Of a stretch of 49,222 nt of DNA, positions 1-49,222 are shown piece by piece (position 1 is the stretch's first letter; each line of letters opens with the position of its first letter). The DNA is from a virus, in IMG/VR virus record IMGVR_UViG_3300033183_000010, positions 1 to 49,222 of that record. One strand, 5' to 3'. The notes beneath the pieces are model-generated. The model was given only the letters and a program-made list of their open reading frames with translations, ran no database searches and was not told where the DNA came from. A program made the translations under genes and the position numbers.

Positions 1-2319
1 CTGGCGAGGCGGAACAACTGGGACAGGTGCAGTAGGGAGGTCTGCAACCGGCGCAGGAGGAGTTGCTACCGGTGTCATACCAGATTGCTCCGCCTCATAA
101 GCCGCGATCTCGTTCTGTGCCTGCTGTAAAGCAAGTGAGTTTTCGAGTTCGCGGTTATTCCGTTCAATGCGTTCGTTCTCTACTCGCAATGCTTCAGCGC
201 GGAGTCTATCTTGTTCCGCCCGCAACTGAGCCTGTCGATCTTCCTCTACCCTACGCTGCGCTGCTTCCTGCATACGCTGCTGTAGCAAGTTAGGTTGTTC
301 TTGCAGATTTGCAGGTTGCTGTGCTGCAGTCTGCTGAATTTGGGACACCAACGTGTTGTCCTGTAATGGTAGTGTCTGCTGGCCAGCTGCTTCTAGCTCT
401 GCTTGAGTAGGCGCAGGCTCTGGCGTTGGTTCTACCACTGGTGTTGGGTCTGGTGCTAACTGTGGCTGTGGGCCTACAAAATTAGTTCTTGTGACTCTAC
501 GCTCTGGCTGTAGCAACATCTGACCGGACGGGGTCTCGGTTGCAGTCTCTACATTAAACGCAGGTGCAGGCTGGAACAGGGTAGGCTGTGTAGCCATCTG
601 CTCTGCAAATGCTTGCGCTTGGCCTGGAAGTCCTTGGAACTGTCCTAGTGACTCATCAATAGTAGCCACTGCTTGCTGAGCCTGTTGAATCTGACTGCGT
701 AGCTGAGTTACACGGCCTTCGTCTAGGGTAGCTCTGCCGCTAGCCATATCAGAAAGCTGAATGTTTGCTTCGCTAATAAAGCGTTGCAGTTTATTCTTTT
801 CGTTTAGCAGAGCGTCTCGTTCTGCCACTGCAGCAGGCGTAGTATCTTCTGGTGCAATAGGTCTTGGCCCGACAAACGGGTCAGTAGACAGAGTTTCTTC
901 TTCAGTAAACAGCTCGCCCTGCCCAGTCTCTTGGTCTGGTGCCATAGTTGTAGGCCCAGATTCCTGCTCAGTAGTGCTGCCCTGCAGAAGGTCTGCTTCT
1001 TTATTACCTTTAAGGTTAGTAATACCACCGATAGGCGCACCGATAGCAAAGCCTGCGGCAAATGAATTGATAAGACGGTGGAGTGATTCGTCGCTGTAGT
1101 CTTTGCCTGTCACAAGGCTAGACGTACCCATAATCAGACCTTCTTGGCCTGCTTCAGTCGTACCTTCTATAGCACCACCAGCCACAGCGCCTGTAGTGCC
1201 ACGGCGTAAACGCCCGCCTTTTGATCCCGCACGCAGACCGCCGAATATCTTAGCCCCTGCAACAAACTCAGGAATGGTATCTAGCAAAGCGTAAGGCACA
1301 GCGGTTGCCAGTGCAGACATTTTAGCGTCAAAGTCGCTTGGGTCTATACCTTGCTCAAGTAACTCAGAATATACATCTGACGCACCAATACCAAAGTTGT
1401 TGGTGTATGCAAAAGCAGTGGCTCCAGCAATACCTGAGGCACGCTTGAGTGTCTTACCCTGCTCTGTTTTCATAAAGGCTTTAGCGGCTGCTTTACCTTT
1501 AGCTTTTTCTTTGACGTAGGCTTCTGCTGCTTCTTTAACAGCTTTCTTAAACGCAGTCTTACCTGTAAGACCAGCGATTGTGCCGCCTACAGACCCTAAT
1601 CCTGGCCCTGCAGTAGCGGAACCTGCAACAAAACCTACTGCACCAGCTGCGATAGTTTCAAGAAGCATCGGCCCTTGCGAGCCTAGCACCCCAACAAACC
1701 ACTCAACTGGGCCTAAGTCTTCGTCACCTAGCCCAATGTCGGTAAACTCACCTGAAAACGGTGCGTTTTTACGCATGGTCTCACCGGCACGTTCCATGAC
1801 CCCAAGGCCATATTCTTCTGCGCCCAAAAGCACAGCGCCTGCACCGAACAAAGACTTCAGTGATGCTACACCTGTCTCCCAGTTCTCAGCAAAACGTCTG
1901 CTGTAGCTAGGGTCTTTAATAGCTTTTATGTATCTGCCGTATTCGTCAGGTGTAATAGGGCGCCAGCCGTCACCTTCTGGGTTTGCCTGCCGTGGCTTGT
2001 CTAAATACTCTATAGATCGTAGTGCGTTATCTGCATCGTCGAGGTCAAATAACGAACCATTCACAAACATCTTGCCTTGTGTTTCGCTATACAAAACATT
2101 CGGCCCCAGCTGTGCTGCAGATGGCTTAGTTACTTTAGGTAAATCGAACTGCGACATAGCCGCACCTAGCTCTGCATCTACTTGAACGCCTAGAGCTTCT
2201 TTGGTGCCGATAAGGTTGCCTATACCAATGTCAGGAGCCGGATCATATGGGTTGCCCAGTGGCTCCAAATCCATCGCGCCAAGTGTAGGGCTACCGAATG
2301 AGAGTCCTGCTTTAGCCAT
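1..2319 (-). CDS. Giant internal virion / polyvalent protein, N-terminal part (cut by window edge)
   Basis: The frame is open from an ATG at 2319 to the window edge (773 codons, no stop). GAGGT lies about 6 nt before the ATG, and the upstream gene ends 8 nt away. Residues about 200-265 and 300-440 carry hydrophobic, Gly/Ala-rich stretches. From about residue 500 there is coiled-coil-like Gln/Glu/Arg-rich sequence mixed with Pro/Gln-rich linkers. I recognise no enzyme motif in this part. Position after the internal virion genes and the composition suggest a very large ejected or polyvalent virion protein. That is inference. Its C-terminus may be the minus-strand ORF at 48004-49222 if the genome is circularly permuted. 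Confidence 0.7.
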   Translation of the reverse strand, partial: MAKAGLSFGSPTLGAMDLEPLGNPYDPAPDIGIGNLIGTKEALGVQVDAELGAAMSQFDLPKVTKPSAAQLGPNVLYSETQGKMFVNGSLFDLDDADNALRSIEYLDKPRQANPEGDGWRPITPDEYGRYIKAIKDPSYSRRFAENWETGVASLKSLFGAGAVLLGAEEYGLGVMERAGETMRKNAPFSGEFTDIGLGDEDLGPVEWFVGVLGSQGPMLLETIAAGAVGFVAGSATAGPGLGSVGGTIAGLTGKTAFKKAVKEAAEAYVKEKAKGKAAAKAFMKTEQGKTLKRASGIAGATAFAYTNNFGIGASDVYSELLEQGIDPSDFDAKMSALATAVPYALLDTIPEFVAGAKIFGGLRAGSKGGRLRRGTTGAVAGGAIEGTTEAGQEGLIMGTSSLVTGKDYSDESLHRLINSFAAGFAIGAPIGGITNLKGNKEADLLQGSTTEQESGPTTMAPDQETGQGELFTEEETLSTDPFVGPRPIAPEDTTPAAVAERDALLNEKNKLQRFISEANIQLSDMASGRATLDEGRVTQLRSQIQQAQQAVATIDESLGQFQGLPGQAQAFAEQMATQPTLFQPAPAFNVETATETPSGQMLLQPERRVTRTNFVGPQPQLAPDPTPVVEPTPEPAPTQAELEAAGQQTLPLQDNTLVSQIQQTAAQQPANLQEQPNLLQQRMQEAAQRRVEEDRQAQLRAEQDRLRAEALRVENERIERNNRELENSLALQQAQNEIAAYEAEQSGMTPVATPPAPVADLPTAPVPVVPPRQ

Positions 2320-2326
2320 ATTTACC

Positions 2327-4993
2327 TCATTTCGCCGCGTTCTTGAACGCTTCTGCTGATCCTACTCCTGAGGCTAACGCTTGTGCCTGTGCCATGTCTA
2401 GTGGGAACAACCGTGGCTGCTTAGATTTTTCCTGTGTTTCTGGGTCTGTAACGATAGCTTCTGGGTTTAGCAGGAAGTAATTTTGACCATCAAAGATAAC
2501 AGCCATACCGTTATTAAGAGTCTTAAACTCGCCTTTAGCGTTTTCAATCGACTTAAGGTAGGCGTCAATCTTACCTTGAAGAGTCTTCTCTTTGATAGTG
2601 CCGATGAGTTTCTGACGTTCTTTAGCCAGTTCAACTTGCAGATCAACATTTTTCTCGAACAGGTATGTCTGACGTTCTGTTTGTGTTTTCTGCTTCTGGT
2701 CACGATAGGCTTGGCTAAACGCTGACTGCAATTTATCAGACAGCTGGTTCATAGTGTATGTAGCCTGCACTTCGCCTTGCACCACGATGTCAAACTTACC
2801 GTCAGACCGTGGCTGTACCTTAATATCAAGGCCAGAATACGCAGATAATACTGCGCCAGCGCGAGCTGTCGAGCCATAGGTTAAATCTTGTAGTGCCTGT
2901 GCGCCCTGTGCCAGCAGTATCTTGTTGTCATACCCCAGCATTTTGACTCTGCCTTCGTCCACAGCCACACGAGCTGAGTTACGGAGCTGGACAGACTGTG
3001 CGTTTACAGTATCAGCCAAACCTCTATAGCGGGTGTAACCATCCAAATCACCGCTGATGCGGGCTACTTGAGCCATACGCTCATACTCTTGGACTTTGCG
3101 GTTGTTGGCTTCAATCTGTGCGTTGGCTTCGTCTATCCTGCGCTGGAGAATCTGTTGCTCCATCTCTCTGGCACGCATGATGTTTTTCATCTCGATGCCA
3201 ATAGCAGGAGGGTCTTTCAAAAACTTGGTAATATCAGGGTCAACGCCCTCATTTGCCGCTGACTGTTCTTCTTTACCAGCGATTGTGATGCTTGGTGTTG
3301 CTACATTCTGTCCAAGTTCTTTGGCAATGTAGGCTTCCGCTGCAGACATTGAGGCTTCTGGAGTATCTTCCATGAACCTGCCTATAGGCTTGCCATCTTT
3401 GTAGACAACTGGCCCATCTTCCATACGAATTTCAAACCCGCCATCAAACTTTGTTGGCGCTGGCATAGTCTCTACAGATGTGCTTGTCTGCGTCTGCGTC
3501 TGTGTTTGAACAGGTGTAGTTTGTGCCTGTGTTTGTGTCTGTGTTTCACTAGGAACAGTCTGGCCTACGGTATTACCTTGCGTAGTAGTGCTTTGACCTA
3601 CAAGTGCGCCACCAGAAGGGTAGTAGTAATTAGCCACTTGCCCCATATAGTCCTTCATACTCAAAAACGCAGAGTTATATTTAAGTACAGACTGGAGTGT
3701 GTTAGGCCCAGAAAAACTTTTTACGTCAGCGATTGAGTCAATCCCGATGTATTTACCGTAACCATCGTAGTAGGCTGCTGCACGAAACTCAGGGGCAACG
3801 CCTTTTAATCCAATCATCTTGTAATACAGCAAGCCTGCAGCAATCTGGTCTTGCGTACCTGTTAGATTACTATGGTTCTTAGGCAGCGCTGCAGCAACTT
3901 GAACAAGTCTAGCCCATTCTGCATCAGACATATTTGCTTCAGCTGGTTTAGCCCCAGAGTAATACGTCTTAACATCTTTGAACGCTAGTTTTTGAATCTG
4001 TAGCGGCCCTCTAGTAGAAGACCTACTGTCATATTTAACGGTGCCGAAGTTAGACTCGATAGCTAAAAGCGCAAGAGCTTCACCTTCGTCAATACCAAAC
4101 TGACGAGCTAGCGCAGTCGTTGTGTTTGTGACTCCGTTCTGAAATTTGTTTTCTTTAATTGTCTTGAGTGCGTTGGCGATAAACGAGTTATCCACAGCCG
4201 CTGCGCCTAGATCAATCTGCTCTGAGGTATCTCTTGGAGTAATCTCAGTGTTTGTAATCCCTCGGCTACGCGCCTTAGTAAACGCGTCAGTCAGTGGGAA
4301 ATTGGGTCTGCCGAACCTATCTACAATTTGGAAAGAACTGCCGTCGCCTGTGATGTCTACGATGTCGTATTCCACACCGTTATGCACAACGATCTGGCCA
4401 CCGTTTTTAGGTACTACTTTCCACGGGAATCCTTGCACATGCAGGCTTTGCTTGTCCTCATCAGATACATCGTTTTCTTCTACGACACCTTGAGGGTACA
4501 GCTTGTTTAGATCAGGCTGTTGAAATTTAGGCTTTGTAATCTGATTCGGAGCATTAGGAACGTTCTGATTGGTTCTAGGGTCGATAACAGTTTTGCTGCT
4601 ATCAAACTCAGGAATAGTAAGTTCTGAAGGTTTTGTTTCTGTGACAGGGGGTTTTGTTTCTGTGACAGGGGGTTTAACTTCTCCCCCTGCTGGAGGTACT
4701 CCATCAGCTACGCCACCTTCTTGATCGACCACAGGTGGAGGTACAACGGGAATATTCCGCAACCCTGGCTGTTGTAGCGTACCAAAATCAAATGGCTCTG
4801 GGGCGTCAAGAGGTTTAACACCTGCTGTGCCGCCTCGCATTTCAGTGTCAACACCATAGGCGAGCTGGTTCTCACGCGCTTGATTCTTGCGCTGCAGCTC
4901 TGATAAACGATTAGCGGCCTCTACTGACTGAGTGTATGACTCACCAGACTGAAGCCCTAATGCACCACCTATGAAGTTACCTAGCAAAGCCAT
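2327..4993 (-). CDS. Internal virion protein with lytic transglycosylase (SLT-like) domain
   Basis: An 888-aa protein. Residues about 285-420 look like a lysozyme-fold transglycosylase: AIESNFG with candidate catalytic Glu313, then GPLQIQ (329-334), then AAYYDGYGKY (406-415). Such domains in podovirus internal virion proteins (compare T7 gp16) locally open the cell wall during DNA ejection. Residues 107-123 hold a duplicated KPPVTET unit, residues 483-506 are a Gln-Thr repeat linker, and about residues 600-660 look coiled-coil. AAGGAGT precedes the ATG by 7 nt. Family membership is inferred from motifs; the role in ejection is by analogy. Confidence 0.75.
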   Translation of the reverse strand: MALLGNFIGGALGLQSGESYTQSVEAANRLSELQRKNQARENQLAYGVDTEMRGGTAGVKPLDAPEPFDFGTLQQPGLRNIPVVPPPVVDQEGGVADGVPPAGGEVKPPVTETKPPVTETKPSELTIPEFDSSKTVIDPRTNQNVPNAPNQITKPKFQQPDLNKLYPQGVVEENDVSDEDKQSLHVQGFPWKVVPKNGGQIVVHNGVEYDIVDITGDGSSFQIVDRFGRPNFPLTDAFTKARSRGITNTEITPRDTSEQIDLGAAAVDNSFIANALKTIKENKFQNGVTNTTTALARQFGIDEGEALALLAIESNFGTVKYDSRSSTRGPLQIQKLAFKDVKTYYSGAKPAEANMSDAEWARLVQVAAALPKNHSNLTGTQDQIAAGLLYYKMIGLKGVAPEFRAAAYYDGYGKYIGIDSIADVKSFSGPNTLQSVLKYNSAFLSMKDYMGQVANYYYPSGGALVGQSTTTQGNTVGQTVPSETQTQTQAQTTPVQTQTQTQTSTSVETMPAPTKFDGGFEIRMEDGPVVYKDGKPIGRFMEDTPEASMSAAEAYIAKELGQNVATPSITIAGKEEQSAANEGVDPDITKFLKDPPAIGIEMKNIMRAREMEQQILQRRIDEANAQIEANNRKVQEYERMAQVARISGDLDGYTRYRGLADTVNAQSVQLRNSARVAVDEGRVKMLGYDNKILLAQGAQALQDLTYGSTARAGAVLSAYSGLDIKVQPRSDGKFDIVVQGEVQATYTMNQLSDKLQSAFSQAYRDQKQKTQTERQTYLFEKNVDLQVELAKERQKLIGTIKEKTLQGKIDAYLKSIENAKGEFKTLNNGMAVIFDGQNYFLLNPEAIVTDPETQEKSKQPRLFPLDMAQAQALASGVGSAEAFKNAAK
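4629..4670. repeat. Two-copy 21-bp tandem repeat inside internal virion protein gene
   Basis: Two identical consecutive 21-bp units (4629-4649 and 4650-4670) encode the repeated KPPVTET linker. The exact nucleotide identity suggests a recent duplication by slippage. Confidence 0.85.
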
Positions 4994-5005
4994 CGGCGTT
5001 ACTCC

Positions 5006-6535
5006 TTATACCGCATAATAGCCGTCAGGCTGATAGTAAGGCTTGTAAGAGTCTTCGACATTCTTTTCTTCTTCCTTATCAGAGCCTTCTGGCAACCCAC
5101 TAACAGCGTTCTTTTTCAAGCCAGCCATCTGACTTTGTGCTGCTGCAGTGTTACCTGCGTTTTTATTAAAGCCAGCAAACAAATCAGAAATGTTCTTAGC
5201 CGCCCCTGTACTACGCGCTCTAGCTGCTGCCATTGCGCTACTGGTATCGTCTTCAAGAGTCTTAAGACCAGAGATATAGTTAGCAAAACGAGCCGAATCA
5301 GGAATTGCTGACAGCCCAGCTTGCGTAACTTTCTGCTGAGAAGTAAGACCAGACTGGAATCCACGGTCATATTCAGAACTGACACTACGCGCTGCGTCTA
5401 GGCTCATGCGGCGCTTTTCTGCTTCACTAATATCTCTACCACGAGATAGCCCAGCACGGCGATATTGCTCACGCAACTTACGCTGTTGTTCAATGGCTTC
5501 TTTATTAGCCGCTTGGAACGCCATGTATGTTGGGTCGTACTGCTTAGCCTGCTGTAGATACTGCTTAGCGGCATCCATTTGTGCGTTAAACGCTGCTTCA
5601 TCTTTTTCTTTAAGCTGCGCCAGTTCTTGCTTACGCAGTTCAAGCAGTTCTTTCTGCTCTGGCGGCATTTCAGGGTCAGGCGCAAGAGCCATACCTAGCA
5701 GCTGGCCACCAGCTTGCAGCGTTACGTTAGCAATAGCATCTGCGCTAGTTAGTTTAGACGCCAGTACAGAACCAGAATCTTTTACACCAGCTACAAACTT
5801 AGCGCCAAATGAGGCGTCAGGCGGTAGCTGAGACATATAAGTGCCAGTTTGTGCGGCTGCTCCCGCAGCTAGCGTTTGACCGCCTGTTGCCACGCTTTGC
5901 CCAGGAAGGCTAGCGTTTATAACTTGTCCGCCACCAGTGTTAGATAGTTTGGCTGCTACATCCGTACTTTGGGCAGGGGTATATGCTGCGGTTTGCAGAG
6001 TAGCTCCGCCGCCGGTTGCCCCAGGCTCAAGAGCGAGGGTATCGGCACTGGTACCAGAAAGAGTTGTACCCGCATCAGTAGCGCCCCCAGTTAAAGTTTG
6101 ACTTGGTTGGGTGCTACTTGTCAAAGTAGAGCTAGAGCTTGCCGGTGCGGATTGCTGCCCGCTTATCTGCGCTGCGTTTGCAGGGTTCTGAGCGTAAGTG
6201 TAGCCGCCGATACCGCCGCCGATAGCACCAAAGATAGCGCCTCTTTTTACGTCACCGCCAGTAACTTTAGCACTGATGGCTCCAAGACCTGCGCCCACAA
6301 TAGCAGAACCTGCGACAGAAGCGGCTGTTGCAGAGGCACCTGCTGTTGCGATTGCGCCCGATAACCCGATAGATGCTGCGATAGCTGGAGCTGCAAATGG
6401 GATTGCAACCGCCGCTACAACAGTTACGAGCTTCTTTGCGCCGCCACCATGTTCGGTTGGTTGGATACTATGGATGGGGGTAGCGTTAGTAGGACTAACC
6501 GAAACCACCATCGGGTTTATTGCGATAGTTGTCAT
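5006..6535 (-). CDS. Internal virion protein, hydrophobic glycine-rich N-terminus and coiled coil
   Basis: A 509-aa protein. Residues about 30-110 are long Ala/Gly-rich hydrophobic stretches that could insert in membrane. Residues 110-240 are a Ser/Thr/Gly/Gln-rich low-complexity linker. Residues about 295-400 are charged and helical, with repeated QAKQYDPT-like and RKLREQYRRAGL-like segments predicted as coiled coil. It sits between the transglycosylase protein and a small GNAT-like protein, matching the place of T7 gp14/gp15-type ejection proteins. GGAGG lies 6 nt before the ATG. No enzyme motif was recognised. Virion role is inferred from position and composition. Confidence 0.6.
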   Translation of the reverse strand: MTTIAINPMVVSVSPTNATPIHSIQPTEHGGGAKKLVTVVAAVAIPFAAPAIAASIGLSGAIATAGASATAASVAGSAIVGAGLGAISAKVTGGDVKRGAIFGAIGGGIGGYTYAQNPANAAQISGQQSAPASSSSTLTSSTQPSQTLTGGATDAGTTLSGTSADTLALEPGATGGGATLQTAAYTPAQSTDVAAKLSNTGGGQVINASLPGQSVATGGQTLAAGAAAQTGTYMSQLPPDASFGAKFVAGVKDSGSVLASKLTSADAIANVTLQAGGQLLGMALAPDPEMPPEQKELLELRKQELAQLKEKDEAAFNAQMDAAKQYLQQAKQYDPTYMAFQAANKEAIEQQRKLREQYRRAGLSRGRDISEAEKRRMSLDAARSVSSEYDRGFQSGLTSQQKVTQAGLSAIPDSARFANYISGLKTLEDDTSSAMAAARARSTGAAKNISDLFAGFNKNAGNTAAAQSQMAGLKKNAVSGLPEGSDKEEEKNVEDSYKPYYQPDGYYAV

Positions 6536-6536
6536 A

Positions 6537-7025
6537 TTAGACCTCCATTAAATCCTGTTTGAGCTGGACATATTTACGTTCAAACCCAGCCCCTGATAGG
6601 ATACGTTCCATTGCTGGTGCTACTGAACACTCAATCTGCTTAACGCCACAGATACGCGCCCACCCACAAACGTCAGACCAAAACTTCTTAATAAGATGCC
6701 GGAGGTCAGTGCCCCCCATAGCCACAACGTTCATAGTAGTGTACCGTGGGTAGTACACTAACTGCATGACCAGAACTAACTTTACTTCAGGCAGCTCTTC
6801 GTCGTCATTTTTTACTACTAACAGGCACATCTGCCCCTGCAACGCACTTGTGTAAATATCTTCTACTGTGCACTCGCCGTGCATACCTTCCAAACATCTT
6901 TCTAAATGCGGTACACACTGCGCCCAGTATTTATCAATTAACTGTTGAGTAGATAGCAGAATAGCCTCGTACCGTTTTGGCTCAAGGCTTTTAGGTTTCT
7001 GCTTTTCTACTACTTGAAGGGTCAT
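6537..7025 (-). CDS. Small GNAT-like virion-associated protein
   Basis: A 162-aa protein. The pattern of a central beta region (QMCLLVVKN, VKLVLVMQLVYYPR), a helix following GGTDLRHLIKKFW, and a C-terminal GAGFERKYVQLKQ segment resembles an acetyltransferase fold. Similar small proteins occur beside internal virion genes of T7-like phages (T7 gp13 is GNAT-like). The ATG overlaps the previous stop (ATGA), with AAGGGA upstream, which indicates coupled translation. The fold is inferred by eye; whether it binds acetyl-CoA is unknown. Confidence 0.5.
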   Translation of the reverse strand: MTLQVVEKQKPKSLEPKRYEAILLSTQQLIDKYWAQCVPHLERCLEGMHGECTVEDIYTSALQGQMCLLVVKNDDEELPEVKLVLVMQLVYYPRYTTMNVVAMGGTDLRHLIKKFWSDVCGWARICGVKQIECSVAPAMERILSGAGFERKYVQLKQDLMEV

Positions 7026-7921
7026 GCTATTCCCTTTTTAGATTCGCCTTGATACTGCGCCAGCATCTTATCAAAGAACTCAGTGCCTTTAGCTTTTACA
7101 ATATCTTTGGGGATAACATACTCGCCACCTTCTACTTCAATCTCGCCGCCGCCTCGCATCTTTACACGAACGCCGCCGTCTTCGTGAGATGGCCCGTTAA
7201 CCATTCCGCCAAATTCCATCTCCTGCACCGGCTGGGGCGCTTGAGTTTGCATAGGTGCTACTTGACCGACTTCAGGATTCATCTGTACATCTTCAATCTG
7301 TACATCTGCTTTCATAGATTTTGCTGCGATCATTATGGCAATAACCAAACCCTGATCGTATTGTTCTGGAATATCTTCTGCGGCAATCAGACCACGTTGG
7401 ATAGCAAACTGCCGCATCTGTGGATACATATCAGGGTTCTGCAGAACAACTTCAGCTAACTGGACAGCCATGTTGAGTCCTTGTGGATCAAGTTCTCCAG
7501 ACTGTATACCTGCTTCAATGGCAGCACGAACTCGCGCAACTATCTCTGGGTTTTTGTTGAGCATGTCGTTAATCTGCATGTCAACCATCTGCGGATTCAT
7601 AGGCCCGCTAGCTTGCTGCTGTTGCAATCCTGCTGGACGGACGGGCATACCCTGTGGGCCAATCATCCCGCCTTCTGCGTAGCTAGGCTGCATACGAAAA
7701 TCTAATACAGGATACTGAGGATTAGTCGCTACAGTCCCTGTTGGAATCTGCCCTACTGCCTGTTCATTGACGCCAGGGGTAGGCATAGTAATAAGTTGTT
7801 GGATACTTGGGGGTAAATCCATAGAAACAGTAGATGGAACTGCCTCAGTGGTTGCTCCAGTAGGCACATCCAGCGGAGTAGGTGCCATAGCCGGAGTCTG
7901 TGGAGTAGGTCTCATAGCCAT
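7022..7921 (-). CDS. Phage structural protein with GPSHEDGG motif
   Basis: A 299-aa protein. The first 100 residues are Pro/Gln/Met-rich and low complexity. The middle is helical. Residues about 238-270 hold GPSHEDGGVRVKMRGG followed by EVEGGEYVIPK, a pattern seen in virion-associated proteins of several phage groups. It is the first gene after the nozzle pair and is coupled by ATGA overlap to the GNAT-like gene. A virion or assembly role is inferred; the biochemical function is unknown. Confidence 0.5.
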   Translation of the reverse strand: MAMRPTPQTPAMAPTPLDVPTGATTEAVPSTVSMDLPPSIQQLITMPTPGVNEQAVGQIPTGTVATNPQYPVLDFRMQPSYAEGGMIGPQGMPVRPAGLQQQQASGPMNPQMVDMQINDMLNKNPEIVARVRAAIEAGIQSGELDPQGLNMAVQLAEVVLQNPDMYPQMRQFAIQRGLIAAEDIPEQYDQGLVIAIMIAAKSMKADVQIEDVQMNPEVGQVAPMQTQAPQPVQEMEFGGMVNGPSHEDGGVRVKMRGGGEIEVEGGEYVIPKDIVKAKGTEFFDKMLAQYQGESKKGIA

Positions 7922-7925
7922 ATTT

Positions 7926-8273
7926 CTATCCTCTCAGCTGTTGTATTAGTGCGTTAAGCACTGCTCTAGTATACGCTAAATCATTAGCCAAAGTTTGTAC
8001 ATCTGTTAATAACAGACCATAGTCGTCAAGTCCAGCAACCTCTTGACCACTGATTGTAAAGCCTGAGCCTTTAGCAGATACTTGTTTCATATTTTGATCG
8101 CCCATTTGCTCAAGTGTAATTTGACCTTGGGTAATCGCTTTACTAGCTAGGTCAACTTCACCACGCAGGCCAGTAAGCAGCTCTACATTCTCTTTAACAG
8201 AGGTAATTAGCACACTTTGCCAATCTGTAATCCCTCCTTGGGGAACTGCTGGTATAGCTGTAAACCTTGCCAT
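7926..8273 (-). CDS. Small conserved-looking phage protein, function unknown
   Basis: A 115-aa protein, mostly helical, with no recognised domain. The start ATG at 8273 overlaps the nozzle stop codon (TAATG), and GAGG sits 8 nt upstream, so it is probably co-translated with the nozzle. Position suggests a tail or virion accessory role. That is inference only. Confidence 0.55.
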   Translation of the reverse strand: MARFTAIPAVPQGGITDWQSVLITSVKENVELLTGLRGEVDLASKAITQGQITLEQMGDQNMKQVSAKGSGFTISGQEVAGLDDYGLLLTDVQTLANDLAYTRAVLNALIQQLRG

Positions 8274-10645
8274 TATGATGTCCTCAAGCCATAAGGTGTC
8301 TCGCCAAAATGTATAGCTCGTATACGCGATGAACCTGATACGCCTACCTCAAATGTATCTGAACGGTAGCCAGTAGGCAATCTAAATATGTCGTCTGTAC
8401 TTACAGACCCTTGGAAAACTAGCTGTTTGTCCACCCACAACTTAAACGTTACAGGCTGAACCCCAACGTTAAGTTTTTGGTACTGCGTCTGAGGGTCGCC
8501 GTTTAGTGTAAAGTTGTTTAAGTAACCGCCGGGTGTATAAGTTACACCGCCGCTTATATAATGGGTCGGCCCGTTTACTGTACCAATCTGCTGACTTCTA
8601 GCCCAAACTGCGCTGTTAAAGTTAGGAATACCATTGTTGTATGCAATGATATTTGCTGTCTGCTGACTACTTGTTTCAAAGTCTGCGACTACTCGCGCAG
8701 CACCAAGGTTAAGATAGTCTTTAGTGACAATAGTTTTTGACTTCCACTCTAACGGTGAAAGAATCTGATTTTCATTATCCCACTCATAGATGTCGCCGTC
8801 TGTACCGGAAACATAATACATAGTGCCAGTTTGCGGGTCAGAGTACGCAGCTGTAAATAAATACTGGATTTGGACAAAATACCCGCCAACTTTATCGTCT
8901 CGCTCAAAAATAAACGATTTAGCACTGTGTGACCCAAAATACTTTCCATCGTAGAAATGGCCGATAATAGTAGTAGGGTCTAAATCTTCGTTCCAAGTAT
9001 CCCAGTCGTGTACAAACTTAGTAATCATGTCGATGCCAGTGGTAGGACTCCATGAAGCCAACCCACCGTGTGTAGCCCAAACAACGCCGTAGCCCATATT
9101 TACAACGGAACGTTTGGAGTAGCAGGGATACAACGTGTCAATGCGTGCAGATACCATAGTGGCAGGGTCGTTACCTGATACTTGAAATGGGTATTCTTCC
9201 GTAAGCACAATGATATAACCTGACACAGCCTCAATGGCTACAATGTCAGAGTCAAACGTAAGTCTGTACTTTTCAGGCCACGCATGAGGTGTATCAGGAA
9301 ATGAAAAACATAGCTGGTTATTTACGAACCCAACTAGAATATTATTATGCGCGGCGATTAAACCTTGCATACCAGCTGGGGGAGGATCGTACTCTTCGGA
9401 CGGGATAATTGTTTCTAACCCCGTAACAAGAAAATCATCTGTAAAATCATAATTGCTGTCGCCCCAGTAACGAGCAGAGTTATCCAAACTTTCAGAGACA
9501 TCATGGTATACAGTTCCTGCAGTAGCCGTAGTAGTGCCTACATCAGTAGCAGTTTGCGCGTAAGTAAATGTATAGTCATCTACAACACTAACAACTGACC
9601 CGTCAGTAATATTAAAAGAACTGTCTGAGCAGCCGCTAATCTTAAACCGGTCATCAACAATAAAGTTATGTGGCTCAGATGTAGTAACAGTAGACACGTT
9701 GCTAGTGCGCGAAAACTCAGCAACAGTCAGCGGAAACCATAAAGTAGCCAACTGAAAATAATCCGTGGCAGAGGCTGAAACTACGCTTCGATACAACCTA
9801 ATACCACGGACAAAGTTGTCGCCGCTAGGAGCAGCGCTTGGGAGATTAGATACTGTTACTGTCTGCCCTTCTTTAATGTACTGCTCATTAGATACGTTAG
9901 AAGGTATAGACTCTTCATCCCACGGTGTAACCCATGTGTAGATATATGTTCTGATCTGTGTGTTACCGGCTAGGTCAGCACGACCTGTAGTGTTAGCTGT
10001 TTTAGAAACTTGGTCGCCAGAACTAAAATACTGAAAGTCTGTGCTGTTGATAACTGTAATTTCAACGTTCTTAGCATTAAACGATTTAGCTTCGTCAGAA
10101 GTGCCAAAATCACGGATTGTTACAATGTTGCCTGTCCGTAGGTTATGGGCGGCGCTACCATAAAAAGTAGCGTTGTTGCCGGAGTCACGCTCATAATGAG
10201 TTGCGTTAACTACACTAAAAGATGTTGCTGTGCCTGTAGCCTTAGTAGTTGGTAACGGCAAACCTAGCTCGTAGTACCCATTAGATACAGGATATGGCTC
10301 ACTGCCGTTAGTAGCCAAAGCATAGTCAGATACTTTAGGTACGCCGTCGCCGGTATAATAAAAACGTTGTGCATTATCCGCGCTATCAGACGCAATCGCA
10401 ATATCAACATCAGTAGCCCATGATAGCCAAACTAGACTGTCGTCAACCGGATTCCGTAAAGCATGTAAAGTCTTAATAGTTCCTGTACGCTCTGTATTAT
10501 CTACAATCACAGGCGTTCTGTAAGGAAGTAAATCACCAGAGTACAGTTTTACATTAAAAGCTGTCTGCGCTACGCCGTCAGGCAGTAGCTCTGATGAAAT
10601 CTTAGGTGCTTCACCTAGAAACTTTGTTAGCTTTACTGACGCCAT
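8273..10645 (-). CDS. Tail nozzle protein (T7 gp12-like tail tubular protein B)
   Basis: A 790-aa beta-rich protein. The N-terminus, with LLPDGVAQTAFNVKLYSGDL and later repeated beta-propeller-like segments (GLIAAHNNILVGFVNNQLC, AIEAVSGYIIVLTE, GVVWATHGGL), matches podovirus nozzle proteins, which form the distal tail tube. Length near 800 aa is normal for the family. It starts by TAATG overlap with the endolysin stop. Product assignment is from family resemblance and gene order. Confidence 0.65.
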   Translation of the reverse strand: MASVKLTKFLGEAPKISSELLPDGVAQTAFNVKLYSGDLLPYRTPVIVDNTERTGTIKTLHALRNPVDDSLVWLSWATDVDIAIASDSADNAQRFYYTGDGVPKVSDYALATNGSEPYPVSNGYYELGLPLPTTKATGTATSFSVVNATHYERDSGNNATFYGSAAHNLRTGNIVTIRDFGTSDEAKSFNAKNVEITVINSTDFQYFSSGDQVSKTANTTGRADLAGNTQIRTYIYTWVTPWDEESIPSNVSNEQYIKEGQTVTVSNLPSAAPSGDNFVRGIRLYRSVVSASATDYFQLATLWFPLTVAEFSRTSNVSTVTTSEPHNFIVDDRFKISGCSDSSFNITDGSVVSVVDDYTFTYAQTATDVGTTTATAGTVYHDVSESLDNSARYWGDSNYDFTDDFLVTGLETIIPSEEYDPPPAGMQGLIAAHNNILVGFVNNQLCFSFPDTPHAWPEKYRLTFDSDIVAIEAVSGYIIVLTEEYPFQVSGNDPATMVSARIDTLYPCYSKRSVVNMGYGVVWATHGGLASWSPTTGIDMITKFVHDWDTWNEDLDPTTIIGHFYDGKYFGSHSAKSFIFERDDKVGGYFVQIQYLFTAAYSDPQTGTMYYVSGTDGDIYEWDNENQILSPLEWKSKTIVTKDYLNLGAARVVADFETSSQQTANIIAYNNGIPNFNSAVWARSQQIGTVNGPTHYISGGVTYTPGGYLNNFTLNGDPQTQYQKLNVGVQPVTFKLWVDKQLVFQGSVSTDDIFRLPTGYRSDTFEVGVSGSSRIRAIHFGETPYGLRTS

Positions 10646-11157
10646 TAGTCCACCATTTTCAAAGCAGCTTCGTATGTCTCTTTATTTCTGCGTGTCCAGC
10701 CTTTTCCGAAGCTGTCAAACGTAGATAAAGATTCATAGAAACTTTGCCTGATATTCTTATAATTTTCAATAGACTTCTCTACCCCGTGGTGATGGATATA
10801 TTCATCAAGTGTGCGTAAAGTATTAGGGCCAATGCCGCCGTCTACTTCAGTATCAATCATAGCCTGCAGCTTTTTAGCAGCACGCCCAGGCCCAGAGTTT
10901 ACAGCCCAGTCAAATACCGCAAGGTCAAAACCTGCGGGTAGATCGTCGGCTTTTACTTTATGCCAGTAGTTCTTCTCATACAGCGGAGCAACATCTTCCT
11001 TTGTAAGCTCCGTCATAGGTTTAGTGCCGCCCCATGCTTCCCACACACGTTTGGTTACACCGAGATTAGTTTCGCCCCCAGGATCGCGTGGATGATTTAC
11101 CCAGCCTCCTTCATGGTGCAATACAATATCTAAGCAGTGCTGAAAGTTCCCTTTCAT
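10645..11157 (-). CDS. Endolysin, GH108 family muramidase with peptidoglycan-binding C-terminus
   Basis: A 170-aa protein. The HHEGGW motif near the N-terminus carries the catalytic Glu (Glu16). The following DPGGETNLGVTKRVW and the FDWAVNSGPGRAAKKLQ segment (about residues 80-100) are characteristic of glycosyl hydrolase 108, followed by the usual PG_binding_3-type tail with DGGIGPNTL. It would cleave host peptidoglycan at lysis. There is no signal peptide, so release by the adjacent holin is expected. The ATGA overlap with the holin gene gives a compact lysis pair. Confidence 0.92.
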   Translation of the reverse strand: MKGNFQHCLDIVLHHEGGWVNHPRDPGGETNLGVTKRVWEAWGGTKPMTELTKEDVAPLYEKNYWHKVKADDLPAGFDLAVFDWAVNSGPGRAAKKLQAMIDTEVDGGIGPNTLRTLDEYIHHHGVEKSIENYKNIRQSFYESLSTFDSFGKGWTRRNKETYEAALKMVD

Positions 11158-11549
11158 TTAGTCAATCCTTTTGCTTTCTCGAATGTGCGGAGACCGCCCA
11201 ACCCGAGCATACCTAGTAGCACAGTCATAAGACTATCCATGTCAAACGCTGGCAAGTCTGGTGCTGCCATACCTGCGTAGGCAAAACCAAATGTAATCAT
11301 AGGCACTAAAACAAAGTGCCATATCATCGCAAAACTAAGACCCCAGCCGAGAAAGGGACGCCAACCAGCGACAAAAATGGAACGGTGTGACGCTTCCATC
11401 TTATTTATTTCAAGCTGGCCCATTGCCTGCTCGTGCATTTGTTTTTCCGCCATAGTGGCTATCTCGTGAGCGAGCTTAGCCTTCTGGTCTTTATCCTCGA
11501 TGAACTTATCGAGCAGCCCTGTAACTGGGCCAATCAAAGCCTGTAGCAT
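11154..11549 (-). CDS. Holin, gene-transfer-agent 3-TM type
   Basis: A 131-aa protein with an N-terminal helical region (KFIEDKDQKAKLAHE, then WRPFLGWGLSFAMIWH) and membrane segments at about residues 62-88 and 105-120. This resembles the three-TM holin family first described from gene transfer agents. It would permeabilise the inner membrane to release the GH108 endolysin encoded directly after it. Start and stop overlap both neighbours. Confidence 0.82.
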   Translation of the reverse strand: MLQALIGPVTGLLDKFIEDKDQKAKLAHEIATMAEKQMHEQAMGQLEINKMEASHRSIFVAGWRPFLGWGLSFAMIWHFVLVPMITFGFAYAGMAAPDLPAFDMDSLMTVLLGMLGLGGLRTFEKAKGLTK

Positions 11550-11818
11550 CAGTTTCCTCCTTTAGCTTCCAGTAACTTTAACCTGACTTGCAGGTCGTGG
11601 ATTCGAGTAATAATGTCTTCTTTTAATTCTTGTCGTGCTATTGCGTTATCTGGGCTAGGAATAATTTGGCCGTTAGGGTCAATAAGCATCATCATGTTGC
11701 CACGTATCTCAGTAATATCTTGGTGTATATCATTGACTGACGATATAACCCACCACATTGCTGCAAGCAACAGTGGCGTCAAACTCGCCAAAATTTTTGA
11801 TATATCTACGCCTTTCAT
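11549..11818 (-). CDS. Small membrane-anchored coiled-coil protein, possible inner-membrane spanin
   Basis: An 89-aa protein with one N-terminal membrane segment (residues about 7-27, ILASLTPLLLAAMWWVISSV) followed by a charged helical C-terminus (ELKEDIITRIHDLQVRLKLLEAK). The topology and its place next to holin and endolysin fit an Rz-like inner-membrane spanin or a holin regulator. No diagnostic motif was seen. TAATG coupling to its neighbour supports membership of the lysis operon. Confidence 0.5.
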   Translation of the reverse strand: MKGVDISKILASLTPLLLAAMWWVISSVNDIHQDITEIRGNMMMLIDPNGQIIPSPDNAIARQELKEDIITRIHDLQVRLKLLEAKGGN

Positions 11819-12045
11819 TAGTACACCTTAACGCTTCCTTCCTTTATATGCCGTGGCTCACAATAAGCCGTAGCTTTTAATTCTGGGGGTACATACTCCT
11901 TATACCTATAATTCCCAAACCGTTTTGTCACTTGTGCCGCATACCAGTTGCAGTCTGTAATTGAATAAAAATACATATCTCCACTTACTAACTTTTTACC
12001 ATCCCCTTGTCCGATGTAAAGTAATAATAAAAACACATGAATCAT
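11818..12045 (-). CDS. Small secreted-looking protein with two cysteines
   Basis: A 75-aa protein. A hydrophobic N-terminus (residues 1-12) could be a signal or anchor. The rest is polar with a TDCNWYAAQVTKRFG segment and a second Cys in AYCEPRH, which may pair in the periplasm. Similar short proteins are familiar from marine phage genomes. It lies in the lysis cassette and overlaps both neighbours by ATGA or TAATG. An outer spanin role is possible but there is no lipobox. Function unknown. Confidence 0.5.
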   Translation of the reverse strand: MIHVFLLLLYIGQGDGKKLVSGDMYFYSITDCNWYAAQVTKRFGNYRYKEYVPPELKATAYCEPRHIKEGSVKVY

Positions 12046-12266
12046 TTACTCTCTTTCGGGTGATCTTTGTGTTCGTGCCCCATCCATATACCGAAGACGC
12101 CCGTCATAACGCCCATAACCACAGAAACGAAAGCGCTCTGGGAGGCAGTGGGGTCTTCCAAGGCCATGAACCATTCAGCACATCTCCAGCTCATAGCGGT
12201 AGATACCAGCATCATTAAGCGAGGTAATATTTTCCACCTGAGAAACTGTTCCACTGTAATCGGCAT
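12042..12266 (-). CDS. Small membrane protein, holin-like
   Basis: A 74-aa protein. The start at 12266 was chosen because ATG overlaps the previous stop (TAATG) with GAGGGG 5 nt upstream; a longer version beginning at 12302 would overlap the neighbour. Two hydrophobic segments are visible (about residues 10-28, and 46-64 with VVMGVMTGVFGIWMG), and the C-terminus is charged (HEHKDHPKE). The topology fits a second holin or antiholin of the lysis cassette. This is inferred from context. Confidence 0.5.
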   Translation of the reverse strand: MPITVEQFLRWKILPRLMMLVSTAMSWRCAEWFMALEDPTASQSAFVSVVMGVMTGVFGIWMGHEHKDHPKESK

Positions 12267-12709
12267 TAGCCCCTCGCCTGTTTTGCAAGAATAAGAAACC
12301 ACACAAACAGAGCTAGCCCAGCAACGCCTAGAATCATAGCGCCCGCTAGGATAGTAATTTCGATAATTTCTTTGCGTCTGCGTCTAGCCGCTTCTTCAGC
12401 TTCTCTGCGAGCGACACGAGCATCTTTTTGGAACTTAACCCAATCGGCCCAGAGGCCAGGTCTCCCAGCGTAGATCATATACTGCCTCAACTCCTCTTCC
12501 TGTTCTTTAACGCGCTCTAGCGCCATGAACTCTTCGAAGTCTGTCGACTGGTGCGCAGCTTTCTTTTTATTTACCTTCCGCTGTAAGTCTTCCTTAGCGT
12601 TGGTTATTTCGCCAATTTTACCAGCAAATTGACTAAGCTCACGCCCATTTGCGATTGCTTGTTTTATAACCGCAAATGCGGCGTTGGCGGCGGCGAGTTC
12701 TGCTAACAT
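12266..12709 (-). CDS. Coiled-coil protein with C-terminal membrane anchor
   Basis: A 147-aa protein. Residues about 30-115 are highly charged and helical (EDLQRKVNKKKAAH, ARREAEEAARRRRKE), followed by a single hydrophobic segment at about residues 117-142. The arrangement gives a tail-anchored cytoplasmic coiled coil. It belongs to the lysis/tail-end gene group. No family function is known to me. Confidence 0.5.
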   Translation of the reverse strand: MLAELAAANAAFAVIKQAIANGRELSQFAGKIGEITNAKEDLQRKVNKKKAAHQSTDFEEFMALERVKEQEEELRQYMIYAGRPGLWADWVKFQKDARVARREAEEAARRRRKEIIEITILAGAMILGVAGLALFVWFLILAKQARG

Positions 12710-12739
12710 AATAAACCATCCTCTCGTCCGCCTTTCAAG

Positions 12740-12898
12740 TTACTTCTTCTTCGCAGGTTTTTTCTTTGTTGGCTTTAGCTTAAGGCATTTGCCAGCGGCT
12801 TTACATTTAGCCGGTGCAGGGCAACTAGAACACGGCTTAAATACTTTACCACCACGCTTGTAAGACATAGTGGTTTTCTTTTTCTTGTCGTTCATCAT
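12740..12898 (-). CDS. Small lysine-rich protein with four cysteines
   Basis: A 52-aa protein. The ATG at 12898 overlaps the upstream stop codon (ATGATGA), and AGGAGG lies a few nucleotides before it, so this short frame is likely real. The sequence has the Cys pattern KPCSSCPAPAKCKAAGKC and a Lys-rich tail. It could be a tiny zinc-binding or nucleic-acid-binding protein. Function unknown. Confidence 0.5.
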   Translation of the reverse strand: MMNDKKKKTTMSYKRGGKVFKPCSSCPAPAKCKAAGKCLKLKPTKKKPAKKK

Positions 12899-13083
12899 GC
12901 TGAACCTCCTAGCAAAACAGCGGCTAACACTGAGGCTAGCCCAACAATAATCGCACCGCAGGCTACGATTAGAATCCTTTCAAGACGATCTACCCGCGTT
13001 ATAAAGGTCTGATACCTTTCGGCACAGACCGCTTCATGCGTGAGCAACTCTTGTTGGATTTCAGCTACTGTCATTTTCGCCAC
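12895..13083 (-). CDS. Small single-TM protein
   Basis: A 62-aa protein with a short helical N-terminus and a C-terminal membrane segment (residues about 37-58). GTG at 13083 is preferred as start because GGAGG lies 6 nt upstream. An in-frame ATG at 13074 is the alternative and has poorer spacing. It overlaps the upstream gene by 23 nt. The topology is like XhlA-type lysis accessory proteins, but without sequence proof. Confidence 0.45.
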   Translation of the reverse strand: MAKMTVAEIQQELLTHEAVCAERYQTFITRVDRLERILIVACGAIIVGLASVLAAVLLGGSA

Positions 13084-13240
13084 GCATCGCCTCCAACACT
13101 GCCTGAGTTTGATCTTCTACTTTAATCTCAGGTTCTTCTGGTAAATCTGGTTCTTCCACTAACACGCAATCGTCAGGCACTTTGTCTGCTGTTCTAGCAA
13201 ACGTGCCGTTAGGAAACATGTATAGTGGAGTCCGTTTCAT
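13061..13240 (-). CDS. Small hypothetical protein
   Basis: A 59-aa frame from ATG 13240 to TGA 13061. The N-terminus KRTPLYMFPNGTFART is followed by an acidic Pro/Glu-rich stretch (EEPDLPEEPEIKVED). It fills the gap between two genes with normal spacing and overlaps the next gene by 23 nt, which supports coding. No function recognised. Confidence 0.4.
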   Translation of the reverse strand: MKRTPLYMFPNGTFARTADKVPDDCVLVEEPDLPEEPEIKVEDQTQAVLEAMRGENDSS

Positions 13241-13242
13241 GT

Positions 13243-13482
13243 TTATACTTTCGGGTAATTATCTTTAACGGCTTGAATCTGTGCCGCCATTTCTTCTGGG
13301 AAAACACCCGCGTGAAATAACGCATCAAGTTGGTCGCCGATAGGTGGATAGGTCAGCGCCCGCATAACTCTGTAATCATCAGAAACTACAGGAATACCTG
13401 ATGCCTCGGGGATTGGCCCGTCTACCTGCGTGTCTTCATCAGCAGGAGTAATTTTCCCGTCTAAAAATTCTATATCCGCCAT
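13243..13482 (-). CDS. Small tail-associated protein
   Basis: A 79-aa acidic protein whose C-terminal half has the pattern YPPIGDQLDALFHAGVFPEE followed by a KDNYPK end. The YP-I-DQLD…K-YPK form is common in small proteins beside tail fibre genes of marine phages. It follows the fibre gene by 15 nt, with an AGGAGG-like site before its ATG. Possibly a fibre-assembly or accessory factor. Inferred. Confidence 0.5.
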   Translation of the reverse strand: MADIEFLDGKITPADEDTQVDGPIPEASGIPVVSDDYRVMRALTYPPIGDQLDALFHAGVFPEEMAAQIQAVKDNYPKV

Positions 13483-13497
13483 AACTCCTCCTTTCTA

Positions 13498-14835
13498 TTA
13501 TAATGTTACCTTAACATAACCTTGGCCTGTTCTTAGACCAACATTTGTTTGTGACGCACCGTCAGCTGTGTGAGTATAACTACCGCCACCTGTTTCTATA
13601 TCATTACCTTGATTACCGTTGTAGGACATTGCATGACCACCGTTGTAACCGCCGCCACCAGCGCCTGCACCGCCGTCACGACCTGTGGAACCGCCGCCAC
13701 CAAATCCACCGTGGCCACTACTTTCATTAAAACCACCGATGCCACCTGATATTAAGGACGCACCACCACTATGTTTTTTAGTTGTTGAATCACCAATACC
13801 ACCTGCGCTACCAGTGCGAAGCCAGCCACCGCCACCGCCGCCCTGCCAGGAGTTTACAAGCCCGGAGTTTGTAGCGTAATTTAATTGCCAAACTGAACCA
13901 AACCCACCTTCGGGTACCCCCGAATTAGTATATGTAGCATCTCGGGCAGATTGCGCAGAGTTAATTGAGTTACTAGAAAAACCAGCGCCGCCGCCTCCGA
14001 TTGATAGAGGAATCAATATATGGTAATCACCAAACCGTCTTATCACAGAACAAGCTGATGCTCCGTGCCCGCCATAATTACTTGTGTCAGAAACATTTTG
14101 GGTACCTTGTTGCCCAACTTGAATCCTAAGCACTTCTCCTGCTTTAAGTGTATGGGTACTTTTTACAATAGCACCTCTGCCATCATAACTAGTTACTCGC
14201 CCTGCACCTGCGGTTTCAATCTCGTAGTTACCATCTTTAGGTACTACCCAATACTGAATACCTTCAATTACATAGAACCTTGCTTTGTTAGTTCTCCAGT
14301 CTGATTCGTTTGTTTCAGAACTATAGGCTGAAGTACACGCAGAATAACTTGGCCCCACACGACCAGTTGCTGAACAGTTAGTAAAAGTGATAGTTCCAGA
14401 AAAAGCATATAGATCACCATCAATACCGTATTCGGAAGGTAGAGTTAGTGTCTTACCTGACAAATCTTGAGTTGTTGCCAACATTGCTGACGTAACAGTA
14501 CCTGTACCAGGTGTGGCATCAGCTACGGCTTCTGTGTAAATAGCGTCAAATAGCGCAGCTACAGGGCGGAGTTCAAACCTATCACCAATAGAAAATGCTT
14601 GTGCTGTAGCGTTGTCTTGTGCACGAGTCACAGTCATAGAATCACTAGACCGTGCAGTTACCTTTACGATCTCGAGATTATTAGAAGTATCAACGAGAGT
14701 ACCGTAAAAATAGTCGCCAGCACCAAGCGTAGGAAATCTTGAACCCTGCCCTGAGTCCAGAGTAATTGTAGTGTCAGAAGAACTAATACCAGCTGACAAA
14801 GTGCCAAAAGCATTATTTGCAACTTTTACGCCCAT
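13498..14835 (-). CDS. Tail fibre protein with glycine-rich C-terminal domain (paralogue of 15413-17008)
   Basis: A 445-aa protein. Residues 1-95 are clearly paralogous to the N-terminus of the fibre gene at 15413-17008 (shared ISSSDT, GQG-RFPTL, DTSNNLE-VK-TARSSD and IGDR-EL positions) and probably dock the fibre to the tail. The middle is unrelated. Residues about 265-445 are a Gly-rich distal domain of the kind that forms polyglycine sandwich receptor-binding tips. The ATG follows directly on the upstream gene's end. Confidence 0.7.
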   Translation of the reverse strand: MGVKVANNAFGTLSAGISSSDTTITLDSGQGSRFPTLGAGDYFYGTLVDTSNNLEIVKVTARSSDSMTVTRAQDNATAQAFSIGDRFELRPVAALFDAIYTEAVADATPGTGTVTSAMLATTQDLSGKTLTLPSEYGIDGDLYAFSGTITFTNCSATGRVGPSYSACTSAYSSETNESDWRTNKARFYVIEGIQYWVVPKDGNYEIETAGAGRVTSYDGRGAIVKSTHTLKAGEVLRIQVGQQGTQNVSDTSNYGGHGASACSVIRRFGDYHILIPLSIGGGGAGFSSNSINSAQSARDATYTNSGVPEGGFGSVWQLNYATNSGLVNSWQGGGGGGWLRTGSAGGIGDSTTKKHSGGASLISGGIGGFNESSGHGGFGGGGSTGRDGGAGAGGGGYNGGHAMSYNGNQGNDIETGGGSYTHTADGASQTNVGLRTGQGYVKVTL

Positions 14836-15263
14836 TACTCATCCTCCGTAATCTGGACCCAACCTTCAGTCTTAGGATTCGCAGTGTCTTCTTCATAGTC
14901 TATATCAGACCACGCATACCCGTAGTCGTCATCAGGTGCTGGGAAAGGAGGCTCCCAACGATAAGTAGACGTATTTAAAGTCCAGTATTTATGAGGTCTT
15001 GGTGGGTAAAATCCCGTACCGTCGTAGTTCCATCCGACAGCGGGATAGTTAAATCGTTGTCGACCTTCGTCAGCGGCAATAACTGTATCTTGGTCGTCTA
15101 CCGGTAGCCCTGTCTGGGGGTCGTAGTAAACATTATTTTTAATGTTGTAGCTACACTTAACCCACTCCCCCGGAGATTCATCTACAAAATCATCGAAGAA
15201 GTCAGGCTCGGCAACAATCATGTTTATGACTTCACCGTACAACACTTTTGCATAATGAGCCAT
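14835..15263 (-). CDS. Virion-associated protein, marine-phage family
   Basis: A 142-aa protein rich in Tyr, Trp and Asp. It contains YNIKNNVYYDP, FNYPAVGWNYDGTGFYPPRPHKYW and WEPPFPAP. This aromatic/proline pattern (GIGY…F-PP-PY-SW-L…W-PP-P) is familiar from small structural proteins of marine cyanophages and related phages. It sits between the two glycine-rich fibre genes. Likely a fibre or tail accessory protein; exact role unknown. Confidence 0.55.
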   Translation of the reverse strand: MAHYAKVLYGEVINMIVAEPDFFDDFVDESPGEWVKCSYNIKNNVYYDPQTGLPVDDQDTVIAADEGRQRFNYPAVGWNYDGTGFYPPRPHKYWTLNTSTYRWEPPFPAPDDDYGYAWSDIDYEEDTANPKTEGWVQITEDE

Positions 15264-15416
15264 TTACCACCTTCCTTCCGCGCATGAAGCGTGTTTAGAC
15301 GCGCATAAAGTAAGGAGGAAACACCCGCACTGTCCACACCTTACACCTTTCTTACTTGGGCACGTCTCACATATAGCGCGACGTGCTTTCCTAATCTCTT
15401 TATGGACAACTATCAT
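15264..15416 (-). CDS. Small cysteine-rich zinc-ribbon-like protein
   Basis: A 50-aa frame. The ATG at 15416 overlaps the fibre stop (ATGA), and the stop abuts the next ATG. The spacing CETCP…CGQCGC…C…C ending in GRW resembles a family of tiny phage Cys-rich proteins whose form is C-x2-C…C-x-C…CP-GKW. It probably binds a metal ion. Its place among fibre genes suggests an assembly or structural role. That is inferred. Confidence 0.6.
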   Translation of the reverse strand: MIVVHKEIRKARRAICETCPSKKGVRCGQCGCFLLTLCASKHASCAEGRW

Positions 15417-17008
15417 AATGTATACCTTATAACTACGATACCTGAACCACCGTTGCCACCGTCAGTATTGCTGTTAGCGTACCCGCCGCCACCGCCGCCA
15501 CCGCCGCCAGTGTTAGCCGTTGCAGCATTACCGTCGTTACCGCTAATAGTTCCGCCGGAACCGCCACCGCCAGAGCCACCTGCGCCGGGGTTGTTTGCAC
15601 CGCCTGCGCCACCTCCGCCGCCGCCAGCTCTAGTAACTGAAGCACCTGTAATGGTCGATGCTCGCCCAGCGCCGCCATAGCCAGAGGCTGAAGTTGTGGT
15701 TGTTTGTCCAACAGCAGCTGCACCGCCGCCGCCATGAGATGCACCTGAAAGTGTGCCAGCTCCGCCGCCGCCTGCGTAACCCTGTCCAGAAGTACCTGCA
15801 CCAGCAGCACCGCTAGCATCGCAAGAAGCTCCACCGCCAGACCCGCCGGACAAACCGCCACCATTACGGTTGCCGCCACCGCCACCGCCTGTAGACGTTT
15901 TGGAAAACACAGACGAATTACCGCCTGAAGTACCTTTCACGTCTTGTGTTTGAGAGCCTGCGCCGCCTGCGCCGACTGTAACGGTATAGTTTGTTCCACC
16001 TGTAAACGACGCCGCCGCTTCTGCGGATGCTCCGCCGCCCGAAGTCTCACTATTCCAAGAGGAACGATACCCCCCAGCTCCGCCGCCGCCACCGCCGCAG
16101 TCGTTGTTATTTTGAGCAACGCCGCCACCGCCACCGCCAGCTACAATCAGGAAGCTTGCAGACGTAGTGGGGAACCCAGAAGGGACGGAAAAAGTACCCG
16201 ACGTAGTGAAAGTGTGGATACGATCAGAACCGGATGTAGTTATTGTACCGCCAGAAGGTAGCCCTACAGCGGTCTTGCTAACTGCACCAGAAGTCATGCC
16301 GTCGCTGTTAGTAACGCTTACAGATACAACATTACCAGATGTAACATTACTATAAACTGTCGAAGGTACTGTGACCGTAGCCGCTGTGTCAGAAGTCGGT
16401 GTAACTGTTACATCTACGTCAATAGAATCAGAAGACTGTGTAAAGTTAACAACTAGATTAGATGCTAAGAACCCAGAGCCTGAAAGCGTTAATGTAGTAC
16501 CTGTACCAGCATATATAGTACCTGTAACAGTTGTTAGCTGGGCAACTCGAGCCGCGATCTTATACCAGTTAGTACCGTCGCTATACATAACAACTTCTTC
16601 ATCAGAGTTATATCGTATACGCCCTGTACCCGCCGAAGGCTCCTGTGCGTCAGTACCTGTAGGTAAATCAAAATAACCCGTAGACGAGGTATCCTTGTCA
16701 TAAGGGTTAGTCGAATCTTCTAGGGCTGCTGCTGTTACACGAAGCTCTACACGATCACCGATAGCAAACGCACGAGCAGTTGTTGACTCTTGCGCTCGTG
16801 TAATCGTTAAAACGTCTGATGATCTAGCAGTACACTTAACAACCTCTAAGTTATTAGAAGTGTCGATAAGTGTGATGTAAAAGTAATCGCTAGCCGTAAG
16901 GGTAGGGAAACGGGCACCTTGCCCACTAGATAACGTAAGACTAGTATCGCTAGAGCTTATACTCGCATTTAACGTGCCGTAGGCATTGTTAGAAAATTTG
17001 ATGCCCAT
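15413..17008 (-). CDS. Tail fibre protein: shared anchor, Ig/TIG-like domain, glycine-rich tip
   Basis: A 531-aa protein. Residues 1-95 are shared with the fibre at 13498-14835. Residues about 100-150 hold a short fibre-type segment (GRIRYNSDEEVVMYSDGTNWYKI) of the kind frequent at fibre N-termini. Residues about 160-250 look like an IPT/TIG immunoglobulin-like domain (LTLSGSGF…NLVVNF…VSVTNSDG). From about 288 to the end the protein is extremely Gly-rich, with runs of six to eight Gly. It is probably the main receptor-contacting fibre; the domain calls are by pattern. Confidence 0.7.
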   Translation of the reverse strand: MGIKFSNNAYGTLNASISSSDTSLTLSSGQGARFPTLTASDYFYITLIDTSNNLEVVKCTARSSDVLTITRAQESTTARAFAIGDRVELRVTAAALEDSTNPYDKDTSSTGYFDLPTGTDAQEPSAGTGRIRYNSDEEVVMYSDGTNWYKIAARVAQLTTVTGTIYAGTGTTLTLSGSGFLASNLVVNFTQSSDSIDVDVTVTPTSDTAATVTVPSTVYSNVTSGNVVSVSVTNSDGMTSGAVSKTAVGLPSGGTITTSGSDRIHTFTTSGTFSVPSGFPTTSASFLIVAGGGGGGVAQNNNDCGGGGGGAGGYRSSWNSETSGGGASAEAAASFTGGTNYTVTVGAGGAGSQTQDVKGTSGGNSSVFSKTSTGGGGGGNRNGGGLSGGSGGGASCDASGAAGAGTSGQGYAGGGGAGTLSGASHGGGGAAAVGQTTTTSASGYGGAGRASTITGASVTRAGGGGGGAGGANNPGAGGSGGGGSGGTISGNDGNAATANTGGGGGGGGGYANSNTDGGNGGSGIVVIRYTL

Positions 17009-17020
17009 TTCCTAAATTCC

Positions 17021-17461
17021 TTAGTTAACAGTGACAGTCCATGTAATACCTAGAGTATCAGCTGCTCCTTTGTTGATAACAGAAAACACAGTGCGGCACA
17101 ACATATCTCCGCCAGAGCTTGCATTAAACAAGCCAGCTTCAGTAATTGCACCAGTGCCTGTACCTGCACCAAACGTAGCAACATAAGCTACTGCATTAGA
17201 TGTAACAGTAGTGGATGTTAAAGAAACACGACCAGCTTCAGTTCCTAGCGCAGTATCGCCAGCGGCGGCTGCAGTAGTACCAGTACCAATAGCCATGTGT
17301 GACATAGCTGTAGTGGTCGCATCTTTCATACGTTCGGCAATAAAATCTTTGCCTGCGCTAACAACAAGGTTAGGCACGACAGTTTCTTGCGTAACAGTCC
17401 CTTCTGGGTTCGTAACCGTGATCCGAAGTTCACCGGTCATTTTGATGGAATCTTGAATCAT
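17021..17461 (-). CDS. Tail / fibre-associated structural protein
   Basis: A 146-aa beta-rich protein. It has NLVVSAGKDFIAERM, SHMAIGTGTTAAAAGDTALGTE and a TEAGLFNA…MLCRTVFSVINKG end. This combination is typical of small phage tail proteins found next to fibres. It is separated by only 11-12 nt from its neighbours, so it shares their mRNA. The role is inferred. Confidence 0.6.
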   Translation of the reverse strand: MIQDSIKMTGELRITVTNPEGTVTQETVVPNLVVSAGKDFIAERMKDATTTAMSHMAIGTGTTAAAAGDTALGTEAGRVSLTSTTVTSNAVAYVATFGAGTGTGAITEAGLFNASSGGDMLCRTVFSVINKGAADTLGITWTVTVN

Positions 17462-17472
17462 GGTTATCTCCT

Positions 17473-19158
17473 TTACAAGATCACTCTTTGCCCTACAGTA
17501 CTGTTGCCAGGATTGAGGGGCGTTTGGTTAAAGTAATAACCGCCCAGTGCACGGTCATCCTCGTCTACGTCAGTATAAAGGAAGTTTACAGCAAGTCCAG
17601 CAGAACTTGCATCTGGGGCAGTTACACGGTCATTGGCAAGCATAACAGTATTCACTGTTTCAGCCATACCTATCACGCCCGTAAACGGGACGTAATAATC
17701 AGTTCCTGATATATTATACGAGTAAAACTCTTCAACGAAGCGTCTTTCTCCATCAGAAACAGAAACAAAATCTGGGTATACATACTCAGATTCACCTAGT
17801 GTTAGCAGCGTGCTGATACTTTCAGTAGCTGTAGCAGCGTCTGTATACACATTGGTAAACGTAAACACAGGGGTAGCATCTGATGGTGTAAACGAATCAG
17901 ACAGCGGATGTGTAGCATCGAAACCTAAAGTTTCAGTAACAGTAACTGGATCAGCGTCTGCGTCTGCGTCACTACGATCAAAGTCTACGTTTTCTGTAAA
18001 GTTTTTAACATTTACATCTGATACATTAACTGTGTCAGACTTAGCCAGCTGTATATCGAAATCATCGACAGCGTCTGATGGCGTAAACGAGTCAGAAAGT
18101 GCTGGCCTAACATCAAACGTATTCGATTCTGATGCAGTAACAGCCTCTGTTTTAGCTAGCTCAGGGTTGTTCTTAATACCCTCTACTGCAGTAAGTGAGT
18201 CACTAAACCCACCGTGTGTAAAGTCTTTAGCGTCCGACTCTGTTACAGACGCCGTGTCGTTGTCTGCTATGTCAGCAAGCGTAACCTCTTTAGCATCTGA
18301 TTCAGCCGCCGTAGTTGTATCAGTAAGCCCTTTAGTTACATCAAAGTCGTCGATAGCGTCTGACGCAGTAACTGGATCAGGGTCTACATCAGCGTCAGAC
18401 AAATCAAAGTCTACGTTAGACGTAAACGTTTTAACATTTGACTGAACTGCGTTAACAGAATCTGTGCTGATTTGTGTAAAGTTATTTGCTATCGCTTCTG
18501 TAACAGATACTGAGTCTGCCAGTACTTTATCTACATCAAAATCGTCAATCGCCTCAGAAGCTGTTGCTGTGTCAGATGGATTTAAGCCAATGTCAAAATC
18601 ATCAATACCTTCTGACATGGTTACTGTAGCCGTAAGACCTGGCTTCGTAGCCTCTTTAGCCGATGCTTCAGACATAGTAACGTCATCATTATCGGCAAGT
18701 TCGCCAACTATTATATCTTTGGCGTCCGTCTCTGCTATAGTTACTGGGTCTGGGTCTACATCATCATCAGCAGGTACAGTGTCAATAAAGTCTGTAAACA
18801 CAAAGACTCTTGACTCTACTGCAGTAACAGAATCAGTAAGAACTTTATCTGTGTCAAACACAGGGTCTGCATCAGCAGGTAGTGCAACGTCGTCAGGTTC
18901 TTCCTTAAGTACGTCTAACGCTTTTGTTAACTGAGCAGCAAACCCCCCTGCATCGCCGTCACCAACGCTTACAGTTTCGCTAGGTAAATTAGTTTGGGGT
19001 AATACAAGAGGTCGTTCTGCTGAACTAAAAATAAGTTTTGGTACTAGCGTTACATCAGCTTCTAAATAAGATGGCCGTGCTACTGACGCACTAAGCTCAC
19101 CTACTACAATCGCAGTAGTAGCTATAGATAGTACAGTAACGCTAAGCCCTATCTTCAT
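17473..19158 (-). CDS. Acidic tandem-repeat structural protein
   Basis: A 561-aa protein. A hydrophobic N-terminus (residues about 6-25) could be a signal or anchor. Residues about 95-440 are some twenty degenerate repeats of about 15-20 residues, of the form D-(S/T)-(V/F)-T-x-(S/T)-(E/D)-A-x-x-D-F-D. Four contain DDFD, and a longer block (NVDFD-SDAD-D-DPVT) recurs. Asp is very abundant and Lys rare. A non-repetitive C-terminal domain (440-561) ends the protein. It overlaps the BppU-like gene by 4 nt. Probably an elongated, perhaps cation-binding, virion fibre; no known family assigned. Confidence 0.6.
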   Translation of the reverse strand: MKIGLSVTVLSIATTAIVVGELSASVARPSYLEADVTLVPKLIFSSAERPLVLPQTNLPSETVSVGDGDAGGFAAQLTKALDVLKEEPDDVALPADADPVFDTDKVLTDSVTAVESRVFVFTDFIDTVPADDDVDPDPVTIAETDAKDIIVGELADNDDVTMSEASAKEATKPGLTATVTMSEGIDDFDIGLNPSDTATASEAIDDFDVDKVLADSVSVTEAIANNFTQISTDSVNAVQSNVKTFTSNVDFDLSDADVDPDPVTASDAIDDFDVTKGLTDTTTAAESDAKEVTLADIADNDTASVTESDAKDFTHGGFSDSLTAVEGIKNNPELAKTEAVTASESNTFDVRPALSDSFTPSDAVDDFDIQLAKSDTVNVSDVNVKNFTENVDFDRSDADADADPVTVTETLGFDATHPLSDSFTPSDATPVFTFTNVYTDAATATESISTLLTLGESEYVYPDFVSVSDGERRFVEEFYSYNISGTDYYVPFTGVIGMAETVNTVMLANDRVTAPDASSAGLAVNFLYTDVDEDDRALGGYYFNQTPLNPGNSTVGQRVIL

Positions 19159-19496
19159 GTTAGGTTATCTCTAACTCTAAAGCTAAGCAGTTCATAAACT
19201 GTTTGTGTGCCGACTCCAGATGTGGTTACGACAACTTCACCCTCGTATTGACCGGCTGTTACATTATTAAGAACGCCGCCAGAGAAATCAAACTGAATCT
19301 TACCATCCGCGCCGCTTCCAACTTTAGAACAGTTAATTGTGCTTAGCAGCGTGCTTGTACCAGCTTTACGAAACCTGACTGCCACAGATATAGAAGACGG
19401 CGACAAATCATACGCACTGTTAGTAGATTCATCGGTAAGCGTAAGAATAACTACGGGTTTTGAATCACCTTTAACAAGTCTAATAGTATCTGCCAT
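19155..19496 (-). CDS. BppU-like baseplate/fibre N-terminal domain protein
   Basis: A 113-aa protein matching the small beta-sandwich seen at the N-terminus of BppU-type baseplate proteins. It starts with DTIRLVKGDSKPVVILTLTD, then DLSPSSISVAVRFRKAG, and ends with a beta strand (YELLSFRVRDNLT). Such domains attach fibres to the tail hub. It lies directly before the acidic repeat protein and overlaps it by 4 nt, so the two may form one fibre unit. Confidence 0.65.
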   Translation of the reverse strand: MADTIRLVKGDSKPVVILTLTDESTNSAYDLSPSSISVAVRFRKAGTSTLLSTINCSKVGSGADGKIQFDFSGGVLNNVTAGQYEGEVVVTTSGVGTQTVYELLSFRVRDNLT

Positions 19497-19504
19497 AGCC
19501 TACC

Positions 19505-20158
19505 TCACGCAAATCTCTGGTTCTGCACACGCATAGAACCTCTACCTGTGCCTAAGTTAGCTCTAGCTCTACGCTCTGATAACTTAAAAGCAAACTGTTT
19601 AGAGTGGTATGACGCCAGTTCTCTGTCGCTCCAAGTTCTATCTGGTAGAACTAAAAGATGTTGTAGTGCGCCGTGCATGATTACGTTTTCTAAATCATCA
19701 AGCACAGTCTTATCCATTTCTTCGGCAGTGCGCAAAGGTTTTACAGCAACAATCATGCGAACGTCGTAGTTTACGTTTCCATCCGGAACGGGTGCTACAG
19801 CAAAATTATCTACGTCTATGCTAGTGATATACCTAGGAGTTGCGTATTCATCTGACGACACATACGGCCACTTAGGGTAAATATCGTGCATCTGCTCTAA
19901 AGATATGGGTGTAAGTTTTTCTCCATTCACAGTTGCTGTAAGGATTGCGTGAACTTCAGAAAAGTCAGGTGGGTCATATGCGTAGTCATGCCCGCCTGCG
20001 TTAAGTCTAATCGCAGGTTGCTCGTAACGCCACGCTAGAGTGCGCTCACACGCCTCTATGGCTGCGTCCCGTACATACTGCTCTACAACTACGTTAGGGG
20101 CGCCAGGGACGCTAGGAGCAAGCCTAGTGACAATATCTCTAAAAGCACGGTTTGGCAT
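19505..20158 (-). CDS. Head-tail connector / tail protein
   Basis: A 217-aa protein. It begins PNRAFRDIVTRLAPSVPGAPN, with DAAIEACERTLAWRYEQP and a beta-rich middle (YAYDPPDFSEVHAILTA). Position directly after the adaptor, and the helical N-terminus plus beta core, suggest a second connector or gatekeeper component. It starts by TAATG overlap with the adaptor gene. Family assignment is tentative. Confidence 0.55.
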   Translation of the reverse strand: MPNRAFRDIVTRLAPSVPGAPNVVVEQYVRDAAIEACERTLAWRYEQPAIRLNAGGHDYAYDPPDFSEVHAILTATVNGEKLTPISLEQMHDIYPKWPYVSSDEYATPRYITSIDVDNFAVAPVPDGNVNYDVRMIVAVKPLRTAEEMDKTVLDDLENVIMHGALQHLLVLPDRTWSDRELASYHSKQFAFKLSERRARANLGTGRGSMRVQNQRFA

Positions 20159-20802
20159 TAGACAACGTCCTCCTCTTGCAGCCCGCCACGTTCAGGGTCT
20201 GTTATAGCGCGGCTCTGCGCCGCTACACCTAGTGCCTGAGTAAATGACGACTGGAACAACTGCGCACGCTGTGAGTTAACGTGTTCGTTATCGACAGACT
20301 CAGCAATAAACACTGTAGCATCAATCACAACAGGTTCATATGCGTCTGGCAGCAAAGCTACTTGAGTAACGCCATCATAATCAGGAGGCGTCTGGGCGTA
20401 CTCGCCCACTAAAACTTGTCCTGTTGGGGCTTTGGGGTAAATAAAAAATTTATTTGGGTTCCGCACATGCCGCATAAAGTTTACAGCAGAGCCAGCCGCG
20501 TCGTTCATCCAAGTCGGATACGCCTGATCTAACGCTTCTCGGTTGGTTTCAATCACACCGTCTCCGCCTTTAACGCGGTAAATTTCTATCAATCGTATAG
20601 AGTCACTAGGCGCTGACTGTACAACTTCGCCATCTGTACAAGTAATATCACCGATGTAAGCAAACAGGTCAGGGCGCAACACAGCGATACGCTTTAGGGC
20701 TTGGTTAGCAAACCCCAACAGCACATCATCGCTGTAGCGATAAGGTGTGTTTGTATCTTGAATGATACGTCTGACCTCAGTGATTACATCGTTTAAGATC
20801 AT
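20158..20802 (-). CDS. Phage adaptor protein (DUF6682 / T7 gp11-like)
   Basis: A 214-aa protein. The N-terminus DVITEVRRIIQDTNTPYRYSDD, then FANQALKRIAVLRPDLF, fits the DUF6682-type adaptor, which docks under the portal and starts the short tail. The DGEVVQSAPSDSIRLIEIYRV stretch corresponds to the family's G-x-x-Q-x-LP-x-x-x-L segment. It overlaps both neighbours by a few bases. Confidence 0.68.
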   Translation of the reverse strand: MILNDVITEVRRIIQDTNTPYRYSDDVLLGFANQALKRIAVLRPDLFAYIGDITCTDGEVVQSAPSDSIRLIEIYRVKGGDGVIETNREALDQAYPTWMNDAAGSAVNFMRHVRNPNKFFIYPKAPTGQVLVGEYAQTPPDYDGVTQVALLPDAYEPVVIDATVFIAESVDNEHVNSQRAQLFQSSFTQALGVAAQSRAITDPERGGLQEEDVV

Positions 20803-21107
20803 TTCTCAACCCACGCTTCGTTTTCTGGGGTGCTAGGATCATCAGCAATGTAATGTCCTTTGCTGTTTCTAGCACGCTCTAAACTCTGAGTTACTTCTGC
20901 AGCCAACTCCGGTGGAGTAGTATCCGGCTCTTCTGGTATCTCAGTATCTAACTTTACCTTAGGTTTACGCCCTTTTTGTTTTTTGGGTATAAACTTTTCG
21001 GGAAATGCTTCTTCTTCCGTAACTTCTACGGTTAACGGGTTTTCCGCCAGAATCTCGTTCCAGCCATATATCTCACCGTCGTTGATATTTTTAAGCCATC
21101 TAGCCAT
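20799..21107 (-). CDS. Small conserved marine-phage protein, unknown function
   Basis: A 102-aa protein starting ARWLKNINDGEIYGWNE. The middle is a Lys-rich stretch (KKQKGRKPKVKL) and the C-terminus is acidic. ATG at 21107 was chosen over the GTG at 21110 because GAGGAGG lies 5 nt upstream and the ATG overlaps the preceding TGA (TGATG). It sits between the tiny basic protein cluster and the adaptor. Function unknown; the head-completion region context is the only clue. Confidence 0.55.
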   Translation of the reverse strand: MARWLKNINDGEIYGWNEILAENPLTVEVTEEEAFPEKFIPKKQKGRKPKVKLDTEIPEEPDTTPPELAAEVTQSLERARNSKGHYIADDPSTPENEAWVEK

Positions 21108-21379
21108 CACGACCTCCTCACAGGTTTAACACGTTTAGCCTTGCCTGCAGGCTGTCCTATTCGCTTCTTCTGCGCCACGCGGCTTTTCTTTTCCGCTGCT
21201 GTCAACTCTGACGCAGTCTTAGGCGTTTCGCTCGACACTCGCTTGCTTGGCCTACAATATGGAGTACCACGTTTTTCGCCCTGTTGTCTACCACAAGGCT
21301 TACCAGTGCGCACATCCACCCACTTTTCCTTAAACCATCGTTTAAGGTCTGCCCCCTTTTTACTTTTTCTTACTGCCAC
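21107..21379 (-). CDS. DUF5872-like small basic protein
   Basis: A 90-aa protein with a GTG start. The sequence KKGADLKRWFKEKWVDVRTG, then KPCGRQ and YCRPSKRVSSETPKT, matches the DUF5872 pattern of marine phages and large DNA viruses. It is very Lys/Arg-rich, which suggests nucleic-acid contact in the head. It overlaps the next upstream gene by 20 nt. The function of the domain is not established. Confidence 0.7.
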   Translation of the reverse strand: MAVRKSKKGADLKRWFKEKWVDVRTGKPCGRQQGEKRGTPYCRPSKRVSSETPKTASELTAAEKKSRVAQKKRIGQPAGKAKRVKPVRRS

Positions 21380-21521
21380 TTTTATTACCCCAGTTCTTAG
21401 CGCCTACTTTACGGCACTTTGCTAAGGCACCTGACGCGTAAGCCGAGGGCCAAACTTTATATCTTGACTTCACCTTATAGTAGCAGGCGTCTTTTTTAGA
21501 TTGTGCTTTAGGTGCCGCCAT
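21360..21521 (-). CDS. Tiny basic marine-phage protein (YKVWPSAYASGAL family)
   Basis: A 53-aa frame from ATG 21521 to TAA 21360. The motif DACYYKVKSRYKVWPSAYAS, followed by GALAKCRKVGAKNWG, is a recurrent signature of short marine-phage proteins. It is strongly basic with two Cys. It overlaps the DUF5872-like gene by 20 nt and follows the RFGD-type gene by 5 nt. Function unknown; co-location with capsid genes suggests a packaged or head protein. Confidence 0.65.
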   Translation of the reverse strand: MAAPKAQSKKDACYYKVKSRYKVWPSAYASGALAKCRKVGAKNWGNKSGSKKK

Positions 21522-21526
21522 ATCTA

Positions 21527-21775
21527 TTACCACTTCTTACATGACCAGTATCTTGCGGTCATCTTTGATGGAGGTCTGCTGTCACAGCCATGCCTCGCAC
21601 GAAAATTTTTGCGCCGCCCTGGCTGATCTTTTTTGATCGTCATGTTGGCGTCGCCAAATCGAATAATTTTTTCTTTACCATTTTGACAGGCTTTCACAAC
21701 AAATTTTTTGCCGCCCTGTACCTGCCGCTTTGGCTTGTTACAAGCCATCTTTGATTTGTCGATCTGCTTAGCCAT
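21527..21775 (-). CDS. Small basic protein with RFGDANM…RKNFRARH motif
   Basis: An 82-aa protein. KMACNKPKR, then KKFVVKACQNGKEKIIRFGD, then NMTIKKDQPGRRKNFRARHG and a YWSCKKW end, form a recognisable family found in marine phages and some large DNA viruses (DUF5754-like; the number is uncertain). Its Cys/His residues may bind metal. It is the first of three adjacent basic small genes downstream of the capsid genes. Function unknown. Confidence 0.65.
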   Translation of the reverse strand: MAKQIDKSKMACNKPKRQVQGGKKFVVKACQNGKEKIIRFGDANMTIKKDQPGRRKNFRARHGCDSRPPSKMTARYWSCKKW

Positions 21776-21789
21776 ATCTGCCTCCTAAA

Positions 21790-21822
21790 GCAGGGAAGGG
21801 GGCCAAAGCCCCCCGCCCCTTT
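21790..21822 (-). terminator. GC-rich hairpin after capsid decoration gene
   Basis: On the minus strand a perfect GGGGGC/GCCCCC stem with a 4-nt TTTG loop (arms 21808-21813 and 21798-21803) is flanked by further GGG/CCC and AAAG/CTTT complementarity. There is no long U tract, so it may be a weak terminator or a 3' stabiliser that raises coat and decoration mRNA over the downstream genes. Confidence 0.5.
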
Positions 21823-21825
21823 AGT

Positions 21826-22290
21826 TTACGAACAGTCAACCATTACAACTGTCAGCGTCATAACTGCTGCGTCTGCTGCGTTAACAGTAGTCACATCAAT
21901 CGTATCTGCTGCAGTGTAATACTTACCTGACGCCAAGCCAGTAGGAGTACCTGCTGACGGAGTCGTAATGTAAGCAGCCGTCGTGTTAGCGTTTACGCCG
22001 TCAAGGTAGCCATCTGGATCGGCGCCGTCGCCAACGTCGATTGTCAGAGTGCCGCCTTCAGCAGTGGTGACATTAAGAGCTACCGAAGTAACCAGCGTGT
22101 TTGCTGGAATCTTGATAACTTCCAAAACGTCAGTCGCTGCTAGCGCAGTAAGACCTGCAGCCGCACGAGCAGTCGTGATAGCCGCGAAGTCTAGGGTTAC
22201 AGAAACGGCTGAAACACGGTTGATCCCCGCAGCAACGTGCGCGGAACCTGTTCCCATGTTATAGCCTTTACCGTCATTATAAGTAGCCAT
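21826..22290 (-). CDS. Putative capsid decoration / head protein
   Basis: A 154-aa Ala/Thr-rich beta protein without charged clusters. It contains KIPANTLVTSVALNVTTAEG, TLTIDVGDG and YYTAADTIDVTTVNAADA. This IPAGT…V…G…YDID-type layout is common in head decoration proteins coded beside the coat. It follows the coat gene by 12 nt. Role inferred from position and composition. Confidence 0.6.
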   Translation of the reverse strand: MATYNDGKGYNMGTGSAHVAAGINRVSAVSVTLDFAAITTARAAAGLTALAATDVLEVIKIPANTLVTSVALNVTTAEGGTLTIDVGDGADPDGYLDGVNANTTAAYITTPSAGTPTGLASGKYYTAADTIDVTTVNAADAAVMTLTVVMVDCS

Positions 22291-22302
22291 GATCGTCTCT
22301 CC

Positions 22303-23208
22303 TTATACGCTGACAACCATAGTTGCGAGAGCTTCTGGCTTAACTACTTTATAGCCATAAACTTGCAAACCACGGATAATGTTGCCGAAAGTTGTCTCTG
22401 AACGGATGGTTTCCATATTTGTCATCTGAGATGCAAAAGTGAAGCCCATCTTATGACCAGCAATACAGCTGAACTCAGAACCTGACTTATACAGGTTGTG
22501 AGACACATAAACTGTGAAGCGGTCAATCATGCCAAGACGACCATTGCGGAGTGGAGACTGGCTGTCACCAGTGATAGATGCGTCTTTCAAGTCAGATTGC
22601 TTGATAAGACCAGCCATCTTAGCTGGGATAACAAGGAAACGATCCTGTTCAGGACAGTTAGCCTCGTCCAACACAGTGCCCGCATCAACAATAGAGTCGA
22701 TGACATTAGACTTTGTTAGAGATAGTGGAGTACCGGCTACACCCATGTTTAGGTTGCCGGAGATACGACCAGCTGATGCACCTTTGTTATTTGCGGACAC
22801 ATCGGTCAGGATGTCAGTCAGAACGCGCTCGTCGATCTTGATCTTCATACGCTCGGAAGCGTCTTTAGACCACTGATCCATCAGTGCAATGTCAGACTGA
22901 ACCTGATCAACGTCGTCTTCAACGCAAGCGAAGTATTCGCCTTTGTCGATTACGAGCTGCAGCTTAGCCTTGTCAGGGTTTTCGACTGCAAGAGTCTGAC
23001 CCTTAACGTAGGTTTTGATGGTGATTTCTGGAGTAGTACGGATGTTAACCGTATCACCCATGTTACGAATCTCACCTTCGTAGTCAGTGTTAGAGATTGC
23101 GGACAGGACAGTCGCATCGTAGAAATTCTCGATGAGTTTGCCCGACCAAATCTCAGGGATAAAGTTGCCGGAATAGTCCGGACGACCTGATGATACTGCA
23201 AAAGCCAT
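22303..23208 (-). CDS. Major capsid protein
   Basis: A 301-aa protein. The N-terminus PDYSGNFIPEIWSGKLIENF, the MGDTVNIRTTPEITIKTY segment, DQWSKDASERMKIKIDERVL (spine-like helix) and the C-terminal GLQVYGYKVVKPEALA are characteristic of HK97-fold coats of podovirus type. AAGGAGG lies 7 nt before the ATG. It sits between scaffold and decoration genes, as expected. The fold is inferred from motif layout. Confidence 0.85.
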   Translation of the reverse strand: MAFAVSSGRPDYSGNFIPEIWSGKLIENFYDATVLSAISNTDYEGEIRNMGDTVNIRTTPEITIKTYVKGQTLAVENPDKAKLQLVIDKGEYFACVEDDVDQVQSDIALMDQWSKDASERMKIKIDERVLTDILTDVSANNKGASAGRISGNLNMGVAGTPLSLTKSNVIDSIVDAGTVLDEANCPEQDRFLVIPAKMAGLIKQSDLKDASITGDSQSPLRNGRLGMIDRFTVYVSHNLYKSGSEFSCIAGHKMGFTFASQMTNMETIRSETTFGNIIRGLQVYGYKVVKPEALATMVVSV

Positions 23209-23224
23209 GATAGCCTCCTTCTAA

Positions 23225-24232
23225 TTATGCAGTGACTATGCGACCTTCTCGCTGGGCTGCGAAAATGTCACGTTCTATTCGGCCACGCTCATCCTCACGG
23301 CCTTTGTATTTACCTTTGCGGACAGCCTCAAAGAAACCTTTGATGTCATCCGGTGAATACGTTTGGCCCTCAGATGGCATTGCAGAAGCACTAGAGCGAC
23401 CCCGCCCTGGCGCAACCTGCTTCTCCAACTGAGAAGTCTGAGCCTTCCGACTGGTTTGAGCAACTGGCGTACTATTAGCCCCTGGCCACGATTGAAAGAA
23501 TCTCGCCACGCGATTTACATCTAGTTGACTTTGTGCGTCTTCCAGATACGTTTGCCGAGTAATACCGGTAAGTGGATCAACTTCTAACAGCCAAGACTGA
23601 AAATCTTGGTTGTCGTTGATGTCGTTCCAATTTGGTACTTGGCTTGAGAGTTCCGACCAAAACGCTTGCTCAGCTGATTGTGCTTGCCTATGCGACATTT
23701 GTTGTACCTGTGGTACGACGCTGGTTTGCAACTGCCGAATTGTTTGCTCAAGCTGGGCTACGCGAGCGTTAGACTGAGCTAACTCTTCTCTTGCAGCACG
23801 CCGCATAACATCAATCGAATCACCATACTCTTGGACATCTTTGTCCGTAATCAAAGGATCATTAGACATAGGCGCCTGTTGTACTGGTTGATTAGAAAGA
23901 TTGCTAAGCAACTCTTCCATTTGAGAAACACGGGATGACAACTCACGGTTCTGCGCGGTTAGCTTTGGAACCTCTGCGTTGTACATACCTTGCAACGTTT
24001 TATACTTCTGCTCCCAAGAATCTTTCGTCTTGGTGTCCGGCTGTCCTTGCTCCTCGGTACCAGACTGGGGTGCTTGCTCTGTTACACTGTCGGCTACAGC
24101 CTCCTCTACCTGTCCCTCAACAACTTCTGCTTCGGCCTCGGCAGGTGCCTGTGCCTCAGTGTCGCCGTTAAGTTCTTTGTATAGTTCCTGTACTGCCTCA
24201 GACTGCATCTGAACTTGCTTTGGTAATACCAT
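23225..24232 (-). CDS. Scaffold / capsid assembly protein
   Basis: A 335-aa acidic, Gln/Glu-rich protein just upstream of the coat. Residues about 20-75 are low-complexity acidic. Residues about 75-180 look coiled-coil (QKYKTLQGMYNAEVPKL, ARVAQLEQTIRQLQTSV). The C-terminus is basic (KGKYKGREDERGRIERD), as coat-binding scaffold tails often are. TAGGAG lies about 8 nt before the ATG. Product assigned by position and composition. Confidence 0.7.
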   Translation of the reverse strand: MVLPKQVQMQSEAVQELYKELNGDTEAQAPAEAEAEVVEGQVEEAVADSVTEQAPQSGTEEQGQPDTKTKDSWEQKYKTLQGMYNAEVPKLTAQNRELSSRVSQMEELLSNLSNQPVQQAPMSNDPLITDKDVQEYGDSIDVMRRAAREELAQSNARVAQLEQTIRQLQTSVVPQVQQMSHRQAQSAEQAFWSELSSQVPNWNDINDNQDFQSWLLEVDPLTGITRQTYLEDAQSQLDVNRVARFFQSWPGANSTPVAQTSRKAQTSQLEKQVAPGRGRSSASAMPSEGQTYSPDDIKGFFEAVRKGKYKGREDERGRIERDIFAAQREGRIVTA

Positions 24233-24269
24233 GTTGAACGCTCCTATCGGTGTGCGTAATTAGCAGCTG

Positions 24270-24488
24270 TCATTGTGACTTTGCCGCTATCTCAGGGGAC
24301 TGTTCTATATACTTCGTAAGCTCTGACAGAATTTGACACCGCCCCTGTGCAAGTGCCGTATTCTGTGCGACGTTGGGTAGCTGCTCTAACTCGTGCATAC
24401 GCCATTCCTGTAGCCATTCAGCTATCACTGGATATTGGCGCACACTTGCGGCTAGTGCCTTAGTAACTTCAGGAGTAGGCCGGATCAT
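24270..24488 (-). CDS. Small helical protein between portal and scaffold
   Basis: A 72-aa all-helical protein that starts four nucleotides inside the portal gene (ATGA). Contains VRQYPVIAEWLQEWRMHELEQL and ALAQGRCQILSEL. Small genes of this kind are common at this position in marine podoviruses. Function unknown; an assembly accessory is plausible. Confidence 0.5.
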   Translation of the reverse strand: MIRPTPEVTKALAASVRQYPVIAEWLQEWRMHELEQLPNVAQNTALAQGRCQILSELTKYIEQSPEIAAKSQ

Positions 24489-26536
24489 CCTGCTGCTCCT
24501 GTGTCGCGGTTACTAACTGTGTTTGCATCTTGTCCACCTTTTGGGCTTCCGTCAGGTAATGATTCCGGATTGCCAACTGATGTTTGCTGGTCGGCTTTTG
24601 CGGCCTCCAACTGCATCCGAGCAGATACACGGTTCATATACCCTTCTTTTTCCCTAGACGGAACGATGTCGTCCACAGGCATTTGCAACCCTTTAGCCAC
24701 TTCACGAAGAATCGCGGCGCGGCCATCCTTACCAACGATCTCCATGTCGATCTGATTGGCGGTTGCGCTAAGAAACTCAAGACGGCGGATGTTGACAGTC
24801 TCTTTAACTGCAAGGTTGATCGAGCCTTTTGGCATGATCTCAACATCGCCTTTAATTGTTTCGTCATCGTCGTAGCGCATATTATAAACGAACTGCCGAT
24901 GTACAACGGGTTTAATTACATCGCTGTCAATGTGCATCACAACTTGACGTATACCTTTACCAGCAGCCCCCATAAGCATGGATAGACCGGACGATGTGCG
25001 CCCCGCCCCCTGGACGTTAAGGTCGCCATACACATAGGAAGGTATTCCTGAATGATCGTCTGCTAGTTTACTAAACTTGTCATACACACCAAGTAGTGTG
25101 TTTGCATTGTCGTCAGGCTGCGTAAACCGCACAGCCGGAGAACTAGACCCTAGAGGGTCGTTTGTTACTTGCCAAATTTTCCAAGGATGTAGCTGCGTAA
25201 TGTCTTCATTCGGCGGGATACGCTCGAGATTAACTTCAACTTGAGGGCCACTAGAGATACCCATGTTGTTAACCAGAGCACGCGCAGCCGCGTTACAAAC
25301 GTTTTGAATATCTTCAATAATTTCCGGTATGCCGCTACCCCAGAATGAGCCAGGGCGCTTAATGAAAGATGTTTTAGCATAAGGCTTCTCTCCTAGCGGG
25401 TCGTAGTTGAGAATCGCCTTAATGACGTAATTACCAACAATCCAGACATTAGCGTCATATTCACGATGCTCTTCTTCGATCTCTTCTTCGTCAATGCCCC
25501 ACTCAATAAGCATTTTGCCTGTGACCTTACCCCAGAACTCCAGAGCGTCATAGACCTCAGTAGGACGGTTAAACGAATGGAACTTTCGTTCCTCTTCGTC
25601 TTTAATAAGCTCTACATCCTCGTTAATCCATGACGAACCGTTGCCAACCTCCAATACTTTACGGATAGCATCGTCGTCATAGCCAGGAACACCGATAAGA
25701 TCGGCTAGTTCTGTTCTGCTTAGCGGATGGTGTTCGAAGATATAGCCTTCGTTAATGTTCGAAATTCCTGGCTCGGGGTAAATCCTAAACGGATCAACAC
25801 GCTCAAATTCAGGCGCAATAGTCTCTGTAGCTTCAACTACGGTCTTACCGTCAGAGCCACGGCCCCAGCCCAGCTTACGCTGCCTGCGAACCACTGGCCC
25901 TTTGATAAAAGCACACGGGTAAGTTACTAGATCAGTAATAAATTCGTTGAAAGATTCAGACCACCCGCCTTGTGCAAACTGGTCAGAAATCTTTACTTTC
26001 ATCTTCTGCGCACGGTTATCTGCAGCTTCTAACAGCTTAAACCTATACTCTTGGCCTACCATCTCCTTGAGTTCTATCATCTCATCAGGAGTGGGCGCAC
26101 GACCTTCGTTTTCTACAATCCGAGTCACTACCGTTGCGAACGCGTTTTGCAGCTCTATAGTTTGTTCGGGCGATAGATCGGGGATTGGGGTAGGGTTTAA
26201 GTCCCAAGGTGGGGTACCTGTATCTAGCAAAATGTCTCGTAGCCAGCTTTCAGCGGCACGGCACTTTACCTCAGTGACCATCATATAGATGTCTGAGCCG
26301 CCCTGTTCGTGAATCTGTTTTAATTTATCTGCTTCATACTGCCCGTTACGCTGGCGTAATGCACGAAGCATAATATTTTCAATAGGCTTCTTAGCCTGCC
26401 TTGCTGCGTCCCAGCATGCCCGCAAATGTGCTGTAAGGCCCAGAACTACTTTATTGTTCTGGCGAGCAGCTAGCTCTTTATCTACAGCAGCTTTCTCCAT
26501 CTTGCGGAGAGTGGCATTGTCTACGACGCGTAACAT
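24485..26536 (-). CDS. Portal protein
   Basis: A 683-aa protein. The N-terminal helical region (AHLRACWDAARQAKKPIEN), the MMVTEVKCRAAESWLRDIL segment, the central CNAAARALVNNMGISSGPQVE stretch and QGAGRTSSGLSMLMGAAGKG near residue 515 are typical of large podovirus (P22/HMO-2011-type) portal proteins, as is the length. It forms the dodecameric DNA entry ring. The start overlaps the upstream stop (TGATG). Confidence 0.85.
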   Translation of the reverse strand: MLRVVDNATLRKMEKAAVDKELAARQNNKVVLGLTAHLRACWDAARQAKKPIENIMLRALRQRNGQYEADKLKQIHEQGGSDIYMMVTEVKCRAAESWLRDILLDTGTPPWDLNPTPIPDLSPEQTIELQNAFATVVTRIVENEGRAPTPDEMIELKEMVGQEYRFKLLEAADNRAQKMKVKISDQFAQGGWSESFNEFITDLVTYPCAFIKGPVVRRQRKLGWGRGSDGKTVVEATETIAPEFERVDPFRIYPEPGISNINEGYIFEHHPLSRTELADLIGVPGYDDDAIRKVLEVGNGSSWINEDVELIKDEEERKFHSFNRPTEVYDALEFWGKVTGKMLIEWGIDEEEIEEEHREYDANVWIVGNYVIKAILNYDPLGEKPYAKTSFIKRPGSFWGSGIPEIIEDIQNVCNAAARALVNNMGISSGPQVEVNLERIPPNEDITQLHPWKIWQVTNDPLGSSSPAVRFTQPDDNANTLLGVYDKFSKLADDHSGIPSYVYGDLNVQGAGRTSSGLSMLMGAAGKGIRQVVMHIDSDVIKPVVHRQFVYNMRYDDDETIKGDVEIMPKGSINLAVKETVNIRRLEFLSATANQIDMEIVGKDGRAAILREVAKGLQMPVDDIVPSREKEGYMNRVSARMQLEAAKADQQTSVGNPESLPDGSPKGGQDANTVSNRDTGAAG

Positions 26537-26772
26537 CAGTCAAAAATCTCCTGATACCAAGGTTTGTTTGCCTTTGGCTTTGTATCATACTGCAGCTGTG
26601 GTTTTGGCGCCGCAGGTTTAACAACTTTCCGGTAAGTCTTACTAGATTTTACTACTTTTTGCGGTGTTCCGGCTTGTGCCGAACCTGCGCCAAAGAAATA
26701 ACCTTTAGCCTGACTAATCAATTTAGGAAAAGGATTATTATTAAAACCGCCGATCTTATTGTACTCAGACAC
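26536..26772 (-). CDS. Small hypothetical protein upstream of portal
   Basis: A 78-aa protein, Lys/Pro-rich in the second half (KTYRKVVKPAAPKPQL), ending in WYQEIFD. It overlaps its neighbours by one to four bases. No domain recognised. It lies in the packaging/portal operon. Confidence 0.45.
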   Translation of the reverse strand: MSEYNKIGGFNNNPFPKLISQAKGYFFGAGSAQAGTPQKVVKSSKTYRKVVKPAAPKPQLQYDTKPKANKPWYQEIFD

Positions 26773-27308
26773 TAGCTCAGCTCCTCTTTATCTCTGTTAG
26801 TGCGGAAAGTTGTAAGTCCTTCCGCAGCTGTGCCAGCTAAAGACTGAAACCTTTTGCCCGCTACACGTAGGTTGCTTGTAGGTGTAGTCGCGCCGGTAGC
26901 AATAAGGTTAGACCTAGCCTGATCGACTAAACTTCCTCGCTGTGCTTGACGCCCAGCCATTTGCGCCTGGGTAAAACCTTCTCCGCGCAGCTGGCCGATC
27001 TTAACACCAGATGTAGCTTCACTAATTCTATCACCAGGAGCTTTAGCACCTGTTTTAATGTACTCATTTGTTTGGCGACGTCGGTATGCTGCCATACGTT
27101 GTTCAGCTAGTTTTTCAGCTTCGGCTTTAAACTCATCACCGAAATACTGTATGTCGCCAGGTTTTTCTAAAGTCTTAGGTTTGCCAATCTTAAACTTGTT
27201 GTCTAACGCAGTTGTAGGAGCTTTAGCGTAGTCAACAAGTTTAGTATCGTACGCTGTGTACTTAAGGCCGCGACCTGATTTATCTCGTGTGTCGATAACT
27301 TTAGCCAC
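26772..27308 (-). CDS. Hypothetical protein of head operon
   Basis: A 178-aa basic protein with a GTG start overlapping the previous TAG (TAGTG), and GGAGG about 8 nt upstream. Helical middle (DEFKAEAEKLAEQRMAAYRRRQ) and repeated Arg/Gln-rich patches. No known domain. Located between the first late gene and the portal, so a head assembly role is possible. Inferred. Confidence 0.5.
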   Translation of the reverse strand: MAKVIDTRDKSGRGLKYTAYDTKLVDYAKAPTTALDNKFKIGKPKTLEKPGDIQYFGDEFKAEAEKLAEQRMAAYRRRQTNEYIKTGAKAPGDRISEATSGVKIGQLRGEGFTQAQMAGRQAQRGSLVDQARSNLIATGATTPTSNLRVAGKRFQSLAGTAAEGLTTFRTNRDKEELS

Positions 27309-27499
27309 TAGATGTCCTCCTCTTTATCCATATCATCCGTTTCCATCATGGTGTCTGGATCATTCTTATCGGAGTATACATAACCGCCGCTTCTATATTC
27401 ACGCACTTTTCGTTGCGCCATACCGCTGGTGTCCATCTTCGGATTATCCGAGTAGACAGTGTAAGGTTTTCCGCAGCTGCATGGCATACCTTTGTGCAT
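27308..27499 (-). CDS. Small acidic protein, first gene of post-terminase transcript
   Basis: A 63-aa protein. The N-terminus has CSCGKP, a possible metal site; the C-terminus is acidic with several Met and Asp (MMETDDMDKEED). AGGAG lies 7 nt before its ATG. It is the first gene after the terminator that follows TerL, so it leads the main structural mRNA. Function unknown. Confidence 0.5.
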   Translation of the reverse strand: MHKGMPCSCGKPYTVYSDNPKMDTSGMAQRKVREYRSGGYVYSDKNDPDTMMETDDMDKEEDI

Positions 27500-27562
27500 G
27501 TTTACACTCCTACATTACACATACTTAGATTTATACATGGCAACAGGTTCTAACGCAAGTCA
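27500..27562 (-). promoter_or_regulatory. Possible late promoter region
   Basis: Between the TerL terminator and the next gene, the minus strand has a TATAAA-like -10 preceded by TG. A TTGCGT lies 17 nt upstream, and a TTGACT also lies upstream but with 22-nt spacing. A promoter is expected here because a strong terminator lies just before, but the match to consensus is weak. Confidence 0.35.
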
Positions 27563-27564
27563 AT

Positions 27565-27602
27565 TAAAAAATACCCCCTACGGGGGCAATCCGTAGAGGG
27601 TA
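27565..27602 (-). terminator. Rho-independent terminator after terL
   Basis: On the minus strand there is a 12-bp stem with one mismatch (arms 27591-27602 and 27572-27583) and a 7-nt loop, followed by six U residues (27571-27566). It lies about 50 nt after the TerL stop and separates the terminase transcript from the structural transcript. Confidence 0.85.
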
Positions 27603-27651
27603 CTGAGGTAAGTTAACAATGAAGGTGTCTCGAGATGACAATGATACCATA

Positions 27652-29037
27652 TCAAGTCCAACCTGCTGCTGCAACCCTTTTGACCTCACGGCGCATATTC
27701 ACCATAGCTCCCTCTCCCGCTGTAGCGACATGTAACATGAAGTATTGTAACGCTTCTGCAACATGAGAGTGGTTATTTTTGTCAATCGTCCCGTTTTTAT
27801 GGTGGAAACGATACCCGCCCATCATAGCAGCTTTCAGCTGTGTACACTTTGGGTCAAGTAAAAAAGCGCTATCACCATCAACATGTCTCATAAGGAAATC
27901 GTCCACTGCGGAAAGACGAGCCGAGACATTGTTTGTTTTGGCAGGGATAACGCGGAAACCTTCAGCTTTTATTATATCAACAGCGCTGCGTTCATCGGTC
28001 TGCGCCCGTTGTATGCCTGCTGGGTCTGTGACAACAAGTATTGGTGCACCAGGAAAGCGTTCGTAGATCAAAGGTTTGAGAATGGTGCGGACGAAACGCT
28101 GAATCCCCATATCGAAAGACACTGCCTCATCGAGGACTAGCACCCGCCCGCGAGGGTCTTGTTGCCCTATAACCGCAGCCGGTGTCAACCCCAAATCCAT
28201 ACCAACAACAATAGGACGCACCCCATTGAGAATAGGATTAAGGCTCTCATCAGCCATGTGATAGTCCGGTCTGAAATACTTGTAGACAGGCTGTCCAGCT
28301 GAGCTGAGTCCGTATTCTCCGTCAATGAATACTCTGATATATTCTTCGCTACGCCCTTGGGTGTCATAATATCCATCTGGTAGGTTCTCCACATTTTCTG
28401 CATATATGCTTCGTCCGGAGGGCTGCTTGAATACATCCCACCCATTGTCGTTAGGGCTGACGCCGTCTTTAGCATCAAGCCCTTCCATCTGATAATACCA
28501 CCATGTGTCCATAGTCGGGGGGTTAGTGTCGCCCCACATACCAAACCATGTCGGCCCGCCGTCCTTCTTCGAAGGAAAACGTCCGATACGTTTAGACATC
28601 GCATCTACGATCTCAGAGTTAATATCTCTACATTCGTTAAACCATGCAAAGGTAAGTTCGAGAGAGTTCAGGTTAGCCACATCGTCTGCATCATCGAGCG
28701 CACGAAACATAATCTCGCACTCGACATCGCCTACCTTAAAGAAATAAGTTTTGGTCGTACGCATAAAGTTTCCGCACGGCCCTGGCGGGAACCAGTCCAG
28801 AAACGTTTTAATCGTAGTATCTGTCAGCTGCCGCACAGTCTCACGCACAACAGCACATCTTGTCTTGCGTATGCCTTGTTCGTTCGGCTCCTGCGCACTT
28901 GCGCGACGCACAATCTCAAAACAACTGGCCACAGACTTACCAGACCCAACCGGCCCCATCAGTACGCGCATCTTCGCGTCTGAGTTCATAAATTTTGCCG
29001 CAGTCTTAGACGGCGTAAAGTTAATGTCCAAACCCAA
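27652..29037 (-). CDS. terL: Terminase large subunit
   Basis: A 461-aa packaging motor. ATPase: Walker A GPVGSGKS (residues 28-35) and Walker B with catalytic Glu in TFAWFNE (129-135). Nuclease: acidic residues at VVGMDLGLTP (Asp281) and LVVTDPAG (Asp338), as in RNase-H-fold terminases. The start appears to be TTG at 29037, with AAGGGG about 8 nt upstream, because the N-terminal LDINFTPSKTAAKFM segment belongs to the family pattern; an ATG at codon 17 would remove it. A terminator follows the gene. Confidence 0.93.
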   Translation of the reverse strand: MGLDINFTPSKTAAKFMNSDAKMRVLMGPVGSGKSVASCFEIVRRASAQEPNEQGIRKTRCAVVRETVRQLTDTTIKTFLDWFPPGPCGNFMRTTKTYFFKVGDVECEIMFRALDDADDVANLNSLELTFAWFNECRDINSEIVDAMSKRIGRFPSKKDGGPTWFGMWGDTNPPTMDTWWYYQMEGLDAKDGVSPNDNGWDVFKQPSGRSIYAENVENLPDGYYDTQGRSEEYIRVFIDGEYGLSSAGQPVYKYFRPDYHMADESLNPILNGVRPIVVGMDLGLTPAAVIGQQDPRGRVLVLDEAVSFDMGIQRFVRTILKPLIYERFPGAPILVVTDPAGIQRAQTDERSAVDIIKAEGFRVIPAKTNNVSARLSAVDDFLMRHVDGDSAFLLDPKCTQLKAAMMGGYRFHHKNGTIDKNNHSHVAEALQYFMLHVATAGEGAMVNMRREVKRVAAAGWT

Positions 29038-29215
29038 TCGCTTTACCCCTTTTCTGATTCATGTAGCTGCGGTCTTGCCGTTTACCAACTACAGAATCTA
29101 TATGCAGCGCGTTCTGTCTGATACGCTGCAACTCCTGCTTAAACTCCTCCGCAGTCATATCAGCTGCCGACTTACCCTGGCCAGCCCATCTTTCTTGCAT
29201 TGTCCTCGTACTCAT
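29021..29215 (-). CDS. Small helical protein overlapping terL start
   Basis: A 64-aa protein with helical sequence (TAEEFKQELQRIRQNAL). It overlaps TerL by 17 nt and the upstream gene by 44 nt. ATG at 29215 or 29200 could be the start; the second has a GAGG nearby. No known domain. The packaging operon context suggests a terminase accessory. Confidence 0.45.
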   Translation of the reverse strand: MSTRTMQERWAGQGKSAADMTAEEFKQELQRIRQNALHIDSVVGKRQDRSYMNQKRGKAIGFGH

Positions 29216-29477
29216 CTAACGCTGTTATATCCCCACAATACTTACACCACTTGTAGTCTGCTGTCTCATCCCCGCAGTGTGGGCATCTTTCACCCTGTTC
29301 TTTATAGGCAAGCAGAAGTTCCGGATCATCGAGAAGTACGATTGCGTAAGGTTCTGTAATACTCTTCTTTCTCCGAATCTTCTGCTTGTACTGTACACCC
29401 AGTCCCGTGAGAACTTGCGATACACGCTCACATTCCTCCAGCGTCGAGAAGGTGGCCAGCTTCTGCCCCTTGTGCAT
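29172..29477 (-). CDS. Zinc-ribbon protein of terminase operon
   Basis: 101 aa from ATG 29477; the frame remains open to a GTG at 29582. The C-terminal half has a clear zinc-ribbon pair, CPHCG…CKYCG, followed by a charged tail. The start is uncertain: no Shine-Dalgarno precedes 29477, and the start overlaps the upstream gene by 50 nt. A good GGAGGA site lies near 29430 but serves an out-of-frame GTG. Possibly a DNA-binding terminase partner. Inferred. Confidence 0.5.
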   Translation of the reverse strand: MHKGQKLATFSTLEECERVSQVLTGLGVQYKQKIRRKKSITEPYAIVLLDDPELLLAYKEQGERCPHCGDETADYKWCKYCGDITALDEYEDNARKMGWPG

Positions 29478-29940
29478 CTGGGTGAATTTCGTCAATAGGT
29501 TCGTGATCAATGACACTCGCTGTGTGGTCTTGACCTCCGAGGTTAATTGTAATTTTAACTCCGCCACCTGCTCCCTCCGCACTTACTTCGTTTTTAGGTT
29601 CTAACCCGCCCCACTTTACCGTGGATTTAATCAGGTCGGCTTTTACTGCGGCTGAAACATCAGGGCTGTGGATTAACGTCCAACTTGTTGTCAGAAGTTC
29701 TTCCGCCTGTGCTCGGGCCTTAAGTTTGAATGTCATGCCTTTCTCACGAACTTCTTCGCGGTAAGACTCAACCTTCTTAAGAAAGACTTTGTCCTTGTTG
29801 AATACTAAGAGATCGGACGCGGTTACGCTGTGCCGATCCTTAACCTCATCCAAAGTCTCGCCGCTACCTTCTAACATAAGCGCCATGTCGAAGGCTAAGC
29901 GGTCAGACCATTTCGTGTGTTTAAGCGGTAATGTATCCAT
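29428..29940 (-). CDS. terS: Putative small terminase subunit
   Basis: A 170-aa protein. Residues about 10-55 look like an HTH region (FDMALMLEGSGETLDEVKDR, then ASDLLVFNKD), followed by a helical middle (FKLKARAQAEELLTTSW). A beta C-terminus (VKITINLGG) resembles the portal-facing end of TerS proteins. It is the first gene of the late strand, two genes before TerL. No classical Shine-Dalgarno is seen. Product is inferred from position and layout. Confidence 0.6.
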   Translation of the reverse strand: MDTLPLKHTKWSDRLAFDMALMLEGSGETLDEVKDRHSVTASDLLVFNKDKVFLKKVESYREEVREKGMTFKLKARAQAEELLTTSWTLIHSPDVSAAVKADLIKSTVKWGGLEPKNEVSAEGAGGGVKITINLGGQDHTASVIDHEPIDEIHPDAQGAEAGHLLDAGGM

Positions 29941-29946
29941 GAACCA

Positions 29947-29976
29947 AATCTAATTCCAAAATTACGATGCTGTCAA
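29947..29976 (-). promoter_or_regulatory. Candidate sigma-70 promoter for terminase operon
   Basis: On the minus strand a perfect TTGACA (29976-29971) is followed after 18 nt by TAGATT (29952-29947, 4 of 6 to TATAAT). Initiation would fall at or near the ATG at 29940, implying a very short or absent leader. This fits the lack of a Shine-Dalgarno. Confidence 0.4.
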
Positions 29977-30041
29977 GCACGCAGTAAACTTTACACCTTC
30001 ATTTTAGCAGGTCTTGTTATGTGAGGTTTACTTATATAGGC

Positions 30042-30075
30042 GGGGGGGTCAAAAAAATAATCCATGTGCCCCCCC
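30042..30075. other. G7…C7 inverted pair with A7 loop
   Basis: Seven G and seven C form a perfect potential 7-bp stem with a 20-nt loop that contains seven A. There is no U tract at the correct distance on either strand for a normal terminator. A structural role (packaging or regulation) is possible. Confidence 0.5.
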
Positions 30076-30145
30076 TCTTGCCTAGCGCAAGCGCACGCGA
30101 CGCGACGCGCCCAAACTGGCGCAAAAGCCCCGAAAGTGCCCTAAC

Positions 30146-30174
30146 TTGACAATCCTGCATAGTTATGCCTTAAT
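30146..30174 (+). promoter_or_regulatory. Sigma-70-like early promoter
   Basis: TTGACA (30146-30151), 17-nt spacer, CTTAAT (30169-30174, 4 of 6 to TATAAT). It faces the first plus-strand gene about 95 nt away. The architecture parallels the promoter at 31573. Confidence 0.6.
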
Positions 30175-30267
30175 GAAGTTGTCGCTGATGACCAGCGGCG
30201 CGGCGGAAGCGGGGCTTCCCACACCCGCCAACGCTATTTGACAATGTGGGTATTACAGGAGTGTGTT

Positions 30268-30630
30268 ATGACAACACGTATCTTCGAGGGGCGTTTCAAT
30301 ATTCGCTTGAATACTGAAACTGGTGTAATCAGCCTAGCCAAGGCTACCAACGGTAATTATACCGCTGAGTCAGCCGAATGGTTAGTCGAGACAATCCTGA
30401 CTGGTGCTAAAAAGCACAAGGCAGAACTCGACCGCTGGAGCTTTTACATCAAGGGCGTCAATCAGGAACTCGCCGAAGGCGAAAATCTGAAAGCGTCCGA
30501 GCTGCAGAAAGCTGCGAAAGCGGGCTTCAAGCCGGTCATCAAGGCTGGCAAATGGGGCAAACCACGTCTCGACATGGTGAACCCTGAAGCACCATCCGCC
30601 AAGCAAAACGACAACATCGTTCTGCTTTAA
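30268..30630 (+). CDS. Small early protein, paralogue of 31670-32035
   Basis: A 120-aa protein (MTTRIFEG start); AGGAG lies 7 nt before ATG 30268, which is preferred to the upstream in-frame ATG at 30238. It shares with the product of 31670-32035 an EG-x-x-N-x-x-x-N start, TG…NGNY-A, a RW-FYI…VNQEL core, GKWGKP, and a DNIVLL end. No known domain recognised. Being the first gene of the early strand with its own promoter and terminator, it is probably abundant and made early. Function unknown. Confidence 0.7.
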   Translation: MTTRIFEGRFNIRLNTETGVISLAKATNGNYTAESAEWLVETILTGAKKHKAELDRWSFYIKGVNQELAEGENLKASELQKAAKAGFKPVIKAGKWGKPRLDMVNPEAPSAKQNDNIVLL

Positions 30631-30637
30631 CTCAACC

Positions 30638-30665
30638 GGCTGGGGCGCAAGCCCCAGCCCTTCTA
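30638..30665 (+). terminator. GCAA-loop hairpin terminator
   Basis: A perfect 9-bp GGCTGGGGC/GCCCCAGCC stem with a GCAA tetraloop is followed by CTTCT. It lies 8 nt after the stop of the first early gene. The short U tract suggests partial termination. Confidence 0.6.
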
Positions 30666-30679
30666 CCGGAGAATTGACT

Positions 30680-30841
30680 ATGAAAGTAGAAAAGCTAAGA
30701 CGCTTCCGCGTTGACTGGGTTGAGTATGGAACCCTTTACTTCCGCTGGTATAAGACAGAGGGCGCAGCCCGAGCCTTATATCTCACATTGATCCACGATG
30801 TGAAAATACCAAAACACTTGGTAAACATCTCGGAACAATAA
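30680..30841 (+). CDS. Small basic early protein
   Basis: A 53-aa frame from ATG 30680 to TAA 30841 with CCGGAGAATTGACT upstream (GGAG about 8 nt before the start). Sequence is basic and aromatic (EKLRRFRVDWVEYGTLYFRW). It sits between two hairpins as its own unit. Function unknown; small early phage proteins often act on the host. Confidence 0.5.
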   Translation: MKVEKLRRFRVDWVEYGTLYFRWYKTEGAARALYLTLIHDVKIPKHLVNISEQ

Positions 30842-30853
30842 CAGCACAGGGGA

Positions 30854-30873
30854 GGGGAGGCGCAAGCCTCCCC
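30854..30873 (+). terminator. GCAA-loop hairpin
   Basis: A perfect 8-bp GGGGAGGC/GCCTCCCC stem with GCAA loop, 12 nt after a stop codon. No U tract follows, so it is a weak terminator or a 3' stabiliser. Confidence 0.5.
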
Positions 30874-30903
30874 GAACCACCCATCAAACTAATGGAGGTA
30901 ACT

Positions 30904-31086
30904 ATGAAATATGTTGGTGGAATGATTTGCTTTGCAGGATTCTTTTTGATGATGGCAGGCGTGGGCACAATCGAAGCAGATGACTCAATAGTAGGTATCG
31001 AATTGGTTATTTGGTTCCTGATAAGCCTGATTGGGTGTGTAAGTTTTGGAATGGGCGCACTGATACTGAACCAATACTGGAAATAA
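30904..31086 (+). CDS. Small two-TM membrane protein
   Basis: A 60-aa protein from ATG 30904, chosen because GGAGG lies 5 nt upstream; the ATG at 30892 overlaps that site. Two hydrophobic segments (about residues 5-22 and 33-56) indicate an inner-membrane hairpin. Early position suggests host-membrane modification or exclusion, but nothing in the sequence proves this. Confidence 0.6.
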   Translation: MKYVGGMICFAGFFLMMAGVGTIEADDSIVGIELVIWFLISLIGCVSFGMGALILNQYWK

Positions 31087-31091
31087 CTGGG

Positions 31092-31119
31092 AGGGAGTCG
31101 CAAGGCTCCCTTTCTTTTT
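31092..31119 (+). terminator. Rho-independent terminator with GCAA loop
   Basis: An 8-bp stem (AGGGAGTC/GGCTCCCT, one G-U pair) with GCAA loop is followed by TTCTTTTT. It starts 6 nt after the membrane protein stop. Confidence 0.8.
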
Positions 31120-31198
31120 GTGTAAAGTTTATGTCTAGGATATATATCCCCCCATTGCTCGGGGGGTTACGGCACACTCTAATGTCAGGTTTTAGAGG

Positions 31199-31502
31199 TA
31201 TCTATACTATCTAGTTTAAACTTGACGCTATATGTGGGGTTTTAGATAGCCAAACTATACAACATCTTGATAGAAAAACCATAGAAATCGGTATATCCAG
31301 AGCCATATGTATAGTATTACTATCTAAACTATCTAAATTATATAGTTTTTTTTCATATACCCTTTCCTAAACTTAATTGTTGCGGAATATTATGATTTGC
31401 GCGTAGCGCCACATTATCCCAAAATAACTAGATAGTTTAGATACCTGACACTTAACCCCTTGATTATACTCATCTTCTCAGTATCTATTGTCAGTAGATA
31501 CT
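31199..31502. repeat. Iteron-like TATCTA repeat cluster
   Basis: TATCTA occurs nine times on the two strands: plus at 31199, 31208, 31321, 31330, 31482; minus at 31243, 31429, 31438, 31495. Three are 15-bp double sites with the two halves 9 bp apart: TATCTATACTATCTA at 31199-31213, TATCTAAACTATCTA at 31321-31335, and the exact same 15-mer inverted at 31429-31443. At 31480-31502 AGTATCTA and TAGATACT form a perfect inverted repeat with a 7-nt loop. Confidence 0.85.
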
Positions 31503-31572
31503 CTTTGAAACGCCGCCGCCTACTCTAAAGAAATCTATATACTTGCATTCAGTCTATAAACGGGGGGCAAAC

Positions 31573-31601
31573 TTGACAAACCGAGCAGGTCGGCGTAAAG
31601 T
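31573..31601 (+). promoter_or_regulatory. Sigma-70-like promoter
   Basis: TTGACA (31573-31578), 17-nt spacer, TAAAGT (31596-31601, 4 of 6 to consensus). It lies about 70 nt before the next gene and just after the repeat cluster. Confidence 0.65.
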
Positions 31602-31622
31602 TTGGGCTGTCCCTTGGGGCGG

Positions 31623-31641
31623 CTCTCTTAGAGAGTTTTAT
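31623..31641 (+). terminator. Possible leader attenuator
   Basis: A short CTCTC/GAGAG stem with TTA loop is followed by TTTTATT, located between the promoter and the start codon. It is weak, but the position suggests premature termination control. Confidence 0.35.
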
Positions 31642-31669
31642 TGTAACTTTTAAACTGGAGGTTAGTCAC

Positions 31670-32035
31670 ATGGCTAAAACTTATGAAGGTAATCTTAATC
31701 TGGCGTTCAACAAATCTACTGGTTTGCTTTATCTGCAACCCTCTGATGATGGCAAGTATAACGCCACCAATATCATGGAACTTGTAGCGTCTGCTATGGC
31801 GTTCTGTGATTCCAACCCTAAAGCGGCGTTTAATCGTTGGGACTTTTACATCCCCAATGTAAACCAAGAACTAGACCGTGAGTCTAAAGCGCTTCCTCAA
31901 TCCAAAGTTAAGGACGCTATTGACCGTGGTGATGTCGCTACTCTAGGCGTTGGTAAATGGGGCAAGCCTAAAGTCACCATTGCAGGTGAAGTTAGACACA
32001 TCAAGAAAGCGGATGACAATATTGTCCTGCTGTAA
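31670..32035 (+). CDS. Small early protein, paralogue of 30268-30630
   Basis: A 121-aa protein with GGAGG 8 nt before ATG. It shares the EGN-N…STG, DGKYNATN, RWDFYIPNVNQEL, GKWGKP and DDNIVLL segments with the product of 30268-30630. It is expressed from its own promoter beside the TATCTA cluster and followed by its own terminator, so it is probably separately controlled. No domain recognised. Candidates include a DNA-binding or host-takeover protein. Confidence 0.7.
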   Translation: MAKTYEGNLNLAFNKSTGLLYLQPSDDGKYNATNIMELVASAMAFCDSNPKAAFNRWDFYIPNVNQELDRESKALPQSKVKDAIDRGDVATLGVGKWGKPKVTIAGEVRHIKKADDNIVLL

Positions 32036-32043
32036 TGTTAATC

Positions 32044-32075
32044 AGGGAGCGTCACTAAGTGGCGTTCCCTTTTTG
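32044..32075 (+). terminator. Rho-independent terminator
   Basis: A 12-bp stem with two G-U pairs (arms 32044-32055 and 32059-32070), TAA loop, followed by TTTT. It lies 8 nt after the stop codon. Confidence 0.8.
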
Positions 32076-32108
32076 TGTTCTCTAATCATGCAATCTAGTG
32101 AGGTCTTT

Positions 32109-32267
32109 ATGCAGAAAGTTTACTTGTCCCAAACTCAGTCGGGTATATACGGCTACTTTACAGGTGGGTTCCTAGTGTGGAACTTGACACCTGCTGAGTA
32201 TGCCAAGCCTGTCGAGTGGCACATAACCAACTGTTCTAAGAGGGGGTGGATGTATGTCAGTCGTTGA
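32109..32267 (+). CDS. Small hypothetical protein
   Basis: A 52-aa frame from ATG 32109 with AGTGAGG about 6 nt upstream. It is aromatic (YLSQTQSGIYGYFTGGFLVW) and ends in KRGWMYVSR. It overlaps the next gene by 14 nt. Function unknown. Confidence 0.5.
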   Translation: MQKVYLSQTQSGIYGYFTGGFLVWNLTPAEYAKPVEWHITNCSKRGWMYVSR

Positions 32268-32460
32268 GTGTGTTCGTTGTAGCGGCGAGGTTCATCCTCG
32301 CCGTTCAGCATTGGGTTATGACACCTGTCTAGTCTGCGGTGAGGTTATAGCACGGAAGCGTGTATACACTGTCGCCCCAATGCACAAATCCAACTATATG
32401 CTTTTCACTAATCCTGAGGATTTGAAAGGTATCAATAACAAGGGAGGTAATGTCCGATGA
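32254..32460 (+). CDS. Small zinc-ribbon protein
   Basis: A 68-aa protein with two Cys pairs, CVRC and CLVC, separated by about 18 residues (with ECVRCSGEVHPRRSALGYDT), as in a zinc ribbon. DksA/TraR-like regulators and small phage zinc proteins have this layout, but no closer match is claimed. GGGGG lies upstream of its ATG inside the preceding frame. Confidence 0.6.
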   Translation: MSVVECVRCSGEVHPRRSALGYDTCLVCGEVIARKRVYTVAPMHKSNYMLFTNPEDLKGINNKGGNVR

Positions 32461-32558
32461 AACTCAGCACTAAGTTCATGTGGATTCTGTATTGCATTAT
32501 CGCTTCGGCGTTAGTGTCTTACTTAGACATCCACTTTGGATGGGGGCTATTCCAGTGA
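32457..32558 (+). CDS. Very small membrane protein
   Basis: A 33-aa frame with GGGAGG about 10 nt before its ATG, overlapping the previous stop. It is nearly all one hydrophobic segment (WILYCIIASALVSYL). It overlaps the following GTG-start gene by 4 nt (GTGA). The pair may act as a small membrane complex. Inferred. Confidence 0.45.
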   Translation: MKLSTKFMWILYCIIASALVSYLDIHFGWGLFQ

Positions 32559-32737
32559 GGAAGGCTCTCGAAATAATCGGAGGGCTACTGCTATGCGTAG
32601 CGGTAGGCTTTCTTATCGCTTTCACACTAATCAACTTCATGTTGGGGTGTGAGACATGGGATGAGTCGTTGTGGACTGAAACGAACTCATGCGTAACTTT
32701 AACACACATATGGGAAGGAGTAACTAACCATGAATAA
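32555..32737 (+). CDS. Small membrane protein
   Basis: A 60-aa protein with a GTG start overlapping the preceding TGA. One membrane segment (about residues 6-30, IIGGLLLCVAVGFLIAFTL) precedes a polar tail with two Cys. Function unknown. Confidence 0.5.
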   Translation: MRKALEIIGGLLLCVAVGFLIAFTLINFMLGCETWDESLWTETNSCVTLTHIWEGVTNHE

Positions 32738-32918
32738 GTCCGCACTGAAACTCTTTATGCTTCGATACATTAAGAGTGGAGCAATCGTAACTGGAGATGA
32801 TGGTAAGCCATTATTCTTCAGCCATAAGGGAGCCGCTAAGGCTGTCCGCACTAAGGACATGAAGGTGTCCTTTGGCCCTGACCATCACAAATTCAACGCT
32901 CATCGGGAGGTAATGTAA
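32730..32918 (+). CDS. Small hypothetical protein preceding MoxR gene
   Basis: A 62-aa basic protein (LFMLRYIKSGAIVTGDDGKP, FFSHKGAAKAVRT). AAGGAG lies upstream of ATG. Its end overlaps the ATPase gene (TAATG), so the two are translationally coupled. No domain identified; it may be part of the MoxR operon. Confidence 0.5.
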   Translation: MNKSALKLFMLRYIKSGAIVTGDDGKPLFFSHKGAAKAVRTKDMKVSFGPDHHKFNAHREVM

Positions 32919-33913
32919 TGCGAGCCGAACTTGTAAAACAAACAATTAAGGATTTATTTCCTACTAAACGAGCCTTGTCTATCATCGGCGCTCCAGGTGG
33001 CGGTAAGACAACACTCGTGAGAACTGCTTCTCAGGAGATGGACATTGGCTACATCGAGAAGCATATGCCAACCATGCTTGTAGAGGACTTCGGTATCCCC
33101 GATGTTGCCACTGCTAGCGATAAGTTTGGCTACAAGATACCCGAATGGTATCCCGCTGAAGGTCGGGATGATATACCTGACGAGGGTATTCTCTGCTTCG
33201 ATGACCGTAACCAAGCAGGTAATGACTTGCAGAAAGTGCTAGCCAATATTCAACAGGCTAGAACATTGCATGGTGTGCCACTCAAAGCAGGGTGGATGGT
33301 CATCTCTACTGGCAACAGACAAGAGGACAGAGCAGGTGCTAACCGTGTTCTATCTCACCTTGCTAACCGTGAGACTGTCATCGAACTTGACACTCACCTT
33401 GATGACTCAACCAAGTGGATGATTGAGAACGATGTAGCCCCTGAGGTAGTGTCGTTCATTCGCTTCCGTCCTAATCTGCTACATGATTTCGATCCTCAGC
33501 GTGACCAGAATCCAACGCCTCGTTCATGGGTCGAGGGTGTGAGCGCAGTGCTTGGCGTAGTCAGTCCCGATGCTGAATACGAGTGCTTCAAGGGTGCTGT
33601 AGGTGAAGGTGCGGCGGCAGAATTTGTGGGCTTTGTCCGCATCTATCGCAAACTTCCTAACCCCGACAATATCATTATGAACCCTACTACTGCTGAGGTT
33701 CCTGATGACCCTGCTACTCTGTATGCACTGTCTGGTGCAATCGCAGAGCGAGCAACTGAGAGTAACTTTGAGCGTGTCTGCACTTATGCAGAGCGTATGC
33801 CCCCTGAGTTCTCTGTCTTATCGGTGTCGTATGCGGCTCGTAAGAAACCAGAATTGGCTTCGACGCAAGCGTTCACTAAGTGGGCAATCAACCATCAAGA
33901 TGTCTTGTTCTAA
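32918..33913 (+). CDS. MoxR-type AAA+ ATPase
   Basis: A 331-aa protein. Walker A GAPGGGKT (24-31), Walker B ILCFDDR (91-97), sensor STGNRQEDRAG (130-140) and the arginine-rich region after it fit the MoxR/CobS branch of AAA+ ATPases. These act with VWA proteins as chelatase-like or protein-remodelling machines. The partner genes follow directly: DUF3150 and a metallopeptidase-VWA protein. Substrate unknown. Confidence 0.85.
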   Translation: MRAELVKQTIKDLFPTKRALSIIGAPGGGKTTLVRTASQEMDIGYIEKHMPTMLVEDFGIPDVATASDKFGYKIPEWYPAEGRDDIPDEGILCFDDRNQAGNDLQKVLANIQQARTLHGVPLKAGWMVISTGNRQEDRAGANRVLSHLANRETVIELDTHLDDSTKWMIENDVAPEVVSFIRFRPNLLHDFDPQRDQNPTPRSWVEGVSAVLGVVSPDAEYECFKGAVGEGAAAEFVGFVRIYRKLPNPDNIIMNPTTAEVPDDPATLYALSGAIAERATESNFERVCTYAERMPPEFSVLSVSYAARKKPELASTQAFTKWAINHQDVLF

Positions 33914-33926
33914 TACGGAGGTAACT

Positions 33927-34778
33927 ATGAAACTATCAGACAAAGCATTACTCGTTCAGCTGTCCATCTCACAATGGACTGCTCGTAAATACGACAAGAG
34001 AGCCACCGAACAGGTGGCCTCTGCAAACTCTGCGGTCAATGCGGCAGGTAGATACAACAAGTCTCTGCTTCCCATGAATGACTTTCTGTCCAATGTTCAC
34101 CAGAAGTCTACGCTTATCCGCAAGAAATACTACGCCAATACCCTACCGTGGGGTATTGATGGCACTCAGATATTGCCAAGCGCAAACTATCTTGCCTTTA
34201 TGAATGAGTTCCGCAAGGAAAAGTATGAATGGCAGATGATTGTCAATCAATTCTTGGCTGAGTATGAGTCGCTCAAGTTTGACGCTCAGCGATTGCTAGG
34301 CAATCTATACAGTGACACGGACTATCCATCCAAAGATGAGATTGCTTCCAAGTTCAACATGGACATGGCGATTATGCCTGTGCCAAGCGGTGACTTCCGT
34401 GTCGATATTGCCGATGAGGAACTTGCTCGTATCACTTCCGATGTTGAAGCACGAGTTCAAGACGCGGCTCAGAGTGCAATGGATGAGGCATGGAAGCGAC
34501 TGCATGAGCGAGTTCAGCACATGGCTGAGAAACTTGCTGACCCTGCGGCTGTATTCCGTGACACTCTGGTCGAGAATACCAGAGAAATATGTTCTGTCCT
34601 GTCGAGACTGAACTTCACTGATGATCCTAACCTTGAGGCTATGCGTCTTGAGGTGGAGCAATCGCTGACTAAACACCACCCCGATGCACTTCGTAATGAC
34701 CCTGACTTACGCCGTAACAAAGCGGCTGAAGCCAACGATATTATGAAGCGTATGGGTGCATTTATGGGGAGTAACTAA
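33927..34778 (+). CDS. DUF3150 family protein
   Basis: 283 aa from ATG 33927, chosen because CGGAGG lies about 6 nt upstream; the longer frame begins inside the ATPase gene. The N-terminus (LVQLSISQWTARKYDKRATE) and NTLPWGIDGTQILP are typical of DUF3150. The family is usually found between MoxR ATPase and VWA genes, as here. It is long and helical and may be an adaptor between the two. The function of the family is not known. Confidence 0.75.
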   Translation: MKLSDKALLVQLSISQWTARKYDKRATEQVASANSAVNAAGRYNKSLLPMNDFLSNVHQKSTLIRKKYYANTLPWGIDGTQILPSANYLAFMNEFRKEKYEWQMIVNQFLAEYESLKFDAQRLLGNLYSDTDYPSKDEIASKFNMDMAIMPVPSGDFRVDIADEELARITSDVEARVQDAAQSAMDEAWKRLHERVQHMAEKLADPAAVFRDTLVENTREICSVLSRLNFTDDPNLEAMRLEVEQSLTKHHPDALRNDPDLRRNKAAEANDIMKRMGAFMGSN

Positions 34779-34981
34779 TGACCTTAGATGAAATCGAGAA
34801 ACTATGGCAGACACGCAAGTCTGCTATGAATGTCTGGCATGACCGTATGCACGAGATGCCTACGCACTCACTCATTGCCTTAGTGCTTGAGTATATGCCG
34901 CTAGGCACTGCGCTTAGTTTGCTAGCCGAGATTGATAAGGACATTAAAGAGTCACAGGAGGATGACAATGGAACTGACTAA
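34778..34981 (+). CDS. Small helical protein in MoxR-VWA operon
   Basis: A 67-aa protein, TAATG-coupled to the DUF3150 gene and overlapping the VWA gene by 14 nt. Mostly helical (ALVLEYMPLGTALSLLAEID) with an acidic C-terminus. No domain known. Confidence 0.5.
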   Translation: MTLDEIEKLWQTRKSAMNVWHDRMHEMPTHSLIALVLEYMPLGTALSLLAEIDKDIKESQEDDNGTD

Positions 34982-36065
34982 ACGACTCAGCAAAGCCAAG
35001 ACTGCATTGGTTCTTGAGCATCCGTTCATCGGCAATGTTGCCATGAATATGCCGTTCAAGATATGTGAAGATGTTCCTACTGCCGCAACTAACGGCAAGC
35101 AGGTCGTCTTTAATCCTGATTTCTGTGAAGCGTTGAATGATGAGGAGCTAAAGTTCCTCATCGCTCACGAATGTATGCACCCTATGTTGGAGCATAACTT
35201 CCGCAGACAAAGCCGTGACCCTCGTAAGTGGAATCAAGCGGCAGATTATGTCATCAACAAACTGTTGGTAGACGAACACATTGGCAAGATGCCTGACTGT
35301 GGTCTGCTCAGTGATGACATTTACAATGCAGGTAATGGCACAAGTGATGGCATCTACAATATCCTGCCCGATACTCAAGACGGTGACAATGACCCACTTG
35401 ATGACTGTCAAGATGGCGAGGGTTCACCTGCCGAACTAGAACAACAGGCGGCAGAGTGGAAGGTAAAGGTTGCTCAAGCGGCACAAGCCGCCAAGATGAT
35501 GGGCAAGATGAGCGCAGGTCTTGAGCGCATGGTCGATGACATACTACAGCCTAAGGTTCATTGGGCTGATGTGCTTCAGAACTTTGTCATCAAGCAACGC
35601 ACTGATGACCGTTCATTTGCAAGACCTAACCGCAGGTTCATACAGCAAGGTATGTATCTGCCAAGCATTACAGGCGAGGCTCTTGGTGAAATGGCGTTCT
35701 GTGTGGACTGCTCTGGTTCGATTGGGCAAGATGAAATCAACCAGTATGCCGCAGAGATTGTCAAGGTTCAGCAAGACCATCATCCTCTCAAGTTACACAT
35801 CATCTACTTCGACTCTGAAGTATCCCACTATGATGCGTATGAGCAGGGTGAAGCACCTGTAATCAAACCACATGGCGGTGGTGGCACTGCGTTCAGTCCA
35901 GTCTTTCAGTTCATGCGTGACAAGGATATTAACCCTGTCGCTTGTGTGTTCCTGACTGACCTGTGCTGTAACGACTTCGGTGACGCACCAGAATATCCTG
36001 TGCTGTGGGTATCTACTCACAGTGATGAAGCACCATTCGGTGAAGTAGTAAAGATGGAGGTATAA
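34968..36065 (+). CDS. Metallopeptidase-like (DUF2201) plus VWA domain protein
   Basis: A 365-aa protein. The start is ATG 34968, since AGGAGG (34956-34961) lies 6 nt before it and directly abuts the ATG at 34962. Residues 67-71 are a zinc-protease motif HECMH in AHECMHPMLEH. The middle is acidic (DGDNDPLDD…) and helical. The C-terminal VWA domain has MIDAS VDCSGSI (246-252, DxSxS) and a GGGTAF stretch near residue 305. These proteins partner with MoxR ATPases. Whether the HExxH site is an active peptidase is not known. Confidence 0.8.
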   Translation: MELTKRLSKAKTALVLEHPFIGNVAMNMPFKICEDVPTAATNGKQVVFNPDFCEALNDEELKFLIAHECMHPMLEHNFRRQSRDPRKWNQAADYVINKLLVDEHIGKMPDCGLLSDDIYNAGNGTSDGIYNILPDTQDGDNDPLDDCQDGEGSPAELEQQAAEWKVKVAQAAQAAKMMGKMSAGLERMVDDILQPKVHWADVLQNFVIKQRTDDRSFARPNRRFIQQGMYLPSITGEALGEMAFCVDCSGSIGQDEINQYAAEIVKVQQDHHPLKLHIIYFDSEVSHYDAYEQGEAPVIKPHGGGGTAFSPVFQFMRDKDINPVACVFLTDLCCNDFGDAPEYPVLWVSTHSDEAPFGEVVKMEV

Positions 36066-36067
36066 CA

Positions 36068-36745
36068 ATGGCTACTGTAAGATTTTCCGACACACTTAAA
36101 GACACAATCCGCACCAATGCTAAGTTGATGTTCAAGCAGAACATCGACAAGGCTAAGGCGGATGTGCCTTCACACTGGGCTGATAAGATGTATCAGTCCT
36201 TCTTCCCTGCTGATGACATCGCTAAGTTCAATGCACTTCCTGACTATGTGATGGACAGTAAGGATTCCATTGAGTTCATGGGATTCCACAATGCACCTGA
36301 TGATGTATTCCAGACTGGTTGCCATAAGCAAGACGCATACAAATGTGATGAGGTTCGGCTAGAGTTCAGCAAGACTATGCGTTGGCCTGTTAAATTCGAT
36401 GAGAGTATCACTGGCTACAAGAATAGTTGGCGGACAGGCACTGCTGACTACAACGATAGTCGGTGGGCGTGGCTAGTCCCTGAGTTCAAAGAGTATGTGC
36501 GTGGCATATTCGAGCAGGAAGCTAAACAAAAGGCTTTCCTTGAAGGTGTAAACAAACTCATGGAAACATATTCCACGTTAGCACCTGCACTCAAAGCATG
36601 GCCTGCTCTATGGGATTTGCTAGACGATGACACCAAAGAGCGACACAAGAAGATTGTCGAGCGTAAGAAGAAAGACACCGATGAGATTGGTGTTGATCTC
36701 AACAGCATGACTGCGGCTGTAACATTTTCCAAACTGACACGATAA
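36068..36745 (+). CDS. Hypothetical protein of MoxR-VWA operon
   Basis: A 225-aa protein, GGAGG 7 nt before ATG. Charged and aromatic (AWLVPEFKEYVRGIFEQEA). The N-terminus recalls phage nucleotide-modification-associated domain 5 proteins only faintly, so no function is assigned. It directly follows the VWA gene, 2 nt after its stop. Confidence 0.5.
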   Translation: MATVRFSDTLKDTIRTNAKLMFKQNIDKAKADVPSHWADKMYQSFFPADDIAKFNALPDYVMDSKDSIEFMGFHNAPDDVFQTGCHKQDAYKCDEVRLEFSKTMRWPVKFDESITGYKNSWRTGTADYNDSRWAWLVPEFKEYVRGIFEQEAKQKAFLEGVNKLMETYSTLAPALKAWPALWDLLDDDTKERHKKIVERKKKDTDEIGVDLNSMTAAVTFSKLTR

Positions 36746-36755
36746 GGAGTTAATA

Positions 36756-37655
36756 ATGAGTTGGTTAAAACCACAACATCGCACCATCTTAAACTATCAA
36801 CAGGCAGATAGTCTCTGGTCTAAGGTGCGTAGCCCTGCAAAGGGTAAGCCTGTAACTGGTTGGCTAAGAATGTTCAAGGAAGGTGATGACTTCCTATTCA
36901 AGATGACAGGCTATGGCTCAGTCGATTTATGTCGGCTGTCGCCTGACAACAGGTTGACGTTTGTTGCCCCTGCCGAGTCTGTATACGGTCAGGCTCAGAC
37001 CTTAGTGTCCTCGTTACACCGTTGGCTACCATTCACAATGATGCGACACCGCAAGGGTTTATATCGTATCGCAGGCACTCAACTTGTAATCAAGCGCATG
37101 AACGAGATGGGAGCTAAGGACAACGAGGAAACCTATAACTACAGATACTCTAATGGGTCAATGTCAGCATACGGATACTACACCCCAGTGATGAAACAAC
37201 AAGCCTACTACTTTGAAGGTATTGAGTTCGACATTGTGAACGGTGAGTGTCTCAATCCACAGCCAGATATAAAGCTAATCGAGAAACCAGAGGAGCGCAA
37301 GCAATGGCGCAGAGCATTGGCTAACTTCAAGCGTGGTATCAAGGCTCGTGTCAGAGTCCATGCTTTCGATGGCATCATTGATGAGATGTGGTCAGAGCGC
37401 AACCAGACTAACCGATGGGATTGGCAGCAACCACAGTGGGAGTCAAAGCAATGGCTAGACTTGCTCGAACATAGCATCCGCTACAACGAGTTCCCACAAG
37501 AACTTCTCAAAGGTCTGGCTCAGACGACATCGACAGGCTACTACATGAGTAACAAGCCTGAGGGTAGCGATGTTCTCAAAGCCCTAGACTATGTCTGCAA
37601 CAACAACAGTATCGAACTGCGTAGACGGTTCGATGTATTCGAGTCAGAGAAGTAA
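36756..37655 (+). CDS. Hypothetical protein, marine-phage type
   Basis: A 299-aa basic, Trp/Tyr-rich protein (WLKPQHRTILNYQQA; HRWLPFTMMRHRKGLYRI). AAGGAG lies about 8 nt before ATG. No motif recognised. Large size and conserved operon position between the VWA system and the Ntn hydrolase suggest a partner in that module. Inferred. Confidence 0.5.
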   Translation: MSWLKPQHRTILNYQQADSLWSKVRSPAKGKPVTGWLRMFKEGDDFLFKMTGYGSVDLCRLSPDNRLTFVAPAESVYGQAQTLVSSLHRWLPFTMMRHRKGLYRIAGTQLVIKRMNEMGAKDNEETYNYRYSNGSMSAYGYYTPVMKQQAYYFEGIEFDIVNGECLNPQPDIKLIEKPEERKQWRRALANFKRGIKARVRVHAFDGIIDEMWSERNQTNRWDWQQPQWESKQWLDLLEHSIRYNEFPQELLKGLAQTTSTGYYMSNKPEGSDVLKALDYVCNNNSIELRRRFDVFESEK

Positions 37656-37867
37656 TGAAGTTTATCAAAGCGAAACACCCAGACTGCACTAAGTGCGGTG
37701 AGATGACCAAGCATACGCATTGGGGTAAAGGCCCATTCAAACACATGAAAGCCTTTAGTGTCAGGCAATGCGTCAATAAGAAGTGCGAGTTATATCAAGG
37801 GGTTTCGCTTTGGTATCCCATGAGGGGATGGCTTCATACAGACTCATGGCATAGGAGTGAAGAATGA
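37655..37867 (+). CDS. Small zinc-binding protein
   Basis: A 70-aa protein with a CTKCG…C-x4-C pattern (HPDCTKCGEMTKHTHWGKG, then RQCVNKKCELYQG), as in a single zinc ribbon with several His. TAATG coupling to the previous gene and ATGA to the next indicates one translational unit. Function unknown. Confidence 0.55.
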   Translation: MKFIKAKHPDCTKCGEMTKHTHWGKGPFKHMKAFSVRQCVNKKCELYQGVSLWYPMRGWLHTDSWHRSEE

Positions 37868-38349
37868 CAGTGATTGTATGGGATGGCGAGTCACTCGCTA
37901 CAGATAGACAGGCTAACGATGGCTCTATGAAATGGGAGTCAGACAAGGCTTGGTATGTTACGCACCCTGAGACTGGTAAGATTTGTATAGTCACAGGCGT
38001 TGGCATACTAGGATACATCATCCAGTTGAGAGATTGGTTTGTCGGTGGATGTAACTGGCAAGCCAGACACGACATGGATATTGCACCATCAATGGCACAG
38101 TTAATCGTTGTAGATGACGAAGGGCTGTGTGTTTACGAAGGCTTTCACGGATACGAAAGCAAGAGAACTTATTCCCCTGTAAGGTTACAAGCACCGATGG
38201 CCTTTGGACATGGTAAAGAATATGCAATGGGAGCGTTAGGCATGGGGGCTACTGCGGCTCAGGCTGTGGCTATCGCTAACGAATATTCTTTACACTGTGG
38301 TAAAGGCGTGGCAGTGTATACTTTACAGGGAGGTGATGAAACTGGATGA
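37864..38349 (+). CDS. HslV/proteasome-like Ntn hydrolase
   Basis: A 161-aa protein. After Met removal the N-terminus would be Thr2 (TVIVWDGESLATDRQ), the nucleophile position of Ntn hydrolases. The GVGILGYI strand and the C-terminal AFGHGKEYAMGALGMGATAA pattern, then AVAIANEYSLHCGKGV, match small phage-coded relatives of HslV/20S proteasome beta subunits. It may be a self-compartmentalising peptidase. No ATPase partner of HslU type is coded nearby, but a MoxR ATPase is 4 kb upstream in the same operon. Confidence 0.75.
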   Translation: MTVIVWDGESLATDRQANDGSMKWESDKAWYVTHPETGKICIVTGVGILGYIIQLRDWFVGGCNWQARHDMDIAPSMAQLIVVDDEGLCVYEGFHGYESKRTYSPVRLQAPMAFGHGKEYAMGALGMGATAAQAVAIANEYSLHCGKGVAVYTLQGGDETG

Positions 38350-38503
38350 TGATTTTTATGAATGGCTCACTTAGTGTCCTTATGAGTGGGAAATTATAAG
38401 TGAAACTAAGGACAAGCTAACAATCATCTTTGGAGGTAAAAGAGATGGCAAGACCGAAGAAAACCAAAGCGGAGAAGGTGTGGGCATACCTTCTCAAAAA
38501 TAA
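38336..38503 (+). pseudogene. Small ORF interrupted by in-frame TAG
   Basis: ATG 38336 has AGGGAGG just before it and encodes KLDDDFYEWLT, then a TAG at 38372-38374. The same frame continues without stop as CPYEWEIISETKDKLTIIFGG and onward to TAA 38503. The joined sequence resembles short phage proteins of the WL…CP type. It could be a nonsense-broken gene or be read through; other genes in the window use TAG as normal stop. The later part overlaps the start of the next gene. Confidence 0.45.
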
Positions 38504-38981
38504 ACTGGCTAGCCCTGCTGAAGTAGCGAAGGCTACTGGTGTGTCTTATGGGTACACTTTCAAACTAATGAAGAAGGTGGGTACACCTAAGGAAGTTATC
38601 GAAGCTGAAGTCGAGAAGGCTAACAGCCCTGATGATTTCCCTAAACCTATGGGTAGGGCTGAGATCCTACAGGAGGCAACACGCCTGACAACAGATGCTC
38701 GTGAGAAAACACACGGCATTATGGCCGATAACCTCGGTTGTATTGCTGACCTCTGGAACGCATACCTCAAGGGTAAGCATCACGAACTAGATGCAAGTGA
38801 CGTTGCTCTGATGATGACACTGGTCAAGGTATCTCGTGCTAAAAACAATCCATGTCATGCAGACAACTGGGTAGATGGCGCAGGTTATATGGCTTGCGGT
38901 GGAGAAATTGGTACAGAGAACGTCGAATACGCAGACTTGACCGATGAAAAGCTACCACTGGCAGAAGGACAGGGTCTGTAA
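38445..38981 (+). CDS. DUF6378-type protein with N-terminal winged helix
   Basis: 178 aa from ATG 38445 (GGAGG about 8 nt upstream; the TTG at 38430 is rejected). Residues 1-55 look like a winged-helix (KVWAYLLKNKLASPAEVAKA, TGVSYGYTFKLMKK). Residues 75-165 follow the DUF6378 pattern: ILQEATRLTTDAREKTHG, LWNAYLKGK, ASDVALMMTLVKVSRAK and DNWVDGAGYMACGGE. The domain is common in phages, perhaps related to nucleotide pools; this is not established. It precedes the DNA polymerase by 1 nt. Confidence 0.65.
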   Translation: MARPKKTKAEKVWAYLLKNKLASPAEVAKATGVSYGYTFKLMKKVGTPKEVIEAEVEKANSPDDFPKPMGRAEILQEATRLTTDAREKTHGIMADNLGCIADLWNAYLKGKHHELDASDVALMMTLVKVSRAKNNPCHADNWVDGAGYMACGGEIGTENVEYADLTDEKLPLAEGQGL

Positions 38982-38982
38982 C

Positions 38983-40857
38983 ATGGACATCGTAACCATT
39001 GACTTTGAAACCTATTACGACAGGCAATATTCGTTGTCTGAGATGACGACTGAAGCCTATGTTCGTGACCCTCGCTTTGAGGTGATAGGTGTATGCGTCA
39101 AGGTGAACGACTATCCAACCGATTGGTATAGTGGCAGTGATGTGGGTAAGTTTCTTAACTCGTTAGACTATTCTGACAAGGCGATACTTGCCCACAACAC
39201 CGCATTTGATGGGGCTATCTTGTCATGGCACTACGGTATCAAGCCTAAGTTTTGGTTCGATACCCTGTCTATGGCAAGACCCTATCACAATGCCACTGTT
39301 GGGGGTTCACTGAAGGCACTCGCTTCTCACTACAAGCTAGGGCAGAAGGGTGACGAAGTATTCAACAACATGGGCAAGCACCGCAAGGACTTCACACCAG
39401 AAGAACTTGACAGGTATGCTTCTTACTGCGTCAACGATGTTGACCTGACCTATGAGTTATTCAAGAAGCTGAAGAAAGGCTTTCCAGTATCGGAGTTGAT
39501 GGTCATTGACCAAACGATACGGATGTATACCGAGCCGACTATACGCCTCGACACGGATGTGCTTGCACAGCACTTGCAGAAAGTTAAAGACGACAAGCAG
39601 AAGCTGATACAAGACCTAGCCCTCAAAGGTTTGAGTGAGGAGAAGGTTAAGAAAGCACTGATGTCTAATCAAATCTTTGCAAAGCTACTGCAAACGGTAG
39701 GTGTAGAACCGCCTATGAAGGTTAGTCTTAGAACAGGCAAGGAGACTTTCGCTTTTGCCAAGACTGACAAGGAGTTTACAGCACTGCTTGAACACCCTGA
39801 CCCTAGAGTTCAGAACTTAGTGGCGGCAAGGCTAGGCACTAAGTCTACCATCGAAGAAACACGCACAGAAAATTTGATGAAGGTTGCGGCTCGTGGTGCT
39901 TTGCCCATCATGCTTAATTACTATGGCGCACACACAGGAAGATTTTCTGGTGGAGACAAGCTGAACCTACAGAACCTACCACGCAACGGTGCTATACGCA
40001 CTGCGCTTACTGCGCCAGTCGGTGAGGTGATGATAGCTTGTGACTCATCACAGATTGAAGCGAGGATGGTTGCCTACATTGCAGGACAGGATGACTTGGT
40101 GCAAGCCTTCCGAGAAGGGCGAGATGTATATAGTGAGTTCGCCTCTGAGGTCTACGGACGCAAGGTCACTAAGGCTGACAAGATAGAACGCTTTGTTGGC
40201 AAGACATGTATCTTGGGACTTGGCTACGGAATGGGTGCGGCAAAGTTCCGCAATACTCTGGCACTTGGTCAAGGTGGTATCTCTGTTGATGTTGATGAGA
40301 ACGAAGCCGAGCGTATTGTAAGGCTGTATCGCCAGAAGAACCACAAGATTGTATCGCTATGGAACAGGTGCGGACACGCCCTTACAGGTATGGTGGCAGG
40401 TGGGAGTGGAAACATAACTGACCTACTGCCCTACGACAACGAGGGTATACTATTACCAAATGGTATGCGTATTAAATACCATGCACTGCGGCAAACACCA
40501 GATGGGTTTGAGTATATTAACGATGCCCGAACCTACCGTAAGTTAGCGCAACTGCGCGTGATGTCTGGTGGAGATGTGAAGGTTGACTGGACACGCATCT
40601 ACGGTGGCAAGGTAACAGAGAACATTGTTCAAGCCCTTGCTAGGATTGTAGTAGCCGAGCAGATGGCGGCAATCGGACAGTCATATCATGTAGCGTTTCA
40701 GGTGCATGACGAAGTAATCATCACGGCCCTGGAAACAGAGCAGACAATCGCACGAGAATTTGTTGAGAGACAAATGTCGAAGCCGCCTCGTTGGGCGCAG
40801 GACTTACCTGTTGCTTGCGAGTCTGGCGTGGGGTATAACTATGGTGATGCAAAGTAA
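38983..40857 (+). CDS. polA: Family A DNA polymerase with 3'-5' exonuclease
   Basis: 624 aa from ATG 38983. Exonuclease acidic residues: DFETY (Asp7, Glu9), NTAFD (Asp76), YCVND (Asp152). Polymerase motif A: ACDSSQIEARMVAYIAG (Asp353). Motif B/O-helix: RFVGKTCILGLGYGMG (Arg403, Lys407, Leu411, Tyr415). Motif C: FQVHDEVI (His575, Asp576, Glu577). There is no 5' nuclease domain. Leu411 aligns with E. coli Phe762. Likely the replicative enzyme, coded with helicase, nucleases and primase. Confidence 0.95.
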   Translation: MDIVTIDFETYYDRQYSLSEMTTEAYVRDPRFEVIGVCVKVNDYPTDWYSGSDVGKFLNSLDYSDKAILAHNTAFDGAILSWHYGIKPKFWFDTLSMARPYHNATVGGSLKALASHYKLGQKGDEVFNNMGKHRKDFTPEELDRYASYCVNDVDLTYELFKKLKKGFPVSELMVIDQTIRMYTEPTIRLDTDVLAQHLQKVKDDKQKLIQDLALKGLSEEKVKKALMSNQIFAKLLQTVGVEPPMKVSLRTGKETFAFAKTDKEFTALLEHPDPRVQNLVAARLGTKSTIEETRTENLMKVAARGALPIMLNYYGAHTGRFSGGDKLNLQNLPRNGAIRTALTAPVGEVMIACDSSQIEARMVAYIAGQDDLVQAFREGRDVYSEFASEVYGRKVTKADKIERFVGKTCILGLGYGMGAAKFRNTLALGQGGISVDVDENEAERIVRLYRQKNHKIVSLWNRCGHALTGMVAGGSGNITDLLPYDNEGILLPNGMRIKYHALRQTPDGFEYINDARTYRKLAQLRVMSGGDVKVDWTRIYGGKVTENIVQALARIVVAEQMAAIGQSYHVAFQVHDEVIITALETEQTIAREFVERQMSKPPRWAQDLPVACESGVGYNYGDAK

Positions 40858-40862
40858 ACCTT

Positions 40863-40892
40863 ACCGTGAGTGGCGAACACCGCCCTTACGGT
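40863..40892 (+). other. Intergenic RNA hairpin
   Basis: An 8-bp stem (ACCGTGAG/CTTACGGT with one G-U), one bulged T, then GGCG/CGCC and a 5-nt loop. There is no U tract. It may protect the polymerase mRNA end or separate its translation from the next gene. Confidence 0.5.
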
Positions 40893-40911
40893 GCTTACCT
40901 ATGGAGGTCAA

Positions 40912-41571
40912 ATGCAGTTAGCACATTCATTTTCAGCTATTAAGCTGTATGAGAATTGCCCGAAGCGTTACTACCATCAACGAGTAACGAATGAGGTGCA
41001 GGATACAGGTGGCGAAGCCAGTAAATATGGTGAGCGTATCCATGAGTTCTTGGAGCAGAGGCTAGTAAACAACACACCTCTACCAGTCGAGGCTGAGAAG
41101 TATGAGGTTATCTGCAAGACCGTAGAGAACATGGCTAGGGGTGGAGAGTTACACGCAGAGCGTCAACTGACCCTGACTGAGAACCTTACACCAACAAGTT
41201 GGCTTGCGGATGACGCATGGCTACGATCCATACTGGATGTCTTGATACTCAAGGGTGACACGGCAGTGGTTGTGGACTGGAAAACAGGCAAGCGAAGACC
41301 AGACTTTACACAGCTTGAGATGTTCGCTTTGCAAGTGTGGAAGCACTTCCCTGAGGTCGTGACTATCAAGACTTCATTCGTCTGGCTCAAAGACATGGCA
41401 ATGGATTTTGAGGAGTTTAGTCGAGAACAGTCCGACGAGATGTGGAGTAATTTGCTGTCTAGGATTAACCGTATCTACCAATCTGCGGAGCATGAAAACT
41501 GGCCTGCCAAACCAAGTGGGTTATGTCGGTTCTGTCCTGCAAAAGATATGTGTGATTACGCTCAAATCTAA
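40912..41571 (+). CDS. Cas4/RecB-like PD-(D/E)XK nuclease with Fe-S cysteines
   Basis: 219 aa from ATG 40912 (GGAGG 5-6 nt upstream). Nuclease core: SILDVLI (Asp109), VVVDWKTGK (Asp122, Lys124), then QLEMFAL. Four Cys at 16 (YENCPKRY) and 205, 208, 214 (GLCRFCPAKDMC) match a 4Fe-4S cluster as in Cas4/AddB-type exonucleases. It probably processes DNA ends in phage replication or recombination. Confidence 0.85.
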   Translation: MQLAHSFSAIKLYENCPKRYYHQRVTNEVQDTGGEASKYGERIHEFLEQRLVNNTPLPVEAEKYEVICKTVENMARGGELHAERQLTLTENLTPTSWLADDAWLRSILDVLILKGDTAVVVDWKTGKRRPDFTQLEMFALQVWKHFPEVVTIKTSFVWLKDMAMDFEEFSREQSDEMWSNLLSRINRIYQSAEHENWPAKPSGLCRFCPAKDMCDYAQI

Positions 41572-41592
41572 CTTGACAAGTGTGTAAATATA

Positions 41593-41895
41593 ATGTCAAA
41601 TACCCCAGAAGGTAAAATAAAACGCAAACTAGACATGATGTTAAAGCAAGAAGGTATCTGGTTCTTTAGCCCACAAGCAGGGCCATTCGGTAGAGCAGGT
41701 ATCCCAGACAGGATTGCGATTATAGGTGGGAGATTTATTGGTATTGAGTGCAAGGCTGACAAGACAAAGAAGCCTACAGCACTACAGGTAAAAGCAATGA
41801 AGGAGATAGAGATGGCAGGGGGCAAATGCTTTCTCGTATATGACGCTGACACCATTGATGAGGTGCGTCAGTTTATTCGGGAGTGGTTAGGATGA
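41593..41895 (+). CDS. VRR-NUC nuclease
   Basis: A 100-aa protein. GRAGIPDRIAIIGGRFIGIECKAD carries the VRR-NUC catalytic set (Asp39; Glu52-x-Lys54) with GIPD and Q-x-K-type following helix (ALQVKAMKEIE). Single-domain phage VRR-NUC proteins act as structure-specific DNA nucleases. It overlaps the helicase start by ATGA, which suggests a joint function. Confidence 0.9.
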   Translation: MSNTPEGKIKRKLDMMLKQEGIWFFSPQAGPFGRAGIPDRIAIIGGRFIGIECKADKTKKPTALQVKAMKEIEMAGGKCFLVYDADTIDEVRQFIREWLG

Positions 41896-43442
41896 TAGTT
41901 GTTGAACAAGCAAAGGCTTTAGCACTAAACCTTACACACCCAAACAAAGTATTGGATACAATACCGACTGCGAAGACCTTTAACTTTAAGGGTAAGGAGT
42001 TGGTTGTTACACCGCATCGTCTTGATGAGGTAAAGGTGTTGCGTAACTTGGGCATCCAAGCACCTGCGCCTATCCTGTATTATTACGATTGGGTTGGCCG
42101 CTTTACACCATACGAACACCAGAAGATGACTGCCGCTTTCCTGACAATGAACTCTAAGGCGTTAGTCTTGAATGAGATCGGCACAGGTAAAACACAGTCT
42201 GCTCTATGGGCGGCTGACTACCTGATGGAAGTGGGTGCAGTTAAGAAGTGTTTAATTGTGTCACCATTGTCTACGCTTGAGCGTGTATGGGGTGACGGTA
42301 TATTCATGGGCTTCCCACACAGGAAGGGTATAACTTTACACGGCACTGCTACCAAGCGTAAGAAGCTAATCAATACGGAAGCTGACTTTTATATCATCAA
42401 CCACGATGGCTTCCCTATCATTGCTGACGAAGCACAAGATAAATTCGATTTAGTTATCGTGGATGAGGCGGCTGTCTACCGCAACCCATCGACAAACCGT
42501 TTCAAAATCCTGAGGCGTTGGATGGGTCGTAACACCACAACACGTTTGTGGATGATGACAGGCACACCCACACCGAATGACCCGACAGACGCATGGGCTT
42601 TGGCAAAGCTAGTTGATAGCCCTTTCTGTACCAAGACATACACTGCTTTCAGAGAGCAAGTGATGATGAAGATTGGTCAATGGAAGTGGATACCAAGACC
42701 AGAGTCAGTGGAGACTGTCAAACATATACTGCAACCTGCGGTTCGATACACCAGAGATGAGTGTTTTGACCTGCCAGACACAGTATTCCAGACACGCAAA
42801 GTCGAACTGACGAAGGAACAAAAGGAACACTATCAGAAGATGTTGCGACATTTTGTCACAGAGATGGCAGAAGAAGGCACTATCACCGCTGTCAATGAGG
42901 CGGTCAAGTTACAGAAACTTGTTCAGATAGCATGTGGTGTGGCCTATGGGGATGATGGTCGCAACATAGAACTTGATTGCGCCCCAAGAGTAAACGCTGT
43001 GAAGGAGGTGATTGATGAAGTAGGAGGTAAAGTAATTGTATTCGTGCCACTAACAGGCACATTGCACATGTTGGAACGAGAGCTAAAGAAGAACTGGACT
43101 GTTGGTGTTGTGAATGGTGCGGTATCCGCGTCTAAACGCAACGAGATATTCCATAACTTCCAGAACGCTAAAGAGCCACATGTATTGGTTGCTCATCCTG
43201 CGACTATGGCTCATGGGCTAACTTTGACTGCCGCATCTACGGTTGTCTGGTATGGGCCAGTAACAAGCAACGAACAATATGTTCAAGCGAATGGTCGGAT
43301 TGAGCGAATTGGTAAGAAACATGTATCGAATGTCGTGCATATCGAAGGTACTGAAGTTGAGTATCGGATGTATGAACGGCTCAAGAACAAGCAGAAACTA
43401 CAAGGTTTGTTATTGGATTTGATACAACAAGAAACGAGGTGA
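41892..43442 (+). CDS. SF2 (SNF2/DEAD-like) helicase
   Basis: 516 aa from ATG 41892. Q-like YEHQ (74-77), Walker A GTGKT (97-101), DEAA box (191-194) in LVIVDEAA, motif III MMTGTP (221-226), a second RecA domain with KVIVFVPLTGTLHML, and motif VI QANGRIERIG. This is the phage SNF2-like SF2 group, often next to a VRR-NUC gene as here. Probable role in fork remodelling or recombination. Confidence 0.88.
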   Translation: MIVVEQAKALALNLTHPNKVLDTIPTAKTFNFKGKELVVTPHRLDEVKVLRNLGIQAPAPILYYYDWVGRFTPYEHQKMTAAFLTMNSKALVLNEIGTGKTQSALWAADYLMEVGAVKKCLIVSPLSTLERVWGDGIFMGFPHRKGITLHGTATKRKKLINTEADFYIINHDGFPIIADEAQDKFDLVIVDEAAVYRNPSTNRFKILRRWMGRNTTTRLWMMTGTPTPNDPTDAWALAKLVDSPFCTKTYTAFREQVMMKIGQWKWIPRPESVETVKHILQPAVRYTRDECFDLPDTVFQTRKVELTKEQKEHYQKMLRHFVTEMAEEGTITAVNEAVKLQKLVQIACGVAYGDDGRNIELDCAPRVNAVKEVIDEVGGKVIVFVPLTGTLHMLERELKKNWTVGVVNGAVSASKRNEIFHNFQNAKEPHVLVAHPATMAHGLTLTAASTVVWYGPVTSNEQYVQANGRIERIGKKHVSNVVHIEGTEVEYRMYERLKNKQKLQGLLLDLIQQETR

Positions 43443-43446
43443 CGAA

Positions 43447-43851
43447 ATGAGTCTAACTGTAGACCAAGTAATTGAAGCGTACCTCAAGTATCGCAATAAG
43501 AAGGAGGCTCTTGAAGCTGAGATCAAAGATCAGGTCAAAGACCTCAAGGATAAGATGGCGAAACTTGAAGCGTGGATTAAAGAGAAAGCTGATGCTGATG
43601 GCGTAACATCTTTTAAGACAGCCAATGGCACTGCGTTTCTCACAACCACTGACTACGCAAATGTAGCAGATTGGGATGCCGTTCTAAACTTTATCAAGGA
43701 GAACGAGGCATACGACATGCTAGAGAAACGAGTCAGTAAGACTGCTGTTCGGGGCTACATCGAACAAAATAAAGCAGTACCGTCGGGCGTGAATTACGGA
43801 ACACGCATTGATGTAAACGTCCGTAAACCTGTAACTAAAGTCGAAGACTAG
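43447..43851 (+). CDS. Hypothetical replication-region protein (coiled-coil)
   Basis: A 134-aa protein. The first 50 residues are a coiled coil (YRNKKEALEAEIKDQVKDLK). Then SFKTANGTAFLTTTDYANVADW and a KTAVRGYIEQNKAVPSGVNY segment recur in phage replication clusters. The family has no known function to me. It sits between helicase and candidate ssDNA-binding protein and ends in TAG. Confidence 0.6.
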   Translation: MSLTVDQVIEAYLKYRNKKEALEAEIKDQVKDLKDKMAKLEAWIKEKADADGVTSFKTANGTAFLTTTDYANVADWDAVLNFIKENEAYDMLEKRVSKTAVRGYIEQNKAVPSGVNYGTRIDVNVRKPVTKVED

Positions 43852-43860
43852 GAGATGACT

Positions 43861-44817
43861 ATGAGTGATTTAATCCCTACCAATATCCAAGTACCTGCAC
43901 ACTTGGCTAGTAAAGTTGGTAAACCGTCTGCGCTAGCGCAGTCATTGATGGGCGGCATGTCAAGCAATGCTGATAGCTACCCACGCATATCTATTAAAGG
44001 CGCACGTTTCCGCATTGTCGAAGATGGCAATGAGACTGTGCTTGACAGCAATGTGTTGGAGGCTGTCATCGTTGGGGCTAACCCACGACTATCAAAGACA
44101 TGGTATGCAAAAGCATGGACGCCTGATGCTGAACCGTCTGCACCGGACTGCTTCTCACTTGATGGCGTTAGCCCACATGTAGACAGCACTGACCCACAGA
44201 ATGACCTCTGTGCTAGCTGTCCGCAAAACGCATGGGGTTCTAAAGTGACACCGCAAGGGCAACAGATTAAAGCCTGTGCTGACCAGAAGCGTCTTGCTAT
44301 CGTAGCGGCTGATGACCCCGAAGGCGCAGTGTATCTACTACAAGTTACACCTGCCGCACTGAAAGGTCTCAACGCATACCAGAAGGAGTTGTCAGTAAGA
44401 GGCATCGCCCCTGAGATTGTGCGTACTAAAATCTCGTTTGACACCAACGCATCGTTCCCGAAATTACAGTTCTCTTTCGGTGGCTTCAATGATGAGGACA
44501 CACAGAACGCTGTCGATAAGTTGTTTGGGACTGACGAGGTGAAGGTCATCACAGGAGAAGTTGCTCTCACAAGCAAACCTGCGGAAGTACCGGCAATCGA
44601 AAAGCAAGCTGAGCCTGTTGCTCCTGCACCTGCACCAGAGCCTAAGGCAGAGGAACCTGCTCCAGTAAAAGGGTTCGGTGCTAAGAAAGCCGCTGATCCT
44701 GCCCCTGAGAAACCAAAGGTAGTCGAAGAACCTAAAGCCGCACCTGTGGCTAATGGGCAAGCCGATGACTTAGCGGCTGAGATTGCCGCATTGGTGGGGG
44801 ATGTAGCTGATGACTAA
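43861..44817 (+). CDS. Candidate ssDNA-binding protein with acidic tail
   Basis: 318 aa from ATG 43861 (GGAG 6 nt before it; ATG 43855 directly abuts that site). Residues about 20-200 form a beta-rich domain with CASCPQNAWGS and KACADQKR, a Cys cluster that may bind zinc. Residues about 240-300 are an Ala/Pro/Glu linker. The end is acidic (AAEIAALVGDVADD), like the protein-interaction tail of SSB. The ssDNA-binding role is inferred from layout and replication context. Confidence 0.55.
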   Translation: MSDLIPTNIQVPAHLASKVGKPSALAQSLMGGMSSNADSYPRISIKGARFRIVEDGNETVLDSNVLEAVIVGANPRLSKTWYAKAWTPDAEPSAPDCFSLDGVSPHVDSTDPQNDLCASCPQNAWGSKVTPQGQQIKACADQKRLAIVAADDPEGAVYLLQVTPAALKGLNAYQKELSVRGIAPEIVRTKISFDTNASFPKLQFSFGGFNDEDTQNAVDKLFGTDEVKVITGEVALTSKPAEVPAIEKQAEPVAPAPAPEPKAEEPAPVKGFGAKKAADPAPEKPKVVEEPKAAPVANGQADDLAAEIAALVGDVADD

Positions 44818-45094
44818 TGTGCCACCGCTAGACTTCACGAAAGTGGAAGCCCTGCGGAAACACATGCTACTGACGACAGGCAATATGGCTGAGTTGTTTG
44901 AAGTATCACGAATGACTTATTACGGATGGGTAAAGGGTAAGCCCATCCGTCAGAAGAACGATGACAAAGTTCGTGAGATACTACGGAAACTTCTTAGCCT
45001 AATGTCTGAGGGGTGGCCTCAACCAGAGGTCATAGCCCTTGAGCAGAAGTATCGTTTTCAAAGGCTTCTTGAGATTTTGGGCAAAGAAGAATAA
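44810..45094 (+). CDS. Small HTH protein
   Basis: A 94-aa protein with an HTH pattern, TTGNMAELFEVSRMTYYGWV, as in phage repressor-type HTH proteins, and a helical C-terminus. It overlaps the previous gene by 8 nt. It could regulate the operon or assist replication initiation. A hairpin follows its stop codon. Confidence 0.65.
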   Translation: MTNVPPLDFTKVEALRKHMLLTTGNMAELFEVSRMTYYGWVKGKPIRQKNDDKVREILRKLLSLMSEGWPQPEVIALEQKYRFQRLLEILGKEE

Positions 45095-45100
45095 GGTAAA

Positions 45101-45122
45101 GGGGAGGGGCGCAAGCCCCTTC
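45101..45122 (+). terminator. GCAA-loop hairpin before primase-helicase gene
   Basis: A 9-bp stem (GGGAGGGGC with GCCCCTTCC, one G-U) and GCAA loop, 6 nt after the HTH protein stop. No U tract; it may reduce readthrough into the primase gene. It is the same design as the early-region hairpins. Confidence 0.5.
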
Positions 45123-45144
45123 CGCAACTATGAAGGTGGCATAT

Positions 45145-48003
45145 ATGAACACGTTGGAGTTTCTTCAGCGAGTTCTACCGTCCGAAGGGTACTATGTAAC
45201 AACACTAATAAGCCCAGAAGGCAAAGTACAACAAGGCTTTTTCGATACGGTAGAGGAACTCGCTACAGCCTGTCTTAAACTAGACCAAGTACAGACAGAT
45301 AAGAATGTTTATTTCGCTGTTTCAGCATTTGCTAATAAAGGAAACAGGAAACAAGATAATGTAAGGGCTACTAAGCTAGTCGCCCTAGATGTGGATTGCG
45401 GAGCAGATAAACCATTCCCTACATGGAAGGATGGACTGACTGCGCTCGGTAAATTCATTGCAGAACTAAGGCTACCCAAACCAATGATTGTTAAGTCGGG
45501 CAATGGCTTGCATGTGTATTGGGTATTCAACGAAGAACTAGAACCCAAAGACTGGAAGCCGCTAGCTGAAGCTATGAAGCAAGCATGTGTGGCTAAAGGC
45601 TTTGAGGTTGACCCTGCTGTTCCTGCTGACAGCGCAAGAGTATTGCGTCCAGTTGGAACGCACAATCGTAAAGGCGGTGCAGAGGTACAAGTTATTGTGC
45701 AAGCTGATCCTGTAGATGTCTCTACTCTGAAGGATTGCTTAAGTTATTACTTCAAGGCGGCGCCAGCAGCAAGTATAGATCGCACTCGTGACAACACGTT
45801 GCTCGACAATCTAGCGGTGAAGCAAGAGTTCCCACCTGCCGTTGGCTCTGTAGTAGCGTCTAAGTGTAAGCAGATTGAGTGGGCGATAAACAACCAAGCC
45901 GATGTAGATGAGCCACTATGGTATGACCTTATAGGTGTAGCGGCACACTGCGTTGACCCTGAGACCACAGCTAAAGAATGGAGTAATCAGCATCCGTCGT
46001 ATGATGAAAAAGCTACCATACAGAAACTTGTTCATTGGAAAGAGTCCACTACTGGCCCGACGACATGTGCGAAGTTTGAAACAGACAGACCGAATGGATG
46101 TAGAGGCTGTAAGTTCAAAGGCAAAATCGGCTCACCTGCCAGACTTGGGGTGCAGTATCAAGAGGTGGCTCTTCCACAGGAGGCGTTAGATAAAGTAGCT
46201 AACTCCATACCTATGCCAAAGCCATTCAAGCGTACAGCAGATGGCATTAAAGTAACGATAGACGATACAGATATAGATGTATGCAAGTTCGATACATACC
46301 CAGTGGGTTATGGCTATGATGAGTCGTTAGGATATGAAACTGTCCGCTTCCACTGGAACAGACCACACATGGGATGGCAAGAGATTATGCTACGCCAAGC
46401 GTATCTTGCAGAGGGTAGCCGAGAGTTTGCAACGGCAATCGCAGACCAAGGTATTGTCCTTTATAACAAGCGGCAGACGGAGTATTTTCAACTTATGATG
46501 CGAACATATATGGAGGAACTAAGACAAATCCGTGCCATGACTAACCTCTACTCAACGATGGGATGGAAAGAAAAGAACACGGCATTTGTTTTAGGCGACA
46601 CACTTATTAGGCGTGACGCTAATGGGGCAGTGTCAGAGGAGCAAGTAAACCTATCATCAGGTATACAGAGACAAGGGGGAGAGTTGTACCAGACAAAGGG
46701 TACGCTCGAAACTTGGTCGGCACTAACAGGGATCATGGAAAAGGCAGACCTCAAGACGCATATGTTTGCGCTAGGGGTGGCGTTCTCTGCACCACTGTAT
46801 AACTTTACTGGACTCAAGGGTCTGACTATCTCACTCTACGGAGCCACTGGTGGGGGCAAAACACTCGCTCAGTATTGGGGTCAGTCCATATGGGGCAACC
46901 CAGACAAGCTACACTTTGCCGCTAAATACACACAGAACAGCTTGTTCACACGACTTGGCACATACGCTAACCTTCCGCTGACTATTGATGAAGTCACGAT
47001 GATGAACGACAAAGAGGTCGGTGACTTCTGCTATTGGGTATCGCAAGGCAGAGACAAGGCTCGATTGAACCGCAACGCTGAAGAACGAGACGCTAAGACA
47101 TGGGCTACACCTGTCATAGTATCTACCAACAAGTCTCTGCAAAGTAAGTTGATAGCCTCTGGCCTAGACACAGACGCACAGATGGCTCGTTTGCTAGAGA
47201 TTACTGTGCCGCAAAGCCCTATATTCACCAGAGATAGCACCGCAGGTAAGAAGATTTATGACGCTATCCACGCTAACTACGGTCATGCAGGGCGTGTTTT
47301 TATCAAGAACCTACTAGAGATGGGCGAAGAAGGCATTACTGCCGCTATTGCAGAAGCCTCAGAGAGTTTCCACAGAAAGTATAAAGCAAAGTTTAGCGGT
47401 GAAGAACGCTATTGGGAGCAGTCAATCATTCTTGCTGACCTAGCTATGAAGCTAGCTGACGATTGGAACCTCATCCAGTTTAAGTATCAAGACGCAACCG
47501 AGTGGGTACTGTCACAGATTGGTGCTATCCGCAGGACTGTCCAAGAAAACCAAGTCGATGCGTTTGATCTCATCGCTGAATACATGGCTGACAGTGCAGA
47601 TGCACAGGTTACTATCATGCACACAGCAGGGCAGAAGCCACAGCCAGATTACAGCCGTATGCCACGCGGTGACATTAGGGTTCGCCTTGATGTATTCCGT
47701 AAGTCTGCCGCTGACCCATTCGACAAAGGCACGATGATGATAGACCGCACTCACTTCCGCAAGTGGTTGTCTGTACGCGGAGCTGACTACAAGTCATTCA
47801 AAGAGGAACTTGCTGTGGAGCAAGCGATTGCTACACCGAAGTCAGAGAAAGCATCACTAGGTAAAGACACGCCAATTAAACTAGCGCAGTCCTATGTGAT
47901 TGGTTTTAACCTGACGCACCCACGCTTCCACAGTCTATTAGAAAACGCTGATGTAGCGGCTGATGACTTAGCCTATGGTCAATTACAGGTGGTCAAAGAG
48001 TAG
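45145..48003 (+). CDS. Primase-helicase: AEP-type primase plus DUF927 helicase domain
   Basis: 952 aa from ATG 45145 (AAGGTGG 6 nt upstream; ATG 45130 has no site). N-terminal AEP-like primase: ALDVDCG (Asp82, Asp84), KSGNGLHVYWVF (about 118-128), RVLRPVGTHNRK. Middle: a PriCT-type region (YDEKATIQKLVHWKES) and a Cys set ending CRGCKFKG. C-terminal DUF927 ATPase: Walker A GATGGGKT (about 566-573), Walker B LTIDEV (about 611-616). It would unwind and prime DNA for the polymerase. It ends at TAG 48001-48003, abutting the convergent gene. Confidence 0.85.
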   Translation: MNTLEFLQRVLPSEGYYVTTLISPEGKVQQGFFDTVEELATACLKLDQVQTDKNVYFAVSAFANKGNRKQDNVRATKLVALDVDCGADKPFPTWKDGLTALGKFIAELRLPKPMIVKSGNGLHVYWVFNEELEPKDWKPLAEAMKQACVAKGFEVDPAVPADSARVLRPVGTHNRKGGAEVQVIVQADPVDVSTLKDCLSYYFKAAPAASIDRTRDNTLLDNLAVKQEFPPAVGSVVASKCKQIEWAINNQADVDEPLWYDLIGVAAHCVDPETTAKEWSNQHPSYDEKATIQKLVHWKESTTGPTTCAKFETDRPNGCRGCKFKGKIGSPARLGVQYQEVALPQEALDKVANSIPMPKPFKRTADGIKVTIDDTDIDVCKFDTYPVGYGYDESLGYETVRFHWNRPHMGWQEIMLRQAYLAEGSREFATAIADQGIVLYNKRQTEYFQLMMRTYMEELRQIRAMTNLYSTMGWKEKNTAFVLGDTLIRRDANGAVSEEQVNLSSGIQRQGGELYQTKGTLETWSALTGIMEKADLKTHMFALGVAFSAPLYNFTGLKGLTISLYGATGGGKTLAQYWGQSIWGNPDKLHFAAKYTQNSLFTRLGTYANLPLTIDEVTMMNDKEVGDFCYWVSQGRDKARLNRNAEERDAKTWATPVIVSTNKSLQSKLIASGLDTDAQMARLLEITVPQSPIFTRDSTAGKKIYDAIHANYGHAGRVFIKNLLEMGEEGITAAIAEASESFHRKYKAKFSGEERYWEQSIILADLAMKLADDWNLIQFKYQDATEWVLSQIGAIRRTVQENQVDAFDLIAEYMADSADAQVTIMHTAGQKPQPDYSRMPRGDIRVRLDVFRKSAADPFDKGTMMIDRTHFRKWLSVRGADYKSFKEELAVEQAIATPKSEKASLGKDTPIKLAQSYVIGFNLTHPRFHSLLENADVAADDLAYGQLQVVKE

Positions 48004-49222
48004 CTACTGAACGTCATCAATGCCCATGATTTCCATCAAGCGTTGGGTATCTGGGCGGACGTTCTTAGGTGCAGTCTTTAAGTAGCGCTGTGCCGTAGGT
48101 AGTTTGGCAGACTCAGCAGACCGCTTGGCTCTGTTCTTGAAGTCTGTAAATTCAAACTCTGTACCTGCGTGGATGGTATTCCAATCATCCACCATAAGCT
48201 CAATCTCAATCATACGGTCTATGTCGTTTTCGATATAAGCCTTAGTGTACGCACCAGTGTAGTCTGCTCTCAGAGCTTTGACATACTCGGCTGTATACTT
48301 GCTTAATCTGACCACATCGTTTGATCTAGTCGCTACTGATGGGTAGAAACCTGCGGCTCTGGTAAGTATCTGCCCCCAACTAGCACTTGGGTCAATCACT
48401 TTACCTTGAGAGTTTGTGACTACACCAGTGTCATAGTAAGTGTAAGCATCTGTTAAACCACGCAACGCCGCTACGGGTGCATCACGGAACACCTCAGAGA
48501 AACTCATTGTCTGGTCTTTGATCCCTACGGCTCCGGCCAGATACTTAGTTGCGTTTCCTATTGTCGCAAGCGCACCTTCAGCACCTGAGTAGACTGGCCC
48601 GAAGAAGTTAGTAATCTCACGGCCTGTATCAGCACCTGCTCTACCTGCGCCAGTAAGCGGAATCATATCGCCAAAGCCAAGTCGAGTTGAGAAAGTACCC
48701 GAAGTCCACTGGTCTAGTCCGCCACGCATGATGTACTTAGCAGAGCCAGGGGCTAGGTCTTCAAACAACTCATACATAACTTTCTCTACGCTTGCTTCTT
48801 TGATACCGAAGGTTTGCATGAGAGTGTCAATCAAATCCATTAGGTCATCTGCAAAAGGCATACCTTTCAGTCCAGACATAACTAAAAGCATACCGATAAA
48901 GTAGAGCCTACCTTCAGGACTGAGGTTCCGAAGCATCTGAATCGTGATGATAGAGAACTGCTTATAGATAAACAGGTATTGGCCTACGTTACCACGAGCC
49001 ATCTCTGGTCGGTTAAACATACCGTATTCACCCTGCGAAGTATTCACAGCGTTACGAGCAAACTCAGTGGCTTCAGCGCGGAACTGCTCTATCATCTCTT
49101 GCTGTTGTTCTTGTGGCAAGCTGTTGAAGTTTGGTGTTCCTGCGATTGCTCGCTGGATGTGCATCCTGTATGCCGCCAGTGCTGTCGATCTACGGTTTAG
49201 CTGTTCAGTATATGAGAACATA
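48004..49222 (-). CDS. Large polyvalent-type protein, C-terminal end (cut by window edge)
   Basis: The minus-strand frame is open to the window edge; 405 codons follow an internal Met at 49221. The sequence has LFIYKQFSIITIQMLRNL, a hydrophobic LYFIGMLLVMSGL segment, then STRLGFGDMIPLTGAGRAG and TAAPKNVRPDTQRLME-like end. This fits the C-terminus of giant phage polyvalent (PLxRFG-type) proteins. No start is visible; the rest lies outside the window. It may be the other end of the gene starting at 2319. Confidence 0.6.
   Translation of the reverse strand, partial: MFSYTEQLNRRSTALAAYRMHIQRAIAGTPNFNSLPQEQQQEMIEQFRAEATEFARNAVNTSQGEYGMFNRPEMARGNVGQYLFIYKQFSIITIQMLRNLSPEGRLYFIGMLLVMSGLKGMPFADDLMDLIDTLMQTFGIKEASVEKVMYELFEDLAPGSAKYIMRGGLDQWTSGTFSTRLGFGDMIPLTGAGRAGADTGREITNFFGPVYSGAEGALATIGNATKYLAGAVGIKDQTMSFSEVFRDAPVAALRGLTDAYTYYDTGVVTNSQGKVIDPSASWGQILTRAAGFYPSVATRSNDVVRLSKYTAEYVKALRADYTGAYTKAYIENDIDRMIEIELMVDDWNTIHAGTEFEFTDFKNRAKRSAESAKLPTAQRYLKTAPKNVRPDTQRLMEIMGIDDVQ

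Follow-up and report, generated by a model that had tools for sequence, protein, structure and literature searches.

The window analysed here, a linear virus record of 49,222 nt, contains at about 31159–31502 a module that is very probably an iteron replication origin bound by the C-terminal domain of the phage's DUF927 primase-helicase; we place the probability of this reading at roughly 0.83. It is grounded in the sites, their layout and conservation, their concerted respelling among relatives, the homology of the proposed initiator and its covariation with the sites. Beyond these observations we infer iteron binding, melting, helicase loading, the use of IHF and a role for residue 909.

Virion genes (terminase, portal) lie on the minus strand to the left of the module. 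To its right, on the plus strand, is the early/replication block, which encodes a MoxR-type ATPase and a partner protein, a family-A DNA polymerase, a Cas4-like exonuclease, an SNF2-like helicase, a small HTH protein and the DUF927 primase-helicase. The ATPase (32918–33913) has relatives in N4-like phages, for example Salmonella FSL SP-076 and Achromobacter JWAlpha. The product of 34932–36065 carries the PHROG label ‘HNH endonuclease’, yet its sequence resembles a VWA/metallopeptidase partner. The polymerase genes of genomes G007, G011, G017 and G085 each contain a single in-frame stop (TAG, TAA, TAA and TGA, respectively), with matches otherwise intact. Paralogous small proteins are encoded on either side of the module (30268–30630 and 31670–32035) and share an invariant GKWGKP and a DDNIVLL-like tail; a confident model of the latter (pLDDT 87) has no PDB match. 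Near-DNA and distant-DNA searches returned no DNA-level match to named phages, while the nearest isolates by protein include Pseudomonas phage Rollin and Rhizobium RHph phages. The only host clue, from a genome collection search, is two doubtful MAG contigs. Rfam gave just one RNA element match, which is below threshold and outside the module.

Sites and origin signs in the intergenic gap

The gap hosting the cluster is 583 bp long, from an ORF end at 31086 to an ORF start at 31670. TATCTA occurs nine times within 304 bases, at 31199+, 31208+, 31243−, 31321+, 31330+, 31429−, 31438−, 31482+ and 31495−. The 15-bp double site TATCTAAACTATCTA is present in perfect copies at 31321–31335 (+) and 31429–31443 (−) and in a one-mismatch copy at 31199–31213, just as the original prediction had placed them. 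The nine-copy cluster and the three double sites with halves 9 bp apart, on which that prediction was built, also stand when compared with dinucleotide shuffles of the local AT-rich stretch: shuffled controls carry a mean of 1.07 and a maximum of 7 TATCTA, nine copies are reached in 0 of 20,000, and the three double sites in 9-bp register compare with 0.0016 expected. No exact double site is found elsewhere in the 49-kb window, or outside the module in other near-complete TATCTA genomes.

Directly after the central pair, at 31339, is a degenerate 9-bp unit, TATATAGTT, and the central array can thus be read as three tandem 9-mers, TATCTAAAC-TATCTAAAT-TATATAGTT. The AT-rich stretch with its T-tract at 31305–31381, a candidate DNA-unwinding element, contains the window's AT-richest 60-bp windows, which overlap this array. 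Clustered short repeats in one non-coding place, an adjoining AT-rich region and a layout conserved in relatives, by which iteron origins are recognized, are all found here. In 9 of 10 genomes the cumulative GC-skew minimum also falls no more than 1.5 kb from the module, a result confounded by the switch in gene direction about 1 kb off, which could itself cause the minimum.

Conservation and respelling of the module

Related loci were retrieved through the ATPase and the terminase and not through the motif, with motif hits added. In 101 loci the TATCTA cluster is located between the ATPase and terminase genes, and about 88 related loci show, in the same gap, fixed offsets (0+, 9+, 44−, 122+, 131+, (140+), 230−, 239− and 282+) that recur nearly to the base. 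The check that could have overturned the original prediction, a 15-mer scattered or missing from the gap in relatives, came out on its side. An alignment of 36 modules, dereplicated from the 88, consists of near-identical islands at the sites with variable DNA between them; TCGGGGGGTT, AACTTKACA and the downstream TTGACA promoter form islands as well. In the shared layout the AT-richest 60 bp adjoin three tandem 9-bp iterons; an inverted pair lies about 100 bp off, another pair is distal, and a subset of the modules adds an IHF-like site. Slots A, B, C1, C2 and D keep TATCTA in 29–35 of the 36 relatives, with E at 17 and F at 8, figures that are conditional because the set was picked for at least seven TATCTA.

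The left border of the conserved block is the TCGGGGGGTT box (31159–31168, +), preceded by CCCCCCAT and near-invariant among the 36 dereplicated TATCTA relatives; it lies about 40 bp leftward of the iterons. Pair A (31199–31213, +), which is TATCTATAC followed by TATCTA in 9-bp register, has TATCTA at its slots in 31/36 and 35/36 relatives. Iteron B, a lone inverted site within TTTTAGATA (31243–31248, −), is kept in 33/36. Array C (31321–31347, +) shows TATCTA in 35/36, 34/36 and 24/36, so its third unit, degenerate in the window phage, is TATCTA in most relatives. Pair D (31429–31443, −), inverted relative to C and about 100 bp from it, follows with 29/36 and 31/36. Adjoining D is an IHF-like site, WATCAANNNNTTR (31453–31465, −), whose strict consensus is matched here in 10/36 relatives; such sites number 0.64 per module as compared with 0.08 in shuffles. 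The TATCTA module lies 70 bp upstream of a conserved sigma-70-like promoter leading into the early operon, TTGACA-17-TAAAGT (31573–31601, +), where relatives conserve AAACTTGACA; the match starts at 31573, the position at which a promoter had been predicted.

The hairpin predicted at 31480–31502 is present in the sequence as AGTATCTA-TTGTCAG-TAGATACT, with a 7-bp spacer. As a conserved element it does not survive: its arms, iteron E (31482–31487, +) and iteron F (31495–31500, −), carry TATCTA in 17/36 and 8/36 relatives, and the hairpin is rejected as a functional part.

A second conserved motif, AACTTKACA/TGTMAAGTT, was recognized from the footprint alignment and the motif list, with one copy being AAACTTGACG (31218–31227, +). 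Several copies lie within 31183–31262 and others at 31569–31605, 29987 and 30143, and it is present with both iteron spellings described below. The copies, in the module's left half and at places that resemble promoters, could be a −35 element or a site of the invariant HTH protein. In one locus (L069 11693–12100, on the contig of genome G079), arrays C and D abut directly and the AT-rich middle of about 90 bp is missing, owing either to loss of the DNA between inverted repeats or to faulty assembly.

Fifteen loci with both flanking genes had no TATCTA cluster. In the examined genomes of this group the gap mostly keeps the layout with the sites respelled, TATCTA becoming AATCTA. In G011, for instance, the equivalent of array C is AATCTAAAC-AATCTAAAT-AATATAGGT, then a T-tract and the inverted TAGATTATTTAGATTG, whereas only degenerate TATCTR sites are retained in G015. 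Besides these TATCTR sites, the G015 gap (L180) holds many TTTACACC/GGTGTAAA repeats. A further 22 genomes, reached through the primase-helicase, have AATCTA, AATCTG or GATCTA modules in the same place. In TATCTA modules, 330 of 356 NATCTA sites start with T; in the other set, 167 of 188 start with A or G. All sites have thus changed in concert while the layout was kept, as expected from one sequence-specific reader.

The proposed initiator and the identity of the reader

The DUF927 primase-helicase (45130–48003, +) is the proposed initiator, with a C-terminal domain at about aa 740–957 that includes residue S909. Its sequence matches PDB 8tch (SaPI), PDB 5dgk (SCCmec Cch), Pfam DUF927 and NCBIfam Cch1 (E 9e-15); the last score is far under the equivalog cut-off, and the protein is therefore a relative of Cch1 and not an equivalog. 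A DUF927-type AAA+ helicase core is present, while the N-terminal extension gives only a weak AEP-primase match; DUF927-AEP primase fusions are known from mobile elements (PMC5862659). The modelled C-terminal 218 residues (pLDDT 82) follow a helix-turn-helix and wing order, with 5dgk as their best PDB match at a modest E of 0.014 (probability 0.98). The C-terminal domain of SaPI Rep recognizes origin iterons, the isolated C-terminal domain of Cch2 binds its own direct repeats, and the DUF927 protein Cch is related to SaPIbov1 Rep (PMC7581432). The initiator gene (45.1–48.0 kb) is about 14 kb from the module (31.2–31.5 kb), which is not directly downstream of it.

Covariation was assessed in 36 genomes for which spelling (dialect), primase-helicase and polymerase are known. 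Columns that fully separate the dialects number 3 of 957 in the primase-helicase (485, 839 and 909) and 0 of 637 in the DNA polymerase. With four distant genomes removed, the primase-helicase count rises to 22, and the C-terminal fifth holds 15 of these. Residue 909 lies in the motif ATPKSxKA[S/Y]LGKDTP. TATCTA phages have Ser there, the distant G050, G051 and G079 among them, and AATCTA phages Tyr or Phe; Ser is no strict rule, since G080 combines Ile with TATCTA. When the tree is built with the C-terminal domain left out, dialect and residue-909 class change three times each. As only two to three independent dialect switches are available (sign test p 0.5), the covariation is not statistically decisive. 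Column 909 was also chosen from the same data, which leaves G085 and G079 as the sole semi-independent checks; G085 had Tyr909 while its dialect was still unknown, and the module fetched afterwards was AATCTA, as predicted. Phe909 as a marker of AATCTG is ruled out by G058, in which many AATCTG sites occur with Tyr. Genomes G084, G083 and G093 had no module in their fetched ends and hence have no bearing on the code. Tentatively, then, natural origin dialects may be set by very few wing residues of the C-terminal domain, with Ser or Ile at 909 reading TATCTA and Tyr or Phe reading AATCTA, a proposal we consider somewhat short of even odds.

It is unlikely that the origin is instead read by another protein, be it the small HTH protein, a host factor or some other, with the primase-helicase recruited secondarily. 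The HTH gene (44810–45094, +) does adjoin the initiator gene in the genomes examined, and G080 violates a strict 909 rule. However, the putative recognition helix of the HTH protein, SR[MV]TY[YH]xWV, is near-identical in both dialects, a host protein should not yield a lineage-specific spelling that tracks the phage initiator, and members of the initiator's family use their own C-terminal domain for iteron binding (PMC7581432). The HTH protein and the two paralogous small proteins, which the original prediction had put forward as binders, are accordingly disfavoured, the former by its nearly invariant helix and the latter because recognizable homologues are absent from several module-bearing genomes. 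An accessory role for the HTH protein is more plausible. Of the early genes compared between genomes, those for the HTH protein and the primase-helicase are the ones in which two distant TATCTA genomes, G010 and G017, stand clearly nearer to the window than AATCTA genomes do.

A cooperative transcription operator without a replication role, at which a phage regulator on the TATCTA sites would govern the divergent late (−) and early (+) genes, is quite improbable. The module's place between the two gene blocks, shortly upstream of the conserved TTGACA promoter, would suit such an operator, as would the presence of the small HTH protein. Nevertheless, the 340-bp layout with inverted arrays around AT-rich DNA is larger than a usual operator, the double sites are found nowhere else in the genome, and across iteron spellings the HTH helix is constant while the initiator C-terminal domain varies. 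Initiators often repress their own region, and origin and operator functions may therefore both hold. Of the original prediction of iterons and a candidate replication origin or ‘master early operator’, the former is strongly supported by layout, location, AT-richness, skew, respelling and initiator, and the latter may hold as an additional role. An attachment or recombination site for a phage integrase, with arm-type sites, IHF and a core, is highly improbable despite the arm-like repeats, the inverted repeats with their 7-bp spacer and the IHF-like site, since the hairpin core is not conserved, the genome collection yielded just two MAG contigs, and no tyrosine integrase was found in 15 genomes by a search confined to that class, the control search being positive in 14/14 named genomes.

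Comparison with known systems and a model for initiation

The replication origin proposed here is of a known kind in its iterons, AT-rich DNA and self-loading initiator. The SaPI Rep system (SaPIbov1 Rep being the DUF927-related one, and PDB 8tch a pathogenicity island protein) likewise combines a related self-loading initiator helicase, multiple short iterons and C-terminal recognition, the last inferred in the present case. In contrast to SaPI, where the origin adjoins the gene, the present initiator has extra N-terminal sequence and belongs to a 50–60 kb phage with the origin some 14 kb from the gene. SCCmec Cch/Cch2 and the putative SCC origin are similar in the Cch1 and 5dgk matches, by sequence and fold, and in direct-repeat iterons. 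In SCC, however, the gene is immediately followed by three short iterons, whereas here about 10 sites form a two-sided layout of 340 bp with an IHF-like site. Iteron plasmid and lambda-type origins (RepA, lambda O) also have iterons adjoining AT-rich DNA, but their iterons are longer and their separate initiator brings in the host helicase; no such separate initiator was recognized in the window phage.

Pseudomonas phage Rollin (OR577172) encodes a near-full-length initiator homologue (25 %) and a homologous terminase (46 %). Its positions 260–680 contain three tandem 9-mers, TTGCATACT, with AT-rich DNA next to them and inverted sites flanking, although the spelling is TTGCATA, the spacing differs and no origin is annotated. 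Eight of nine TTGCATA sites found lie in this 420-bp stretch, and these are all eight of the first 20 kb; the one other is in a 43-kb stretch also read. Repeated palindromes of the type AAAAGGTAGTAACTTACTACCTTTT occur near the Rollin iteron cluster, at 1–510. In the stretch examined of the Rhizobium RHph phages there is no 9-bp tandem array.

In the proposed mechanism, the winged-helix-like C-terminal domain of the primase-helicase would bind the 9-bp iterons, and helicase rings would form on arrays C and D, which face opposite ways, with probable help from bending by host IHF and from pair A, the distal one. Next to C, the AT-rich stretch would then melt, allowing the helicase to self-load and prime, after which the phage family-A DNA polymerase would extend. 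Iteron spelling and the reading surface of the initiator, for which residue 909 is the best candidate, may have changed together and so produced dialects on the same layout.

New in this system are the two-sided 9-bp layout, the distance from the initiator gene, the spread among phages that are uncultured and the coevolution of the dialects. These phages, a large group, gain a located origin and a probable initiator, and a type of self-loading initiator familiar from the staphylococcal SaPI/SCC islands is extended to ordinary large phages. If the dialects are indeed set by so few residues, sequence could reveal whether co-infecting phages are compatible in replication, and the need for initiator and origin to match would limit recombination. 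The co-respelling of all sites in step with a helicase residue suggests a lock and key that can be tracked in nature, and this natural series of matched origin and initiator variants makes the evolution of origin recognition open to direct testing.
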